A DNA stretch of 64,000 nt. Source: Leucobacter chromiireducens (GTDB lineage Bacteria; Actinomycetota; Actinomycetes; Actinomycetales; Microbacteriaceae). Both the position numbers and the translations under genes were made by a program. How positions within the stretch are numbered: the stretch's first letter is position 1; every line of letters begins with the position of its first letter. The notes under the pieces are model-generated. The model was not told where the DNA came from and did not search any database. It saw only the letters and a list, made by a program, of their open reading frames with translations. Of the stretch, positions 1 to 64,000 are shown piece after piece. The DNA is taken from contig NZ_RPDI01000007.1 of NCBI RefSeq assembly GCF_003917135.1, forward strand, positions 1 through 64,000. Reading direction: 5' to 3'.

Positions 1-70
1 TACACCACTTTACGGGGCACCACTCTGAGCGCGGGAGATGCTCGCAGGGAAGGTCTGGGCTCTGGTTGTT

Positions 71-261
71 CATGCTTACTCCTGACAGGAGTAAGCATGC
101 TCCGTTGCTCCCGCGGGAACAACGGCTCCTGGTCCCCATATGGAATAGCCGGCACGTGGCTTCCTCAGCGGATCGCGGAGTGGGCCTTCCCGCTTATTCC
201 CGACAGGAATAAGCGGGTGGAGATGCGCATGCCCCGTTATTCCTGCCAGGAATAACGGGGC
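71..261. repeat. Cluster of near-perfect palindromes with a shared core
   Basis: Three palindromes share the core TTAYTCCYGMCAGGARTAA. The first spans 71-99 (13-bp arms, 3-bp centre), the second 189-217 (12-bp arms, 5-bp centre) and the third 231-261 (15-bp arms, 1-bp centre). A fourth unrelated palindrome at 102-125 has the core TCCCGCGGGA. The arms differ between copies but change together, so pairing is kept. None is followed by a T-run, so simple terminators are unlikely. They could be REP-like elements, ends of a small mobile element, or regulator sites. No gene lies between them. Confidence 0.75.
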
Positions 262-556
262 ATCGGGGCTGCAACTGCGCAGGCTTCTGCATCTAGAAGC
301 ATGAACGAAAACTATGAGTCAATCCAGTTTCCACCGTCGTGCGTTGTTTGTGGCTCCACCATTTGCGCTCTTCGGTCTGAGCAAGCCGAAATGCTTGATC
401 CTGGAACCTTCGTGTTCTGGTGTCTTGAAACTGGTGGGTATCCCGCATCTATCCCGCACATTCCCGGAAGACTAAAACAAGCTCCGGTCATTGGAAAGCA
501 AATCTGATCTGCATAAAGCGAAGAACCTGGCATCCCGCACAATCTCTCGATATGGT

Positions 557-604
557 GTACTTCTAAATCGAAAGGTCACCGGATCGATGCCGGTCGGAGC
601 CACG
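557..604 (+). other. 3' half of a tRNA-Arg(UCU)-like gene, possible attachment-site remnant
   Basis: From the anticodon loop (CTTCTAA, anticodon TCT) to the discriminator base, the sequence follows a tRNA. It has a short variable region, a T-arm with stem ACCGG/CCGGT around a 7-base loop ATCGATG (A instead of T at the first loop position), and an acceptor 3' strand CGGAGCC followed by A. No matching D-arm or 5' acceptor strand lies at the proper distance upstream, so it is not a whole gene. Site-specific integration into a tRNA 3' end leaves just such a displaced half at the far end of the element. Whether that happened here is inference. Confidence 0.5.
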
Positions 605-626
605 AAGGAGTATTACGCCTTCACCG

Positions 627-662
627 AACCCCCATGAGGCTTCTACTCGTGGGGGTTCTTTT
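627..662 (+). terminator. Rho-independent terminator behind the tRNA-like fragment
   Basis: A stem of AACCCCC and GGGGGTT, extended by GAG/CTC, encloses a short loop and is followed by CTTTT. Its position just after the tRNA 3' half fits a retained tRNA terminator. Confidence 0.8.
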
Positions 663-1035
663 GTATCCCTCGCTGAACGAGCCCAGAGCGGCAGGGGCAA
701 CGGCCCACTTCTGCCGAAATGGCGTAGGGCGCCCTCGTCGTGTTCGGCAGTGTCGGGAGCGAGCTGCCGGGATGCCACTCCATGAGGAGCGGACTTGCGC
801 AACGTCTCTCCTCAAGTCCGGTGAGTGTTGCACTGCGGATCCTCATCTCTTCGAAAGTGCAACTTCCGGGGGGCTGGTCCCCGTCCAGGGAAAAGCCCCG
901 CCGATGTAGTGGGGAGCAACGGGCATTTGTTCTCTAGCCGCTCGGCGGTGAGTCTCCGCTGCGCTCTCCAGCGAGGGACTTGTCGGTATCAGAGGCCCTC
1001 CGCTGTAAGCTCCTCCACTTTGCTATGGTTCGTGA
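663..1035. other. Intergenic stretch without recognisable genes
   Basis: Only short open frames with no ribosome binding site and no recognisable protein are seen here. I see no RNA gene, and no repeat beyond short GC-rich hairpins. Confidence 0.5.
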
Positions 1036-1617
1036 GTGAGTTTCGATGACGACGTCCGCCTGCTGAAGCTCTTCGCGATGCCGAAGCCAGTGAGGATCAC
1101 CGCCCGAGCGTCAAGTATCACCAATTCGTTCGTGAACGGTGTGATTCCCGTGATCGCGCCGACGGCGTCGGAGATCCGAGATGCGCTTGAGGTCTTGGGC
1201 ATGGTGGCCGAGGTGTCGTGCTCGTATTGCGGCGGCACGAGCACTGAGTGGGATCATCTCCGGCCCCTCGTGGTCAACCAACGTCCGACCGGGTTCATCT
1301 CAGAGATTCAGAATCTGGTGCCGGCCTGTGGCAAATGCAATCAGAGCAAGGGGAATAAACCCTGGAAGGCCTGGATGCTGAGTGCCGCGCCGCTCTCCCC
1401 GAAGACCCGTGGTATCGCAGACCTCGCGCAGCGGGCGCTTCGGCTTGAGGACTACGAGCGCTGGCGGGAACCCACCTGCGTGGATTTCGAGTCGCTCGTG
1501 ACTCCCCAGCTCTGGCAGCTGCATTGGCAGCACCACGCGACGGTGCTCGGTGCGATGCAGGAGGCTGAATCGGTTGCGGCGCGCATTCGTGCGGAGATCA
1601 CGGCAGCGGCGCGGTGA
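1036..1617 (+). CDS. HNH endonuclease family protein
   Basis: The protein has 193 residues. The middle carries a CxxC pair (CSYCGG), then WDHLRP, then an asparagine and a second CxxC pair (CGKCNQSKGN). This is the order of a zinc-stabilised HNH/McrA-type nuclease, in which the His of DH is the general base. The C-terminal third is helical and charged. The GTG at 1036 directly follows an in-frame TGA. An ATG at 1078 (residue 15) is an alternative start, and neither has a strong Shine-Dalgarno. No methylase or other restriction partner stands beside it, so a role in restriction or in a mobile element is only a guess. Confidence 0.8.
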   Translation: MSFDDDVRLLKLFAMPKPVRITARASSITNSFVNGVIPVIAPTASEIRDALEVLGMVAEVSCSYCGGTSTEWDHLRPLVVNQRPTGFISEIQNLVPACGKCNQSKGNKPWKAWMLSAAPLSPKTRGIADLAQRALRLEDYERWREPTCVDFESLVTPQLWQLHWQHHATVLGAMQEAESVAARIRAEITAAAR

Positions 1618-1629
1618 TTCCACGCAGTA

Positions 1630-1857
1630 TCAGCGCTCGAGCGAACTTGCCGGCAGTGTGAGCGCCAGGTAGAGGACCGTACAGACCGCTGCGAACACGC
1701 CGCCGGTGCCAATGCCGCGCCGCGGTCGTCACGCCAGCGCTCCCACTGCGTCACTCGTGCGTCAATGGCGGTGAGCGCTCGCGCAAGACGATCCCAAGCT
1801 GCTGGATCACGGGTGACCAGATCGCGCCGCGCCTGCTGTCGTAGGGCGGTCGGCTTT
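1630..1857 (-). pseudogene. Remnant of a membrane-anchored protein, truncated and frameshifted
   Basis: On the minus strand an open frame begins after a TGA near 1857 and reads as a plausible amphipathic coil (segment QQARRDLVTRDPAAWDRL). A one-base shift near 1725 is then needed to continue into a hydrophobic segment (VCTVLYLALTLPAS) that ends at a stop at 1630-1632. No start codon precedes it in frame, so the 5' end is missing. The same frame upstream of the stop (to about 2075) may be an older part of the gene, but I cannot recognise it. Original function unknown. Confidence 0.4.
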
Positions 1858-2275
1858 CAACGAAAATCAACGTTCCAGTAGGCGGGCCACCAAGCATGAC
1901 GAAGAAATCTCGCCAACGCGTAGCCCTTTGGAAAGGCAACTCCGACTGTGGGACAAGTCACTATGTGTCTGCCATTCAACTGGCTGGTGCGGGAGCAGCA
2001 AACTACTCGGAACTTCCGGGAAAGCACCCGTTCGAGGCTCGTGCCTCGACATCTTGTGGCGGAATTGGGCGACATTGTGGTTGCGAACGGGTGTCTTCTG
2101 TCGTCATTGTCCAGTCAGTGAGCTCTCGTCCCTATTCAGAACTTCAGACTCTCTGTGCCGAACACCGGGGCCACCTCGGTTCGGAGCGTTCGTGAGGGAA
2201 TCGCGAGCCCTCTAACCTGGACGAAGCCCTCTTTGTTTGTTTGGAGGAAGAGGCTCTCGGAGAGGAAACCCACTG
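1858..2275. other. Gene-poor gap in the accessory region
   Basis: No convincing coding frame is seen. Open frames overlap in several phases without codon bias. This may be decayed coding DNA that belongs with the remnant at 1630-1857. Confidence 0.4.
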
Positions 2276-3067
2276 GTGCAGAGTAGCGATCTCGACCTTG
2301 ATTCCCCAGTGTTCGCTGAGCATCCTCAAGGTTGGCGAAGTCCAAATCAAGTGTTTGACGGGTTCCTCCTTTGTTGGGCGCTTGAGATGCAAGTGCGACG
2401 GCAGATCGCCCCTGAGAATCCTCTTCAGGATCTTGCAGAGAGACTGCCATCACGCTTCATGCACGATTCTCTCGGGGGGCTTGTCGGGGGCTTTCACGCG
2501 GCTGATGCAAGATGGTTCAGCGGGCAGGCAGTACCACGTCTCGTTGCTTTCGCGGCTGCGGCTCGAGTGTACGAGCGATTTGAGCCCCACTGGTCGCCAC
2601 TTCTCCACGATTGGGGGCGATACAGCTCAGCCCTAGCGGAAGCGACTGGCGGGGCAGACCGGCTATCTGTGTTCCAAGAGCTTCACGGGAATGTTGCGCG
2701 TGGCTTGCTCGCTGCTCGAGTGGAACGCGCCTACTCGGGCTCTCTAGAGCTGTCTAGCGCTGAGGAATGGTTTGCCAAAGGAGATGAAGAGCTTCTTCGT
2801 GCTACTGCAAGTGGTTCTGCACCATCGTTCCTAATTGGGGGAACACCCGTCCCTGTGCCGATTACGGCCGATGAGCTGAAATCGTCAGTTTGGAGTTGTG
2901 CGAGGGTACTGGTGAGGGCCGGAGACGTTGGGGAGATTCTCGAGCGATACTCGTCGCAACGAGGCCAAGTGGAGGACATTCTGGACCGAGGCTGCCAGCG
3001 TGCAGAAGGAATTGTTGAGCTAGGCCTCAATCCTCGCTTCCAGAACCTTTGGCCAGGCTGGTCGTAG
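2276..3067 (+). CDS. Hypothetical protein
   Basis: I do not recognise this protein of 263 residues. The GTG at 2276 is chosen because GAGAGGAAA lies about six bases upstream; an in-frame TTG at 2237 would add 13 residues. It looks soluble, with no signal peptide or membrane segment. It is Trp-rich in the middle (residues about 80-120) and has a helical, charged C-terminus. Codon use is less GC-biased than in genes to the right, which fits recent acquisition together with its HNH neighbour. The gene stands alone, so context gives no function. Confidence 0.55.
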   Translation: MQSSDLDLDSPVFAEHPQGWRSPNQVFDGFLLCWALEMQVRRQIAPENPLQDLAERLPSRFMHDSLGGLVGGFHAADARWFSGQAVPRLVAFAAAARVYERFEPHWSPLLHDWGRYSSALAEATGGADRLSVFQELHGNVARGLLAARVERAYSGSLELSSAEEWFAKGDEELLRATASGSAPSFLIGGTPVPVPITADELKSSVWSCARVLVRAGDVGEILERYSSQRGQVEDILDRGCQRAEGIVELGLNPRFQNLWPGWS

Positions 3068-3345
3068 TCCCTTCTTGGAGGACGCTCAGTATCTGGGTGG
3101 CGAGGCCCCTGCTGTCCGCTGTGAGTGTGAGGAGAGACTCAGTGTCGCCGGTCCCGGCACTCTGGGCTCGCGCCCGTCTCACTCACCATGGCGTTCAAGA
3201 AGTGCCCGACTGAAGTGCCGGACATTATCTGGATAGCGACAAGGAACGGTCCTGCTCTGGGCGCGACAGCGCTGCTGGTAGGAGGTCCGCGCGGTTGGTT
3301 GCTCGGTCGAGACCAGAGGCATCGGCGACGCATAGGTGATCTACA

Positions 3346-3555
3346 ATGTTCAGCATGACTCAGCACGAGACGCCGCAGCTCCCGTCCCCGAAGATCCTGC
3401 TCCCGCTGGGCATCGTCCTCATCGTCCTCGCGGTACTCGGGTTCATGTTTCTTGAGCTGCACGTCGTATCGGGCGCGTTCGCGGTACTCATCGGGCTCGC
3501 CGGTCTCGGCATGACGGTGCAGAGCATCATCCGGCTCCGGAAGGGCGAGCGCTGA
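3346..3555 (+). CDS. Small two-helix membrane protein
   Basis: This is a 69-residue protein with two hydrophobic helices (about residues 18-36 and 40-58) and a basic tail ending RLRKGER, which suggests both ends are cytoplasmic. AGGTGA lies six bases before the ATG at 3346; the ATG at 3355 is an alternative. It is followed after 58 bases by the DUF1801 gene on the same strand. Function unknown. Confidence 0.65.
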   Translation: MFSMTQHETPQLPSPKILLPLGIVLIVLAVLGFMFLELHVVSGAFAVLIGLAGLGMTVQSIIRLRKGER

Positions 3556-3613
3556 TCCCGGCGCGGCTGAGCGCTGCACACTACCCGCACCTCCCCGACG
3601 AAAGGCAGCCACC

Positions 3614-3970
3614 ATGGATGAACGCATTGCGCAGTTTCTCGCCGGGCTCGAGCAGGACGGCGACGAGCGGTTCCGCATCGTGACGGAGGTGCGCGAGATC
3701 TTTCGCACGCGCTTCGCAGACGCCGAGGAGACCTTCAAGTACGGCGGTCTGCACTACCTGATCGATGGCGCGGCCTTCGCGGGGATCTTCGCGTACACGC
3801 GGCACGTGAGCGTGGAGATCAACGGCGCAGCGCACCTCGACGACCCGCACGGACATCTCGCCGGCGTCGGCGGGAAGTCCGGCCGCAAGCACGTGCGGCT
3901 CGACCGGGCGAGCGACGTCGCCGACAAGCGGGTGGGCGAGTACCTCGCGCGCGCGTGGGAGCTGTTCTGA
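3614..3970 (+). CDS. DUF1801 domain protein
   Basis: The 118-residue protein matches the small DUF1801/YdhG-like fold as I know it. It has an N-terminal helix, then EETFKYGGLHYL and a strand pair with FAYTRHVSVEING, ending in a helix that contains the conserved basic RKHVRLDR segment. The family is soluble and lacks a firmly known role; some members are linked to iron-sulfur or DNA-binding functions. The ATG at 3614 is preceded by AAAGG. The end of the gene lies 8 bases before the best AraC start, so the two are probably cotranscribed. Confidence 0.7.
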   Translation: MDERIAQFLAGLEQDGDERFRIVTEVREIFRTRFADAEETFKYGGLHYLIDGAAFAGIFAYTRHVSVEINGAAHLDDPHGHLAGVGGKSGRKHVRLDRASDVADKRVGEYLARAWELF

Positions 3971-3978
3971 CGGAGCCA

Positions 3979-4830
3979 GTGCAGCCCTGGTCGGGCACGT
4001 TGACGCTCTTCCCTGGCGCGGTGCTGTTTCAGGGGCTGGGCGGCGATGCGGCGTGGCACGCGCACCATGCCGTGCAGCTGATGAGTGCCGAGCGCGAACC
4101 GCTGATCCTCGCGACGCGGCCACCAGCGGGCGAGCCGGGCGGCGGCGTGCCGCACCGCCGGGAGACGCGCGCAGCCCTGATCCTGAGCGGGATCCCGCAT
4201 GAGGTCAGGTGCGCGCCGCAGCCGCTCCTCCTGCTGCTCGTTGAACCGTTCGGGCCACGTGGCCGCGCCCTGCGCGACGCCGCGAGCGCCACCCCAGCTC
4301 ACCTGCACGCTGCGGAGCACGCGCTCGCGGGAGCGTCCAGCGCCGGGGCGGAGCCAGCCGAGCTCGCTGAGGCCATGCTCGCCGCGGTGGTGCCCGGCCT
4401 GGTGCAGGCGCCGACGCCGTCGTCCGAGGTGCGCGCTGCGCTCCGCCACATCGAGCGTGCCGCGCCACACGGCGAGGTTCGCCTCGCGCGCGCCGCCGCT
4501 GACGCGAGCCTCTCGCCGTCGCGGCTCACCCACCGTTTTTCGGCGGAGACCGGCATCCCGTTTCGTCGCTACGTGCTGTGGGTGCGGATCCGCCTCGCGG
4601 TCGAGACCATCGCGGGCGGGGCGCGCGGGATTTCCGAGGCCGCGGCGGCCGGCGGATTCAGCGACGGCGCACACCTCAGCCGCGTGTTCAAGCGGAACTT
4701 TGGGCTGCCGCCCTCGGCGCTGCTCGGCATGCGGGTCTCGGAGGGGAGCTGGGCGGAACGGGCGCCACGCGACGCGGCAGCCGGGAGTACCGGCACCGGC
4801 ACCGGCGCCGACACCGGCGCCACAGAATAG
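3979..4830 (+). CDS. AraC-family transcriptional regulator
   Basis: The C-terminal third carries the double helix-turn-helix of AraC/XylS proteins: LARAAADASLSPSRLTHRF, then a linker with PFRRYVLW and the second unit ending FSDGAHLSRVFKRNFG. The N-terminal half is cupin-like with an AWHAHHAVQL segment. The tail is a low-complexity Gly/Thr/Ala stretch. GTG at 3979 is used here; a GTG at 3955 is in frame and would overlap the DUF1801 gene by 16 bases. Neither has a good ribosome binding site, so the start is uncertain. Targets are unknown; the transglutaminase-like gene just downstream is one candidate. Confidence 0.85.
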   Translation: MQPWSGTLTLFPGAVLFQGLGGDAAWHAHHAVQLMSAEREPLILATRPPAGEPGGGVPHRRETRAALILSGIPHEVRCAPQPLLLLLVEPFGPRGRALRDAASATPAHLHAAEHALAGASSAGAEPAELAEAMLAAVVPGLVQAPTPSSEVRAALRHIERAAPHGEVRLARAAADASLSPSRLTHRFSAETGIPFRRYVLWVRIRLAVETIAGGARGISEAAAAGGFSDGAHLSRVFKRNFGLPPSALLGMRVSEGSWAERAPRDAAAGSTGTGTGADTGATE

Positions 4831-4878
4831 CCGCAACGTTCAAGACCGCGACGCGTGCGCCCCCATAGCGTTGCCGTC

Positions 4879-5574
4879 ATGGACACACACCTGAACGCAA
4901 CCCCGGTGCTCGACTTCGATCACCCGTCGATCCAGTCCCTGCTCGCTGCGCGAGGGTGGGCAGCGCTGGATCGCGATGCGCGGATCGCCGCCGCCTACGA
5001 CTTCGTGCGCGAACTCCCGTTCGGCTACAACCTGTCGGACGATCGCGCGGCGTCGGAGGTGCTGAGCGACGGCTACGGGCAGTGCAACACGAAGACGACG
5101 CTGCTGATGGCGCTGCTTCGCGCGCTCGGGATCCCCACCAGGTTTCACGGCGCCACGATCCACAAGCGGCTTCAGCGCGGCATCGTGCGCGGTGTGGCAT
5201 ACCGGCTCGCACCGGAGAGCATCCTGCACTCCTGGGCGGAGGTCGAAGTTGACGGAGCCTGGGTGGGCCTTGAGGGAGTGATCCTCGACGCGCCGTACCT
5301 CGCCGGGCTGCGGCGCCGGGTTCGCGTGTCTGGCGCGTTCCTCGGTTACGGGGTCGGTACGGAGAACCTCGCTGATCCGCCGATCGCGTGGTGCGGAGCG
5401 GACACGGCGATTCAGCAGACCGGCGTCAACCGGGACTTCGGGGTGTTCGACGATCCAGATGCGTTCTACGCGAGATACGGGGCAAACCTGACGGGCCTGC
5501 GCGGCGTGATCTATCGCTCGGTGGTGCGGCCGCGGATGAACCGGCGGGTGGCCTCAATCCGCGCGGCTGGTTGA
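4879..5574 (+). CDS. Transglutaminase-like cysteine protease-fold protein
   Basis: The protein has 231 residues. It shows the core of the transglutaminase-like superfamily: Cys69 in GYGQCNTKTTLLMALLRALG, His117 in SILHSWAEVEV, and an acidic residue in the following LEGVILD segment. Length and layout match bacterial transglutaminase-like proteins that act as proteases or have unknown substrates. No signal peptide is seen. TAGCGT stands seven bases before the ATG, suggesting a leaderless message. The 3' end overlaps the convergent Fur gene by 21 bases. Confidence 0.8.
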   Translation: MDTHLNATPVLDFDHPSIQSLLAARGWAALDRDARIAAAYDFVRELPFGYNLSDDRAASEVLSDGYGQCNTKTTLLMALLRALGIPTRFHGATIHKRLQRGIVRGVAYRLAPESILHSWAEVEVDGAWVGLEGVILDAPYLAGLRRRVRVSGAFLGYGVGTENLADPPIAWCGADTAIQQTGVNRDFGVFDDPDAFYARYGANLTGLRGVIYRSVVRPRMNRRVASIRAAG

Positions 5575-6099
5575 TCCCGCGCCGCTGTCTGATCCCGCGC
5601 TGCTGTCTGATCCCGCGCTGCCGGGTGACGCCGCGCCGCAGGCCGCGCAGACCCCGAGGTAGGTCACCTCGACGCCGATGATGGTCATGCCGTCGGCGCC
5701 ATCGCGCGCGGCGGCGGGGGCGGGGAGCTTCGCCGCTGGCACGTCGACCACGCTGCCGCAGTGCACGCACTGGACGTGGTGATGCGCGGCGTCGTCAGCG
5801 ATCTCGTAGAGCGCCGCACTCGAGGCCGGCGGGCTGATGCGCTGCAGGATCCCCACCGCGGCGAGATCCTGCACGATGTTGTGCACCGACTGCTGCGTGA
5901 GGGAGGGAAGTTCGGGCGTCACGCCGCGGTGGATCGCCGCGGCGGAGCTGTGCGGGTGGTCCGCGAGGTATGCGAGGGCCGCCTCGCGGCCGGCGGTGAC
6001 GCGGAGCCCGTGCGCGCGGAGGAGCTCGGCGTGCGTGCCGGCAGCGCGAACGGGGCCGCGGCGATCAGCCGCGGCCCCGTCTCGACGCGCAGGGGACAG
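5554..6099 (-). CDS. Fur-family metalloregulator
   Basis: This is a winged-helix Fur protein. It has a helical N-terminus (LLRAHGLRVTAGREAALAYL), a recognition region with LTQQSVHNIVQDL, the metal site HHHVQC, and two Cys pairs, CVHC and CAAC, for structural zinc. No ATG or GTG is available near the conserved N-terminus. The best start is CTG at 6099, seven bases after GGAGG, giving 181 residues; the next normal start (6210) would run 109 bases into the aquaporin gene. The C-terminal tail is encoded by 18-bp tandem repeats. Which Fur subtype (Fur, Zur, or peroxide sensor) cannot be told; the neighbour is an aquaporin, not a catalase. Confidence 0.85.
   Translation of the reverse strand: MSPARRDGAAADRRGPVRAAGTHAELLRAHGLRVTAGREAALAYLADHPHSSAAAIHRGVTPELPSLTQQSVHNIVQDLAAVGILQRISPPASSAALYEIADDAAHHHVQCVHCGSVVDVPAAKLPAPAAARDGADGMTIIGVEVTYLGVCAACGAASPGSAGSDSSAGSDSGAGSTSRAD
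5570..5628. repeat. 18-bp tandem repeat in the Fur tail
   Basis: About three copies of an 18-base unit with core TGATCCCGCGCTGCTGTC encode the Gly/Ser/Asp/Ala-rich tail of the Fur protein. They also cover the last bases of the convergent transglutaminase-like gene. Confidence 0.75.
6052..6079 (-). terminator. GC-rich hairpin after the aquaporin gene
   Basis: A stem of GGGGCCGCGG and its complement encloses a loop of about six bases just downstream of the aquaporin stop. It lies inside the first codons of the Fur frame, so it could attenuate read-through into fur. There is no T-run. Confidence 0.4.
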
Positions 6100-6101
6100 T
6101 G

Positions 6102-6746
6102 TTACGCCTCCTGGGTGATGCGATCGTCCGCGTTCAGCGCGCGGAACACGAGGCCAGCGAGCAGGCCGCCGACGAGCGGAGCGAGGAGGTAGAGCCAGAA
6201 GTTCGACCACGCGAAGGTGCCGTTGATCGCGAGCCCGAGCGCCACGGCCGGGTTGAAGCCGCCGCCGCTGATCGGGCCGACTGCGAGTGCGCCGACGAGC
6301 ACGGTCGCACCGATCGCGAGGCCGTAGAAGGAGTTGTTCGGGTGGTCCTTCGAGGTGGCGACGTTGAGCACCACGGTGACGAGGGTGAAGGTGACGACGA
6401 GCTCGGCGACGAACGCCGGGAGGAGGTCGATCTGCACGGCCTCGGTGGCCGGCGGCACGACGAGTGCTGCGACGGCGACGGCGACGGCGGCACCGACCGC
6501 CTGGCCGACGACGTAGAACACGAAGTCGCGTGCGCTGAGCGCGCCGCGCACGAGCGCGCCGAGCGACACTGCGGGGTTGAAGTGGCCGCCGGAGATGTGG
6601 CCGAACGCGTAGACGAGCACCATGAGCGCGAGACCCACGGCGAACGGGGTGAGATCGCCAGCGTTCGCGATGGCGGTGATGATGGCGAACACGAACAGGA
6701 ACGTGCCGAGCGTTTCGGCGGCAACGTTGCGAGCAACAGTAAGCAC
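6102..6746 (-). CDS. Aquaporin (MIP family channel)
   Basis: This integral membrane channel of about 214 residues should pass water or small neutral solutes. Both signature half-helices are present: GGHFNPAVSLG in the first half and GGGFNPAVALG in the second. About six hydrophobic helices surround them. Length fits AqpZ-type water channels better than GlpF. The start is set at GTG 6746, with GAGAGAAAG about eight bases upstream; an in-frame ATG at 6878 would add a 44-residue polar extension unlike the family. A Fur regulator starts just after it on the same strand. Confidence 0.9.
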   Translation of the reverse strand: MLTVARNVAAETLGTFLFVFAIITAIANAGDLTPFAVGLALMVLVYAFGHISGGHFNPAVSLGALVRGALSARDFVFYVVGQAVGAAVAVAVAALVVPPATEAVQIDLLPAFVAELVVTFTLVTVVLNVATSKDHPNNSFYGLAIGATVLVGALAVGPISGGGFNPAVALGLAINGTFAWSNFWLYLLAPLVGGLLAGLVFRALNADDRITQEA

Positions 6747-6927
6747 GGGATCAGGCTTTCTCTCGGGCGTGAGCCGCTCCAGCGTGCGCGCAGCGACCCA
6801 TTCTGATAAATACCTGGGAACAGTAGCCAATTCGAGCCAGTGTGCCGAGCGGGAAATTCTCAGCTCCGGATCCCGCAATCCAAAAAACTGCGCGTGAGCT
6901 GGGAAAAGTTTCCTGGGAACTGCGAAA

Positions 6928-7681
6928 TTAGTGCGTGTGCAGTGTCTCGCTGAACTCGATGAGCAGTGACGCGACGGGCTGTGGGCTCTTGATGATGGCC
7001 TCGTGACCGCGCCCGTCGATCTCCGCCATGCGCGCGTGCGGGATCGCGTCGGCGACCTCGCGCACCCAGCCGCGCGGGCACACGCGATCAGTCTCGCCGC
7101 GCAGCACGAGCGCCGGCGTGGTGAGCCGCGGGCAGACGCGCTCGAGCCGGTGCCGCAGCATCACACGCAGCTTCGCAATGAACCAGCGTGGACTCGTGTG
7201 CAGATACTCCCAGAGCCCGGTGAGGATCACCTTCGGGCTCTCCCCGGCCAGATCCTGCAGCATGCGCGCCGCCTGCCGCAGCGCCGTTCGCTCGTGCCGG
7301 TTCACGGTGGGGGGCGATCAGCGCGAGGCCGGCGACGAGCTCCGGGTGGTGGAGCGCCACCTCCGCGACCACCTGCGTGCCCATGGAGTGGCCGACGAGG
7401 ATCACCGGGCCGGAGGTTTCCGCGCGAATGAAGCGGGCAAGGAGCTCGCCGGTCTCCTCGATCGTGGTCTCGCTGCCCGGCTCGGGGGAGTCGCCGAAGC
7501 CGGGGAGGTCGAGGGCGAGCACGCGGCCGCGCGCGGCGAGCTCGGCCCCGACACCCGCGAACGTCGCGCGTCCCATGCCGATGCCGTGGACGAGGACGAA
7601 GGTGAGGCCGGCCGGCCCCGGGGTGTCGCTGACGGCGATCTCGATGTCGCCCAGCCGTGTGCGCCGATCGCTCCCGCTCAT
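6928..7681 (-). pseudogene. Alpha/beta hydrolase interrupted by a frameshift
   Basis: Two frames together make one normal alpha/beta hydrolase of about 250 residues. The first (from ATG 7681) holds the oxyanion segment VLVHGIG and the nucleophile elbow GHSMGTQ. The second holds the acid segment LRGETDRVCP and the catalytic His in DGRGHEAI, ending at 6928. They join at a run of six G at 7309-7314: removing one base restores LALIAP followed by NRHERTALRQ. This is either a true frameshift or a sequencing error in the homopolymer. TAGGGT lies six bases before the start. Confidence 0.8.
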
Positions 7682-7752
7682 GCAGACACCCTAGCGAATG
7701 CGGTGGCCGCAGCGGTTGGCACCGTTCCAGCCGTCCTTGTTAGTGTGGCTGG

Positions 7753-8304
7753 ATGAGCGACGCGAGCCCGGAACAGAGCCCGGAGACCGGGCCGATCGAG
7801 ACGGGTGCGCCGCGCGGGCGTCCCGCGCGGACCTACACGACGGGAACGGTGACTCGCGTGCTGCGCTGGGTTGCGGTGGGGGTGATGGTGCTCACGATCG
7901 CGGCGGCGCTGCTGAGCTACCCGAGCCTCCCCGAGGAGGTACCCGTGCACTTCGGGCTGAGCGGGGAGCCCGATGCGTGGGGGCCGAAATCGAGCATCTT
8001 CCTCCTGGTGGGCATTGGGGCAGCGGTGGTGTTCGGAGTCGCGTGGCTCTCCGCGCACCCGGCCTGGTTCAACTACCCGTCGACCGTCACCAGGGAGAAC
8101 GCGCAGGAGCACTATCGCAACGGCGAGCAGATGATGGTGTGGCTGCTCCTGTGCCTCGCGGTGCTGTTCAGCGGCATCCTGTTCAGCTCACTCGCGCCGA
8201 TCACGGTTGGCTGGCTGATCGCGGCGGCCGGCGGTGGGATCTTCGTGTCGCTCGGGGTGGGCGTCGCGAGGATGTTCCGGATCCCGGAGGCGGTGCGCGC
8301 ATGA
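7753..8304 (+). CDS. DUF1648 membrane protein
   Basis: The 183-residue protein has a polar N-terminus and about four hydrophobic helices. After the first helix comes PEEVPVHFGLSGEPDAWG, the mark of DUF1648, a domain also found in SdpI-type immunity proteins. Here only that domain and a short second half are present. The stop overlaps the photolyase start (ATGA), so the two are translationally coupled. TAGTGT stands six bases before the ATG, suggesting a leaderless message. The role is unknown; the DUF1648 assignment is firm. Confidence 0.8.
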   Translation: MSDASPEQSPETGPIETGAPRGRPARTYTTGTVTRVLRWVAVGVMVLTIAAALLSYPSLPEEVPVHFGLSGEPDAWGPKSSIFLLVGIGAAVVFGVAWLSAHPAWFNYPSTVTRENAQEHYRNGEQMMVWLLLCLAVLFSGILFSSLAPITVGWLIAAAGGGIFVSLGVGVARMFRIPEAVRA

Positions 8305-9662
8305 CCACGCTCGTGTGGCTCCGTGATGACCTCCGGACCGCCGATCACCCAGCACTCGCCGCAGCGGCCGACGACCCCGGCGGGGTGGTGGTCGCGTACG
8401 TGCTCGACGAGGAGTCGCCCGGGGTGCGGCCGCTCGGTGGCGCGGCACGGTGGTGGCTGCACCACTCGCTCCTGGCGCTCGGGGAGCGCCTGGCCGAACT
8501 CGGGGTGCCGCTCGTGCTGCGGCGGGGGGCTGCGGCGCGCGTGATTCCCGAGCTGCTCGCCGAGAGCGGCGCGAGCCGGGTGCTCTGGAACCGGCGCTAC
8601 GGCGCCGAGCGCGCGGGGGACGCCGCGCTCAAGGCGACGCTCCGTGAGCGCGGGATCGCGACGCACTCGTTCCCCGGCGGGGTACTGTTCGAGCCGGGCT
8701 CCGTGGTCACGGGGCAGGGCACGGCCTACCGCGTGTACTCGGCGTTCTGGCGCGCGTGCCTGGCCGGCCCGCCGCCAGCGGCCCCCCTTCCTGCCCCGGC
8801 AGCGCTCACCGCGGCCGAGACGCAGCCGCGCAGTGACGAGCTCACCGACTGGGCGCTGCTGCCCACCAGGCCGGACTGGGCCGGCGGCCTTGCGGCGCGG
8901 TGGGTGCCCGGCGAGGCCGCAGCGGAGGCCGGGCTCGAACGCTTCCTCACCGAGCGCGCCGAACGCTACGCCGCCGAACGCGACTTTCCGGACACCGAGT
9001 CCGGCTCGGAACTGTCGCCCCACCTGCGCTGGGGTGAGGTGAGCCCGCGCACCGTCTGGCACCGCGCGCTGTCGGCCGGGGTGGACGCCGGGATGTTCCT
9101 CTCGGAGCTGGGCTGGCGCGAGTTCGCGTGGCACACCGCGTTCCACGCGCAGGACCTCCACCGTTGCGGCCTGAACGCGCAGTTCGACGCCTTCCCCTGG
9201 CGCACGGAGCCCGGATTCGAGCTCGCCGCCTGGCAGCGCGGCGAGACCGGATTTCCGCTCGTCGACGCCGGCATGCGCGAGCTGTGGGCGACGGGGTTCA
9301 TGCACAACCGGGTGCGCATGGTGGCGGCGTCCTTCCTGACGAAGAATCTGCTCATCGACTGGCGGGTGGGCGAGGCCTGGTTCTGGGACACGCTGGTGGA
9401 CGCCGACGCGGCGAGCAACCCGTTCAACTGGCAGTGGGTGGCCGGCTGCGGCGCGGACGCCGCGCCCTACTTTCGCATCTTCAACCCGCTCACGCAGCAG
9501 CAGCGCTTCGACCCCGCGGGTGGCTACGTCGCACGGTGGGCCCCGGAGAGCCTGCTTACGCCAGAGATTGTGGATCTACGCGCGAGCCGCGCCCGGGCGC
9601 TCGCGGCCTACGATCAGGTGCGCGGCGGCGGTCAGGCTGCCGCGGGACCGAGCGCCAGCTGA
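8301..9662 (+). CDS. phr: Deoxyribodipyrimidine photo-lyase
   Basis: The protein has 453 residues, usual for class I CPD photolyases. The N-terminal Rossmann domain begins TTLVWLRDDLRTADHPAL. The C-terminal FAD domain contains LGWREFAWHTAFH, GETGFPLVDAGMRELW, MHNRVRMVAASFLTKNLLIDWR and DADAASNPFNWQWVAG, the family's flavin and Trp-chain signatures. The enzyme repairs cyclobutane pyrimidine dimers with blue light. The ATG overlaps the stop of the DUF1648 gene, and the 3' end overlaps the convergent epimerase gene by 31 bases. A cryptochrome-like role is less likely. Confidence 0.93.
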   Translation: MTTLVWLRDDLRTADHPALAAAADDPGGVVVAYVLDEESPGVRPLGGAARWWLHHSLLALGERLAELGVPLVLRRGAAARVIPELLAESGASRVLWNRRYGAERAGDAALKATLRERGIATHSFPGGVLFEPGSVVTGQGTAYRVYSAFWRACLAGPPPAAPLPAPAALTAAETQPRSDELTDWALLPTRPDWAGGLAARWVPGEAAAEAGLERFLTERAERYAAERDFPDTESGSELSPHLRWGEVSPRTVWHRALSAGVDAGMFLSELGWREFAWHTAFHAQDLHRCGLNAQFDAFPWRTEPGFELAAWQRGETGFPLVDAGMRELWATGFMHNRVRMVAASFLTKNLLIDWRVGEAWFWDTLVDADAASNPFNWQWVAGCGADAAPYFRIFNPLTQQQRFDPAGGYVARWAPESLLTPEIVDLRASRARALAAYDQVRGGGQAAAGPSAS

Positions 9663-10540
9663 ACCGCGTGCTCCGCGGTCTCCGAGGTGAAGGTGAATCC
9701 TGAGTCGAGGAGCGCTGCGGGGACAACGTTCGCGTCGGAGAGGAGCAGTGAGTCCGCGGCAGCGCGACCGAGCCCGAGGCGCAGCGCCCACCGCGGCGCC
9801 GGCACGAGGAACGGCCGGTGGAGTTCTGCGGCGAGCGCCCGACCGATCTCGTTCGCGCTCGCGGGCTTCGGCCCGGACAGGTTGACCGGGCCCGTCAGCC
9901 GATGATCGATGATGTGGCGGATCGCGCGCACCTCGTCGCGCAGCGAGATCCACGGCCAGATCTGTTCGCCGCCGCCGAGCGGGCCGCCGAGCCCGAAGCG
10001 GGTGAGCAGGATCATCGGCTTCAGGACGCTCTCGGGGTGCAGCACCGGGGCGGTGCGGATGAGCGCGAGCGGCGCCGCGTCGCCAGCCTCCCGCGCCGCG
10101 CGCTCCCACTCGGCGGAGAGCTCCGCGAGAAACGTGGTGCCGACCGCGCTGGTTTCCGTGAGGCGCTCGCCCGGCCGGTCCCCGTAGAAACCGACGGCCG
10201 AGGCGGAGACGATGTGTGGGGCGTCAGCCCCCAGCTGTCGCGCCGCCGCGGCGATCGTGCGCGTCGGGTCGAGGCGTGACGCGCGCAGTTCGCGCTGATA
10301 GCGCGGGGTCCACGGGAGGCGCCCGATGCTCGCCCCGCACAGGTTGACGATCGCGGTCGCGCCGCGAAGCAGCTCTGGATCAAGCGGCGCAGCCCCCGGC
10401 CGCCACTCCGTCTCGTCTGCGGCGCGCGGCGCGCGCCGCACCAGGCGCTCGACGGCCACGCCGTCGGCACGCAGCGCGGCGCTCAATGCCCCGCCGATCA
10501 GCCCCGATGCTCCGGCAATGATCACCCGATCCCGCTGCAT
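9632..10540 (-). CDS. TIGR01777-family NAD-dependent epimerase (YfcH-like)
   Basis: This 302-residue protein of the extended SDR type has the nucleotide-binding motif GASGLIGGAL near the N-terminus. Family signatures follow: NLCGASIG, SASAVGFYGDR (with the active-site Tyr) and WPWISLRDEV. The C-terminal part (LRLGLGRAAADSLLLSDANVVPAAL) matches the DUF1731 tail. Substrates of this family are not established; the protein is cytosolic. GGAGGAGGGG precedes the ATG. It lies 70 bases behind another SDR gene on the same strand, so the two may form one transcript. Confidence 0.88.
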   Translation of the reverse strand: MQRDRVIIAGASGLIGGALSAALRADGVAVERLVRRAPRAADETEWRPGAAPLDPELLRGATAIVNLCGASIGRLPWTPRYQRELRASRLDPTRTIAAAARQLGADAPHIVSASAVGFYGDRPGERLTETSAVGTTFLAELSAEWERAAREAGDAAPLALIRTAPVLHPESVLKPMILLTRFGLGGPLGGGEQIWPWISLRDEVRAIRHIIDHRLTGPVNLSGPKPASANEIGRALAAELHRPFLVPAPRWALRLGLGRAAADSLLLSDANVVPAALLDSGFTFTSETAEHAVQLALGPAAA

Positions 10541-10610
10541 AGCCCCTCCTCCGTGCCCATCGCCGCGGCGCGGTGACCGCCCCGCGGTGGGCTTCAGCGT
10601 ACTCGCTCAG

Positions 10611-11315
10611 CTAGAACCGGTCATCCAGGATCGCCGGGAGCACCAGTTCGCGCACGAACGTGGCACTCGACAGGCCGAGCACCGTGCGCACCACGTCGAC
10701 CACGTCGTGGACCGGGATGAGGGTGCCCGCCCCGCGCTGCGCTGCGGTCTCGCGCGGCACCGACAGTTCGTCCTCGGTGTTGAGGTAGCCGAGCTGCAGC
10801 GTGGTCACGGCGAGCCGGTCCTGGCGGTAGTGCTCGCGCAGCGCGTCAGCGATCCCGTTCAGCGCCGTCTTCGACGCGCCAAATGCGAGCTCTGGCCGCC
10901 CGCTCCGCGGCAGCGCGGAGGTCGAGCCGGTGAGAATTACGCGCGGCCGGGCGCTGCCGAGGAGCCGCGGCAGCAGACGCTGAAGCAGGAGGAGGGGACC
11001 AGCGATGTTCGCTGCGAGGAGGCCGAGGGTGGTCTCGTCGCGCTCCTCGGTGAAGCGGTACTCGTCGCTGAACGCCGCGGGTTCCCACACGCCGAGGTTG
11101 TAGAGCACGGCGTCGAGCGTCGCTGGCGCGGCCGCGGCGACGGCGTCGGCCGCCGCTCCGGGATCGCTGAAGTCGGCCGCGATCCAGCGCTCCGGGTGCG
11201 ACGCGGCCTGCGGCACGGCGCGTGCGACGCCCCACACCTCGTGCCCGTCGGCGGTGAGGGCGGTCATGAGTGCTCGGCCGAGACCGCGGCTCGCGCCGAC
11301 GAGGAGAATACGCAT
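10611..11315 (-). CDS. Short-chain dehydrogenase-like protein with Phe at the catalytic Tyr
   Basis: The 234-residue Rossmann protein has the cofactor loop GASRGLGRAL at the N-terminus and a Ser in LTGSTSAL at about residue 132. The expected YxxxK reads FGASK (Phe145 to Lys149), so the usual catalytic Tyr is replaced. Binding of NAD(P) should persist but normal dehydrogenase chemistry is doubtful. A dedicated domain for another function is not seen. The start is the ATG at 11315, with CATACT seven bases upstream, resembling leaderless starts elsewhere in the window. Confidence 0.85.
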   Translation of the reverse strand: MRILLVGASRGLGRALMTALTADGHEVWGVARAVPQAASHPERWIAADFSDPGAAADAVAAAAPATLDAVLYNLGVWEPAAFSDEYRFTEERDETTLGLLAANIAGPLLLLQRLLPRLLGSARPRVILTGSTSALPRSGRPELAFGASKTALNGIADALREHYRQDRLAVTTLQLGYLNTEDELSVPRETAAQRGAGTLIPVHDVVDVVRTVLGLSSATFVRELVLPAILDDRF

Positions 11316-11367
11316 GGATCGCAGTATGGCACAGCCGTCCTCGCGCGCGGCGTGGTGCCGGTGCGGC

Positions 11368-12024
11368 TCAGTGCGTCGGTGTGCGATCGGTCGCGGCGAT
11401 CTGCGCGCGAAGCTCGGTGACGAGCGCCGTGAAGTGCGCGTTGCACGCGTCGATCTCGCGGTTCAGGGCGGTGCGCCCGCGTGCGCTGGGCGCGCGCTCG
11501 AGCTCCAGCGCCTGATCGCGCACGCGGTCGAGCTGCAGCGCGATGCTCGCAACGCTCCGCAGCGCGTCGGCCGTGTCGGCGCTCGCCGCGAGGAACTCCA
11601 CCCACCGGCCGAGCGCGCGCGAGAGCAACTGTCGCTCGGCGACCACCCGCTCGCGGAGCGCCGCAAGCTCGGCTGGCCAGGCGGGCTCGGGCAGATCGGG
11701 ATCGAGGCCCGAGAGGCTGCGCGGCACGACGGTGCCGCGCGCGATCTCGCTCTGCTCGTCGTCGGCGAGGTCGTGGAGGAACTCGGTGAGGGCCAGCCGC
11801 GTGACCGGCGCCCAGCGGCGGGCGGTGGAGCGCGCCACCACGCGGTCGACGACGAGCACGGTGAGCAGGAACGTGACGAGGCCGGCGGCGAGCCCGGACA
11901 GGACGACGAGGTCCTGCCAGATGCCGGTGGCGACGTCGAGCCAGATCACCACGACGATGACGGCGAGGCCGCCGAGCACCCCGGCGATGCGGATGGCGCG
12001 CCTGCGCGGGAAATCCTGGCTCAT
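11368..12024 (-). CDS. Two-helix membrane protein with a long cytoplasmic coil
   Basis: The 218-residue protein has two hydrophobic helices near the N-terminus (about residues 11-33 and 37-58). A mainly helical, charged region of about 150 residues follows, probably cytoplasmic. The ATG at 12024 is preceded by AGGAGGC at good spacing, so a longer frame from 12132 is not used. It diverges from the copper ATPase gene. I do not recognise the family. Confidence 0.7.
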   Translation of the reverse strand: MSQDFPRRRAIRIAGVLGGLAVIVVVIWLDVATGIWQDLVVLSGLAAGLVTFLLTVLVVDRVVARSTARRWAPVTRLALTEFLHDLADDEQSEIARGTVVPRSLSGLDPDLPEPAWPAELAALRERVVAERQLLSRALGRWVEFLAASADTADALRSVASIALQLDRVRDQALELERAPSARGRTALNREIDACNAHFTALVTELRAQIAATDRTPTH

Positions 12025-12147
12025 AGTGCCTCCTGGCGGGGATCGGGGTGCCTCCACCCTAGTCCGCTCCGGTCGGCGGAGCGGACTAGACCGGAGCATC
12101 GGCGGAAGGCAGAATGGCTGGTAAGGCGGCAAAAACGAGCAAGCGGG

Positions 12148-12166
12148 AATACCCCCAGGGGGTATT
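12148..12166. promoter_or_regulatory. CsoR-type copper operator
   Basis: AATACCCCCAGGGGGTATT is a perfect 19-bp palindrome with a central A, 56 bases before the CopB start. TACCCCC/GGGGGTA tracts are the known binding pattern of CsoR/RcnR-family repressors, which release DNA on binding Cu(I) or a related metal. No csoR gene lies in this window. Confidence 0.65.
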
Positions 12167-12221
12167 TCGTTGCACTGGGAGCCGGGCAGCCACGCTCGGT
12201 CCGATGAGGAAAGGGATGACG

Positions 12222-14399
12222 ATGACCGACACCCACACGCCGCACCCGGATGCGCACGCCGGCCATGATGCGCACGCTGATCACGCGGGGGATACCGCGC
12301 ACGCCGATCACGACGCGCACGCCGATCACGACGCGCACGATGCGCACGCCGGCCACGGATCGCACGGCGGCCATGGTGACCACGTCGCCCAGTTCCGGCG
12401 CCTGTTCTGGATCATGCTCGCGCTCGCGATCCCGACGGCCGCGCTCTCCGGCATGTTCGCGATGATTCTTGGCTACGAGCTGCCCGCCTGGCCGTGGCTG
12501 ACCTGGGTGCCACCGATCCTCGGCACCGTCATGTACGTGTGGGGTGGCCGGCCGTTCCTGAGCGGCGCGGTCGACGAGATCCGTGCGCGGAAGCCCGGCA
12601 TGATGCTCCTGATCGGCCTCGCGATCACCGTGGCGTTCCTCGCATCGTGGGGCGCCAGCCTCGGCCTCCTCGATCACCAGCTCGACTTCTGGTGGGAGCT
12701 CGCCCTGCTGATCGTCATCATGCTGCTCGGGCACTGGGTGGAGATGCGCTCGCTCGCGCAAACCACCTCGGCGCTCGACTCGCTCGCCGCCCTGCTCCCG
12801 GACACCGCGGAGCGCGTGGAAGACGGCGAGATCGTCGTCGTCGCCCCCAGTGAACTGCGCGTTGGCGACCTGGTCGTGGTGCGGCCGGGCGCGAGCGTGC
12901 CGGCCGACGGCCGGGTCGTTGCGGGGCGCGCGGCCATGGACGAGTCGATGGTGACGGGCGAATCGCGCACGGTCACCCGCGAGCCGGGGGACCGCGTCAC
13001 CGCGGGCACGGTCGCCACGGACTCCGGACTGCGCGTCGAGGTCACCGCGACGGGCGACGATACGGCGCTCGCCGGGATCCAGCGCCTCGTCACGGAGGCG
13101 CAGAACTCGTCCTCGCGCGCGCAGCGCCTCGCCGACACGGCGGCGGGGTGGCTGTTCTGGTTCGCCCTCGGGGCCGCGGTGCTCACGGCGATCGCTTGGA
13201 CCCTCTTCGGCCAGCCGGACGAGGCCGTCGTGCGCACCATCACCGTGCTCGTGATCGCGTGCCCGCACGCGCTTGGCCTCGCGATCCCGCTCGTCGTGTC
13301 GATCGCGACGGAGCGCGCGGCGCGCGGCGGGGTGCTCGTGAAGGATCGACTCGCCCTCGAGAGCATGCGCGTCGTCGACGCCGTGCTGTTCGACAAGACC
13401 GGAACGCTCACGAAGGGTGAGCCGACGGTGTCCGAGGTGGCCATCGCCGAGGCGAGCGGCGGACTCGACGCGGACGGCGTGCTCGCGCTCGCCGCAGCGG
13501 CCGAGGCGGAGAGCGAGCACCCGCTCGCGAAGGCGATCGTGCGAGCTGCGCGGGATCGGGGCCTTGCGGTTCCGGCGTCCTCGGGCTTCGCGTCGTCGCC
13601 CGCGGTCGGGGTGACCGCGACCGTGGACGGCGCGCGCATTCGCGTGGGCGGGCCCTACCTGCTCGCCGAGGAGGGGGTCGAGGAGTTGTCGGCCGTCGTG
13701 CCGTGGCGCGAGCGGGGCGCGATCATCCTGCACGTGCTGCGGGACGGCGTGGTGGTCGGCGCGCTCGCGCTGAGCGATGAGATCCGCCCGGAGTCGCGTG
13801 AAGCGGTTGACGCGCTCCACGCGCTCGGGGTCAGTGTCGTGATGATTACGGGCGACGCCCCGGCGGTGGCGCACACCGTGGCGGCCGAGCTCGGTATCGA
13901 TCGCGTGTTCGCTGGCGTGCGGCCGGAGGACAAGGCGGCGAAGGTGCAGGAGCTGCAGGCCGAGGGGCGGCGCGTGGCGATGGTGGGCGACGGCGTGAAC
14001 GATGCGCCGGCGCTCGCGCAGGCCGACGTTGGGCTCGCGATCGGCGCGGGAACGGACGTGGCGATCGCCTCGGCCGGCGTGATCCTCGCGAGCGACGATC
14101 CGCGTTCGGTGCTGTCGGTGATCCGGCTGTCGCAGGCTGCCTACCGCAAGATGCGGCAGAACCTGTGGTGGGCGGCTGGCTACAACCTGGTGTCGGTGCC
14201 GCTCGCAGCCGGCGTGCTGGCTCCCATCGGGTTCGTGCTGCCGATGTCGGTTGGCGCAATCCTGATGTCGCTGTCGACCATCGTGGTGGCGCTCAACGCG
14301 CAGCTGCTGCGCCGGCTCGACCTGCGCCCGGATGTGGTGACGCGCGAGATTCTCGACTCGGCGCCCCCGGCCACGGCCCAGGCTCCGGTCCCGGCCTAG
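12222..14399 (+). CDS. copB: CopB-type copper-exporting P-type ATPase
   Basis: The 725-residue P1B-type ATPase has a His/Asp-rich N-terminus (about residues 1-50) in place of Cys-type metal-binding domains. The membrane metal motif is CPH (Cys347, in ACPHALGLAIP), the mark of CopB-type pumps. Other signatures are DESMVTGES, the phosphorylated Asp391 in DKTGTLTKG, the HP motif in ESEHPLAKAI and GDGVNDAPAL. The last helices hold YN and MSxST. The pump moves copper out of the cell with ATP. ATG 12222 is chosen because AGGAAAGGG lies upstream; ATG 12204 and 12216 are in frame. A CsoR-like palindrome precedes it. Confidence 0.92.
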   Translation: MTDTHTPHPDAHAGHDAHADHAGDTAHADHDAHADHDAHDAHAGHGSHGGHGDHVAQFRRLFWIMLALAIPTAALSGMFAMILGYELPAWPWLTWVPPILGTVMYVWGGRPFLSGAVDEIRARKPGMMLLIGLAITVAFLASWGASLGLLDHQLDFWWELALLIVIMLLGHWVEMRSLAQTTSALDSLAALLPDTAERVEDGEIVVVAPSELRVGDLVVVRPGASVPADGRVVAGRAAMDESMVTGESRTVTREPGDRVTAGTVATDSGLRVEVTATGDDTALAGIQRLVTEAQNSSSRAQRLADTAAGWLFWFALGAAVLTAIAWTLFGQPDEAVVRTITVLVIACPHALGLAIPLVVSIATERAARGGVLVKDRLALESMRVVDAVLFDKTGTLTKGEPTVSEVAIAEASGGLDADGVLALAAAAEAESEHPLAKAIVRAARDRGLAVPASSGFASSPAVGVTATVDGARIRVGGPYLLAEEGVEELSAVVPWRERGAIILHVLRDGVVVGALALSDEIRPESREAVDALHALGVSVVMITGDAPAVAHTVAAELGIDRVFAGVRPEDKAAKVQELQAEGRRVAMVGDGVNDAPALAQADVGLAIGAGTDVAIASAGVILASDDPRSVLSVIRLSQAAYRKMRQNLWWAAGYNLVSVPLAAGVLAPIGFVLPMSVGAILMSLSTIVVALNAQLLRRLDLRPDVVTREILDSAPPATAQAPVPA

Positions 14400-14443
14400 G
14401 CTCCGGCTGGCCCCGCCCCCGCCCCCCCAAATCGCAGCGACTC

Positions 14444-14474
14444 TGATTCGGATCTGGGCCCCCGATCCGGATCA
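14444..14474. terminator. Hairpin between convergent genes
   Basis: GATTCGGATC pairs with GATCCGGATC (one G-T pair) around a C-rich loop, between the ends of the copper ATPase and FBP-domain genes. There is no T-run, so a terminator role is probable but not certain. Confidence 0.35.
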
Positions 14475-14566
14475 ACCCCGCACTAAATGGGAGATTGGAC
14501 CGGAGTGAGCAAGGGCTGCGGGCGGGGGCGGTGGGCCCGGGTGCGGGCGGGGGCCGGGGCGGCAGG

Positions 14567-14584
14567 CCCCGGGCTAGCCCGGGG
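14567..14584. repeat. Perfect 18-bp palindrome over a stop codon
   Basis: CCCCGGGCTAGCCCGGGG is fully symmetric and contains the stop codon of the FBP-domain gene. It could form a hairpin at the end of that message. Confidence 0.5.
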
Positions 14585-15068
14585 TGAGGACTCCGTCGAT
14601 GAACGCGGCCGCGCGGGACGCGAGCTCCGCGCGGTGCGCGGCGACGAGCTCCTCCGCCGGCGGATCGAGCGGCGTGAGCGGTCGGAGCGCGTTGACGCGC
14701 GCGTTGCAGTCGAGATCGACGCAGAGGTACGTGCCGATGGTCGACATGCGGCGCTCGGCGAGCCCGGTCGGCGCGACGAAGAGCGACACCTGCTCGAAGC
14801 GGCGCGGGATCCGGCAGAGCTCGCACATCACCGCGCGGCCAGCCGCGGTGCGGGTGCGCGTGGTGGTGAGCATGATCCCGCGCAGCGGGCCGCCGTGCGC
14901 GGTGAACAGGTAGCCGCGCTGCAGGGCGCTCGGGTCGCGCCAGCCGAGGAAGTCGCGCTCGCTCCAGGCCGGCCGCGGCGGGCGGGCCGACATGCGCACG
15001 GTGCGCCGGGTCGGCTGGTCGATGTTGCCGAGCGCGGCGCGAAGCTCGCTCAGGGTGTGCGGGGGCAC
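14574..15068 (-). CDS. FBP-domain zinc-finger protein (FusB-like, EF-G binding)
   Basis: The 164-residue protein carries the treble-clef zinc finger of the FBP_C family. One Cys pair is in MCELCRIPRRF and the other in YLCVDLDCNARVNAL. In FusB/FusC of staphylococci this finger binds elongation factor G and frees it from fusidic-acid-stalled ribosomes; actinobacterial members are mostly untested. The GTG start has AAGGAGAG in front. It is divergent from a TetR gene, with a clean operator between. A role in ribosome rescue is inferred from family only. Confidence 0.8.
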   Translation of the reverse strand: MPPHTLSELRAALGNIDQPTRRTVRMSARPPRPAWSERDFLGWRDPSALQRGYLFTAHGGPLRGIMLTTTRTRTAAGRAVMCELCRIPRRFEQVSLFVAPTGLAERRMSTIGTYLCVDLDCNARVNALRPLTPLDPPAEELVAAHRAELASRAAAFIDGVLTPG

Positions 15069-15085
15069 TGGCTCTCCTTCGGTTA

Positions 15086-15107
15086 AATCTGTACGACTGT
15101 ACAGATT
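15086..15107. promoter_or_regulatory. Operator of the divergent TetR regulator
   Basis: Arms AATCTGTAC and GTACAGATT are perfect 9-bp inverted repeats around GACT. They lie midway between the divergent FBP-domain and TetR starts. This is the usual size and place of a TetR-family site controlling both genes. Confidence 0.7.
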
Positions 15108-15149
15108 AGTGGACTAGGCTGGATTCGTCCACCGGGGAAGCGAGGATCC

Positions 15150-15692
15150 ATGGCCTACCTGCCACGCGAGGAGCGCCGCGCTGCGATGATCGACGCCGCG
15201 CTCGCGGTGATCCGCGCCGACGGTTTCGCCGCGGTGTCGGCCCGCTCGGTCGCGCAGGCGGTGGGCGGCTCGCCGGGGCTCGTGCACCAGCACTTCGCCT
15301 CGGTCACCGAGCTCACCGGGCTCGCCTGGCGGCACTACGTCGCGGGGAACCTCGCGGAGTTCTCCGCTGCGGTCGGGGGAGCGGGGGCCGCGGCCGTTCC
15401 CGAGTTCTTCGCGAACCACCTGGACGAGGACCGCGCGGCGGAGCTCGGGCTCTGGGCCGACGCGCTGGCGCACGCGCTGCGGGTGCCGGAGTTCGGCGAG
15501 GTCTTCGCCGGCACCCTCGCGGAGCTCGTCGACGCGCTGCGCGGGGCCGATCCCGATCTGACGGAGCCCGAGGCGGATCGGGTGGTGCTCCTTGGCATCG
15601 CGCTCGCCGGCATGCGCCGGGTGGCACCGGAGCGCTACGGCGTCGCGCGCGTCGTCGAGATCGTCGGCGCGGAGCGGGGCGTGACCCAGTAG
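15150..15692 (+). CDS. TetR-family transcriptional regulator
   Basis: The 180-residue protein has an N-terminal helix-turn-helix typical of TetR (FAAVSARSVAQAVGGSPGLVHQHF) and a helical ligand-binding domain. The sequence VHQHFASVTEL corresponds to the recognition helix end, and family members with this form are close to the BetI-like C-terminal class. AAGCGAGGATCC precedes the ATG. A 9-4-9 palindrome upstream is the likely site for autorepression and control of the FBP-domain gene. Ligand unknown. Confidence 0.88.
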   Translation: MAYLPREERRAAMIDAALAVIRADGFAAVSARSVAQAVGGSPGLVHQHFASVTELTGLAWRHYVAGNLAEFSAAVGGAGAAAVPEFFANHLDEDRAAELGLWADALAHALRVPEFGEVFAGTLAELVDALRGADPDLTEPEADRVVLLGIALAGMRRVAPERYGVARVVEIVGAERGVTQ

Positions 15693-15742
15693 CGCGCGTC
15701 GCGTGCAGGCGTCCTTCAGCTTTCGCTGACACGATACCGGGT

Positions 15743-16366
15743 ATGGGTATCTCAGCCGCGCGTGTGCGCCCCGTCCTCGTTGCCACGGCGATCGCCGCGA
15801 CCGTGCTGCTCGCCGGCTGTTCGGCCGCGCCGGGGGCCGGCCAGTCGGCCGCCGCGAGCGAGAGCACGGGCGCTGCCGCGGGCGCCGCCGCCGTGCTGGC
15901 CGAGCTCGGCATCGACGCGAGCGACCCGGTTGCGCTCGTCGACGGACTCGAATCGCTGCCGGTCGCTGACCGGCCGGAGGGGTTTGTCGCGCAGGTCATG
16001 CCGACGGAAGTGAAGGTGCAGCCCGAGCAGGCCGGTGAACTCATCGTCCCGGTCGCGGACGACCAGTTCTATCTCTCGGTCGCGCCCTACCGCACGCAGA
16101 CGCACCCCTGCACGTTCCACGTGCCGACGTCCTGCCTCGGCGAGCTGCAGAACACCGAGATCCAGCTCCGGATCACCGACGCGGCGAGCGGGAACGTGAT
16201 CGTCGACGAGGCGCGCACCACGGCGGACAACGGCTTCACCGGCGTGTGGCTGCCGCGCGACGGCGAGTTCACCGTCGAGATCACCGCGGACGGCGAGACC
16301 GCAACGGAGACCGTGCGCACGGGGGCGGAAGACCCCACCTGCATCACCACGCTGCAGCTCAGCTAG
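15743..16366 (+). CDS. cueP: CueP-like copper-binding lipoprotein
   Basis: The 207-residue protein starts with a lipoprotein signal peptide ending LLAGC, so Cys at about residue 26 should be lipid-modified and exported. The mature part matches CueP as I know it: YRTQTHPCTFHVPTSCLGELQ, NGFTGVWLPRD and a C-terminal DPTCITTLQL. The conserved Cys residues are the copper ligands in Salmonella CueP, which delivers or buffers periplasmic copper. It lies about 1.3 kb after the copper ATPase gene. No Shine-Dalgarno is evident; a short palindrome ATACC-G-GGTAT ends at the ATG. The stop overlaps the LysR gene by 4 bases. Confidence 0.85.
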   Translation: MGISAARVRPVLVATAIAATVLLAGCSAAPGAGQSAAASESTGAAAGAAAVLAELGIDASDPVALVDGLESLPVADRPEGFVAQVMPTEVKVQPEQAGELIVPVADDQFYLSVAPYRTQTHPCTFHVPTSCLGELQNTEIQLRITDAASGNVIVDEARTTADNGFTGVWLPRDGEFTVEITADGETATETVRTGAEDPTCITTLQLS

Positions 16367-17268
16367 GGGCGTGCGACACGCTGCTCCCCGGCCGCGCGCT
16401 GCGCCAGCAGGATCTCGCGGAATCGCTCGGCGGCAGGCGACGGGTTGAACGCGTTCCAGATGAGCACCTCGTGCCGCCGCGGCGTCGGCGAGACCGAGAA
16501 CGCGGCGATCCGGTGCGACTCGCGCTGCGCGACCACCGCGGGGAGCAGCCCGACGGCGAGCCCAGCTTCGATGAGGCGCAGTGACGAGTCGAGCGCGCTG
16601 CTTTCGAACTGGACGTCGCGTTCAAGCCCCGCACTCGCGAACGCCCGGTCGCTCTGCGCCCGGGCCGGTGAGCCTGCTGGGAAGTCGACGAAGGGCTCCG
16701 CGGTGAGCTGTGCGAGTGGCACGCGCCTGCGTCCGGCGAGCCGGTGTGCGCGGCTCACGACGCCCATGAGCAGCTCCGCGCCGAGGAGCGCAGCCCCAAC
16801 GTCCTCCGGCAGCGTCGGTTCAGGCAGGCCGAGCACGGCGACGTCGATGCGACCGGCCCGCACGCGCTCGATGAGCCGGTCGCTGTGGTGTGTTCGCAGG
16901 GTGATCCGCACCGCGGGGTAGCGCGCGCGGAACTCGGCGAGTGCGGCGGGCACGTCGACCGTGCCGGTGGTGGGAATCGTGCCGATGGTCAGCGTGCCGC
17001 GAATCTCACCGGTCGCCGCGGCCCCGGCGCTCGCGGCGCTCGCGGCGGCGTCGAGCGCCGCGAGCGCGTGCGGGAGGAACGCCTCGCCCGCCGGGGTGAG
17101 CGCCACCCTGCGGCTCGTGCGCGCGAAGAGCGCGTAGCCGAGCTCGCGCTCGAGCACGGCGACCTGGTGGCTGAGCGCCGACTGCACGACGTGGCACTGC
17201 TCCGCGGCGCGCGTGAAGTGCTTCGTCTCGGCGACCGCCACCACGTACCTGAGCTGTTGGAGTTCCAC
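16363..17268 (-). CDS. LysR-family transcriptional regulator
   Basis: The 301-residue protein has the N-terminal LysR helix-turn-helix (FTRAAEQCHVVQSALSHQVAVLERELG) and a two-lobed effector domain (LTIGTIPTTGTVDVPAAL onward). It opens with GTG at 17268 and diverges from an FMN reductase gene. A perfect 10-3-10 palindrome lies just before its start, as expected for autoregulation plus control of the divergent unit. Effector unknown. Confidence 0.9.
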   Translation of the reverse strand: MELQQLRYVVAVAETKHFTRAAEQCHVVQSALSHQVAVLERELGYALFARTSRRVALTPAGEAFLPHALAALDAAASAASAGAAATGEIRGTLTIGTIPTTGTVDVPAALAEFRARYPAVRITLRTHHSDRLIERVRAGRIDVAVLGLPEPTLPEDVGAALLGAELLMGVVSRAHRLAGRRRVPLAQLTAEPFVDFPAGSPARAQSDRAFASAGLERDVQFESSALDSSLRLIEAGLAVGLLPAVVAQRESHRIAAFSVSPTPRRHEVLIWNAFNPSPAAERFREILLAQRAAGEQRVARP

Positions 17269-17270
17269 CG

Positions 17271-17293
17271 ATCAATCGTGAATCACGATTGAT
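17271..17293. promoter_or_regulatory. LysR-type operator
   Basis: Arms ATCAATCGTG and CACGATTGAT form a perfect inverted repeat around AAT, with a T-N11-A core. The site is directly beside the LysR start and 87 bases from the FMN reductase start. Confidence 0.7.
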
Positions 17294-17379
17294 TGCATGT
17301 CAACTATGCGTTGGACTCATGAGTCTTCCACCCCGAGGATGGGAACGCCGGGGAGGTGCTCCGGCGGAAACGGAGACCC

Positions 17380-17940
17380 ATGCGTATCGGACTGCTGAGC
17401 GGCAGCATCGCGAGCGACTCGATCAACACGGCGCTGCTCGGGGCGCTCGCCCACCTCATCGACGGGCGCGCGGAGCTCGTCCCGGTCGAAATCACCGAGC
17501 TGCCCGTGTACGGGCGGGACGCCGACGCCGACCACCCCGCGGCAGCGCGGGCGTTCAAGGAGCTCGTGCGCGGGCTCGATGGGCTCGTGATCGCGACGCC
17601 GGAGTACAACCGTGCGATCCCCGCCGCGCTGAAGAACGCGCTCGAGTGGGGCTCGCGCCCGTGGGGCGAGAACATCTTCGCCGGCCTGCCGGTCGGCATC
17701 GTCGGCGCATCGCCTGGCACGATCGGCACGGCGCTCGCGCAGCAGCAGCTGCGCGCCGGGCTCGCGTTCCTCGACGCCCCGACGCTCGCGCAGCCCGAGG
17801 TGTACCTGCGGTGGCACGACGGCATGCTCGACGACGCGGGGCGCATCGCCGACGCGGGAACGCGCGCGTTCCTCGAGGGGTGGTCGAACCGCTTCCTCGC
17901 GCACGTCGCGCTGCACGCGCGGGCGGCGGTGCGCTCGTGA
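17380..17940 (+). CDS. NAD(P)H-dependent FMN reductase (flavodoxin-like)
   Basis: The 186-residue flavodoxin-fold protein has the phosphate loop GSIASDSINTAL at the start and the family segment TPEYNRAIPAALKNALEWGSRP, which binds the flavin. It should reduce FMN or quinone-like substrates with NAD(P)H in the cytosol. ATG 17380 is preceded by CGGAGA. The stop overlaps the EamA start (GTGA), so the two are coupled, and a LysR regulator diverges upstream. Confidence 0.88.
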   Translation: MRIGLLSGSIASDSINTALLGALAHLIDGRAELVPVEITELPVYGRDADADHPAAARAFKELVRGLDGLVIATPEYNRAIPAALKNALEWGSRPWGENIFAGLPVGIVGASPGTIGTALAQQQLRAGLAFLDAPTLAQPEVYLRWHDGMLDDAGRIADAGTRAFLEGWSNRFLAHVALHARAAVRS

Positions 17941-18875
17941 GCGCCGCGCCGGCGCAGTCGCCCGCTCGGCCGAGCCCCGCGACGCGTGCCGGGGCCGGGC
18001 GCGGGATCGGGGCCGCGACCGCGCTCACCGCGCTCGCCCCCATGATCTGGGGCACCACGTACTTCGTGACCACGGAGTTCCTGCCGGCCGGGCACCCGCT
18101 CTTCGCCTCGCTCGTGCGCGCGCTTCCCGCGGGGCTCGTGGTGCTCGCCTGCACCCGCGTGCTGCCGCGCGGCCGGTGGTGGGGGCGCACGCTCGTGCTC
18201 GGTGCGCTCTTCATCGGGGTGTTCTTCCCGCTCCTCTTCGTCGCGGCCGAGCGGCTGCCCGGCGGCGTCGCCGCGACGGTCGGCGCGCTGCAGCCCATCA
18301 TTGTCGCGGTGCTCGCGCGCGTGCTGCTCGGCGACGCGGTGTCGCCAGCGCGGCTCGCCTTCGGCGCGCTCGGCGTCGGCGGCGTCGCGCTCATCACCCT
18401 CACGCCGCAGGCGCGACTCGATCCGATCGGGATCCTGGCCGCGCTCGGCACCGCCGTCTCGCTCGCGCTCGGCCTGATCCTCGCGAAGCGGTGGGGGAGG
18501 CCGGCCGGGGTGGGCCCCGTGGCATTCACGGGGTGGCAGCTCACCGCTGGCGGACTCATGCTGCTCGTGCCGGCGCTCGCGTTCGAGGGGATCCCCGCGG
18601 GGATCGACGGGCCGGCGCTCGGCGGGTACCTGTGGCTGGCGCTCTTCGGCGGGCTGATCTCTTACACGCTGTGGTTCGGCGGGCTCGCGCGGATCCCGAT
18701 CGCCGCGGCGTCGTTTCTCGGTCTGCTCTCGCCCGTGGTCGCGATCAGCATCGACGTGCTCGTGCTGCACGCCGAGTTTTCCGCATGGCAGGTGCTCGGT
18801 CTCGCGCTCACGCTGCTCGCGCTGGTGGGCGGACAGCTCGCCGGGAAACGGGAATTGCAACTGAAAGAGTCGTGA
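17937..18875 (+). CDS. EamA/DMT-superfamily transporter
   Basis: The 312-residue protein has about ten hydrophobic helices in two repeats, each an EamA domain (first from ALAPMIWGTTYFVTTEFLP, second from GILAALGTAVSLALGLILA). The GTG start overlaps the reductase stop. The DMT family exports amino acids, drugs or metabolites. With the linked reductase and LysR, export of a toxic or redox-active compound is plausible, but the substrate is unknown. Confidence 0.88.
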   Translation: MSAAPAQSPARPSPATRAGAGRGIGAATALTALAPMIWGTTYFVTTEFLPAGHPLFASLVRALPAGLVVLACTRVLPRGRWWGRTLVLGALFIGVFFPLLFVAAERLPGGVAATVGALQPIIVAVLARVLLGDAVSPARLAFGALGVGGVALITLTPQARLDPIGILAALGTAVSLALGLILAKRWGRPAGVGPVAFTGWQLTAGGLMLLVPALAFEGIPAGIDGPALGGYLWLALFGGLISYTLWFGGLARIPIAAASFLGLLSPVVAISIDVLVLHAEFSAWQVLGLALTLLALVGGQLAGKRELQLKES

Positions 18876-18993
18876 TTCCCCACTTCTGCAACGAAATCAG
18901 TTGTGATACCTTTATCTCGCTGCCGTATCCGCGCAAAGTATGAGTGTCCACTCCGGGCGCTCCGCGGGCGGCGGATCCAACTGGAGTGATACC

Positions 18994-19572
18994 GTGACCG
19001 CCACCGGCCACACCTCAAGCGCGTTCGCGCCCACCCTGTCCACCGTCGCAGACACCCTCGTCGAGGCCGTCGATACCGCGACGCTCCGCATCGCTGGCGC
19101 GGCACCGGCCGAGCGCCAGCTCCGCTTCTTCCAGGCGCGCCCGGTGCTGCGCCGCGTCGCCTTCGTCGCGGGCTACGAGGGGCTCAGCGTGCTCTTCACC
19201 GTCGTGGTGCTGAGCTCGCTGCTCGGCCACGGAGGCGGGCAGTCGACCCTCACCGCCGTGCTGCTGTCCACCACGGCGACCATCTGGAACTACGTCTGGA
19301 ACACGATCTTCGAGGCGATCGAGCGCCGCACGGGCGCGACGGGCCGCGGCGTCGGCTCCCGCGCGCTCCACGCCATCGGCTACGAGGGCGGCGTGCTCGT
19401 CTTCACGATCCCCCTCGTCATGTTCATGCTCGGGCTGGGGCTCATCGAGGCGATCCTGCTCGAGGGCGGCCTGCTGATCTTCTTCCTCGTGTTCACCGTC
19501 GTCTATACCTGGGCGTTCGACCGCGTGTTCGGCCTGCCGGCGTCGGCCCTCACGGGGGCCGAGGCGCACTAA
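18994..19572 (+). CDS. PACE-family efflux transporter
   Basis: The 192-residue protein has four hydrophobic helices in two BTP (bacterial transmembrane pair) repeats. The first contains RVAFVAGYEGLSVLFTVVVL and TIWNYVWNTIFEAIERR. The second contains GYEGGVLVFTIPLVMFMLG and VYTWAFDRVFGLP. This layout matches AceI-type PACE transporters, which expel chlorhexidine, acriflavine or short diamines. GTG 18994 has GGAGTG about seven bases upstream; an ATG at 18940 is a longer option. It is most often described from Proteobacteria. It ends at a strong bidirectional hairpin. Confidence 0.82.
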   Translation: MTATGHTSSAFAPTLSTVADTLVEAVDTATLRIAGAAPAERQLRFFQARPVLRRVAFVAGYEGLSVLFTVVVLSSLLGHGGGQSTLTAVLLSTTATIWNYVWNTIFEAIERRTGATGRGVGSRALHAIGYEGGVLVFTIPLVMFMLGLGLIEAILLEGGLLIFFLVFTVVYTWAFDRVFGLPASALTGAEAH

Positions 19573-19581
19573 GGCCGCGCG

Positions 19582-19637
19582 GCAGACGCCAGGGGGCGCT
19601 GCTCGGGGTGATCCCGATCAGCGCCCCCGGCGTCTGC
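19582..19637. terminator. Bidirectional terminator hairpin
   Basis: Arms GCAGACGCC and GGCGTCTGC, continued by GGGGGCGCTG and CAGCGCCCCC, make a stem of nearly 20 bp between the convergent PACE and SDR genes. Confidence 0.7.
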
Positions 19638-19646
19638 GCTGCGCGC

Positions 19647-20474
19647 CTAGCCCATGATCTTCGCGAAGGTATCGCGAATGCCCTGCTCGTTCCACGACCA
19701 CACGTCGTCGCCGCGCAGCACGGCGTCGGCCCCGCCGTCGCAGTAGATCGTCTGCCCGCAGCAGTGCGTGTTCTGCTCCGAGGTGAGCCAGATCAGCAGG
19801 TTCGCGATGCTCTCCGGCGGCTGGTGCGAATTCAGCGGCATCGGCACCGAGCGATCGACGAGCGCACGGCCCTCCTCGCTCGCGAGCAGCTCCTGCGTCA
19901 TCGGCGTGACCACGGTGCCTGGGCCGACCGCGTTCACGGGGATCCCCGCGCCGGCCCAGCGCGCCGTCGGCGCCTCGCGGCGCACCCAGCGAGAGATCGC
20001 CTGCTTCGAGGACGAGTAGATGAGGTTGCCGGTCTGCGGGTCGCTCGCCAGCTGCTCGGCGATCGCGCGCGCCGCCGCCTCGTCGTCGCTGAGGAGCGCC
20101 TCAACGAGCGGGGGCGCGACGGGCTGCAGCGACGCCATCGAGGAGATGAGCGCAACGCGCGGCGCCGCCGAACGCGTGAGCGCCGGCTGCATCGCCTCGA
20201 GGAACTCGGTCATGCCGAAGTAGTTCACCGAGGCCGTGATCACCTTCGGGATCGCGAGGCCGGCGCAGGCGATGACCGCGTCGACGGTGCCGCCGGCGAG
20301 CTTCGTGGCCGCCTCGGCTGCGGCGAGCCGACCCTCGTGAGTCGAGAGATCGCCGGACACCTCGACGCCCTGCAGATCGACGCCGATCACGGTGTTGCCT
20401 GCGTCGCGCAGCAGCTGCGTGGTGGTCTTGCCGATCCCGGAGGCTGCGCCGGTGACAACATAGGTGCGGGACAT
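19647..20474 (-). CDS. SDR-family oxidoreductase
   Basis: The 275-residue classical SDR has the cofactor loop TGAASGIGKTT, the Asp of IGVDLQG (which favours NAD), the ACAG strand, a Ser in LISSMASL and the catalytic YSSSK. It resembles 3-alpha-hydroxysteroid or coniferyl-alcohol dehydrogenase-type SDRs in its short beta4 region and long active-site insert. ATG 20474 is chosen, with AAAGGAA upstream. A MarR regulator starts just upstream on the same strand, so they are likely cotranscribed. Substrate unknown. Confidence 0.88.
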   Translation of the reverse strand: MSRTYVVTGAASGIGKTTTQLLRDAGNTVIGVDLQGVEVSGDLSTHEGRLAAAEAATKLAGGTVDAVIACAGLAIPKVITASVNYFGMTEFLEAMQPALTRSAAPRVALISSMASLQPVAPPLVEALLSDDEAAARAIAEQLASDPQTGNLIYSSSKQAISRWVRREAPTARWAGAGIPVNAVGPGTVVTPMTQELLASEEGRALVDRSVPMPLNSHQPPESIANLLIWLTSEQNTHCCGQTIYCDGGADAVLRGDDVWSWNEQGIRDTFAKIMG

Positions 20475-20485
20475 ACGTGTTCCTT

Positions 20486-21025
20486 TCACTGAGGGGGTGT
20501 GGTGAGCAGCCCCGCGGCGAAGCGGGGAAGCAATGCGGTGAGTGCCTGGCGGTCGCGCGGATCCCACTCGAGCGTCGCCGCCGTGATCATCGCGACGCCC
20601 GCGCGGAAGAGCTCCGCGAAAATCTCCTGCCCCTGCGCCGAGAGCGAGATCCGCACCGAGCGCCGATCGCGGGGTGTGGCGGAGCGGGCGAGGAGTCCCT
20701 GCGCCTCCATGCGGGTGATGAGCTTCGAGGTCGACGGGCGGCTGAGGCGAAGGTCGCTCGCGAGCGCGCTCGGGGTCGTGTCGCCCGCCGCGATGCCGAG
20801 CAGGTACAGCGCGCGCACCGCGACGGGGTCGAGGGAGATGCCGGCGGCCGCGGTGACCCCGCGCTGCATCTCCGGCGACGACCAGTGCGAGATGAGCCGC
20901 GTCAGTGCGAGCAGCACCGCCCCGGTGTCACCGGTGCTGGGAATCGGGGTGGCGTGCTCGAGCGGGATCGAGGCCGTGCCAAGAGCGCCCTGATCGGGGA
21001 GATTGCGCGGTGAATCGTGCACCAT
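20486..21025 (-). CDS. MarR-family transcriptional regulator
   Basis: The 179-residue protein has the winged helix of MarR proteins: TTPSALASDLRLSRPSTSKLITRMEAQGLL, then the wing TPRDRRSVRISLSAQG. ATG 21025 is used; ATG 21061 is in frame. It diverges from an NAD(P)-binding protein gene, with a 9-3-9 palindrome between the starts. It lies 11 bases upstream of the SDR gene that it probably also controls. Confidence 0.88.
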   Translation of the reverse strand: MVHDSPRNLPDQGALGTASIPLEHATPIPSTGDTGAVLLALTRLISHWSSPEMQRGVTAAAGISLDPVAVRALYLLGIAAGDTTPSALASDLRLSRPSTSKLITRMEAQGLLARSATPRDRRSVRISLSAQGQEIFAELFRAGVAMITAATLEWDPRDRQALTALLPRFAAGLLTTPPQ

Positions 21026-21044
21026 GCCTCGCACTCTACGCCCA

Positions 21045-21065
21045 ATAGTTGCCCGAGGCAACTAT
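21045..21065. promoter_or_regulatory. MarR-type operator
   Basis: Arms ATAGTTGCC and GGCAACTAT are perfect inverted repeats around CGA, between the divergent MarR and NAD(P)-binding genes. Size and place fit a MarR dimer site. Confidence 0.7.
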
Positions 21066-21107
21066 ATTGTGCTCGCGATGTTCAGGAACCGCGCCTAGGG
21101 TGGCCCC

Positions 21108-21755
21108 ATGGCACGCATCATCTTGTTTGGCGGCCACGGCCGCGTCGCACTTCTCACCGAACCGATCCTGGCCGCGCGCGGTGATCAGGTCACCGCGGTC
21201 ATCCGCTCGTCGGAGCAGACAGCTGCGGTCGCCGCCGCCGGCGCAACGCCGCACGTCGCCGACGTCGAGACGCTCGACGAGCACGCGCTCGCCGAGCTCA
21301 TCATCGGGCACGACGCCGTGGTGTGGTCGGCCGGCGCGGGCGGCGGCAATCCGGCGCGCACGCGCGCGGTGGATCAGGACGCCGCGATCCGCACGATGAC
21401 CGCGTCGGCGCTCGCCGGGGTGCCGCGCTTCATCATGGTGTCGTACTTCGGCGCCGCGCCGGATCACGGGGTCCCGGCCGACCACTCGTTCTTCCCGTAC
21501 GCCGAGGCGAAGGCCGCCGCCGACGAGCACCTGCGCAGCACCGCCCTCGACTGGACGGTGCTCGGGCCGAGCACGCTCACCGAGGAGGAGGGGAGTGGCC
21601 GCATCGACGCGCGTGCGGCGGAGTCCGGCTCGGTGTCGCGGGCGAACGTCGCCGCGGTGATCGCCGCGGTGCTCGCCGACCCTGGCACGGCGCGCCGCAC
21701 GATTCGCTTCAACGACGGCGAGACGCCGATCATGCACGCCCTCGCTGCGCGCTGA
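21108..21755 (+). CDS. NAD(P)-binding protein (atypical SDR, YwnB-like)
   Basis: The 215-residue protein opens with ARIILFGGHGRVALL, a dinucleotide-binding loop. It continues with VVWSAGAGGGNPART and the YAEAKAAADEHLRSTALDWTVLGPSTL segment typical of atypical SDR proteins that lack the classic YxxxK. These act as sensors, flavin or quinone reductases, or have no known enzyme role. TAGGGT six bases before the ATG suggests a leaderless message. The gene is probably under the divergent MarR. Confidence 0.85.
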   Translation: MARIILFGGHGRVALLTEPILAARGDQVTAVIRSSEQTAAVAAAGATPHVADVETLDEHALAELIIGHDAVVWSAGAGGGNPARTRAVDQDAAIRTMTASALAGVPRFIMVSYFGAAPDHGVPADHSFFPYAEAKAAADEHLRSTALDWTVLGPSTLTEEEGSGRIDARAAESGSVSRANVAAVIAAVLADPGTARRTIRFNDGETPIMHALAAR

Positions 21756-21837
21756 GCCAGCCGCCCGCCGTCCCCACCCCCGCCCCGCCCCCGCCCCGCC
21801 CGCCGGCCACCACGCCGCCCGCCCACCCCCTCGCTCA

Positions 21838-21912
21838 CCGGATCGGGGTCACTCAGGCAGGGTGTCGCGCTCGTGGGGCCGCCGACACCCTGCCCAAGTG
21901 ACCCCGATCCGG
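21838..21912. terminator. Long inverted repeat between convergent genes
   Basis: Arms CCGGATCGGGGTCACT and AGTGACCCCGATCCGG are perfect 16-mers. An inner pair, AGGCAGGGTGTC with GACACCCTGCC, extends the stem with a mismatch. Flanks are C-rich on the left and G-rich on the right. It could end both the NAD(P)-binding and GNAT transcripts. Confidence 0.65.
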
Positions 21913-21969
21913 AAGGGGAGGTGGGGGTGGGATGGGGAGGTGGGGACGGTGGGGTGGGGTGGGCGGCGG

Positions 21970-22275
21970 CTACGGCGCCTCAGGCCACTCGATCGTTCCC
22001 TCGAACTCGGGGTGGCGGCGCAGCCACGCCGCAACGAACGGGCAGCGCGGGATGATGACGAGGCCCTCGGTGCGCGTCTGCTCCAGCGCGGCGGACACGA
22101 GCGTGCCGCCCAGCCCGCGGCCACCAAACGCCGGATCGATCTCGGTGTGCACGAAGTCGCGGCGTGTGCCGCCCGCTCGGCTGCGGTACTCGGTGAAGCC
22201 GGCGAGCGCGCCATCGACGGTGATGGCAAACCGCTGCTTCGCGGCCTCGTGGAGCACCTGAATCTGCTCGCTCAT
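21970..22275 (-). CDS. GNAT-fold N-acetyltransferase (YjdJ type)
   Basis: The 101-residue protein is the small COG2388-type GNAT. It contains FVHTEIDPAFGGRGLGGTLVSAAL, the acetyl-CoA pyrophosphate loop (GGRGLG), and a conserved end with IIPRCPFVAAWLRRHPEF. It is too short to have a full GNAT acceptor domain, as usual for this class. GAAGGAGA precedes the ATG. Target unknown. Confidence 0.88.
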   Translation of the reverse strand: MSEQIQVLHEAAKQRFAITVDGALAGFTEYRSRAGGTRRDFVHTEIDPAFGGRGLGGTLVSAALEQTRTEGLVIIPRCPFVAAWLRRHPEFEGTIEWPEAP

Positions 22276-22329
22276 CTGTGATCTCCTTCGGTTGTGCGTG
22301 GGGAAGTGGTGCGTAGTGCGCCGGCCGCG

Positions 22330-23412
22330 CTACGGCTGCCTGCGCGGCACGAGCCTCGTGATCGGCAGCGGCGGCGCGGGCAGCGGCGGGGCCGGCTCAT
22401 CGTCCGGGAGCGCGAAGCGGTGCGGGTCGACGGGCGCCACATGGCTGAGCTCCGCGCCCGGGTGGCTCGCCGACGGGGCGGTCACCGCCGGATCGGGGAC
22501 CCCCGCGGCAGCGATCCTGCCCTGCCAGTCGGCGCGCGCACGCGCGATGTCCTCGTGGCTGCGGCCCATGAAGTTCCACCACATGATCAGCTCCTCGCCC
22601 AGCGGCTCGCCGCCGATGAGGAGGACGCGCGCCCCGTCGGGCCCGGTGGTGAGGCAGATCGTGTCGACGCCGAGCGGTGCGAAGCCGAGCTCGGCCGGGG
22701 CGATCGCGAGCTGCTGCGCGTGCTCCCCGCTGCCGCGGGTGAGCGAGACCGCGCCGGCGTCCACGAGCACGGCGTGTTCGAACGCTGGGCTCACCCGGAG
22801 CGGCAGTACCGCGCCGGGCTCGAGCCGCAGCTCGGCGCCGACGAGCGGGGAGAACGTTGGCACCGGGGACGCCTCGCCGAGCAGCTCGCCGAGGAACACC
22901 TGCGCTGCCCAGCCGAGGCCGCGCTTGACCGGCGGCTCGTAGTGCGCGAACCCCGGATCGGTGTCGGCCGCGTCCCGCGGGAGCGCCACCCACAGCTGTG
23001 CGCCGTGCAGCACGGTCGTGGCCGCCGTGGAACGCTCCGAGTGGCTGATCCCGCGGCCGGCCGTCATGAGGTTCAGCTCGCCGGGGCGCACGAACGCGTG
23101 GTGCCCGGCGCTGTCGCGGTGCTCGATCTCGCCGGAGAACAGCCAGCTGACCGTCTGCAGCCCCGTGTGCGGATGCGCGGCGACGTCCATGCCGCCGGAG
23201 TGGGCGACGTCATCGGGCCCGTAGTGGTCGAGGAAGCACCACGCACCAACGAACGACCGCGCACGCTGGGGCAGGGTGCGCCGCACCGACATCGCGCGCA
23301 CACCGCCGAGCGGTACGTCCCGGGGCTCGATGATCATCGGCTGCTGCGCCGCGCTGGCGCGCTCACGATCAGCGCACAGCGTTTCCTCTGGCGCAGCCTC
23401 TGGGTTGCTCAT
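22330..23412 (-). CDS. Pirin-family protein
   Basis: This 360-residue bicupin has the N-terminal pirin domain with metal ligands in HPHTGLQTVSWLFSGEIEHRDS and the following RPGELNLMTAGRGISHSE. The second domain ends with GEELIMWWNFMGRSHEDI. Bacterial pirins bind iron or another metal and some have quercetinase activity or act as regulators. CCGGAGGGAG precedes the ATG. The Pro/Ala tail is low complexity. Confidence 0.9.
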   Translation of the reverse strand: MSNPEAAPEETLCADRERASAAQQPMIIEPRDVPLGGVRAMSVRRTLPQRARSFVGAWCFLDHYGPDDVAHSGGMDVAAHPHTGLQTVSWLFSGEIEHRDSAGHHAFVRPGELNLMTAGRGISHSERSTAATTVLHGAQLWVALPRDAADTDPGFAHYEPPVKRGLGWAAQVFLGELLGEASPVPTFSPLVGAELRLEPGAVLPLRVSPAFEHAVLVDAGAVSLTRGSGEHAQQLAIAPAELGFAPLGVDTICLTTGPDGARVLLIGGEPLGEELIMWWNFMGRSHEDIARARADWQGRIAAAGVPDPAVTAPSASHPGAELSHVAPVDPHRFALPDDEPAPPLPAPPLPITRLVPRRQP

Positions 23413-23495
23413 CGGGACTCCCTCCGGACGCCGCGGCCCTGATCCGGGCCACCGAACACCCCCAGTGTGCCACGGGGCGGCGCGGCGAAGCTGGG

Positions 23496-24269
23496 CTAGG
23501 CGCGTGTCTCACCAGTGGCGGATGAGGGGTCGCCAGGGGCACCCTGGGCGTGGGGATCGGTGTGGGGCCCGGTCGGCGCGTCGGTCTGCGCATACGCGCC
23601 GGCGCGCGCCTGTCCGGTGAGCTGCTGGATGGCCCGCATGATGCGCTCGGTCGCCTCGCGGCGCGCCTGGCCGGCGGGGAGCCCGGCCAGATCAGCGAGC
23701 GGGATCGGCGCGCCGTAGCGCACCGCCACCCGCGGCGGGCGCGAGCCGTCGTGGCCGCGGAGTTTCCGGTTCGTACCGACGAGCCCGACGGGCACCACGG
23801 TCGCGCCCGTCTCGAGCGCGAGCCACGCGGCGCCGCCCCGGCCGCGGTAGAGCCGCCCATCGCGCGAGCGGCTCCCCTCGGGGAACACGACGAACACCTT
23901 GCCGGCCGCGAGCACCTCGCGGCCGGCGGCGAGGGCCTGCTGCGCCGCGCCGCTCGCCTCGCGGTGCACGGGGATCGCACCGATCCCGCGGAAGAACCAG
24001 CCGCCCAACCGGCCGCTGAAGAGCGACGCTTTCGCGAGGAACTGCACCTGTCGCCGCGACGTCGTGGGGATCAGCACCGTGTCGAGGCCAGCGAGGTGAT
24101 TGCTCGCGAGCAGCACCGGGCCCGACTTCGGGAGGTGCGTGCGGCCCGTGACGCGCGGGCGGTAGCGCAGCCAGAGCAGGGGCCGCAGGAGCGCCCGCCC
24201 GATGAAGAACACCGGCCCGGGCCTGGCCGGGCGGCCCGCCTCCCGCGCCGCGCCGCCGCCGCCGGTCAC
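23496..24269 (-). CDS. plsC: 1-acyl-sn-glycerol-3-phosphate acyltransferase
   Basis: The 257-residue PlsC-type acyltransferase has block I NHLAGLD (the NHxxxxD catalytic motif), block II FFRGIGAIPVHR, block III VFPEGSRSRDG and block IV VVPVGLVGT. It should acylate lysophosphatidic acid in phospholipid synthesis at the inner membrane. The GTG start overlaps the Nudix stop by four bases. The C-terminal 40 residues are a His/Pro/Gly-rich tail outside the domain. Confidence 0.88.
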   Translation of the reverse strand: MTGGGGAAREAGRPARPGPVFFIGRALLRPLLWLRYRPRVTGRTHLPKSGPVLLASNHLAGLDTVLIPTTSRRQVQFLAKASLFSGRLGGWFFRGIGAIPVHREASGAAQQALAAGREVLAAGKVFVVFPEGSRSRDGRLYRGRGGAAWLALETGATVVPVGLVGTNRKLRGHDGSRPPRVAVRYGAPIPLADLAGLPAGQARREATERIMRAIQQLTGQARAGAYAQTDAPTGPHTDPHAQGAPGDPSSATGETRA

Positions 24270-24772
24270 GAGGCCCGCGTCTCCGCCGAGTCGGCCGCGA
24301 GCAGCGCAGGGAACACCAGCTCCGTGTTGAGCGGGGCGAGGTCATCGCGCGCGAGCGCCGGGTCCACCCACTCCAGCTGCGCGATCTCCGCCTGCGGCGC
24401 CGCCGCCGAAGCGCCCGGCACGAGCGGGTGCGCGAACACAGTGGCCTCGACGAGGTGCCCCGGCTCGTTCGCGGCCGCCGTGCGGAAGACGCCGAGCGGG
24501 CGCAGCGCCTCGCGATCCAGCTCGAGCCCGAGCTCCTCCCAGCACTCGCGCACGGCGGTGTCGCGGGGATCCTCCCCTGGCTCGTGCTTGCCTCCGGGCA
24601 GCATGAGCGCGTTCGTGCCGCGCTTGCGCACGTTGAGCACGCGCCCGAGCTCGTCGCGGAGCACGACGGCGCTCACCCGGATCGTCGGCGGTGTCGCGGC
24701 CGCCTGGCCCGCGCCAGGCACTCGCTCGTGCTCGGAGGCGGCCGGCTGCGATGATTCGGGTGCGAAGCTCAT
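24266..24772 (-). CDS. Nudix hydrolase
   Basis: The 168-residue protein holds a full Nudix box: GKHEPGEDPRDTAVRECW followed by EELG, fitting G-x5-E-x7-REUxEExGU, so magnesium binding should be intact. Substrates are nucleoside diphosphates linked to another group; which one is not visible. TATCAT lies six bases before the ATG, suggesting a leaderless message. It is coupled to plsC downstream. Confidence 0.88.
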   Translation of the reverse strand: MSFAPESSQPAASEHERVPGAGQAAATPPTIRVSAVVLRDELGRVLNVRKRGTNALMLPGGKHEPGEDPRDTAVRECWEELGLELDREALRPLGVFRTAAANEPGHLVEATVFAHPLVPGASAAAPQAEIAQLEWVDPALARDDLAPLNTELVFPALLAADSAETRAS

Positions 24773-24793
24773 TCGTCGATGATAGCCGCGCGG

Positions 24794-25609
24794 CTAGCTC
24801 GGGTAGTCGGGCGCAGCTGGCAGCTCGAAGAACTCCTCGAGGGTGGTGATCCCGGTGCGCGCGAGCTCTGCGGCGAGGTCCTCGCCAACGTAGCGGAAGT
24901 GCCACGGCTCCGGCATGAACCCGGTGACCTCCTGCTTGCCCGCCGGGTAGCGCACGATGAAACCGTGCTCGCCGGCGTGGGCGGCGAGCCACTGCCCGGC
25001 GGGAGTGTCGCCGAAGCAGGCATCGAGGTAGCACGCGCCGTGATCGTCGAGGTCGACGACGAGCCCCGTCTGATGCTCCGAGTGGCCGGGGCGCGCGGAA
25101 TAGCTGTCGGCGGCGGCCGCCCCGTCGCGGGCGACGTAGCTGTCGTACAGCGCCACCTGCGTCGCGTAGTCGCGGTACGCGCTGATCACGCGCACCTCGT
25201 GACCCGCGGCGGCCGCAGCGGCGAGCAGTTGCTCCACCGCGCGCGCCGCCGGCTCGCGAAGCGGCTGCGTGAACTCGTTCTCGATGCCCTCCGGCAGCAC
25301 GAGGTCGCCCGGCGCGAAGTCGACGGGTGAGAGCGGCCGCGCCTTGTTGCTCACCACCCAGATCGACGCCGGATCATCCACCGAGTGCGCCGTCCGGTCG
25401 AACTCGGGCTCGGCTGGGGCCTCGGGTGCTGGCTCGGACGGGCGTGCCGACTGCGGGGCCGTGCTCGTCGCGTCCGGTGCCGGTGCGCGGCCGGTGTCCG
25501 GCTCGGGCGCGCAGCCGGCCAGCCCCGCACCGAGCACGCAGGCGATCCCGAGCGCGACTGCCGCGCTGGCGCGCCGGTGACTGGGGGATGCTGAGGCGGG
25601 GAGACGCAT
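24794..25609 (-). CDS. D-alanyl-D-alanine carboxypeptidase, VanY-type lipoprotein
   Basis: The protein has about 271 residues. It begins with a lipoprotein signal (GAGLAGC), followed by a Pro/Ala/Glu linker. The VanY zinc peptidase domain shows SAYRDYATQVALYD, the zinc ligands in PGHSEHQTGLVVDLDD, and the catalytic end EPWHFRYVG. It should trim the terminal D-Ala from peptidoglycan stems outside the membrane. ATG 25609 is chosen: TAGGCT lies six bases upstream, a leaderless pattern; GTG at 25615 is in frame. It diverges from the CapA gene. Confidence 0.87.
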   Translation of the reverse strand: MRLPASASPSHRRASAAVALGIACVLGAGLAGCAPEPDTGRAPAPDATSTAPQSARPSEPAPEAPAEPEFDRTAHSVDDPASIWVVSNKARPLSPVDFAPGDLVLPEGIENEFTQPLREPAARAVEQLLAAAAAAGHEVRVISAYRDYATQVALYDSYVARDGAAAADSYSARPGHSEHQTGLVVDLDDHGACYLDACFGDTPAGQWLAAHAGEHGFIVRYPAGKQEVTGFMPEPWHFRYVGEDLAAELARTGITTLEEFFELPAAPDYPS

Positions 25610-25652
25610 GGCCACAGCCTAGCCGGGGCCACCGCGCGGTTAGGCTGAACCC

Positions 25653-26939
25653 ATGACGGACGGCAGAGACGACCCCGCTGGCACCACTCCCACAGGCGCG
25701 CGCCGCCGCATGTCCCGCGGCATGAAGCTGTCGATCTGGATCGCGGCTGCCGCACTCGCGCTCGCCGCAGTCGCGGCTGGTGCGCTCGCCATCCTCCCGA
25801 AGCGCGCGGACACCGCGGGCGCGACGCCCACCGCGACGCAGCCCCCGACGCGGACCCCGAGCCCCACGCCCGAGCCGGATCCCGAACCGGAGACCCCGGC
25901 ACCCGTGCACATGATCGCGATGGGCGACATGCTGCCGCACGACGCCGTGAACGCCGCGGCGGAGAAGGCCGGCGGCGGCTACGACTACGCCCAGTTCTTC
26001 ACGGGCATCCGCGCACAGCTCGACGCGGCCGACATCACCTTCTGCAACCAGGAGGTGCCGAGCGCCGGGGTCGAGTTCGGGGTGAGCGGCTATCCGACGT
26101 TCAACGCGCCGACCGAGTTCGCCCGAGACCTCCGCGAGGGGGCCGGCTGCGACCTCGTGAACACCGCGACCAACCACACGGCGGACAAGGGAACCGCGGG
26201 CATCGCGGCCACCCGCGCCGCGTGGGACGCCCTCGCGCCTGCCGGGGTGTCCGGGGCGAACCGCAGCGCCGCCGAGCAGCGCGAGGTTCCCGTATTCGAG
26301 GCCGACGGGGTGCGCGTCGCGCTCGTCTCCTTCGCCGAGTACTCGAACGCGCCCATCGATGGGGTCTCACTGAACATGATGTCGGACACCGAGCTCGTCA
26401 CCGAACTGCTCGGCACCGCGCGCGCCTCCGCAGACGTGGTCGTCGTGTCGGCGCACTGGGGCACGGAGGACTCGCACGAGGTCAACGACGCGCAGCGCGC
26501 CTTCGCGCAGCGCGTCGCCGACCTCGGCGCCGACGTGGTGATCGGCACCGGGCCGCACGTGCTGCAGCCCGTCACCTGGCTGGATCGCGCAGGCGGCGGG
26601 CGCACGCTCGTCTGGTACTCGCTCGGCAATATGCTCAACACGCAGCTCGAGCTGGATCAGCGCACCGGCGTGATCGCGGGCTTCGACCTCGTGCGCGACG
26701 CCCCTGACGGCCCCGTCCGCGTCGAATCGCCCACCGCGATCCTCACGTACATGCACTACGACTGGACCGCGGAGCAGGAGGCCGCGGGCGATCTGCTCGC
26801 GCGCAACTCGCTCAGCATCACCCCGCTCGCCGGCGCCGACGCGCTGCTCGAGCGCACACGCTTCGGCACGACGGCCGCCGCCCAGCAGGCCGCCTCGGCC
26901 GCGATCCTCGGCCCCGACGTCGAGGTGCTGGCGCAGTAG
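25653..26939 (+). CDS. CapA-family poly-gamma-glutamate synthesis-type protein
   Basis: The 428-residue protein has a single N-terminal membrane helix (about residues 25-47) and a Thr/Pro/Glu-rich linker. A CapA calcineurin-like domain follows, with AMGDMLPHD, CNQEVP, TNHTADKG, AHWGTEDSHEV and GTGPHVLQP, likely metal ligands. CapA proteins take part in poly-gamma-glutamate capsule assembly in bacilli. Other capsule genes are absent here, so its role may be a different extracellular hydrolase. TAGGCT six bases before the ATG suggests a leaderless message. Confidence 0.85.
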   Translation: MTDGRDDPAGTTPTGARRRMSRGMKLSIWIAAAALALAAVAAGALAILPKRADTAGATPTATQPPTRTPSPTPEPDPEPETPAPVHMIAMGDMLPHDAVNAAAEKAGGGYDYAQFFTGIRAQLDAADITFCNQEVPSAGVEFGVSGYPTFNAPTEFARDLREGAGCDLVNTATNHTADKGTAGIAATRAAWDALAPAGVSGANRSAAEQREVPVFEADGVRVALVSFAEYSNAPIDGVSLNMMSDTELVTELLGTARASADVVVVSAHWGTEDSHEVNDAQRAFAQRVADLGADVVIGTGPHVLQPVTWLDRAGGGRTLVWYSLGNMLNTQLELDQRTGVIAGFDLVRDAPDGPVRVESPTAILTYMHYDWTAEQEAAGDLLARNSLSITPLAGADALLERTRFGTTAAAQQAASAAILGPDVEVLAQ

Positions 26940-26966
26940 CGCGGGCTCGCGGCCGGCCGCCGTGCG

Positions 26967-27839
26967 TTAGCTGGTGAGCCCCCGGTAGTGCGCGGCGTCG
27001 AGCCGGTCGGCGATCACGGGGAACTCCGCGCGCACGGCGGCGGGGCGACCCGCCTCGACGGTGACGATGCGCACCTCCTCCTCGGCGCCGAGCTCCGCGA
27101 TCACCCGGCCAGCCGGATCCACGATGCGGCTGAACCCGCCGAGCTCCACCTCGCCCTGCGCGCCGCACGCGTTCACCGCGACGACCCACATCTGGTGCTC
27201 GATCGCGCGCGCCTGCGTGAGCACGCGCCAGTGCTCGCGCCGCGCGGCGGGCCACGCGGCCGGCACGATGACGGTCTCGGCGCCCCGCTCGCTGAGCTCC
27301 TGCCAGAGGCCGGGGAAGCGCAGGTCGTAGCAGGTGATGCTGGCGGTCGCGCCGAGCGTCGCCGGCACCACGCTGAGCGACGTGCCCGGCGTGAGCAGCT
27401 CGGCCTCGAGCGACTCGTAGCCGAACACGTGGATCTTCCGGTAGGTCTGCGCGATCTCGCCTGCGGCGTCGACGAGCACCGCGGTATTGTGCAGCGCGCC
27501 GGCCGCGTCACGCTCGATGATGCTGCCGAGGTGGATCGCCGCGCCGAGCTCGCGCGCGAGCTCCCGCACCATGGTCACGGTGGGGCCGGTGAGCGACTCG
27601 GCGAGCTCGGCGTAGCGCTCGAACGAGAAGTAGCCGGCGCTCCAGAGCTCGGGGAGCACGTACAGCTCGGCGCCTGGGTGCGCGCGGAGCAGGGCGGCGA
27701 CGCGCTCGATGCGCTCCGCGCGCGACTCTTCGCGCGGGCTTGCGAGCTGCACGAGCGCGATGCGGTGCTGCCGGGCCGTGTCGCCCGGCGCTGCCGTCGC
27801 CGCTGCATGGGGGGCTGGGTGCTGCGCTGCGGAGGTCAT
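26967..27839 (-). CDS. Carbon-nitrogen hydrolase (nitrilase superfamily)
   Basis: The 290-residue protein has the catalytic triad of the superfamily: Glu64 (VLPELWS), Lys135 (QTYRKIHVFG) and Cys170 (SITCYDLRFPGLW). It hydrolyses an amide or nitrile; closest form is the omega-amidase/NIT-like branch. TAGGGT is placed six bases before the ATG, suggesting a leaderless message. It ends close to the convergent CapA gene. Confidence 0.9.
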   Translation of the reverse strand: MTSAAQHPAPHAAATAAPGDTARQHRIALVQLASPREESRAERIERVAALLRAHPGAELYVLPELWSAGYFSFERYAELAESLTGPTVTMVRELARELGAAIHLGSIIERDAAGALHNTAVLVDAAGEIAQTYRKIHVFGYESLEAELLTPGTSLSVVPATLGATASITCYDLRFPGLWQELSERGAETVIVPAAWPAARREHWRVLTQARAIEHQMWVVAVNACGAQGEVELGGFSRIVDPAGRVIAELGAEEEVRIVTVEAGRPAAVRAEFPVIADRLDAAHYRGLTS

Positions 27840-27888
27840 ATCCCCACCCTAGTCAGCGCGAATGCGTGCCCCGCGGGCGGCACCCTGG

Positions 27889-27894
27889 CATAAT
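27889..27894 (+). promoter_or_regulatory. Possible -10 element of the glycosyltransferase gene
   Basis: TGGCATAAT gives a near-consensus -10 hexamer (CATAAT) 45 bases before the glycosyltransferase ATG. A clear -35 is not seen. Confidence 0.35.
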
Positions 27895-27939
27895 CGCAGC
27901 AGTGCGGTGTGGTGCCGCCGGGGATGAAGCGGGTGTGGC

Positions 27940-29376
27940 ATGCGCGGAACAAAGTTTCAACGCGGCGTCGGCGTCGTGGTGGTGCTCATTGTGGTGGCCG
28001 CGGCAGCGATCCTGATCTGGGGTGTGTCGGCCACCGAGCCGCCGCCGCTCTGGGCGCCCGCGCACGCCACCCTTGCCGGGGTGTGGACGGTGCTCTACAA
28101 CTCGCAGCTCCCGTCGACCAACGTGCTGCTTATCGCGATCGCGATCGCGCTGCTCGTCGGCGCGGGCATCGCGCTGGCCGAGCGGTTCGTGACGAACCGG
28201 TACCGGCGCAGCCCGGCGACCGTGCAGCGCCGCGCGCTCACGCCGCGGCGGGTGATGGCCGAGACCCGCGGCGTGTACCACGGCCCGATCACGGTGACCG
28301 TGCTGATCCCGGCGCACAACGAGGAAGCCTCCCTCCCCGCGGCGCTCGCCTCGCTCGCCGCGCAAACCCGCCGCCCCGACCGCATCATCGTGGTCGCGGA
28401 CAACTGCACCGACCGCACGGTCGAGGTCGCGCGCCGCGCGGGCGTCGAAGTGTTCGAGACCGTCGACAACCGGCACAAGAAGGCCGGCGGCCTGAACCAG
28501 GCGCTGCGCGGCCTGCTGCCGACGCTCGGCCCGAACGACACCGTCATGGTGATGGACGCCGACACGGGCCTGGGGGAGCGATTCCTCGAGGTTGCTGAGC
28601 AGCGGTGCGCGGCAGACCGCGCCCTGATGGCCGTCGGCGGACTGTTCAACGGCGAAGAGGGGCACGGCCTGATCGGGCAGTTCCAGCGGGACGAGTACAC
28701 GCGCTACGCGCGGCAGATCCGGCGCAGGCAGGGCCGGCCGTTCGTGCTCACCGGCACCGCGACGGTCTTCCGCGCGACCGCGCTGCGCGCTGTCGCCGAG
28801 GCGCGCGGGAGCGAGCTGCCCGGCATCGCCGGCGACGTGTACGATACGATCGCGCTCACCGAGGACAACGAGCTGACCATCGCGCTGAAGTCGCTCGGCG
28901 CGCTCATCACCTCGCCGAGCGAGTGCACCGTGACGACCGAGCTGATGCCCAGCTGGCGGATGCTCTGGGCGCAGCGGCTGCGCTGGCAGCGCGGCGCGCT
29001 CGAGAACCTCGGCGCGTACGGGCTTACGCCGGTCACGTTCCGGTACTGGGCGCAGCAGCTCGGGATCGGCTACAGCACGATCGCGCTGACGAGCTACCTC
29101 GCCCTGATGATCATCATGCTGCTGTCGATGGATACCTGGGTCTGGTTCCCGTTCTGGCTCGGCGTTGGGGCGCTCTTCGTGGTCGAGCGCGTGGTGACCG
29201 TGTGGGAGGGCGGGTGGCGTGCGCGGCTCCTCGCGCTCACCGTGTTCCCGGAGCTCGCCTATTCGCTGTTCCTGAACATCGTTTTCCTGCAGGGCATCAT
29301 CGACATCAGTCTCGGCAAATCTGGCGCGTGGAAGCACCTGCCAAGTACGGAGCCGGCGAGCGGAGGGGCGGCATGA
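27940..29376 (+). CDS. Membrane glycosyltransferase family 2
   Basis: The 478-residue processive-type GT2 has two N-terminal helices (about residues 8-30 and 58-78). The catalytic domain holds TVLIPAHNEEASLPAAL, VADNCTDRT, the DxD pair Asp206/Asp208 in MDADTG, a TEDNEL segment for the general base, and QRLRWQRG. Three C-terminal helices follow. The order resembles poly-N-acetylglucosamine and hyaluronan synthases. Product unknown. The stop overlaps the start of a small membrane protein gene (ATGA). Confidence 0.88.
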   Translation: MRGTKFQRGVGVVVVLIVVAAAAILIWGVSATEPPPLWAPAHATLAGVWTVLYNSQLPSTNVLLIAIAIALLVGAGIALAERFVTNRYRRSPATVQRRALTPRRVMAETRGVYHGPITVTVLIPAHNEEASLPAALASLAAQTRRPDRIIVVADNCTDRTVEVARRAGVEVFETVDNRHKKAGGLNQALRGLLPTLGPNDTVMVMDADTGLGERFLEVAEQRCAADRALMAVGGLFNGEEGHGLIGQFQRDEYTRYARQIRRRQGRPFVLTGTATVFRATALRAVAEARGSELPGIAGDVYDTIALTEDNELTIALKSLGALITSPSECTVTTELMPSWRMLWAQRLRWQRGALENLGAYGLTPVTFRYWAQQLGIGYSTIALTSYLALMIIMLLSMDTWVWFPFWLGVGALFVVERVVTVWEGGWRARLLALTVFPELAYSLFLNIVFLQGIIDISLGKSGAWKHLPSTEPASGGAA

Positions 29377-29633
29377 TCGCGATGCTGATGAACGAGCTGA
29401 GCTGGCGGAGCGGGATCCTGTTCGATCAGGGGATCCTCAGCACCCACTGGTTCACCGTGTTCGCGACGTTCGTGGCGATCAACACGCTCGGCTACGTGGC
29501 AATCACGGTCGTGAAGGTGCTGCCGCTGCCGCGTTTTCGGCGCACCGACGGGCGCAACCGGCGCGCGGAGACCCGGGGGATTCTCCCTGAGGATCCCGCG
29601 ACGTCGCTCGACGTGCCGGAGGAATCCCGGTGA
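29373..29633 (+). CDS. Small membrane protein coupled to the glycosyltransferase
   Basis: The 86-residue protein has one strong hydrophobic helix (about residues 26-47) and a basic then acidic C-terminus. Its ATG overlaps the glycosyltransferase stop, so it is translated with it. The place suggests an accessory subunit, comparable in size to PgaD-like partners, but I see no sequence match. Confidence 0.65.
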   Translation: MIAMLMNELSWRSGILFDQGILSTHWFTVFATFVAINTLGYVAITVVKVLPLPRFRRTDGRNRRAETRGILPEDPATSLDVPEESR

Positions 29634-29651
29634 GTGGGGCACAATGGCCTC

Positions 29652-30227
29652 ATGAGCATCGACACCGCTGAACTGCCGGAGCCCGAGGGGCCTGAGGATC
29701 GCCCGGCGCCCGCAGGGAATCCCGGCTGGCTCAGCGCTGAGGAGCTGGACTTCGTGCGCGGTCGGCTGCCGATCGTGTACGTCGAAGCGATCCCGGTGCG
29801 GCTCGACGGTCTCGGCAAGGTGGCGGAGGTGGGGCTCCTGCTGCGGAGCACCCCGGACGGGGTGATGACGCGGGCGTTCGTGTCGGGGCGCGTGCGGTTC
29901 GGCGAGCCGCTCCGTGAGGCGCTGTTCCGTCATCTGGAGGATGATCTCGGGCCGATGGCGTTCCCGCAGATGCCGACCTCGCTCGTGCCCGTGCAGGTCG
30001 CCGAGTACTTCCCGATGCCGGGCATTTCCGCATTCGTCGACGAGCGGCAGCACGCGGTGTCCCTCGTCTATGTGGTGCCCGTGACGGGCACCTGCAACCC
30101 CCGGCAGGACGCCCTCGAGGTGACCTGGATGGCGCCGGAGGAGGCGCTGTCGGCGGACACGCTCGCTGAGCTGGGCGGCGGCCGGGGTGCGCTGCTGCGC
30201 CAGGCGCTCGTGAGCGTGGGCTGCTAG
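29652..30227 (+). CDS. DUF4916 / Nudix-like protein
   Basis: The 191-residue soluble protein has a degenerate Nudix-like fold: VYVEAIPVRLDGLGKVAEVGLLL, the helix EPLREALFRHLEDDLGPMA in place of the Nudix box, and VSLVYVVPVTG. The canonical REUxEExGU is absent, so catalysis is doubtful. I place it in DUF4916, common in Microbacteriaceae. Start ATG 29652 has CACAAT six bases upstream, a weak version of the leaderless pattern. Confidence 0.7.
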   Translation: MSIDTAELPEPEGPEDRPAPAGNPGWLSAEELDFVRGRLPIVYVEAIPVRLDGLGKVAEVGLLLRSTPDGVMTRAFVSGRVRFGEPLREALFRHLEDDLGPMAFPQMPTSLVPVQVAEYFPMPGISAFVDERQHAVSLVYVVPVTGTCNPRQDALEVTWMAPEEALSADTLAELGGGRGALLRQALVSVGC

Positions 30228-30235
30228 CCAGCTCG

Positions 30236-30299
30236 CCGGTTATCTGCCCCTCCCGTTGTCTGCCGCACCCGTTGTCTGCCCCACCCGTTGTCTGCGAGC
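30236..30299. repeat. 16-bp tandem repeat, four units
   Basis: Four head-to-tail units have consensus CCCGTTGTCTGCCCCA; the first and last differ at several bases. They lie just behind the DUF4916 gene, in non-coding sequence. Confidence 0.8.
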
Positions 30300-30330
30300 C
30301 CTGCTCAGCCCAGTTCCCGCTCATTCACAC

Positions 30331-30390
30331 GGAGAAATCTGGTATTTCGGAGGGATTCGCGTGCAAGCCTCCGAGTTTCGCGATTTCTCC
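30331..30390. repeat. Nested stem-loop
   Basis: Outer arms GGAGAAATC and GATTTCTCC enclose inner arms TCGGAGG and CCTCCGA. Both pairs are perfect. There is no T-run. The element follows the 16-bp repeats in the gap between the convergent DUF4916 and SprT genes. Confidence 0.6.
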
Positions 30391-30456
30391 GCCTGGAATG
30401 GTGCCCGGGGCGCGCAGCGCGGGGCGCGCGGGGCCCGGGCAGCAGGGGGCGCGGGG

Positions 30457-30909
30457 CTAGGCGCGGCGGCGCCACGTGATGAGGTGGGCGGGGGAGAAAC
30501 CCCTGCTGCACTTTCCGCACGAGGTCTGCCTGGTCGGCCTCCGGAACCGGAAGTGCTCGTGCCCGCCAGGGCACTGCCCAACCCACGGCGCGTGCTCATG
30601 CGCGATCTCGCCGTCGTGCGTGCGGCCTCCCATGTAGCCGAGCTCGGCGGCGATGCGCCGCCAGCTCGCGCCGTGCCCCGCCTTCGGGCCCGCGATCGCG
30701 TGCGCCACCTCATGGAGCAGGACCTGATGGATCTCGTCGTCCTCGAATTTCGCCGCGAGGTAGCGCGACACGGTGATCCGGTGCTCGGTGAAGTTGCACT
30801 GCCCAGCACGCCGCTTCGCGTGATCGAAGCCGAACGACCACACGGCAGGATCCAGGTGCGCGCGAATGAGCGCCTCCGCCCAGACGCGCACGCGCGCGAG
30901 ATCAGCCAC
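30457..30909 (-). CDS. SprT-like zinc metalloprotease-domain protein
   Basis: The 150-residue protein shows the SprT fold: FDHAKRRAGQC, ITVSRYLA, and the zincin motif HEVAHA (HExxH). A C-terminal zinc ribbon starts at CPGGHEHF and continues CGKCSRGF. SprT-like proteins resemble the protease part of Spartan, which handles DNA-protein crosslinks in eukaryotes. The bacterial role is not established. It overlaps the spermidine-synthase-like gene by 8 bases, indicating one transcript. Confidence 0.88.
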   Translation of the reverse strand: MADLARVRVWAEALIRAHLDPAVWSFGFDHAKRRAGQCNFTEHRITVSRYLAAKFEDDEIHQVLLHEVAHAIAGPKAGHGASWRRIAAELGYMGGRTHDGEIAHEHAPWVGQCPGGHEHFRFRRPTRQTSCGKCSRGFSPAHLITWRRRA

Positions 30910-31756
30910 GCTCGAACAGCTCTCTGGCCGGCAGCGGAGAAGCGACGGCCGTCGCGTCGGTCACGGCGCGCGCGCCCCGGCTGAACTCACGAAACTCCGT
31001 GCCGACGAGCATGCGGGCCGGGTGCGGCCCGCCAGCGAGGAGGCGCGGCAGCCAGTCCAGTGACTCGAGATCCGTATTCGAGGCGACGAACACGACGTTG
31101 CCGAAGCGACGCCCCTTGAGCACCTGCGGCTCCGCGATCGCCGCGACCGAGGCGAACAGCTGCGCGAGCGTCGCCGCCTGCCCGCGCACGAACGGCAGCC
31201 CAGCGCCGTCCGCCGCGTTCACCACCACGAGCCCGCCCGGCGCGAGGAGCGGGCGAATCAGCTCGTAGAACTCAACGCTCGACACGTGCGCCGGGGTCTG
31301 CGCGCCAGCGAAAATGTCGACGACCACGAGGTCCATGGCGCCCTGCATCCCAGCGGGGAGCTTGCCGAGCACCGCGCGCGCGTCGCCGCGTCGCACCCGG
31401 ATGCTCGCACGCTTCGGCAGCGGCGCCGCCTCGCGCACGAGATCGACGAGCTCGCCCTCGAGCTCCACCACCTGCTGCCTGCTGCCCGGACGGGTGGCCT
31501 CGACGTAGCGCGGCAGCGTGAACGCCCCGCCGCCGAGGTGCAGCGCCGACACCGGCGCGCCCGGCGTGCGGAAGAGGTCGATCACGTGGCCGATCCGGCG
31601 GATGTACTCGAAGAACAGCTCGCTCGGGTCGGCGAGGTTGACGTGGGACTGCGGCGTGCCGTCGACGACGAGCTGCACCGCGCCGGGGACCCAGCGGTCT
31701 TCCTCGACCTCGGCGCTCAGGCCAGACGAGAGGGTGATGGGATCGGGGAGCTTCAT
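30902..31756 (-). CDS. Spermidine synthase-like methyltransferase-fold protein
   Basis: The 284-residue Rossmann-fold protein has VSALHLGGGAFTLPRYV (the AdoMet-type loop), an acidic residue in VVELEGELVDLV, and VVVDIFAGAQTPAHVSSVEFYE, as in the spermidine synthase superfamily. It lacks the membrane part found in fused members. Real polyamine synthesis is not certain, as the superfamily in actinobacteria is mostly uncharacterised. The ATG is 21 bases after the glutaredoxin stop. Confidence 0.82.
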   Translation of the reverse strand: MKLPDPITLSSGLSAEVEEDRWVPGAVQLVVDGTPQSHVNLADPSELFFEYIRRIGHVIDLFRTPGAPVSALHLGGGAFTLPRYVEATRPGSRQQVVELEGELVDLVREAAPLPKRASIRVRRGDARAVLGKLPAGMQGAMDLVVVDIFAGAQTPAHVSSVEFYELIRPLLAPGGLVVVNAADGAGLPFVRGQAATLAQLFASVAAIAEPQVLKGRRFGNVVFVASNTDLESLDWLPRLLAGGPHPARMLVGTEFREFSRGARAVTDATAVASPLPARELFERG

Positions 31757-31777
31757 GGGTGAGATGTCCGCTCGGGG

Positions 31778-32071
31778 TTACGCGCGGCCCAGCCCCAACT
31801 CCTCGATCTTGCGCTGCAGATCGGCGTTGGACGGCTCGACCTGGTGGCTCGCGTCTGGGTAGAGGATGACGGGGATGTTGGTGCGGCCGCTGATGTCCTT
31901 CGCCACGTCTGCCGCGGCGGGATCCTGCACCAGATCGACGTAGCGGTACTGCACGCCGGCGCGGTCGAAGACCAGCTTGGCGCGGCGGCAATCGCCGCAC
32001 CAGTCGGCCCCGAACATGACGGTCTCGGTGGGGGCTGTGGTGGCCTCGGTGGCCTCGTTCTGCTCGCTCAT
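31778..32071 (-). CDS. Mycoredoxin/glutaredoxin-like protein
   Basis: The 97-residue thioredoxin-fold protein has the redox motif Cys25-Gly-Asp-Cys28 in ADWCGDCRRAK and the cis-Pro segment TNIPVILYP. Mycoredoxin-type proteins use mycothiol, the actinobacterial thiol, to reduce mixed disulfides. The CGDC motif differs from the CGYC of the best-known member. TAGGAT six bases before the ATG suggests a leaderless message. Confidence 0.87.
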   Translation of the reverse strand: MSEQNEATEATTAPTETVMFGADWCGDCRRAKLVFDRAGVQYRYVDLVQDPAAADVAKDISGRTNIPVILYPDASHQVEPSNADLQRKIEELGLGRA

Positions 32072-32160
32072 GCCGTCATCCTACGCGCGTGGCGCGGGCG
32101 CGGAGCGGCATTCCGCGGAGGGCGGAGTGCACTGTGGAGAACTCGCAAAAATCACGCGGC

Positions 32161-32871
32161 TCAGCGAGATGTGCGCGAGGGTCGACCCGGGCCGGCAGCG
32201 ACGCCCCGGAACCACAGCCAGCGCGCGAGGAGCGCGACGCACGCGCCGAGCAGGCCGCCGGCGAGGACGTCGGTGAGCCAGTGCGCGTGCAGCGCGGTGC
32301 GGCTCCACATCATGAGCAGCGGCCACGCGCAGGCCAGCACGATCGTCAGCTGCCGCAGCCGGCGCGAGACCCCGGGCGTCGCGAGCACCACGAACGCAAG
32401 CGACACCGCGAGCGCCGCGGCGCCGAGCGAGTGGCCGGACGGGAACGAGCTGCCGTGCACGGGGTAGAGCTGATCCCAGGGGCGCGGCCGCAGCGCGAAC
32501 GACTTGAGCGCCTCGGACAGGAGCACCCCGCCGAGCATCGCCGTGGCCAGTGCGCCTGCGTCGCGGCCCCGGCGCAGCGCGAGCAGGAGCGCGACCGCAA
32601 TCGCGGCGCAGGCCGCGCCGCCGAGGCCGCCGCCGATCTCCGCGAAGAAGACCGCGACGGCGTACGGCAGTGAGCCACGGCTCACCCCGGCGACGCCGTG
32701 CCACCAGACGTCGATCCCGAACGGGCCGCCGGTGGTGAATCTGAAGAAGCAGCTCGCCCCGATCACGAGCGCAACACCCACCCACGCCCACGGTGCACTG
32801 GCGCGCAGCCGCGCGTCGGTCGCGGTGGCGCGCTGGCGGCGCTGGCCCGAATCGGGGGAGCGGTGATCCAT
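32161..32871 (-). CDS. PAP2-family phosphatase
   Basis: The 236-residue membrane protein has about six helices. The three PAP2 motifs are intact: KSFALRPRP, FPSGHS and SRTALHAHWLTD, whose His and Asp are catalytic. It should dephosphorylate a lipid phosphate such as undecaprenyl pyrophosphate or phosphatidic acid at the outer face. TAGGGT six bases before the ATG fits a leaderless message. It diverges from rpoB. Confidence 0.9.
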   Translation of the reverse strand: MDHRSPDSGQRRQRATATDARLRASAPWAWVGVALVIGASCFFRFTTGGPFGIDVWWHGVAGVSRGSLPYAVAVFFAEIGGGLGGAACAAIAVALLLALRRGRDAGALATAMLGGVLLSEALKSFALRPRPWDQLYPVHGSSFPSGHSLGAAALAVSLAFVVLATPGVSRRLRQLTIVLACAWPLLMMWSRTALHAHWLTDVLAGGLLGACVALLARWLWFRGVAAGPGRPSRTSR

Positions 32872-32923
32872 GTCGATACCCTAGAGGATCCGTGCTGGAC
32901 AGCCGGTGAATACCCTGTTATCG

Positions 32924-32951
32924 TTGATAGTTGCACTTCGGACACTAGTGT
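32924..32951 (+). promoter_or_regulatory. Probable rpoBC promoter
   Basis: TTGATA and TAGTGT stand 16 bases apart, 129 bases before the rpoB start. The leader between them and rpoB has a GGCCC-GAC-GGGGCC hairpin just ahead of the GGAGG site. Confidence 0.5.
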
Positions 32952-33080
32952 GCCTGCATATGGCGGTGGGCCCCGGGAGCTGGCGCGTCAGCGCAGATGA
33001 GCCCCGATTTGTGTTTCGTTACAGGCAATTCTCGCAAGACCAGGTCAACCGGCCCGACGGGGCCCACGGAGGTAGTTTCC

Positions 33081-36578
<3,498 letters not shown>

Positions 36579-36613
36579 GCCGGATCAGACCTTTAGCTAC
36601 CAAGGAGAACATT

Positions 36614-40507
<3,894 letters not shown>

Positions 40508-40535
40508 GGTTCCAGCCGGCTGAGCCGGCACACGC

Positions 40536-40579
40536 GCGCGGGCGCTCGCACTTCGGTGCGGGCGCCCGCGCTGCGTTTT
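40536..40579 (+). terminator. rpoBC terminator
   Basis: Arms GCGCGGGCGC and GCGCCCGCGC, with inner GCAC/GTGC around TTCG, form a strong stem. TGCGTTTT follows. Confidence 0.75.
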
Positions 40580-40726
40580 CGCGGCGCAGCGATCCCGATC
40601 GAGACGTCTCAATTTCGTTGGATTCGGGCGCGTACGCGGGTGAAAGGGCCGGGGAGCTTGTACTGTGGCGGCACAGACACCGAGCGTGCGGATCACACGC
40701 TCGGCGCAGCAACGAGAGGTGAACCC

Positions 40727-41776
40727 ATGAGCGAGGACCGCGAGACGCCCGGCGCGAGGGCAGCGGAGACCCCCGAGGCAACCGGCGTCCCCGGTGCGCC
40801 CGTCGAGGAGGTTCAGGCCAGCGAGACCGAGGTGCTGCGCGCCGTGCAGCGCTCGCGCGACACCGCATCCGACGATGCTGCGGCTGCAGCAGGCGATGCG
40901 GCTGGCGCGGCCGACGCCGCACCAGCCGCGGATGCGGCGGGCGAGGCGGCATCGGACGCGCCCGTCGGACAGGCGGACCTCGACGAGGCCGAGCGCGCGC
41001 GCCGCGCAGCGATCAGCGAGGTGGACACCCAGCTCGACATGTCCCCTGCGCCCACCACGAGCGCCCCGGCCACCGTGCCCGACTACGAGGAGCTGCCGAG
41101 CGCTGCGCCGGGCGCCGAGCCCTTCGGCGCCGCGCTTCCGCCCGCGCGCGACGGCGAGATCCGCGTGAGCGCCGATCACCCCATGGCTGCGCTGTACACG
41201 CAGACGCCGATGCCGCCCGAGCTGCGCGGCAACCGCGGCGCTGGTGTGCTCATCTCGCTGCTCTCGACCGTGGTGTTCGCCGCGCTCTACTTCGGCGTCA
41301 TTGCCGCCTGGGTGTCGCAGTACTTCCCGCCGTCGACCTTCGTGAGCGAGGGGCTGCTGCCGTGGCTGACCTCGCTCAGCTTCATCATCCCCGTCGTCAC
41401 GTTCTTCGTTGCCTCGGTGCTGCTCGTGCTGATCGTCGGCCGCGCCGGCTGGTGGGCATACGTGCTCGGCGGCTTCCTGGTCGCCGCGCTGGTGTGGGGG
41501 AGCGCGACGCTCGCCCTCGGCCAGTTCGGCACGCCGTACGCCTCCGCACAGGAGCTGCTCCCCGGCTTCTCGATCGGGATCGATTCCGCGATGGCCCTCG
41601 TGCACCGCTTCGGCCTCACGGTTCCCGCGCTCGCGGCTGCCGCGGTGGCCCGCGAGGTGACCGTGTGGTTCGGCGCGTGGATCGGCGCGCGCGGCAGGCG
41701 CATGAAGCTCCGCAACGCTGAGGCGCTCGCCGAGTACGAGGCGGCGCTCGCAGAGGTCCAGGCGAAGCAGCCGTGA
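40727..41776 (+). CDS. Membrane protein with a long acidic Ala-rich N-terminus (unknown)
   Basis: The 349-residue protein has a 165-residue polar N-terminal part rich in Ala, Asp and Glu, then four hydrophobic helices (from about residues 172, 212, 240 and 287), and a short charged coil at the end. GAGAGGTGA precedes the ATG. It is the first gene of a unit of three linked by GTGA overlaps. I do not recognise the family; such proteins appear restricted to relatives. Confidence 0.7.
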   Translation: MSEDRETPGARAAETPEATGVPGAPVEEVQASETEVLRAVQRSRDTASDDAAAAAGDAAGAADAAPAADAAGEAASDAPVGQADLDEAERARRAAISEVDTQLDMSPAPTTSAPATVPDYEELPSAAPGAEPFGAALPPARDGEIRVSADHPMAALYTQTPMPPELRGNRGAGVLISLLSTVVFAALYFGVIAAWVSQYFPPSTFVSEGLLPWLTSLSFIIPVVTFFVASVLLVLIVGRAGWWAYVLGGFLVAALVWGSATLALGQFGTPYASAQELLPGFSIGIDSAMALVHRFGLTVPALAAAAVAREVTVWFGAWIGARGRRMKLRNAEALAEYEAALAEVQAKQP

Positions 41777-42255
41777 GCACAGGGCCCCGCCGTGGGGTCA
41801 CCCGCGGGTACGTGGGGGCCCTGATCCTCGCCGCCGTGATCGTCGCGGTTGCGCTGCTCGTTGCCGTGTGGGGCGGGCTGACGCTCGCGCTCGAGCGCAT
41901 GCCGGTCGCCACCCCAGCGGTGCCCGTGTGGGCCGCGCCGCTCGTGCTGCTCCTCGCGCTCGGCCTGCTCGCCGCGGCGATGTGGGCTCAGGCGCTCACC
42001 CTGCTCCGCGGGCGGCGCACACCAGCATGGGGCCAGCTGATCGCGGTCGCCGCCGGCGCCTACCTGCTCTGGGGGCTCGCCGGCAGCCTCGCCGGGATGC
42101 ACCTCGACGACACCTGGCTCAGCCCGTTCGCGATCACGCTCGCCGCGATCTGGCTGCTCGCGCAGCTGCTGTTCTGGGCGGTGCTTGCGCGCCGCGTGTA
42201 CACCGACCGACCGCCGCCGCGCTGGCCGTGGGAGCGCACGGAAGACGAGGAGTGA
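41773..42255 (+). CDS. Four-helix membrane protein (unknown)
   Basis: The 160-residue protein has four hydrophobic helices (about residues 14-36, 52-72, 84-104 and 118-138) and a cytoplasmic-type tail ending in WPWERTEDEE. GTG 41773 overlaps the preceding stop, and its own stop overlaps the next start, so the unit is translationally coupled. Family not recognised. Confidence 0.7.
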   Translation: MSTGPRRGVTRGYVGALILAAVIVAVALLVAVWGGLTLALERMPVATPAVPVWAAPLVLLLALGLLAAAMWAQALTLLRGRRTPAWGQLIAVAAGAYLLWGLAGSLAGMHLDDTWLSPFAITLAAIWLLAQLLFWAVLARRVYTDRPPPRWPWERTEDEE

Positions 42256-42893
42256 GCGTGGCGGCAACGATCGCGGATCGCGTCTCCGGCGCCGTGGACG
42301 CCTGGCTCCGCTGGGTGCCGCGCTGGAGCCCGGGATCGCACCGCGGCCGCGCGCGGCTGTGCGCGCGGTGCACGGGCTCGCCGGTGCTCACGGCCGCGGG
42401 GCTGTCCGGCGACGTGCCGCACCAGGTGACGCACGCGCTCGTGTCGCGGCTGCAGCGCATCATCGACCGCCAGGTGGACGAGTTCACGGCGGCGGAACTC
42501 CCCGCACTGCACGCCGAGCTCACGCACGATGAACTCTGGCGTGCCGGCGGCTACGACCCGGCCGCGAATCTTGCCCCGGAGTACGAGGGCCTCGATCCGG
42601 ATCCGGAACCCGGCGACGACGCGCAGCCGTTCCTGTTCACCCTGTCCGGGCTCGCCGAGGAGTCCCAGCCCGCGCCTCCGCTCCCGCGGCCCCCGCTCAG
42701 CCAGGCCGAGAAGCGGCAGATCCGCGACGAGATCGCGCGGGCGGACGCGTACGCGGAGGAGTGCGGGCGCGAGGTCTGCTTCGCGCTGCTCGACCACCGT
42801 GAGCGCATCACCTCTGCGGTGGCGCGCTTCGTCGAGCCGCAGATCCGCGCGATGCTCGACGAGCTCAGCCAGGGGCTCGAACCGCCGCAGTAG
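42252..42893 (+). CDS. Soluble protein with one CxxC motif (unknown)
   Basis: The 213-residue protein has a Trp- and Arg-rich N-terminus (WLRWVPRWSPGSHRGRARL) followed by CARC, then a helical middle region and an acidic and Pro-rich linker. The last 70 residues are predicted helical. GTG 42252 overlaps the upstream stop; GTG 42258 is an alternative. No known domain is seen. It is the last gene of the three-gene unit behind rpoC. Confidence 0.65.
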   Translation: MSVAATIADRVSGAVDAWLRWVPRWSPGSHRGRARLCARCTGSPVLTAAGLSGDVPHQVTHALVSRLQRIIDRQVDEFTAAELPALHAELTHDELWRAGGYDPAANLAPEYEGLDPDPEPGDDAQPFLFTLSGLAEESQPAPPLPRPPLSQAEKRQIRDEIARADAYAEECGREVCFALLDHRERITSAVARFVEPQIRAMLDELSQGLEPPQ

Positions 42894-42935
42894 TCGTGCG
42901 GAAGCCCGAGCCAGCGGAGGCTGGCCCGCTGCGGC

Positions 42936-44291
42936 CTACGCGGCTGTGAGCTGGCGCCGCTTCGGGACGATCGTCACCGCGACTGCGGCGAGGACCGCCA
43001 CGAGCGCGAAGGTGATGAAGTTCCACTCGACACCCACCTGCAGCGCTGCGATCCAGCCGCCGAGCAGCGGCCCGGTGATGGCGCCGATCCGCGCGAAGCT
43101 GAGCGCCCAGCCTGTCGCGGTCGCGCGGATTGCCGGCGGGTAGTAGTCCGTGATGTAGCCGGTAAGCACGAGCGAGGTGGAGATCGAGCCAACCCCCGAG
43201 ATGCCGACGAAGATGAGGTTCGTCAGCATCGAGTTGGGGAACATCATGAGCAGGCACGCGACCGCGCCGAGCAGGTAGAACACCACGAGCACCGGGCGCG
43301 CACCGAAGCGGTCGGCGAGCCAGCCGAGCGCCAGGCCGCCGACGGCCGAGGAGAGACTGAACACCAGGAGGAATGCCAGGGCGGGGCCCAGGTCGTAGCC
43401 GCTCTCGCGCATGATCGACGGCAACCACGAGTTCAGGCCGTAGACGAGCAGCAGCCCGGCGAAGAGCGCAACCCAGAGCGCGATCGTGGCCCGCAGCGAG
43501 GACCGGGAGAACAGGCCGCGTAGGATCTGCCACCACTGTGGCCGCGGGCGAGCGGTCTCCGCTGCGGCGGCCCCGCCGCCGGGGGTGTCAGGGGCCGCCC
43601 CCTGCTGCGGAATGTACGGCCGGATCCGGAGCCGCTCGGCGAGCTGCGCCGCCTGCGCGTGGCTGCCGCGATTCTCGAGCGACTCGAGCGACTCGGGAAG
43701 CAGCACGGCGATGACGGGCAGGAGCAGCACGGGTAACGCGCCGATCGCCACCACCCACCGCCAGCCGAGCGGCTCGAGCAGCAGCATGGCGACGATGGCG
43801 GACACGACGATCCCGAGCGAGTAGCCGGAGTACATGATGCCGTAGTTCAGCGCCCGCTTGCGGGGCGCAGAGTATTCGATGGTGAGGGCGGCGGCGACCG
43901 GGACGATCCCGCCCATGCCGAGCCCACCGAGGAAACGGAACAGCCCGAACACCTCTGGCGTCGGGGCGAGCGCCGCGCCCAGCTGCATCGACGTGAAGAT
44001 GAACATCGAGATGAGGAGCATGCGCTTGCGACCGAGCCGGTCGCTCAGCGTGCCGATCGCGAGCGCGCCGATGAGCATGCCGACGAGCGCCCACGATGCG
44101 AGGCCGCCGAGCTCGACCGGGCCGAGCGACCAGGCCCGGTACTCCGCGAGCGAGGGGAGCACGGCGCCGATCACGCCGACGTCGTAGCCCTCGGAGAGAA
44201 TCGCGAGCCAACAGCAGAGCAGCACGAGGCCGGTCACGGAACGGGGGACCGGCCAGTCGGCGGCCCGCGGTGCGGTATGGGTTTGGGACAT
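42936..44291 (-). CDS. AAHS-family aromatic acid:proton symporter (MFS)
   Basis: The 451-residue protein has about twelve helices. The AAHS signs are GYDVGVIGAVLPSL in helix 1 (the DxGxxxP region with the conserved Asp), GTLSDRLGRKRMLL between helices 2 and 3, and GMGGIVPVA. Family members import benzoate, 4-hydroxybenzoate or related acids with protons. ATG 44291 has AAGGAGA in front. A CoA ligase gene for aromatic acids lies 46 bases upstream on the same strand, giving a clear uptake-and-activation pair. Confidence 0.88.
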   Translation of the reverse strand: MSQTHTAPRAADWPVPRSVTGLVLLCCWLAILSEGYDVGVIGAVLPSLAEYRAWSLGPVELGGLASWALVGMLIGALAIGTLSDRLGRKRMLLISMFIFTSMQLGAALAPTPEVFGLFRFLGGLGMGGIVPVAAALTIEYSAPRKRALNYGIMYSGYSLGIVVSAIVAMLLLEPLGWRWVVAIGALPVLLLPVIAVLLPESLESLENRGSHAQAAQLAERLRIRPYIPQQGAAPDTPGGGAAAAETARPRPQWWQILRGLFSRSSLRATIALWVALFAGLLLVYGLNSWLPSIMRESGYDLGPALAFLLVFSLSSAVGGLALGWLADRFGARPVLVVFYLLGAVACLLMMFPNSMLTNLIFVGISGVGSISTSLVLTGYITDYYPPAIRATATGWALSFARIGAITGPLLGGWIAALQVGVEWNFITFALVAVLAAVAVTIVPKRRQLTAA

Positions 44292-44337
44292 CGTTGTCTC
44301 CTTCGGTTCGAGCGGAGCCTCGCGGGGCGAGGAGTCG

Positions 44338-46014
44338 CTAATCTCCGTGCGTGCGGGCGGATGGTGCGGCGAGCCCCGAGTCGCGCTGCGCGCTGGCGGC
44401 GCGCTCGCGGAGCACAAAGTGCTGGACCTTGCCGCTGGGGTTGCGCGGGAGCGCGTCGAGGTAGTCGATCCGGCGTGGGCACTTGTAGATGGCCAGCTGG
44501 TCCTTCACGTGGGCGAGGATCGAGTTCGTGAGATCCGACCCGGCGGTGGTTCCTGCGCGCGGCACGACGTACGCGCTGACGATCACTCCCTTGTCCGGGT
44601 CCGGGCGACCGATCACCGCGCACTCGAGGACGCCGGGGTGGGTGCTGATCACCTCCTCAACCTCCGGCGCCCCGACGTTGTACCCGGCGGTGACGATGAT
44701 CGAGTCGGACCGTGCCTGGAACGTGAAGTAGCCGTCGGCGTCGCGCACGTAGGTGTCGCCGGTGACATTCCAGCCGTTTCGCACGTAGTCCGCCTGCCGT
44801 TCGTCGTCGAGGTAGCGGCACCCCGTCGGCCCGATCACCGCGAGGTGTCCCGCTTCGCCAGGCCCGAGCTCCGCGCCGGTGTCGTCCAGGATGGTGGCGC
44901 GGTAGCCGGGGACCGCGCGGCCGGTCGCCCCCGGCCGGATCTCGTCGCCCGCGGCCGAGACGAACACGTGGAGCATCTCGGTCGAACCGATCCCGTTGAC
45001 CAGGCGAAGCCCGCTCGCCTCCTCGACGGCGGCGAAGACCTCGGGCGGCAGGTGCTCGCCGGCGGAGACGCCGATGCGGAGGTGCGAGAGCTCGGCGGCG
45101 TAGCCCTCTTTCAGGATCGTGCGGTACCCGGTCGGCGCGGTGTAGAGCACCGTGATCCCGAGCTGGTCGATGACTTCGGCGAGCTGGAGCGGCCCTGGCT
45201 TCTCGAGCAGCACCATGGCCCCGCCGCTGCGCAGCGGGAACACGACGAGCCCGCCCAGCCCGAACGTGAATGCGAGCGGGGCGGTGCTGGCGCTCACGTC
45301 GTCGGGGGTGAGGCGGAGCGTGTGCGTGGCGAACGTGTCGGCGTTCGCGAGAATGTCGCGGTGGAAGTGCATCGTGACCTTCGGTGAGCCGGTCGTTCCC
45401 GAGGTCGCGCCGAAGAGCGCGACATCGTCGGCGGCCGTCTGCACCGCGGTGAAGTGCGCGGGGTGCGCGTCGCAGCGCGCCGCGAAGTCGTCGGCAGCCT
45501 CGCCGGTGAGCACGACGCGGTGCGCTGGCACGTGCGCGTGCAGGGTCGTCGCTATCTCGTCGAGGGTCTCGGCGTCCACGAACGCCCCGGCCGGGCGCAC
45601 CTTGGCCAGCACGTTCCCCACCTCGTGCGACTTCCAGGCGGTCATGGTGGTCACGACGATGCCGCCGGCCTTCAGCGTGCCGAGCCAACAGGCCACGGCC
45701 CACGGGCTGTTCGCCATGCGGAGGAACACGCGATTGCCCGGCACCAGGCCCAGTTCGGTGGTGAGGAGGTGCGCCACCTGATTGGCGCGGCGCTGCAGCT
45801 CGCCGTAGCTCCACGAGGTACCGTCGGCGAGCAGGATGGCCGACCGCTCCGCGCCGTACCGCGCGGTGGTGACGTCGATCAGCTCCGCTGCGGCGTTGAG
45901 CCGATCCGGATACTGGAGCTCTGGCAGGGTGAACTCGAGCCGCGGCCAGGCTTCCTGCGGGGGAAGCATGTCGCGCGCGAAGGTGTCGGTGTATGCACTC
46001 GGAGAAAGCTTCAT
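44338..46014 (-). CDS. Aromatic acid-CoA ligase, 2-aminobenzoate/benzoate type
   Basis: The 558-residue ANL-superfamily enzyme has the phosphate loop GATSGTTGSPK, the core motif GIGSTEM, the hinge region VTGDTYVRDADG and the catalytic Lys in NPSGKVQ. The N-terminus (DTFARDMLPP, then LPELQYPDRLN) resembles 2-aminobenzoate-CoA ligases. It forms aryl-CoA from the acid, ATP and CoA in the cytosol. Benzoate is also possible as substrate. No ring-cleavage genes lie nearby. Confidence 0.82.
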   Translation of the reverse strand: MKLSPSAYTDTFARDMLPPQEAWPRLEFTLPELQYPDRLNAAAELIDVTTARYGAERSAILLADGTSWSYGELQRRANQVAHLLTTELGLVPGNRVFLRMANSPWAVACWLGTLKAGGIVVTTMTAWKSHEVGNVLAKVRPAGAFVDAETLDEIATTLHAHVPAHRVVLTGEAADDFAARCDAHPAHFTAVQTAADDVALFGATSGTTGSPKVTMHFHRDILANADTFATHTLRLTPDDVSASTAPLAFTFGLGGLVVFPLRSGGAMVLLEKPGPLQLAEVIDQLGITVLYTAPTGYRTILKEGYAAELSHLRIGVSAGEHLPPEVFAAVEEASGLRLVNGIGSTEMLHVFVSAAGDEIRPGATGRAVPGYRATILDDTGAELGPGEAGHLAVIGPTGCRYLDDERQADYVRNGWNVTGDTYVRDADGYFTFQARSDSIIVTAGYNVGAPEVEEVISTHPGVLECAVIGRPDPDKGVIVSAYVVPRAGTTAGSDLTNSILAHVKDQLAIYKCPRRIDYLDALPRNPSGKVQHFVLRERAASAQRDSGLAAPSARTHGD

Positions 46015-46273
46015 TGCTTTGCTCCCTTCCTGAAAACGGCGGGGCGGGGAGGGGGTGGCTCAGCGGGGCCGCGGATGATGACCGGCGGCGACACCCAGTG
46101 AGGTGTCACAACCCTGACGGTCGTCATGGAACTGCAATGTAGCACCGGCGCGGTTGCGCGTCACTGGCGAGCCGAGCGCCGCCCATCAGATTGGGTAGTT
46201 TTGTCTCGAACTGCGTGCTTCGCCTGCGAGTTTCTTGAGTGCGAAGCAGTCGATTGAGTGCGAAACCTCCGCG
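46015..46273. other. Gap between ligase and paaX
   Basis: Lower-GC gap that should contain the ligase promoter. It holds a short palindrome, TGACG-GT-CGTCA, near 46118-46129, possibly a regulator half-site. No gene is seen. Confidence 0.4.
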
Positions 46274-47089
46274 CTACCGCAGAGTGAGCCGAGTGTCTGC
46301 GTACTCGGCCGCGGCGACCGAAAAGCGATCGTGGATCGCGTGGAAGAGCGCCTCGGCGGCGATTCCCGGCCACTGCGCGGGGAGCGCGGCCAGGGGCAGC
46401 CCGGGATCAAGATAGGGGAACCGGCGCCACGCGGTGATCGCGGACACGTATGTCGAGAACGCGGAGGCGCCGCTCGCCGGCTGCCGGAGCGCGCCGCCAT
46501 GGGTGGCAAGGAACTCCTGGTAGCGGGCGGCGATCGCCGGGAGGTCCCACCACTGGGCGAGCTGCTGCGTTGCGCGCTCATTGTTCACGTGCGTGCCGAG
46601 GAAGAGGTCGACGTAGCCGGCGAGCCCGCGCTCGGCGAGCGCAGCGCGCGCCTCGTCGAGAACGTGACCGGGCGCGATCCAGAGCCCGCCGTTCACCTGG
46701 CCAAAGCCCAGCTGGGTGAGGAGCGAACGCAGTCGGTGGCGCACCGGGCGCTCCCGTTCGGGGACGGTGAACGACGCGAGTAGCCAGGGGGAGGTCGGCT
46801 GGGCGCGCTGCTGCGCGAAGATCCGGCGGTCGCCCGCGGCATAGACGGACTCGAGTGCGTCGGAGAGCCGGTATGCGGCGATGCCGCCCGTCCGCGTGCT
46901 GATGAGCATGCCACGGCCCTTGAGCCTCGACACCGTCGACCGAACGGCGCCGGGTTCCACCCCGAGGTCGGCCATGAGGGAGATGAGATCCGCCACCGCG
47001 ACGGGCCGCGTGCGTGCGTAGATGCCGAAGACGGTGATGATGAGGTGCTGGGGCCTGGCGCTCGTGTCTGCGGCGGTGGCGTCGCTCAT
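46274..47089 (-). CDS. PaaX-family transcriptional regulator
   Basis: The 271-residue protein has the N-terminal winged helix of PaaX (LISLMADLGVEPGAVRSTVSRLKGRGML) and the family core (WLLASFTVPERERPVRHRLR, then GLWIAPGHV). PaaX members repress aromatic-acid genes and are released by an aryl-CoA such as phenylacetyl-CoA. Here the gene directly precedes the aromatic CoA ligase and permease genes on the same strand, which it probably controls, with the ligase product a candidate inducer. ATG 47089 is used rather than a longer frame. Confidence 0.88.
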   Translation of the reverse strand: MSDATAADTSARPQHLIITVFGIYARTRPVAVADLISLMADLGVEPGAVRSTVSRLKGRGMLISTRTGGIAAYRLSDALESVYAAGDRRIFAQQRAQPTSPWLLASFTVPERERPVRHRLRSLLTQLGFGQVNGGLWIAPGHVLDEARAALAERGLAGYVDLFLGTHVNNERATQQLAQWWDLPAIAARYQEFLATHGGALRQPASGASAFSTYVSAITAWRRFPYLDPGLPLAALPAQWPGIAAEALFHAIHDRFSVAAAEYADTRLTLR

Positions 47090-47148
47090 GCTGTCGCAGT
47101 GTAGTGGCTCGCCTCGTCCCTTGCGCGGCACGACGCGAGCGCGTAAAG

Positions 47149-47326
47149 TTGCTTCTTGGTGTGCTCCAGCGTACTGAGCCGTGCCTGCACGGAGCCGGAA
47201 GGGGGAGCGCGCCACGGGACCACCGCCCCTCGGGGCGGTACCCCCACGGCATAGCTGCACTCAGGGAGGGACCTCGCGTTCGCGCGGGCGATCGACCAGC
47301 AGCTCCGTGCCCGCGCAAGCGGGCGC
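47149..47326 (+). promoter_or_regulatory. Promoter and structured leader of the str operon
   Basis: TTGCTT and TACTGA lie 17 bases apart at 47149-47177, a moderate promoter. Two hairpins stand in the leader: ACCGCCCC/GGGGCGGT at 47222-47239 and GTGCCCGC/GCGGGC at 47305-47326. About 230 bases separate the promoter from rpsL; the hairpins may regulate it, but no known leader class is recognised. Confidence 0.4.
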
Positions 47327-47383
47327 ACATGCTCAAACCATTGCAGCATTCCTGTCACCGTGCAGGAGTACATAGGAGAATCA

Positions 47384-47755
47384 GTGCCAACTATTCAGCA
47401 GTTGGTTCGCAAGGGCCGGTCGCCGAAGGTCTCCAAGACCAAGGCTCCCGCTCTGAAGGCGAACCCACAGCAGGCCGGGGTATGCACCCGTGTCTACACC
47501 ACCACCCCGAAGAAGCCGAACTCGGCGATGCGTAAGGTCGCTCGTGTGAAGCTCCGTAACGGGACCGAGGTCACCGCCTACATTCCTGGCGAGGGTCACA
47601 ACCTGCAGGAGCACTCGCTGGTGCTCGTGCGCGGTGGTCGTGTCAAGGACCTCCCCGGTGTCCGCTACAAGATCGTGCGCGGCGCGCTCGACACGCAGGC
47701 GGTCAAGGACCGTCAGCAGGCTCGTAGCCGCTACGGTGCAAAGAAGGTGAAGTAA
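47384..47755 (+). CDS. rpsL: 30S ribosomal protein S12
   Basis: The 123-residue protein starts at GTG 47384 with AGGAGA in front. Lys43 (in [10 protein letters not shown]) and the Lys of RVKDLPGVR are both the normal residues, so no streptomycin-resistance change is seen. Its TAA shares one base with the rpsG start. Confidence 0.97.
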
Positions 47756-48225
47756 TGCCCCGTAAAGGTCCTGCTCCCAAGCGCCCCGTCGTCGCCGATC
47801 CCGTATACGGCGCCCCCATCGTGAGCCAGCTCGTCAACAAGATTCTTCTTGATGGCAAGAAGGGTCTTGCCGAGCGCATCGTCTACGGTGCACTCGAGAA
47901 CGTTGCCGAGAAGTCCGGTCAGGACGCAGTGACGGTCCTCAAGAAGGCGCTCGACAACGTGCGCCCCACGCTTGAGGTTCGTTCGCGTCGCGTCGGCGGC
48001 AGCACCTACCAGGTGCCCGTCGAGGTGAAGCCGCACCGCGCGAACACGCTCGCGCTGCGCTGGCTGACCAGCTACGCAAAGGCTCGTCGCGAGAACACGA
48101 TGACCGACCGTCTCACCAACGAGATCCTCGACGCATCCAACGGCCTCGGTGCCGCGGTGAAGCGTCGCGAAGACACGCACAAGATGGCCGAGTCGAACCG
48201 CGCGTTCGCTCACTACCGCTGGTAA
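47755..48225 (+). CDS. rpsG: 30S ribosomal protein S7
   Basis: The 156-residue protein begins [12 protein letters not shown], binds 16S rRNA and starts head assembly. The ATG overlaps the rpsL stop by one base. A GC-rich hairpin follows in the gap before fusA. Confidence 0.97.
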
Positions 48226-48245
48226 TCACACCCCGGTAGACCCAG

Positions 48246-48285
48246 GGGGTGGGTGGCATCGCCGCGCGCGATGCTGCCCACCCGC
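48246..48285 (+). other. Hairpin between rpsG and fusA
   Basis: GGGTGG, then GCATCGC and GCGATGC, then CCCACCC pair as an interrupted stem of about 13 bp around a CGCGC-type loop. The gap is 113 bases, longer than the others in the operon. It may lower read-through into fusA or protect the message. Confidence 0.4.
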
Positions 48286-48338
48286 TGCGGGGCACACCCC
48301 CGCAATCCAAACTTTCACCCCCACCCGGAGGAGACCCC

Positions 48339-50453
48339 GTGGCACAAGACGTGCTCACCGACCTGAGCAAGGTCCGCAACATCGGCATCATGGCTCACAT
48401 TGATGCCGGCAAGACCACCACCACCGAGCGCATCCTGTTCTACACGGGTGTCAACCACAAGCTGGGCGAGACCCACGACGGTGCCTCGACGACTGACTGG
48501 ATGGAGCAGGAGAAGGAGCGCGGCATCACGATCACGTCTGCCGCCGTGACCTGCTTCTGGAACAAGAACCAGATCAACATCATCGACACCCCGGGCCACG
48601 TCGACTTCACCGTCGAGGTGGAGCGCTCGCTCCGCGTGCTCGACGGCGCCGTCGCAGTGTTCGACGGCAAGGAGGGCGTTGAGCCCCAGTCCGAGACCGT
48701 GTGGCGTCAGGCCGACAAGTACGGCGTCCCCCGCATCTGCTTCGTCAACAAGATGGACAAGATGGGCGCGGACTTCTACTTCACCGTCGACACCATCATC
48801 AACCGCCTGGGTGCGAAGCCGCTCGTGATGCAGCTGCCCATCGGCTCGGAGTCGGACTTCATCGGTGTCGTCGACCTGCTGTCGATGAAGGCGTTCGTCT
48901 GGGAGGGTGACTCGAAGGGTGACGTCACCCTCGGTGCGAACTACGAGACGCAGGAGATCCCCGCTGACCTTCAGGCGCGCGCAGAAGAGTACCGTGCGAA
49001 GCTCGTCGAGACGGTCGCTGAGACCGACGACGCGCTGCTCGAGAAGTTCTTCGGTGGCGAGGAGCTCACGATCGACGAGATCAAGGGCGGCATCCGCAAG
49101 CTCGTCGTGAACAACGAGATCTACCCCGTCTACTGCGGCTCGGCCTTCAAGAACCGCGGCATCCAGCCGATGCTCGACGCGGTCGTTGACTTCCTGCCGA
49201 ACCCGCTCGACGTCGGCGCGATCGAGGCGCACGATCCCCGCGACGAGTCCGTCGTGATCGAGCGTCTGCCGAAGGCTGACCAGCCGTTCTCGGCGCTCGC
49301 GTTCAAGATCGCCGTGCACCCGTTCTTCGGTCGTCTCACCTACGTGCGCGTCTACTCGGGTCAGCTCGACTCGGGTGCCCAGGTCATCAACTCGACCAAG
49401 GGCAAGAAGGAGCGCATCGGCAAGATCTTCCAGATGCACGCCAACAAGGAGATGCCGGTCGACAACCTCACCGCTGGCAACATCTACGCGGTGATCGGTC
49501 TCAAGGACACCACCACTGGTGACACGCTCTGCGATCCGGACAACCAGGTCGTGCTCGAGTCGATGACCTTCCCGGAGCCCGTGATCGAGGTCGCCATTGA
49601 GCCCAAGACCAAGGGTGACCAGGAGAAGCTCGGCGTCGCCATCCAGAAGCTCGCCGAAGAGGATCCCACGTTCCGCGTGAGCCTCAACGCCGAGACCGGC
49701 CAGACGGTCATCGCCGGCATGGGCGAGCTGCACCTCGACATCCTCGTGGACCGCATGAAGCGCGAGTTCAAGGTCGAGGCGAACGTCGGTAAGCCTCAGG
49801 TGGCGTACCGCGAGACGATTCGCCGCGAGGTGCCGAAGTACGACTACACCCACAAGAAGCAGACCGGTGGTTCCGGTCAGTTCGCAAAGGTGCAGATCGC
49901 GCTTGCTCCGCTCGAGGTTGAGGGCGACAAGATCTACGAGTTCGAGGACAAGGTCACCGGTGGCCGCGTCCCGCGCGAGTACATCCCGTCCGTCAACGCG
50001 GGTATCCAGGACGCGATGGAGTACGGCATCCTCGCCGGCTTCCCCGTCGTCGGTGTTCGTGCGCAGCTGCTCGACGGCCAGTACCACGACGTCGACTCCT
50101 CCGAGATGGCGTTCAAGATCGCCGGCTCGATGGCGTTCAAGGAAGCGGCACGTCTTGCACAGCCCGTCATCCTCGAGCCCATGATGGCCGTCGAGGTCCG
50201 TACTCCCGAGGAGTACATGGGCGACGTCATCGGCGATCTGAACTCGCGTCGCGGGCAGATCCAGTCGATGGAGGACGCATCGGGTGTCAAGGTTGTGCGC
50301 GCACTCGTGCCGCTCTCCGAGATGTTCGGGTACATCGGTGATCTCCGGTCGAAGACCAGCGGTCGTGCGGTGTTCTCGATGACCTTCGACTCCTACGCGG
50401 AGGTTCCGAAGGCTGTGGCTGATGAGATCGTTCAGAAGGCTAAGGGCGAGTAA
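48339..50453 (+). CDS. fusA: Elongation factor G
   Basis: The 704-residue GTPase has G1 [14 protein letters not shown], the switch segment [11 protein letters not shown]3 DTPGHVDF and G4 NKMDKMG. The later domains that reach the decoding site are present (for example SGQFAKV and GAIQ-like GIQDAMEYG). GTG 48339 follows GGAGGAGACC; a longer frame from 48249 is rejected. It moves tRNA and mRNA during translation. Confidence 0.96.
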
Positions 50454-50532
50454 CTCCGTCCGTCGGCCGGCGGCAGCTCACCCGGTTGCCGCCGGCCACC
50501 CCGCTCGGGTCGCGATCACCGTCCTGAGCTTG

Positions 50533-50538
50533 TAACAT
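50533..50538 (+). promoter_or_regulatory. Possible tuf promoter -10
   Basis: TAACAT lies 75 bases before the tuf start in a 160-base gap, as expected for an own tuf promoter; no clear -35 is visible. Confidence 0.3.
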
Positions 50539-50613
50539 AGGTACACACCCCGTACTCGTGCTCTCCGAAACCGTCGGAGGGTGGCGGTACTCGATGTCCT
50601 GAGGAGGACCATA

Positions 50614-51807
50614 GTGGCGAAGGCCAAGTTCGAGCGGACCAAGCCGCACGTAAACATCGGAACGATCGGTCACGTCGACCACGGTAAGACCACCCTTACC
50701 GCGGCGATCTCGAAGACGCTCGCCGACAAGTTCCCGTCTGACGTGAACGTGCAGCGCGACTTTGACACGATCGATTCGGCTCCTGAGGAGCGCCAGCGCG
50801 GCATCACCATCAACATCTCGCACGTTGAGTACGAGACCGACAAGCGCCACTACGCGCACGTTGATGCTCCCGGTCACGCTGACTACATCAAGAACATGAT
50901 CACCGGTGCTGCCCAGATGGACGGCGCTATCCTCGTGGTCGCTGCAACCGACGGCCTCATGGCTCAGTCGAAGGAGCACATCCTGCTCGCCAAGCAGGTT
51001 GGCGTTCCCTACCTCCTCGTTGCGCTGAACAAGTGCGACCAGGTCGACGACGAGGAGATCCTCGAGCTCGTCGAGATGGAGGTCCGTGAGGAGCTCACCA
51101 AGAACGGCTTCGACGGCGACAACGCTCCCGTGGTCCGCGTGTCGGGCTACCAGGCGCTGCAGGGCGAAGAGAAGTGGGTCAACTCCATCCTCGAGCTCAT
51201 GGAGGCCGTGGACAACAGCATCCCGGACCCCGTGCGTGACAAGGACAAGGCGTTCCTCATGCCCGTCGAGGATGTCTTCACGATCACCGGCCGTGGCACG
51301 GTCGTCACGGGCCGCGCCGAGCGTGGCACGCTGAAGATCAACTCTGAGGTCGAGATCGTGGGTCTGCGCCCGACGCAGAAGACCACCGTCACCGGCATCG
51401 AGATGTTCCACAAGCAGCTCGACGAGGCGTGGGCTGGCGAGAACTGTGGCCTCCTCCTCCGCGGCACCAAGCGCGAGGAAGTTGAGCGCGGTCAGGTGAT
51501 TGTCGAGCCCGGCTCGATCACCCCGCACACCAACTTCGAGGGCACTGCCTACATCCTGAAGAAGGAAGAGGGCGGCCGCCACAACCCGTTCGAGACGAAC
51601 TACCGCCCGCAGTTCTACTTCCGTACGACTGACGTGACCGGTGTCATCACCCTCCCCGAGGACAAGCCGATGGTTATGCCCGGCGACACCACGGACATGT
51701 CGGTCGAGCTGATCCAGCCGATCGCTATGGAAGAGGGCCTCGGCTTCGCGATCCGTGAGGGTGGCCGCACCGTCGGCGCCGGCACGGTGACCAAGGTTGT
51801 CTCCTAA
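50614..51807 (+). CDS. tuf: Elongation factor Tu
   Basis: The 397-residue GTPase has G1 GHVDHGKTT, the switch region RGITINIS, G3 DAPGHADY and G4 [11 protein letters not shown] 50614 comes after GAGGAGGACC. It delivers aminoacyl-tRNA to the ribosome. A strong terminator follows, ending the str operon. Confidence 0.97.
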
Positions 51808-51859
51808 GTTCTCACGAACTCAGGCGCTCTGCGTCAGGTAGAGCGGCGGTTTCGGCCGT

Positions 51860-51891
51860 AAAGCCCCCCGGGATTTCTCCCGGGGGGCTTT
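51860..51891 (+). terminator. str operon terminator
   Basis: Arms AAAGCCCCCCGGGA and TCCCGGGGGGCTTT are perfect 14-mers around TTTC, directly behind tuf. Confidence 0.88.
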
Positions 51892-52009
51892 CCCGTTCCC
51901 TCATCTCTTTTCGTTCCTGGGTGGGGGAGTCGGCCCCCGCGCACCCCGCGCGGTATTCTCGTGTGTGACCCGGAGCACGGGTCACGCTCGACGAAGGAAT
52001 GGAGCCCGG

Positions 52010-53809
52010 GTGCCGCAAACCCTCAGCGAACGGATCGCGCACTTCGCGCGTCAGTACGGCCTGCTGTTCGCGCTCGACGCGCTCTCCTGGGCCGGCGCGG
52101 TGCTCGCCGCGCTGGTGCTGCGCTTCGACTTCAACCTGAGCCGGATCCACTGGGGGTGGACCGCCGTCGTGATCGGCGCAGCGATCCTCCTCCAGCTCGT
52201 GGGCGGCTGGCTCTTCTGGATCTACCGCAACCGCTACGAGGTCGGCAGCTTCGACGAGGTGCGGGCGCTCGTGCTCAACGTCACCGCCGTGATGGTGTGC
52301 GCCTGGCTTGTCGCGTACTTTGTTGGCTACGGCAACGGGATCCCGCGCAGCACGTTGATCATTGCGGCCCCGATCGCGTTCAGCCTGATGGGGGTCTCGC
52401 GGTACATCCTCCGGCTGTACGCCGAGCGGCAGATGAAGCCGGGCGAGGAGGCCGAGCGCACGCTGCTCTACGGCTCCGGGTATCTCGGCGTGCAGACCGC
52501 GAAGCGGCTGCTCACTGACGCGGCTGGCGCCGCCCTTCCCGTCGGCTTCATCGACGACGACCCGATGAAGCGCAATCACGAGGTGCGCGGCGTGCGCGTG
52601 CTCGGCAGCTTCGAAGACCTCCCGCGCGTGGCACGCAAGACCCGCGCGACGCGCATCATCGTCTGCATCGGCGACGCCGACGCCGCGCTGATGCGCCGCG
52701 TGGACAGCGCGGCCGACCGCCTCGGCATGACCGCAATGGTGCTGCCGCCGCTCGACCAGATCCTGCGCAACGCCTCGGCGATCTCCGACGTGCGCGCGCT
52801 CACCATCGAGGACATCATCGGACGCCACCCCGTGCGCCTCGAGACTGAGTCGATCGCTTCCTACCTGCAGGACAAGCGGGTGCTTGTCACGGGCGCCGGT
52901 GGCTCGATCGGCGCGGAGCTGTGCCGCCAGCTGGCACGCTTCGCCCCCGACGAGCTCATCATGCTCGACCGCGACGAGACTGCGCTGCAGGAAACGCAGC
53001 TCTCGATCAGCGGGCACGGCCTGCTCGACACGAACGACGTGGTGCTCGCCGACATTCGTGATGCGGCGACGCTCGAGCGGCTGTTCGTCGAGCGCCGGCC
53101 CGAGGTCGTGTTCCACGCCGCAGCGCTGAAGCACCTGCCCATGCTCGAGCAGTACCCCGACGAGGCGTGGAAGACGAACGTGCTCGGCACCCTCAACGTG
53201 CTCCGCGCCGCGCAGGCCGCCGGCGTCAGCACTTTCGTCAACATCTCGACGGACAAGGCAGCCAACCCGACGAGCGTGCTCGGGCACTCGAAGCGCGTCG
53301 CCGAGAAGCTCACCGCCTGGATGGCCGAGCAGACCGGGCAGCGCTACCTCTCAGTGCGCTTCGGCAACGTGCTCGGCAGCCGCGGTTCGATGCTGCCGAC
53401 CTTCCGCTCCCTCATCGAGGCCGGCGGTCCGCTCACCGTCACTCACCCCGAGGTGACCCGCTTCTTCATGACCATCCCGGAGGCGTGCCAGCTCGTGGTC
53501 CAGGCCGGCGGCCTCGGGCGCCCGGGCGAGGTGCTGATCCTCGACATGGGCGAGCCCGTGAAGATCATCGACGTTGCCCGCCGCATGATCGCCCAGTCGG
53601 GGAAGAACATCGAGATCGTCTACACCGGGCTGCGCCACGGCGAGAAGCTCCACGAGGAGCTCGTCGGGGAGGGCGAGGGCAACGAGCGCCCGTTCCACCC
53701 GAAGATCTCGCACGCGCACGTCGACACGATCTCCCCGGATGTGCTGGATCACGACGGCTGGATCGCGCGCCTCAATCTCACCGATGCCGCAGAGGAGCGC
53801 GTGCAGTGA
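52010..53809 (+). CDS. FlaA1/CapD-type nucleotide-sugar dehydratase/epimerase
   Basis: The 599-residue protein starts with about four membrane helices (residues 15-130), a Rossmann-like CoA-binding-type domain (LLYGSGYLGVQTAKRLL), then a C-terminal SDR domain. The last shows TGAGGSIGAELCRQL, the Thr-Asp-Lys active-site segment ISTDKAANPTSV, HSKRVAEKL and LRHGEKLHEEL. This is the PglF/WbpM/CapD family, which makes 4-keto-6-deoxy UDP-sugars for surface glycans. GTG 52010 with GGAG upstream is preferred to GTG 51965. It overlaps the next gene by four bases. Confidence 0.9.
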   Translation: MPQTLSERIAHFARQYGLLFALDALSWAGAVLAALVLRFDFNLSRIHWGWTAVVIGAAILLQLVGGWLFWIYRNRYEVGSFDEVRALVLNVTAVMVCAWLVAYFVGYGNGIPRSTLIIAAPIAFSLMGVSRYILRLYAERQMKPGEEAERTLLYGSGYLGVQTAKRLLTDAAGAALPVGFIDDDPMKRNHEVRGVRVLGSFEDLPRVARKTRATRIIVCIGDADAALMRRVDSAADRLGMTAMVLPPLDQILRNASAISDVRALTIEDIIGRHPVRLETESIASYLQDKRVLVTGAGGSIGAELCRQLARFAPDELIMLDRDETALQETQLSISGHGLLDTNDVVLADIRDAATLERLFVERRPEVVFHAAALKHLPMLEQYPDEAWKTNVLGTLNVLRAAQAAGVSTFVNISTDKAANPTSVLGHSKRVAEKLTAWMAEQTGQRYLSVRFGNVLGSRGSMLPTFRSLIEAGGPLTVTHPEVTRFFMTIPEACQLVVQAGGLGRPGEVLILDMGEPVKIIDVARRMIAQSGKNIEIVYTGLRHGEKLHEELVGEGEGNERPFHPKISHAHVDTISPDVLDHDGWIARLNLTDAAEERVQ

Positions 53810-54963
53810 CCCCCCTCGCCGTTGCCCTCCTCGCCGGCGGGCTGACGCTCGCGCTCAGCCTCGCGCTGCCCACCGTCGTGAAGCCGCTGCTCGTGCGGCT
53901 CGGGATCATGGACGTGCCGAACGAGCGGTCGTCCCACGAGCGGCCCGTGCTGCGCGGCCTCGGGCTCGCCATTCTCATCGCGATGCTGGTGGGAGGCATC
54001 GTCGCCGTGCTGCTGTTCGCGGTGCCTGGCTGGTCGGGGCACGCGGTCTGGGATGTGCTCGTCGTCGTCGTGGGCGGATCCCTCCTTGCTGGCCTGCTCG
54101 GGCTCGCCGAGGATCTGCGCGGGATCAGTGTGCCGGTGCGCAGCGCCGCGCTGCTGCTCATCGCGGCGGGCTCCGCGACGGGCGTGCTGTTCGCGGTCGG
54201 CCGGTTCGGTGACGCGGGGAACGGAGCCGGTCACGGGCCGGGGCTCGCCGGGGGAGCGGCGCGCCCGCTCATCGGTCCGCTCGCCGAGTACGGGCCGCTG
54301 AACTCCGTGACGGTGAGCGCGCCGCAGCTGCCGATCTGGGGTGCCGTGCTCGTCGTCGTGTACGCGGTGCTGTTCATCTCGAGCTACATCAACGTCGCGA
54401 ACTTCATGGACGGGCTCAACGGGATCAGCGGCTTCCACGGCGTGATCGCCGGCCTCACGTTCGCGGCGATCGGCGTGTTCCAGGACATGCCGTGGCTGCT
54501 CGCGGCCGGGCTGATCCTCGCCGCCGGCTTTGCGGGCTTCCTGCCGTGGAACCTGACGAAGCCGGGCGCGTTCATGGGGGATGTTGGCAGCTACCTGCTT
54601 GGCGGCGCGACCGCGGTGACGAGCTTCGCGGCGCTTATCGCCGGTGCGCCGCTCCTCGCGACGATCGGCCCGATGGTCATCTACTTCGGCGACGTCGGGG
54701 TGACGCTCGTGAAGCGGGTGCGTGCTGGCAAGCGCTGGGACGAGCCGCACAAGGAGCACACGTACCAGCGGATCCAGCAGCGCGGCTACTCGCACGTCCA
54801 GGCGTCCGGCATGACGGCGGCGTGCACGCTCGCGGCGTCGCTGCTCGGCCTTGCCTCGTGCTTCGCGCCGCTGTGGGGCACGCTGCTGCTGCTCGTGGGC
54901 GGCGTCGCGGTGCTGCTCGTCTACTTGGCGCTCCCGCGCGTGCTCCCGGCGCGCGCGGCGTAG
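53806..54963 (+). CDS. WecA/MraY-type undecaprenyl-phosphate sugar-1-phosphate transferase
   Basis: The 385-residue protein has about ten helices. Motifs are DVPNERSSHERPVLRGLGL (substrate loop), GLAEDLRG, NVANFMDGLNGISG and GAFMGDVGSYLLG, the acidic sites of the family. It starts a lipid-linked glycan by moving a sugar-1-phosphate to undecaprenyl phosphate. GTG 53806 overlaps the dehydratase stop, so the pair makes and uses one sugar. An extra Gly-rich loop occurs around residues 135-160. Confidence 0.87.
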   Translation: MTPLAVALLAGGLTLALSLALPTVVKPLLVRLGIMDVPNERSSHERPVLRGLGLAILIAMLVGGIVAVLLFAVPGWSGHAVWDVLVVVVGGSLLAGLLGLAEDLRGISVPVRSAALLLIAAGSATGVLFAVGRFGDAGNGAGHGPGLAGGAARPLIGPLAEYGPLNSVTVSAPQLPIWGAVLVVVYAVLFISSYINVANFMDGLNGISGFHGVIAGLTFAAIGVFQDMPWLLAAGLILAAGFAGFLPWNLTKPGAFMGDVGSYLLGGATAVTSFAALIAGAPLLATIGPMVIYFGDVGVTLVKRVRAGKRWDEPHKEHTYQRIQQRGYSHVQASGMTAACTLAASLLGLASCFAPLWGTLLLLVGGVAVLLVYLALPRVLPARAA

Positions 54964-55634
54964 CTGGGGGCTGGGGGCTGTGCTGCCCGCCGGGCCGGCC
55001 ACCCGTTACGCCCCCTCCGCGCCCGCCCACGCCTCCGCTGACATTGAGTTGGGGTTTGCTCCGCTCAGCGTCAACCGTTCCGGCTCTCTCCCCAACAAAG
55101 ATCTCGGGAGAGGTTGGGTGGGGTGTGCGGGCTCGGGATCGGGATCGGTGTGAGTTTGTGCCGGTATGCGCGCGCATAGCGGGCTGGAGTCACACTAAAT
55201 TCGGGGGAGGGCGGGCGCGGGATCGGGGAGCGGGTACGCGCGGGATCGGGAGCAGGGCGCGCAGCCGGGATTTCCGCGCGAACACGCGCGACACGCCCGG
55301 GTTGCACGAAGCATATTCCGTGTGTCAGAATAGACAGGTTCAGTACTCCGCGCTTCGGTGCGGATCACTGCCAGGCAGTGCATAATCACCCGGTCCGCCG
55401 GGGTTAGGCCGCGGGTAGCGAACACAACCACACGCCAAACGGCGGCCAGACTTTGTCCGGCCGTCTTTGTGTGTGCGGGCCACGTGCGAGAGCGCGTGGT
55501 TTTGACAGGTGAACAGAGACCCAGCACATGCGCCTCGGAAGGGGTGCCGCTGCCAGGGCGCTGGTACGCAAGACGTCCAATGCCGCTCGCCCCTCGGGGT
55601 GCGCAGTACGACGCAAGTAGAAAGTAGAGATGTC
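54964..55634. other. Intergenic region and leader before the S10 operon
   Basis: The first half (to about 55260) is GC-rich, with repeated CGGGATCGGG words and short inverted repeats. TTGCAC and CAGAAT 18 bases apart (55302-55331) and CATAAT at 55381-55386, preceded by TG, are promoter candidates. A hairpin follows at 55436-55469. The last part near rpsJ has no gene. Confidence 0.45.
55436..55469 (+). promoter_or_regulatory. Attenuator-like hairpin in the S10 leader
   Basis: ACGGC with GCCGT, and an inner GAC/GTC, form a stem followed by CTTTGTGT. It lies about 165 bases before rpsJ. The form suggests transcription attenuation of the ribosomal operon. Confidence 0.4.
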
Positions 55635-55943
55635 ATGGCGGGACAGAAGATCCGCATCCGACTGAAGTCGTATGACCACGAGGTCATCGACAACTCCGCG
55701 CGCAAGATTGTCGACACGGTGACCCGCGCAGGTGCCACTGTGATCGGCCCCGTGCCGCTCCCGACGGAGAAGAACGTGATCGCTGTGATCCGTTCGCCCC
55801 ACAAGTACAAGGACAGCCGCGAGCACTTCGAGAAGCGCACGCACAAGCGTCTGATCGACATCGTCGATCCCACCCCCAAGGCCGTCGATTCGCTCATGCG
55901 TCTCGATCTCCCGGCCGACGTCAACATCGAGATCAAGCTCTAA
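55635..55943 (+). CDS. rpsJ: 30S ribosomal protein S10
   Basis: The 102-residue protein ([18 protein letters not shown]) is the first gene of the S10 cluster. It also takes part in antitermination as NusE. ATG 55635 has only a weak AGAGA-type site. The spacing to rplC is 14 bases. Confidence 0.97.
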
Positions 55944-55957
55944 GGGGGGATCGAATC

Positions 55958-56611
55958 ATGGCAGTAGAACGCAATGTGAAGGGTCTCCTGGGCACCAAGC
56001 TCGGTATGACGCAGGTCTGGGACGAGAACGGCAAGATCGTTCCGGTCACCGTGATTGAGGTTGCTCCCAACGTCATCACGCAGATTCGCACCCCCGAGGT
56101 CGACGGCTACAACGCCGTGCAGATCGCCGCGGGCGCAATCGACCCCCGCAAGGTCAACAAGCCGACCGCTGGTCACTTCGAGAAGGCCGGCGTCACGCCG
56201 CGCCGTCACGTGACCGAGGTTCGCACGGCCGACGCAGCGGAGTACACGCTGGGCCAGGAGCTCACCGTCGATGGCACCTTCGAGGCCGGTCAGAAGATCG
56301 ACGTCGTTGGCACCTCGAAGGGCAAGGGCTTCGCCGGCACCATGAAGCGTCACAACTTCAAGGGTGTTTCCGCATCGCACGGTGCGCACCGCAACCACCG
56401 TAAGCCCGGCTCGATCGGTGGCGCAGCTACCCCGGGTCGCGTCTTCAAGGGTCAGAAGATGGCCGGTCGCATGGGTGGCGATCGCGTCACCGTGCAGAAC
56501 CTCACCGTGCAGGCGATCGACGCTGAGAAGGGTCTCATCCTGGTCAAGGGTGCAGTTCCCGGCGCTCGCGGTCGTCTCGTTTTCGTTCGCAACGCAGTGA
56601 AGGGGGCGTAG
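55958..56611 (+). CDS. rplC: 50S ribosomal protein L3
   Basis: The 217-residue protein shows [17 protein letters not shown] and the extended loop around [16 protein letters not shown] that reaches the peptidyl transferase centre. The ATG is preceded by AAGGGGGGA. The next gene begins three bases after its stop. Confidence 0.97.
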
Positions 56612-56614
56612 TTC

Positions 56615-57268
56615 ATGGCTACCGCTACCAAGCTCGAGGTGCTCGACGCGAAGGGCAAGAAGGCCGGGTCGGTTGACCTGCCCGAGGCTCTCTTCGGCGC
56701 CGAGACCAACGTCCCGCTGATCCACCAGGTGGTCACCGCTCAGCTCGCAGCTGCGCGTCAGGGTACGCACAAGACCAAGAACCGTGGCGAGCGCTCCGGT
56801 TCGGGTGTCAAGCCGTTCAAGCAGAAGGGTACCGGCCGCGCCCGTCAGGGTTCGGTTCGTATGCCTCAGCACCGCGGCGGCGGCATCGTTCACGGGCCCG
56901 TGCCCCGCGATTACTCGCAGCGCACCCCCAAGAAGATGATTGCTGCGGCGCTCCGCGGCGTGCTCTCGGACCGCGCTCGCGCGAACCGCCTGCACGTTGT
57001 CGACGGCTTCGGCATCGGTGACAAGCCCAGCACCAAGACCGCACGCGAGTTCCTCGCTCAGGTCGCGCCGGGCAAGCGCGTGCTCGTGGTCGTTGACCGC
57101 GCGGACGAGCTCACCACGCTGAGCGTGCGCAACCTGCCGTTCGTTCACGTGCTGTTCCAGGACCAGCTCAACGCTTACGACGTCGTCGTCAGCGATGACC
57201 TCGTCTTCACCAAGGCTGCCTTCGACCAGTTCGTCGCCGGCCGTGCCGCTCAGGAGGACACGAAGTGA
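56615..57268 (+). CDS. rplD: 50S ribosomal protein L4
   Basis: The 217-residue protein has the exit-tunnel loop around [19 protein letters not shown]. In some bacteria L4 represses the operon by its leader. The stop overlaps the rplW start by four bases. Confidence 0.97.
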
Positions 57269-57564
57269 GCCTGAACAAGTCTGCACACGACGTCATCATT
57301 CGCCCGATCGTTTCGGAGAAGAGCTACGGCCTCATCGACACGAACGGCCAGTACACCTTCGAGGTACAGCCGACGGCGAACAAGACCGAGATCAAGCTCG
57401 CGATCGAGCAGGTCTTCAACGTTAAGGTCGAGAAGGTCCGCACGCTGAACCGCAAGGGCAAGACCCGCCGCACCCGCTTCGGCGCTGGCAAGCGCAAGGA
57501 CACCAAGCGCGCCATCGTCACGCTGAAGTCGGGCTCCATCGACATCTTCACGGCTGCGCTGTAG
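57265..57564 (+). CDS. rplW: 50S ribosomal protein L23
   Basis: The 99-residue protein ([13 protein letters not shown], then [18 protein letters not shown]) docks trigger factor and SRP at the exit tunnel. Start GTG 57265 overlaps the rplD stop. Confidence 0.97.
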
Positions 57565-57586
57565 AAGGGGCGAGAAGGAACACACT

Positions 57587-58423
57587 ATGGCTATTCGCAA
57601 GTACAAGCCGACGACCCCGGGTCGTCGCGGTTCGAGCGTTGCTGATTTCGCTGAGATCACCCGCTCCACGCCCGAGAAGTCGCTGCTTCGCCCGCTCCCC
57701 AAGACGGGCGGCCGCAACAACCAGGGCCGCATCACCACCCGCCACATCGGCGGTGGCCACAAGCGCCAGTACCGCGTCATCGACTTCCGTCGCAATGACA
57801 AGGACGGCGTCAACGCCAAGGTTGCGCACATCGAGTACGACCCCAACCGCACGGCGCGCATCGCGCTGCTGCACTTTGAGGACGGCACGAAGCGCTACAT
57901 CATCGCGCCGAACAAGCTGAAGCAGGGCGATATCGTCGAGTCGGGTCCGGCCGCCGATATCAAGCCGGGCAACAACCTTCCGCTGAAGAACATCCCGACC
58001 GGTACCGTGATTCACGCGATCGAGCTGAAGCCAGGCGGGGGTGCCAAGATGGCGCGCTCGGCAGGCGCGTCGGTTCGCCTCGTCGCGAAGGACGGCCCGT
58101 ACGCTCAGCTGCGTCTCCCCTCGGGCGAGATCCGCAACGTCGACGCGCGCTGCCGCGCGACCGTCGGCGAGGTCGGCAACGCCGAGCAGTCGAACATCAA
58201 CTGGGGTAAGGCCGGCCGTATGCGCTGGAAGGGCGTCCGCCCGACCGTGCGTGGCGTCGTCATGAACCCGGTCGATCACCCGCACGGTGGTGGCGAAGGC
58301 CGCACCTCGGGTGGCCGTCACCCGGTCAGCCCCTGGGGCCAGAAGGAAGGCCGCACGCGCCGTCCGAACAAGGAAAGCGACAAGCTCATCGTGCGTCGCC
58401 GCAATGTTGGCAAGAAGCGCTAG
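57587..58423 (+). CDS. rplB: 50S ribosomal protein L2
   Basis: The 278-residue protein contains [18 protein letters not shown] and, at the C-terminus, [15 protein letters not shown] with the His close to the peptidyl transferase centre. AGGGGCGAGAAGG precedes the ATG. Confidence 0.97.
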
Positions 58424-58445
58424 TCGGCAGGTAGGAGAATAGAAG

Positions 58446-58727
58446 ATGCCTCGTAGTCTCAAGAAGGGCCCCTTCGTCGATAACCACCTGCTGAACAAGG
58501 TGGTTGTCCAGAACGAAGCTGGCACCAAGAACGTGATCAAGACCTGGTCGCGCCGCTCGATGATCATCCCCGCAATGCTGGGACACACCATCGCGGTGCA
58601 CGACGGTCGGAAGCACATCCCCGTGTTCGTCACGGAAACCATGGTCGGTCACAAGCTGGGCGAGTTCGCGCCCACTCGCACCTTCCGCGGTCACGTGAAG
58701 GACGACAAGAAGGGCCGTCGCCGCTAA
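58446..58727 (+). CDS. rpsS: 30S ribosomal protein S19
   Basis: The 93-residue protein ([15 protein letters not shown], then KTWSRRSMI) sits in the 30S head with S13. GTAGGAGAATAGA precedes the ATG. Confidence 0.97.
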
Positions 58728-58753
58728 GCGGTGACGTGAAGGAGGAGAGAGAA

Positions 58754-59137
58754 ATGGTGGAATCGACCGCACGCGTGCGTCAGATCCGCATCACCCCCCA
58801 GAAGGCCCGTCGCGTTGTTGACCTGGTTCGCGGGAAGAATGCACAGGAGGCGCTTGCCATCCTGAAGTTCGCCCCCCAGGCTGCCGCCGAGCCCGTGTTC
58901 AAGCTGGTTGCCTCGGCGATCGCGAACGCACGTGTGAAGGCCGACGCGGAGAACCTGCGTCTCAACGAGGACGAGCTGGTCATCGCTCGCGCCTATGTCG
59001 ACGAGGGCACGACGCTCAAGCGTTTCCGCCCCCGTGCGCAGGGCCGTGCGTTCCGGATCAACAAGCGGACCAGCCACATCACCGTCGTTCTGCAGACGGC
59101 TGATGAGCTCGCGACCGCGAAGAAGGGAGCCAAGTAA
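58754..59137 (+). CDS. rplV: 50S ribosomal protein L22
   Basis: The 127-residue protein starts at ATG 58754, as AAGGAGGAGAG lies before it; GTG 58736 is in frame but would overlap this site. The tunnel loop region is around [19 protein letters not shown]. Its stop directly abuts rpsC. Confidence 0.96.
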
Positions 59138-59896
59138 ATGGGCCAGAAGATTCATCCCTACGGCTTCCGCCTCGGGATCACCACTGACCACGTCTCGCGT
59201 TGGTTCTCGGACTCGACCAAGCAGGGCCAGCGCTACGCTGACTACCTGGCCGAGGACATCAAGATCCGCCAGCACCTGACGAAGCAGCTGGACCGCGCAG
59301 GCGTGTCCCGCGTGGAGATCGAGCGCACCCGCGATCGTGTCCGCGTGGACATCCACTCGGCGCGTCCCGGCATCGTGATCGGCCGCCGTGGCGCCGAGGC
59401 TGAGCGCATCCGCGCCGACCTCGAGAAGCTCACGGGCAAGCAGATCCAGCTGAACATCCTTGAGGTGAAGAACCCCGAGGCTGACGCTCAGCTCGTCGCT
59501 CAGGGCATCGCCGAGCAGCTCGCTGCGCGCGTGGCGTTCCGCCGCGCGATGCGCAAGGGCCTGCAGGGTGCTCAGCGCGCCGGTGCCAAGGGCATCCGTA
59601 TCCAGGTCTCCGGCCGTCTGGGCGGCGCCGAGATGAGCCGTTCGGAGTTCTACCGTGAGGGTCGCGTGCCGCTGCACACGCTCCGCGCGAACATCGACTA
59701 CGGCTTCTACGAGGCGAAGACCACCTTCGGCCGCATCGGCGTGAAGGTCTGGATCTACAAGGGTGACCTCACCAACAAGGAACTCGCTCGCGAGCAGGCG
59801 GCCCAGAAGCCGTCGCGCGACCGCGGCGACCGCCGCCGTGCGCCCCGTGGCGCGCAGGCCGAGGCTGCACCCGCTGCAGCAGGAGCGGAGAAGTAA
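59138..59896 (+). CDS. rpsC: 30S ribosomal protein S3
   Basis: The 252-residue protein has a KH domain with [15 protein letters not shown] and a longer C-terminus (residues about 212-252), basic then Ala/Glu-rich, beyond the E. coli length of about 233. It lines the mRNA entry site. Spacing to rplP is two bases. Confidence 0.97.
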
Positions 59897-59898
59897 GC

Positions 59899-60318
59899 AT
59901 GCTGATTCCTCGTCGAGTCAAGTACCGCAAGCAGCACCACCCCAGCCGCAGCGGCCAGTCCAAGGGCGGCAACACCGTCGCTTTTGGTGAGTTCGGGATC
60001 CAGGCACTGACCCCCGCGTACGTGACCAACCGTCAGATCGAGTCCGCTCGTATCGCCATGACGCGTCACATCAAGCGTGGTGGCAAGGTGTGGATCAACA
60101 TCTACCCCGACCGTCCCCTGACCAAGAAGCCTGCGGAAACCCGCATGGGTTCCGGTAAGGGTTCGCCCGAGTGGTGGGTGGCCAACGTCAAGCCGGGCCG
60201 CGTCCTCTTCGAGGTCGCCGGCGTCGATGAGCAGCTCGCACGTGAGGCGCTGACCCGCGCCATCCACAAGCTGCCGCTCAAGGCCCGTATTATCAAGCGC
60301 GAGGAGGGCGACGCGTAA
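59899..60318 (+). CDS. rplP: 50S ribosomal protein L16
   Basis: The 139-residue protein ([18 protein letters not shown]) lies near the A site. Its stop overlaps the rpmC start by one base. Confidence 0.97.
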
Positions 60319-60629
60319 TGGCGATCGGTACCAAGGAACTGGCCATCACGGAGCTCGACTCGTTCGAGAACGAGCGTCTGGCCGAGGAGCTCAAGAAGGC
60401 AAAGGGTGAGCTCTTCAACCTGCGATTCCAGTCGGCCACCGGCCAGCTGGAAAGCCACGGTCGTGTGCGCCAGGTGAAGCGCGATATCGCGCGCATCTAC
60501 ACGGTGCTCCGCGAGCGTGAGCTCGGCATTCGGGTGACCCCCGCCGCTGAGACTGCTCCCGCGAAGGCGAAGAAGAGCACCAAGAAGACCGAGCAGGCGG
60601 ACGCCGCCGCTGAGACGAAGGAGGCCTAA
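60318..60629 (+). CDS. rpmC: 50S ribosomal protein L29, extended
   Basis: The 103-residue protein has the usual L29 core ([18 protein letters not shown]) of about 70 residues, then a Lys/Ala/Thr/Glu-rich tail of about 30. Such tails are seen in other actinobacteria. Its role is unknown. Confidence 0.95.
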
Positions 60630-60631
60630 GA

Positions 60632-60904
60632 ATGGCTGAGGTCGAGAAGGAACAGCGCGGCTACCGTAAGGCTCGCCGTGGCTACGTCGTCAGCGACAAG
60701 ATGGACAAGACCATCGTCGTCGAGGTCGAGGACCGCGTGAAGCACCCGCTCTACGGCAAGGTGATGCGTCGTTCGTCGAAGGTGAAGGCCCACGACGAGC
60801 AGAACACCGCCGGCATCGGCGATCTCGTGCTCATCCACGAGACCCGTCCGCTGAGCGCTTCGAAGCGCTGGCGTCTGGTCGAGATCCTCGAGAAGGCGAA
60901 GTAA
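60632..60904 (+). CDS. rpsQ: 30S ribosomal protein S17
   Basis: The 90-residue protein contains [25 protein letters not shown] cut by no gap, and ends with [13 protein letters not shown]. The spacing to rpmC is two bases. Confidence 0.96.
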
Positions 60905-60937
60905 GCCCTCGCGGCTTACTGATTGAAGGAGTAACAA

Positions 60938-61306
60938 GTGATTCAGCAGGAATCCCGACTCAAGGTTGCCGATAACACCGGCGCCAAGGAGTTGCTCACG
61001 ATTCGCGTCCTCGGTGGCTCGCGACGTCGCTACGCCGGTCTCGGCGACACGATCGTTGCAACCGTGAAGGACGCAATCCCCGGCGGCAACGTGAAGAAGG
61101 GTGAGGTCGTCAAGGCCGTCATCGTTCGCACGCGCAAGTCGACCCGTCGCGTTGATGGCTCGTACATCAGCTTCGACGAGAACGCTGCCGTCATTCTCAA
61201 GGCCGACGGGGAGCCCCGCGGCACCCGTATCTTCGGGCCGGTCGGTCGTGAGCTGCGCGACAAGCGCTTCATGAAGATCGTCTCGCTCGCACCGGAGGTG
61301 ATCTAG
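60938..61306 (+). CDS. rplN: 50S ribosomal protein L14
   Basis: The 122-residue protein ([19 protein letters not shown]) starts at GTG 60938 after GAAGGAGTAAC. It begins the spc part of the cluster after a 33-base gap. Confidence 0.97.
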
Positions 61307-61310
61307 TCCT

Positions 61311-61673
61311 ATGGGCCAGAAGATCAAGAAGGGTGACCTCGTCGAGGTCATCACGGGTCCGTCGCAGGATCGCGGCGGCTACAAGGGCAAGCAGGGCAAG
61401 GTCATCGAGGTGTTCACCGAGACCGACCGTGTGATCGTCGAGGGCGTGAACTTCGTGACGAAGCACGTCCGCGTCGGCCAGTCCGAGCGTGGCACCCGCG
61501 AGGGTGGGATCGAGACCGTTGAGGCCCCGATCCACATCTCGAACGTCGCAGTTGTCGATCCCGAGACGAAGAAGCCGACCCGCGTTGGCTTCCGCGTCGA
61601 GGAGATCGAGAAGGACGGCGTCAAGAAGACCGTCCGCGTGCGCTACGCCAAGTCGTCTGGGAAGGACCTCTAA
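61311..61673 (+). CDS. rplX: 50S ribosomal protein L24
   Basis: The 120-residue protein has a KOW motif ([21 protein letters not shown]) and starts 50S assembly. The stop shares one base with the rplE start. Confidence 0.97.
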
Positions 61674-62236
61674 TGTCTGAGACCAAGATCCAGCCCCGCC
61701 TCAAGGCAAAGTACCGCGGCGAGATCGTCGAGCAGCTCCGCGAGGAGTTCAACTACGCGAACATCATGCAGGTTCCCGGCGTCGTCAAGGTCGTTGTGAA
61801 CACCGGTGTTGGCGAGGCAGCTCGCGACAGCAAGGTGATCGAGGGCGCAATCGCCGACCTCGTGAAGATCACCGGCCAGAAGCCCATGGTCACGAAGGCT
61901 CGCAAGTCCATCGCGCAGTTCAAGCTGCGTGAGGGCCAGGCCATCGGCGCGCACGTCACCCTCCGCGGTGACCGCGCGTGGGAGTTCCTTGATCGCCTCA
62001 TCAACCTCGCACTGCCGCGTATCCGCGATTTCCGCGGACTTTCGCCTAAGCAGTTCGACGGAAACGGCAACTACACTTTCGGTCTGACCGAGCAGAGTGT
62101 GTTCCACGAGATCGATCAGGATAAGATTGACCGCGTGCGTGGCTTCGACATCACTGTCGTGACCACCGCCCAGTCTGACGACGAGGGCCGTGCGCTGCTT
62201 CGCGCACTCGGCTTCCCGTTCAAGACCGACAACTAA
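61673..62236 (+). CDS. rplE: 50S ribosomal protein L5
   Basis: The 187-residue protein ([31 protein letters not shown]) binds 5S rRNA. It is followed by 113 bases without rpsN, where many bacteria carry S14. Confidence 0.97.
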
Positions 62237-62252
62237 ATAGTCCAAGCGGTGC

Positions 62253-62279
62253 GGGTGCCCGGGGATTCCCCGGGCACCC
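62253..62279 (+). terminator. Perfect hairpin in the place of rpsN
   Basis: Arms GGGTGCCCGGGG and CCCCGGGCACCC are perfect 12-mers around ATT. There is no T-run. Coming after rplE, it may end a share of transcripts or process the message. Confidence 0.6.
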
Positions 62280-62349
62280 CATCCGCATGTCACCCAGGTC
62301 ACGCTCCGTGTAACGGTGCGTGATACCAGGCGAGAAAGAAGAGTCACTC

Positions 62350-62748
62350 ATGACGATGACTGATCCGGTCGCAGATATGCTGACCCGGCTGCGCAATGCC
62401 AACTCTGCGCATCATGACGACGTTTCGCTCCCCGGCTCCAAGCTGAAGGTGCGAATCGCGGAGATCCTCAAGCGCGAGGGCTACATCAAGGACTGGAAGG
62501 TCGAGGACGCACGCGTCGGCACGACCCTCACCATGTCGCTGAAGTACGGCCCGAACCGCGAGCGCTCCATCGAGGGCATCAAGCGCGTGTCCAAGCCCGG
62601 CCTCCGGGTGTACGCACGCTCGACCGAGATCCCGAGCGTGCTCGGCGGCCTCGGCATTGCGATCCTGTCCACGTCCTCCGGTCTCCTGACCGACCGCGAG
62701 GCTGACCAGAAGGGCGTTGGCGGGGAAGTCCTCGCTTACGTGTGGTAA
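62350..62748 (+). CDS. rpsH: 30S ribosomal protein S8
   Basis: The 132-residue protein ([20 protein letters not shown]) represses the spc operon in E. coli. ATG 62350 is used; a longer frame from 62320 is rejected. It is the first gene after the rplE hairpin. Confidence 0.97.
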
Positions 62749-62754
62749 GCCGTC

Positions 62755-63291
62755 ATGTCACGTATTGGAAAGCTTCCCATCACCGTTCCCGGTGGTGTAG
62801 ACGTCAAGATCGATGGCCAGAAGGTCACGGTTAAGGGCACGAAGGGCGAGCTGTCGCTCGTCGTCGCAGAGCCCATCCGCGTTGCTGTCGAGGAGGGCCA
62901 GGTTGTGGTCACTCGTCCCGACGACGAGCGCGACTCCCGAGCGCTGCACGGCCTGACCCGCACGCTCATCAACAACAACATCATCGGTGTGACCGAGGGC
63001 TACTCCAAGCAGCTCGAGGTTGTCGGCACCGGCTACCGCGTGCAGCAGAAGGGTGCAGGCCTCGAGCTCGCGCTCGGCTTCTCGCACCCGGTGCTCGTCG
63101 ACGCTCCCGAGGGCATCACGCTCGCTGTTGAGGGCAACACCAAGATCACCGTGAGCGGGATCTCCAAGCAGGCGGTCGGCGAGGCCGCTGCGAACATCCG
63201 CAAGCTGAAGAAGCCGGAGCCCTACAAGGGCAAGGGCATCCGCTACGCGGGCGAGAACGTTCGCCGCAAGGCTGGAAAGGCTGGTAAGTAA
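62755..63291 (+). CDS. rplF: 50S ribosomal protein L6
   Basis: The 178-residue protein ([19 protein letters not shown]) ends with the conserved [13 protein letters not shown] region near the sarcin-ricin loop. Spacing to rpsH is six bases. Confidence 0.97.
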
Positions 63292-63293
63292 CC

Positions 63294-63668
63294 ATGGCCG
63301 CTAACATCACCCGTGCAAAGGGTCGTTCGGCTGCGCGCGTGCGCCGCCACACCCGCCTGCGCAAGAAGATCGTCGGCACGGAGCTCCGTCCCCGTCTCGT
63401 GGTGACCCGCTCGTCGCGTCACGTCTTCGTGCAGGTTGTTGACGACTCGAAGGGCATCACCCTCGCGTCGGCATCGACCATGGAAGCCGATCTCCGCGCT
63501 CACGAGGGCGACAAGACGGCGAAGGCCCGCAAGGTTGGCGAGCTCGTCGCCGAGCGCGCGAAGAACGCTGGCGTTGAGGCAGTCGTCTTCGACCGTGGCG
63601 GCAGCAAGTACGCCGGCCGTGTTGCAGCGATCGCCGACGGCGCTCGCGAAGGGGGGCTGACCCTGTGA
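63294..63668 (+). CDS. rplR: 50S ribosomal protein L18
   Basis: The 124-residue protein ([19 protein letters not shown], then [12 protein letters not shown]) binds 5S rRNA with L5. It lies two bases after rplF. Confidence 0.97.
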
Positions 63669-63691
63669 GCAAGGAAACGAAGGAGCAGGAA

Positions 63692-64000
63692 GTGTCCGCA
63701 GAGACCCAGACCGCTGAGTCCTCGGCCACTGAGGCCCAGGGCACGGATCACCGCAACGAGCCCCGCGAGCAGCGTCGGGGGAGCCGCGACCGCGGCACCC
63801 GTGGCGAGCGCGGCGGCCGTGACCGCAACGAGAGCCAGTTCCTCGAGCGCGTCGTCACCATCAACCGCGTCTCCAAGGTCGTCAAGGGCGGCCGTCGCTT
63901 CAGCTTCACCGCGCTCGTCGTGGTGGGCGATGGCAACGGCACCGTTGGCGTCGGCTACGGCAAGGCGAAGGAGGTGCCCCTCGCCATCTCCAAGGGTGTC
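63692..64000 (+). CDS. rpsE: 30S ribosomal protein S5, cut by the window end
   Basis: The N-terminal part of S5 is present. After a polar extension rich in Arg, Gly and Glu (about 50 residues, seen in actinobacteria), the core [20 protein letters not shown] and [15 protein letters not shown] follow. GTG 63692 is preferred, since AAGGAG lies seven bases upstream; GTG 63665, which overlaps the rplR stop, is the other choice. The end is outside the window. Confidence 0.93.

Follow-up and report, generated by a model that had tools for sequence, protein, structure and literature searches.

A displaced tRNA-Phe(GAA) 3′ end in Leucobacter chromiireducens as the probable attachment site of a phage satellite-like element

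We analysed the 64,000-base window that opens contig C67 in a Leucobacter chromiireducens assembly of 93 contigs (genome G000). Near the contig end, at positions 565-662, lies a tRNA 3′ part with its terminator that is almost certainly the right attachment site (attR) of a satellite-like element inserted into tRNA-Phe(GAA). One end of an island divided among three contigs in the assembly is thereby fixed, and a well-defined attachment-site architecture is gained with it. This is ordinary tRNA-targeted integration by a satellite-like element, which is new only as a member of its kind; the one feature worth follow-up is its tape measure cargo.

Homology to tRNA-Phe starts within the anticodon loop, on its 3′ side, at position 565. 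Positions 565-603 hold the displaced 3′ part, which forms the attR core and is identical to the intact gene. It is followed on the same (+) strand by a trailer at 604-625 and a rho-independent terminator at 626-662, with arms at 626-638 and 646-658 and then a T-run. The 13 nt arms are 92% complementary around a loop of 7 nt, and folding of 622-665 gave -26 kcal/mol (z -5.8). A tRNA 3′ part with a strong terminator and without the 5′ part of a tRNA had been reported here in a preliminary description of the window, and this we confirmed. ARAGORN called no tRNA in the 64 kb window and a Rfam search of the window yielded nothing at the gathering threshold. When the genome was searched with window 480-700, positions 565-662 matched an intact tRNA-Phe and its terminator at C15:45444-45542 (91% over ~98 bp, E 1.6e-32), and the next-best match had an E value of 0.6. 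As nothing else in the genome matches strongly apart from the intact tRNA-Phe(GAA) on contig C15, a chance resemblance is excluded.

The same description had named tRNA-Arg(UCU) as the source of the fragment. This was mistaken, as both the genome match and ARAGORN on L002 identify tRNA-Phe(GAA). The letters TTCTAA at 561-566 do look like an anticodon loop, which is what speaks for a displaced 3′ half of tRNA-Arg(UCU). However, the junction reads TTCTAAATCGAAAGG both in the window and in the sister element of the Leucobacter relative G012; the intact tRNA has GACTGAAAATCGAAAGG. Since the sister junction also reads TTCTAAATCGAAAGG, positions 557-564, including the UCU letters, are element DNA, and of the tRNA span first drawn from the anticodon loop only the part from 565 on stands. 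Moreover, the genome-wide search showed no strong match to the 3′ half beyond these two loci, and therefore the tRNA-Arg(UCU) gene is not the source. We rejected this origin, the probability of which we consider negligible.

Contig C15 carries the other end of the element. ARAGORN on L002 identified a run of intact tRNA-Glu, tRNA-Asp and tRNA-Phe(GAA). Downstream of tRNA-Phe are its own terminator and then a convergent tyrosine integrase (Pfam PF00589, 2.1e-17; PHROG integrase, 2.2e-54), and the contig ends 9.8 kb further, inside a tape measure ORF. The expectation of an element to the left of the fragment, with the whole tRNA beyond the window, is thus borne out by the tRNA-Phe on C15. An intact tRNA-Arg(UCU) with an integrase next to it had been suggested as the thing to look for; an intact tRNA and an adjacent integrase are indeed present, and the tRNA is that for Phe. 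The locus therefore combines an intact tRNA sharing the 3′ end, an adjoining integrase and a displaced fragment at the far end, as expected of a tRNA-integrated island. Islander-type tRNA islands, as outlined in the available text of PMC4383910, likewise have a tyrosine integrase by the restored tRNA and a displaced fragment at the far end. Unlike in that outline, the duplicated stretch here (~98 bp) continues past the tRNA through the whole terminator, and its two copies diverge beyond the tRNA. A second short copy of the tRNA-Phe anticodon-arm sequence, GCAAAATCGAAAGG, was observed between the attL terminator and the integrase, at L009 ~9600 in G000 and L063 ~1840 in G012; it was not seen in the stretch of G015 examined.

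A collinear sister element of ~15.3 kb, counted from tRNA-Phe to the displaced copy, is found in G012. Its integrase is 95.5% identical to that of G000 and lies beside the G012 tRNA-Phe, and a second tRNA-Phe 3′ core lies ~15.3 kb downstream of the intact gene. Window 31-664 is 82.5% identical to the right end of the G012 element (L063 16491-17125), and the similarity extends no further than position 664, where the terminator ends. We take positions 25-564 to be the right-hand end of the G000 element; they had no match in 16 kb of the element-free relative G011. A second copy of tRNA-Phe decayed to a pseudogene, without any element, would also provide a tRNA part with a terminator, and partial copies are present in at least nine relatives too. 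Yet the core is identical, an integrase is present, arm sites are found at both ends and the region is collinear with an element in G012, and we regard a pseudogene as highly improbable.

Returning to the attR of an integrated element, three putative integrase arm-type sites precede the core on the + strand: CCCGCAT at 442-448, CCCGCAC at 453-459, 11 bp from the first, and CCCGCAC at 534-540, exactly 81 bp past the second. The geometry of a CCCGCAY pair 11 bp apart with a third site 81 bp on is common to the attR arms of all three elements in which attR was read (G000, G012 and G015). Apart from the pair at 442/453, the 64 kb window contains no pair of this kind, nor did 30 mononucleotide shuffles of it produce one. 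On the integrase side, a CCCGCA pair, again 11 bp apart, lies beside the integrase 3′ end in 6/6 family members, and tRNA-Phe adjoins each of the six integrases examined (G000, G012, G015, G031, G063 and one from Microbacterium at 54% identity). The first integrase-side site is CCCGCAA, not CCCGCAY, in G015 and Microbacterium; the G031 integrase is partial and that of G063 has an internal stop. We infer that the CCCGCA sites are integrase arm-binding sites. Across the genus, the integrase was found in 5/54 genomes at E 1e-60 or better, G000 included, and a search of IMG/VR viral contigs returned no relative. The tyrosine integrases of Gordonia phage Easley and Arthrobacter phage Galaxy are homologous to it across 98% of its length, but at only 34-35% identity, and those phages are 38-47 kb in size.

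In G000 the element is split over three contigs, and the assembly lacks the inner parts of two IS copies. Window positions 1-24 are the end of the IS copy at the C50/C67 contig break; these 24 bases also stand at the start of contig C89 and, in reverse, at the end of C31. The last 12 bases of C15 are part of an IS end, the one with which C67 opens, and C50 has the opposite IS end at both its start and its end. The bases flanking the C15/C50 break match each other (TGGTCAGC), as do those on both sides of the C50/C67 break (CTGAGCGC (G)), and each IS target duplication is 8-9 bp, as one extra base fits at each break. These sequences fit two IS copies in opposite orientation and the order C15 / IS / C50 / IS / C67 (the window). 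Moreover, C50 (6,226 bases) aligns with the middle and the right-hand part of the G012 sister element. The pieces of the element, without the IS interiors, sum to ~16.6 kb. Neither PF00872 nor PF01610, with which we searched this genome for IS transposases, had a match.

Beyond 664, where the similarity to the sister element ends, the window continues into the chromosomal right flank. Positions 664-3612 had no significant match in the stretches of G011 and G012 compared, and therefore we treat this part of the flank as species-variable. Window 1723-1831 has a weak match in G010 (72%, E 6.5e-8), ~0.2 kb beyond the displaced tRNA-Phe copy of that genome (copy E 2.3e-12). The variable flank between attR and the gene starting at 3614 also contains an HNH endonuclease ORF at 1036-1617, part of which (1071-1376) matches G009 at 70%. 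The flank is tied to tRNA-Phe by the ORF at 3614-3970 (+ strand), which we take to be DUF1801-like and which has relatives in both G011 and G012. In G011 the tRNA-Phe terminator is followed, after ~0.9 kb, by a 68% identical relative of this ORF, and a pattern search within 16 kb revealed no displaced tRNA-Phe copy. In G012 a 65% identical relative lies ~4.6 kb beyond attR. Comparison with relatives lacking the region had been proposed, and in such a comparison G011 is without the element and has its tRNA-Phe near the relative of ORF 3614-3970, but window 664-3612 is unshared. Since window 664-3612 is absent from the G011 stretch, there is no clean one-to-one empty site.

In the integration that we envisage, the tyrosine integrase would bind the CCCGCA arm sites at both ends of the element, and the circular element, through the copy of the tRNA-Phe 3′ end that it carries, would recombine with the 3′ part of tRNA-Phe in the chromosome. 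The restored tRNA gene (attL, on C15) would receive its 3′ end and terminator from the element, and the original 3′ end and a terminator would be pushed to the far side (attR, in the window). Had the crossover fallen inside the tRNA part, the chromosome's own terminator would be the one in the window. However, the window terminator differs from that on C15, and G011, which is without the element, has the C15 version. Since the G011 terminator corresponds to the C15 copy and not to the window copy, either terminator may be the original; gene conversion after integration, or recombination at a point past the terminator, is a possible source of the mismatch. The left flank is ~79% identical over ~1.5 kb both in G011 vs G000 and in G012 vs G000, which does not decide the matter. 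As a separate observation, the tRNA cluster and its spacers are 99% identical between G000 and G011 (L002 1221-1600, C15:45164-45553) and the adjoining left flank 79%, a disparity hinting at recombination or strong constraint.

Besides the integrase, a repressor-like protein and the tape measure, the G000 element encodes an excisionase-like protein (phrog_66, 4.1e-8; Pfam AlpA below cut-off), a primase-like DUF3987 protein (phrog_28894, 1.6e-69) and a terminase small subunit (TerS; phrog_1496, 1.3e-13). Compared with G000, in G012 an AAA ATPase replaces the primase and a scaffold-like protein (phrog_233, 4e-8) replaces TerS. From the two elements, 69/88 ORFs of at least 100 aa were scanned; the other 19 comprised both integrases and both long tape measure frames, together with ORFs that overlap them. 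None of the 69 gave a match to a capsid, portal or large terminase protein at E 1e-4, and several of the matches obtained were to PHROG families without a described function. In the more distant G015 element there is a large-terminase match (8.9e-50) together with an HNH match. Two likely toxin-antitoxin pairs were also observed, at L085 3773-4790 and L009 16990-18047: a GNAT protein with a TacA-like antitoxin (GNAT below the Pfam cut-off) and a DUF433 protein with a PIN-like protein (PIN below cut-off).

By its gene content, the element looks like a phage satellite. It is small, with an integrase, a regulator and a replication gene, and it carries a gene for packaging or capsid redirection (TerS in G000, the scaffold-like protein in G012). 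The scan of 69/88 ORFs recovered no complete virion gene set in either element, and the capsid, portal and terminase large subunit expected of a complete prophage were lacking among the ORFs scanned. Satellites of the PICI kind, and the Streptomyces satellites MulchRoom and MiniFlayer (PMC10690885), are similarly small elements with an integrase, a regulator, a replication gene and one packaging or scaffold-like gene. MulchRoom and MiniFlayer, however, carry capsid, portal and large terminase genes, for which the element here has no matches among the ORFs scanned; as a further difference, the tape measure gene is the only tail gene that our scans recognised in it. A satellite of this type would depend on a helper phage. 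The portal family PF04860 has no match in this genome, and hence no helper prophage was seen by PF04860 alone.

The attR reading could be right and the element nonetheless a decayed ordinary prophage. In favour of this, genes for a tape measure and for a terminase small subunit are both present, the G000 tape measure ORF is now interrupted by an IS, and G015 has the large-terminase match; furthermore, a relative of the tape measure in G032 has portal and major head genes beside it, a prophage-like setting. Against decay, the G012 tape measure ORF is uninterrupted and yet there is no capsid, portal or large terminase among the 69 ORFs, both elements are only ~15-17 kb, and crude dN/dS of the tape measure between G000 and G012 is 0.04 over 500 codons. 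By this crude ratio the tape measure was under strong purifying constraint. We therefore think a decayed prophage unlikely, if a serious alternative, and favour a satellite-like element. In G002 another relative of the tape measure has an AAA gene and an excisionase-like gene nearby, and the 7 ORFs scanned at this locus include no head gene.

In our scans of the G000 and G012 elements of this Leucobacter tRNA-Phe family, the constrained tape measure is the only recognised tail gene, beside TerS or a scaffold-like protein. We tentatively suggest, with considerable doubt, that the family are satellites that may use it to redirect the tail assembly of a helper. If so, the element's tape measure would set tail length, or would escape defences that sense the tape measure, and tail redirection would parallel the redirection of capsid size. 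With such a solitary, constrained tape measure gene, tail redirection by satellites would become testable. In a partial literature search we found no satellite-borne tape measure, and we do not claim its absence from the literature. In the available portions of the papers, the tape measure belongs to the helper AH14a (PMC4936722), is the target of the defence protein Tab (PMC10884400) or occurs only in a cited title (PMC11364771).

The tRNA-Phe(GAA) gene is a repeated insertion site in Leucobacter. A second, partial match starting near the tRNA-Phe anticodon was found in at least 9 of the 36 same-genus relatives searched (G001, G003, G010, G012, G015, G016, G025, G030 and G036), and its sequence was read in six (G001, G012, G015, G025, G030 and G036). 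The count covers partial tRNA-Phe matches, and the integrases considered at those sites are of this family only. A displaced fragment at the other end of an element is also present in G012 and G015. In G003, G010 and G016, Rfam identified three intact tRNAs in each stretch.

Lastly, near-perfect palindromes with the core TTAYTCCYGNCAGGARTAA and outer arms that are variable yet self-complementary were observed near the right end of the element (window 71-263; L085 6123-6153; L063 16294-16678). The window array consists of palindromes at 71-99 (core TTAYTCCYGNCAGGARTAA), 102-125 (a different core), 189-217 and 229-263. A pattern search for TTAYTCCYGNCAGGARTAA-core palindromes found none in the stretches of G015, G002, G031, G032 and G011, and recovered three in the window, one in C50 and six in G012. 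The array is possibly a replication or packaging site.
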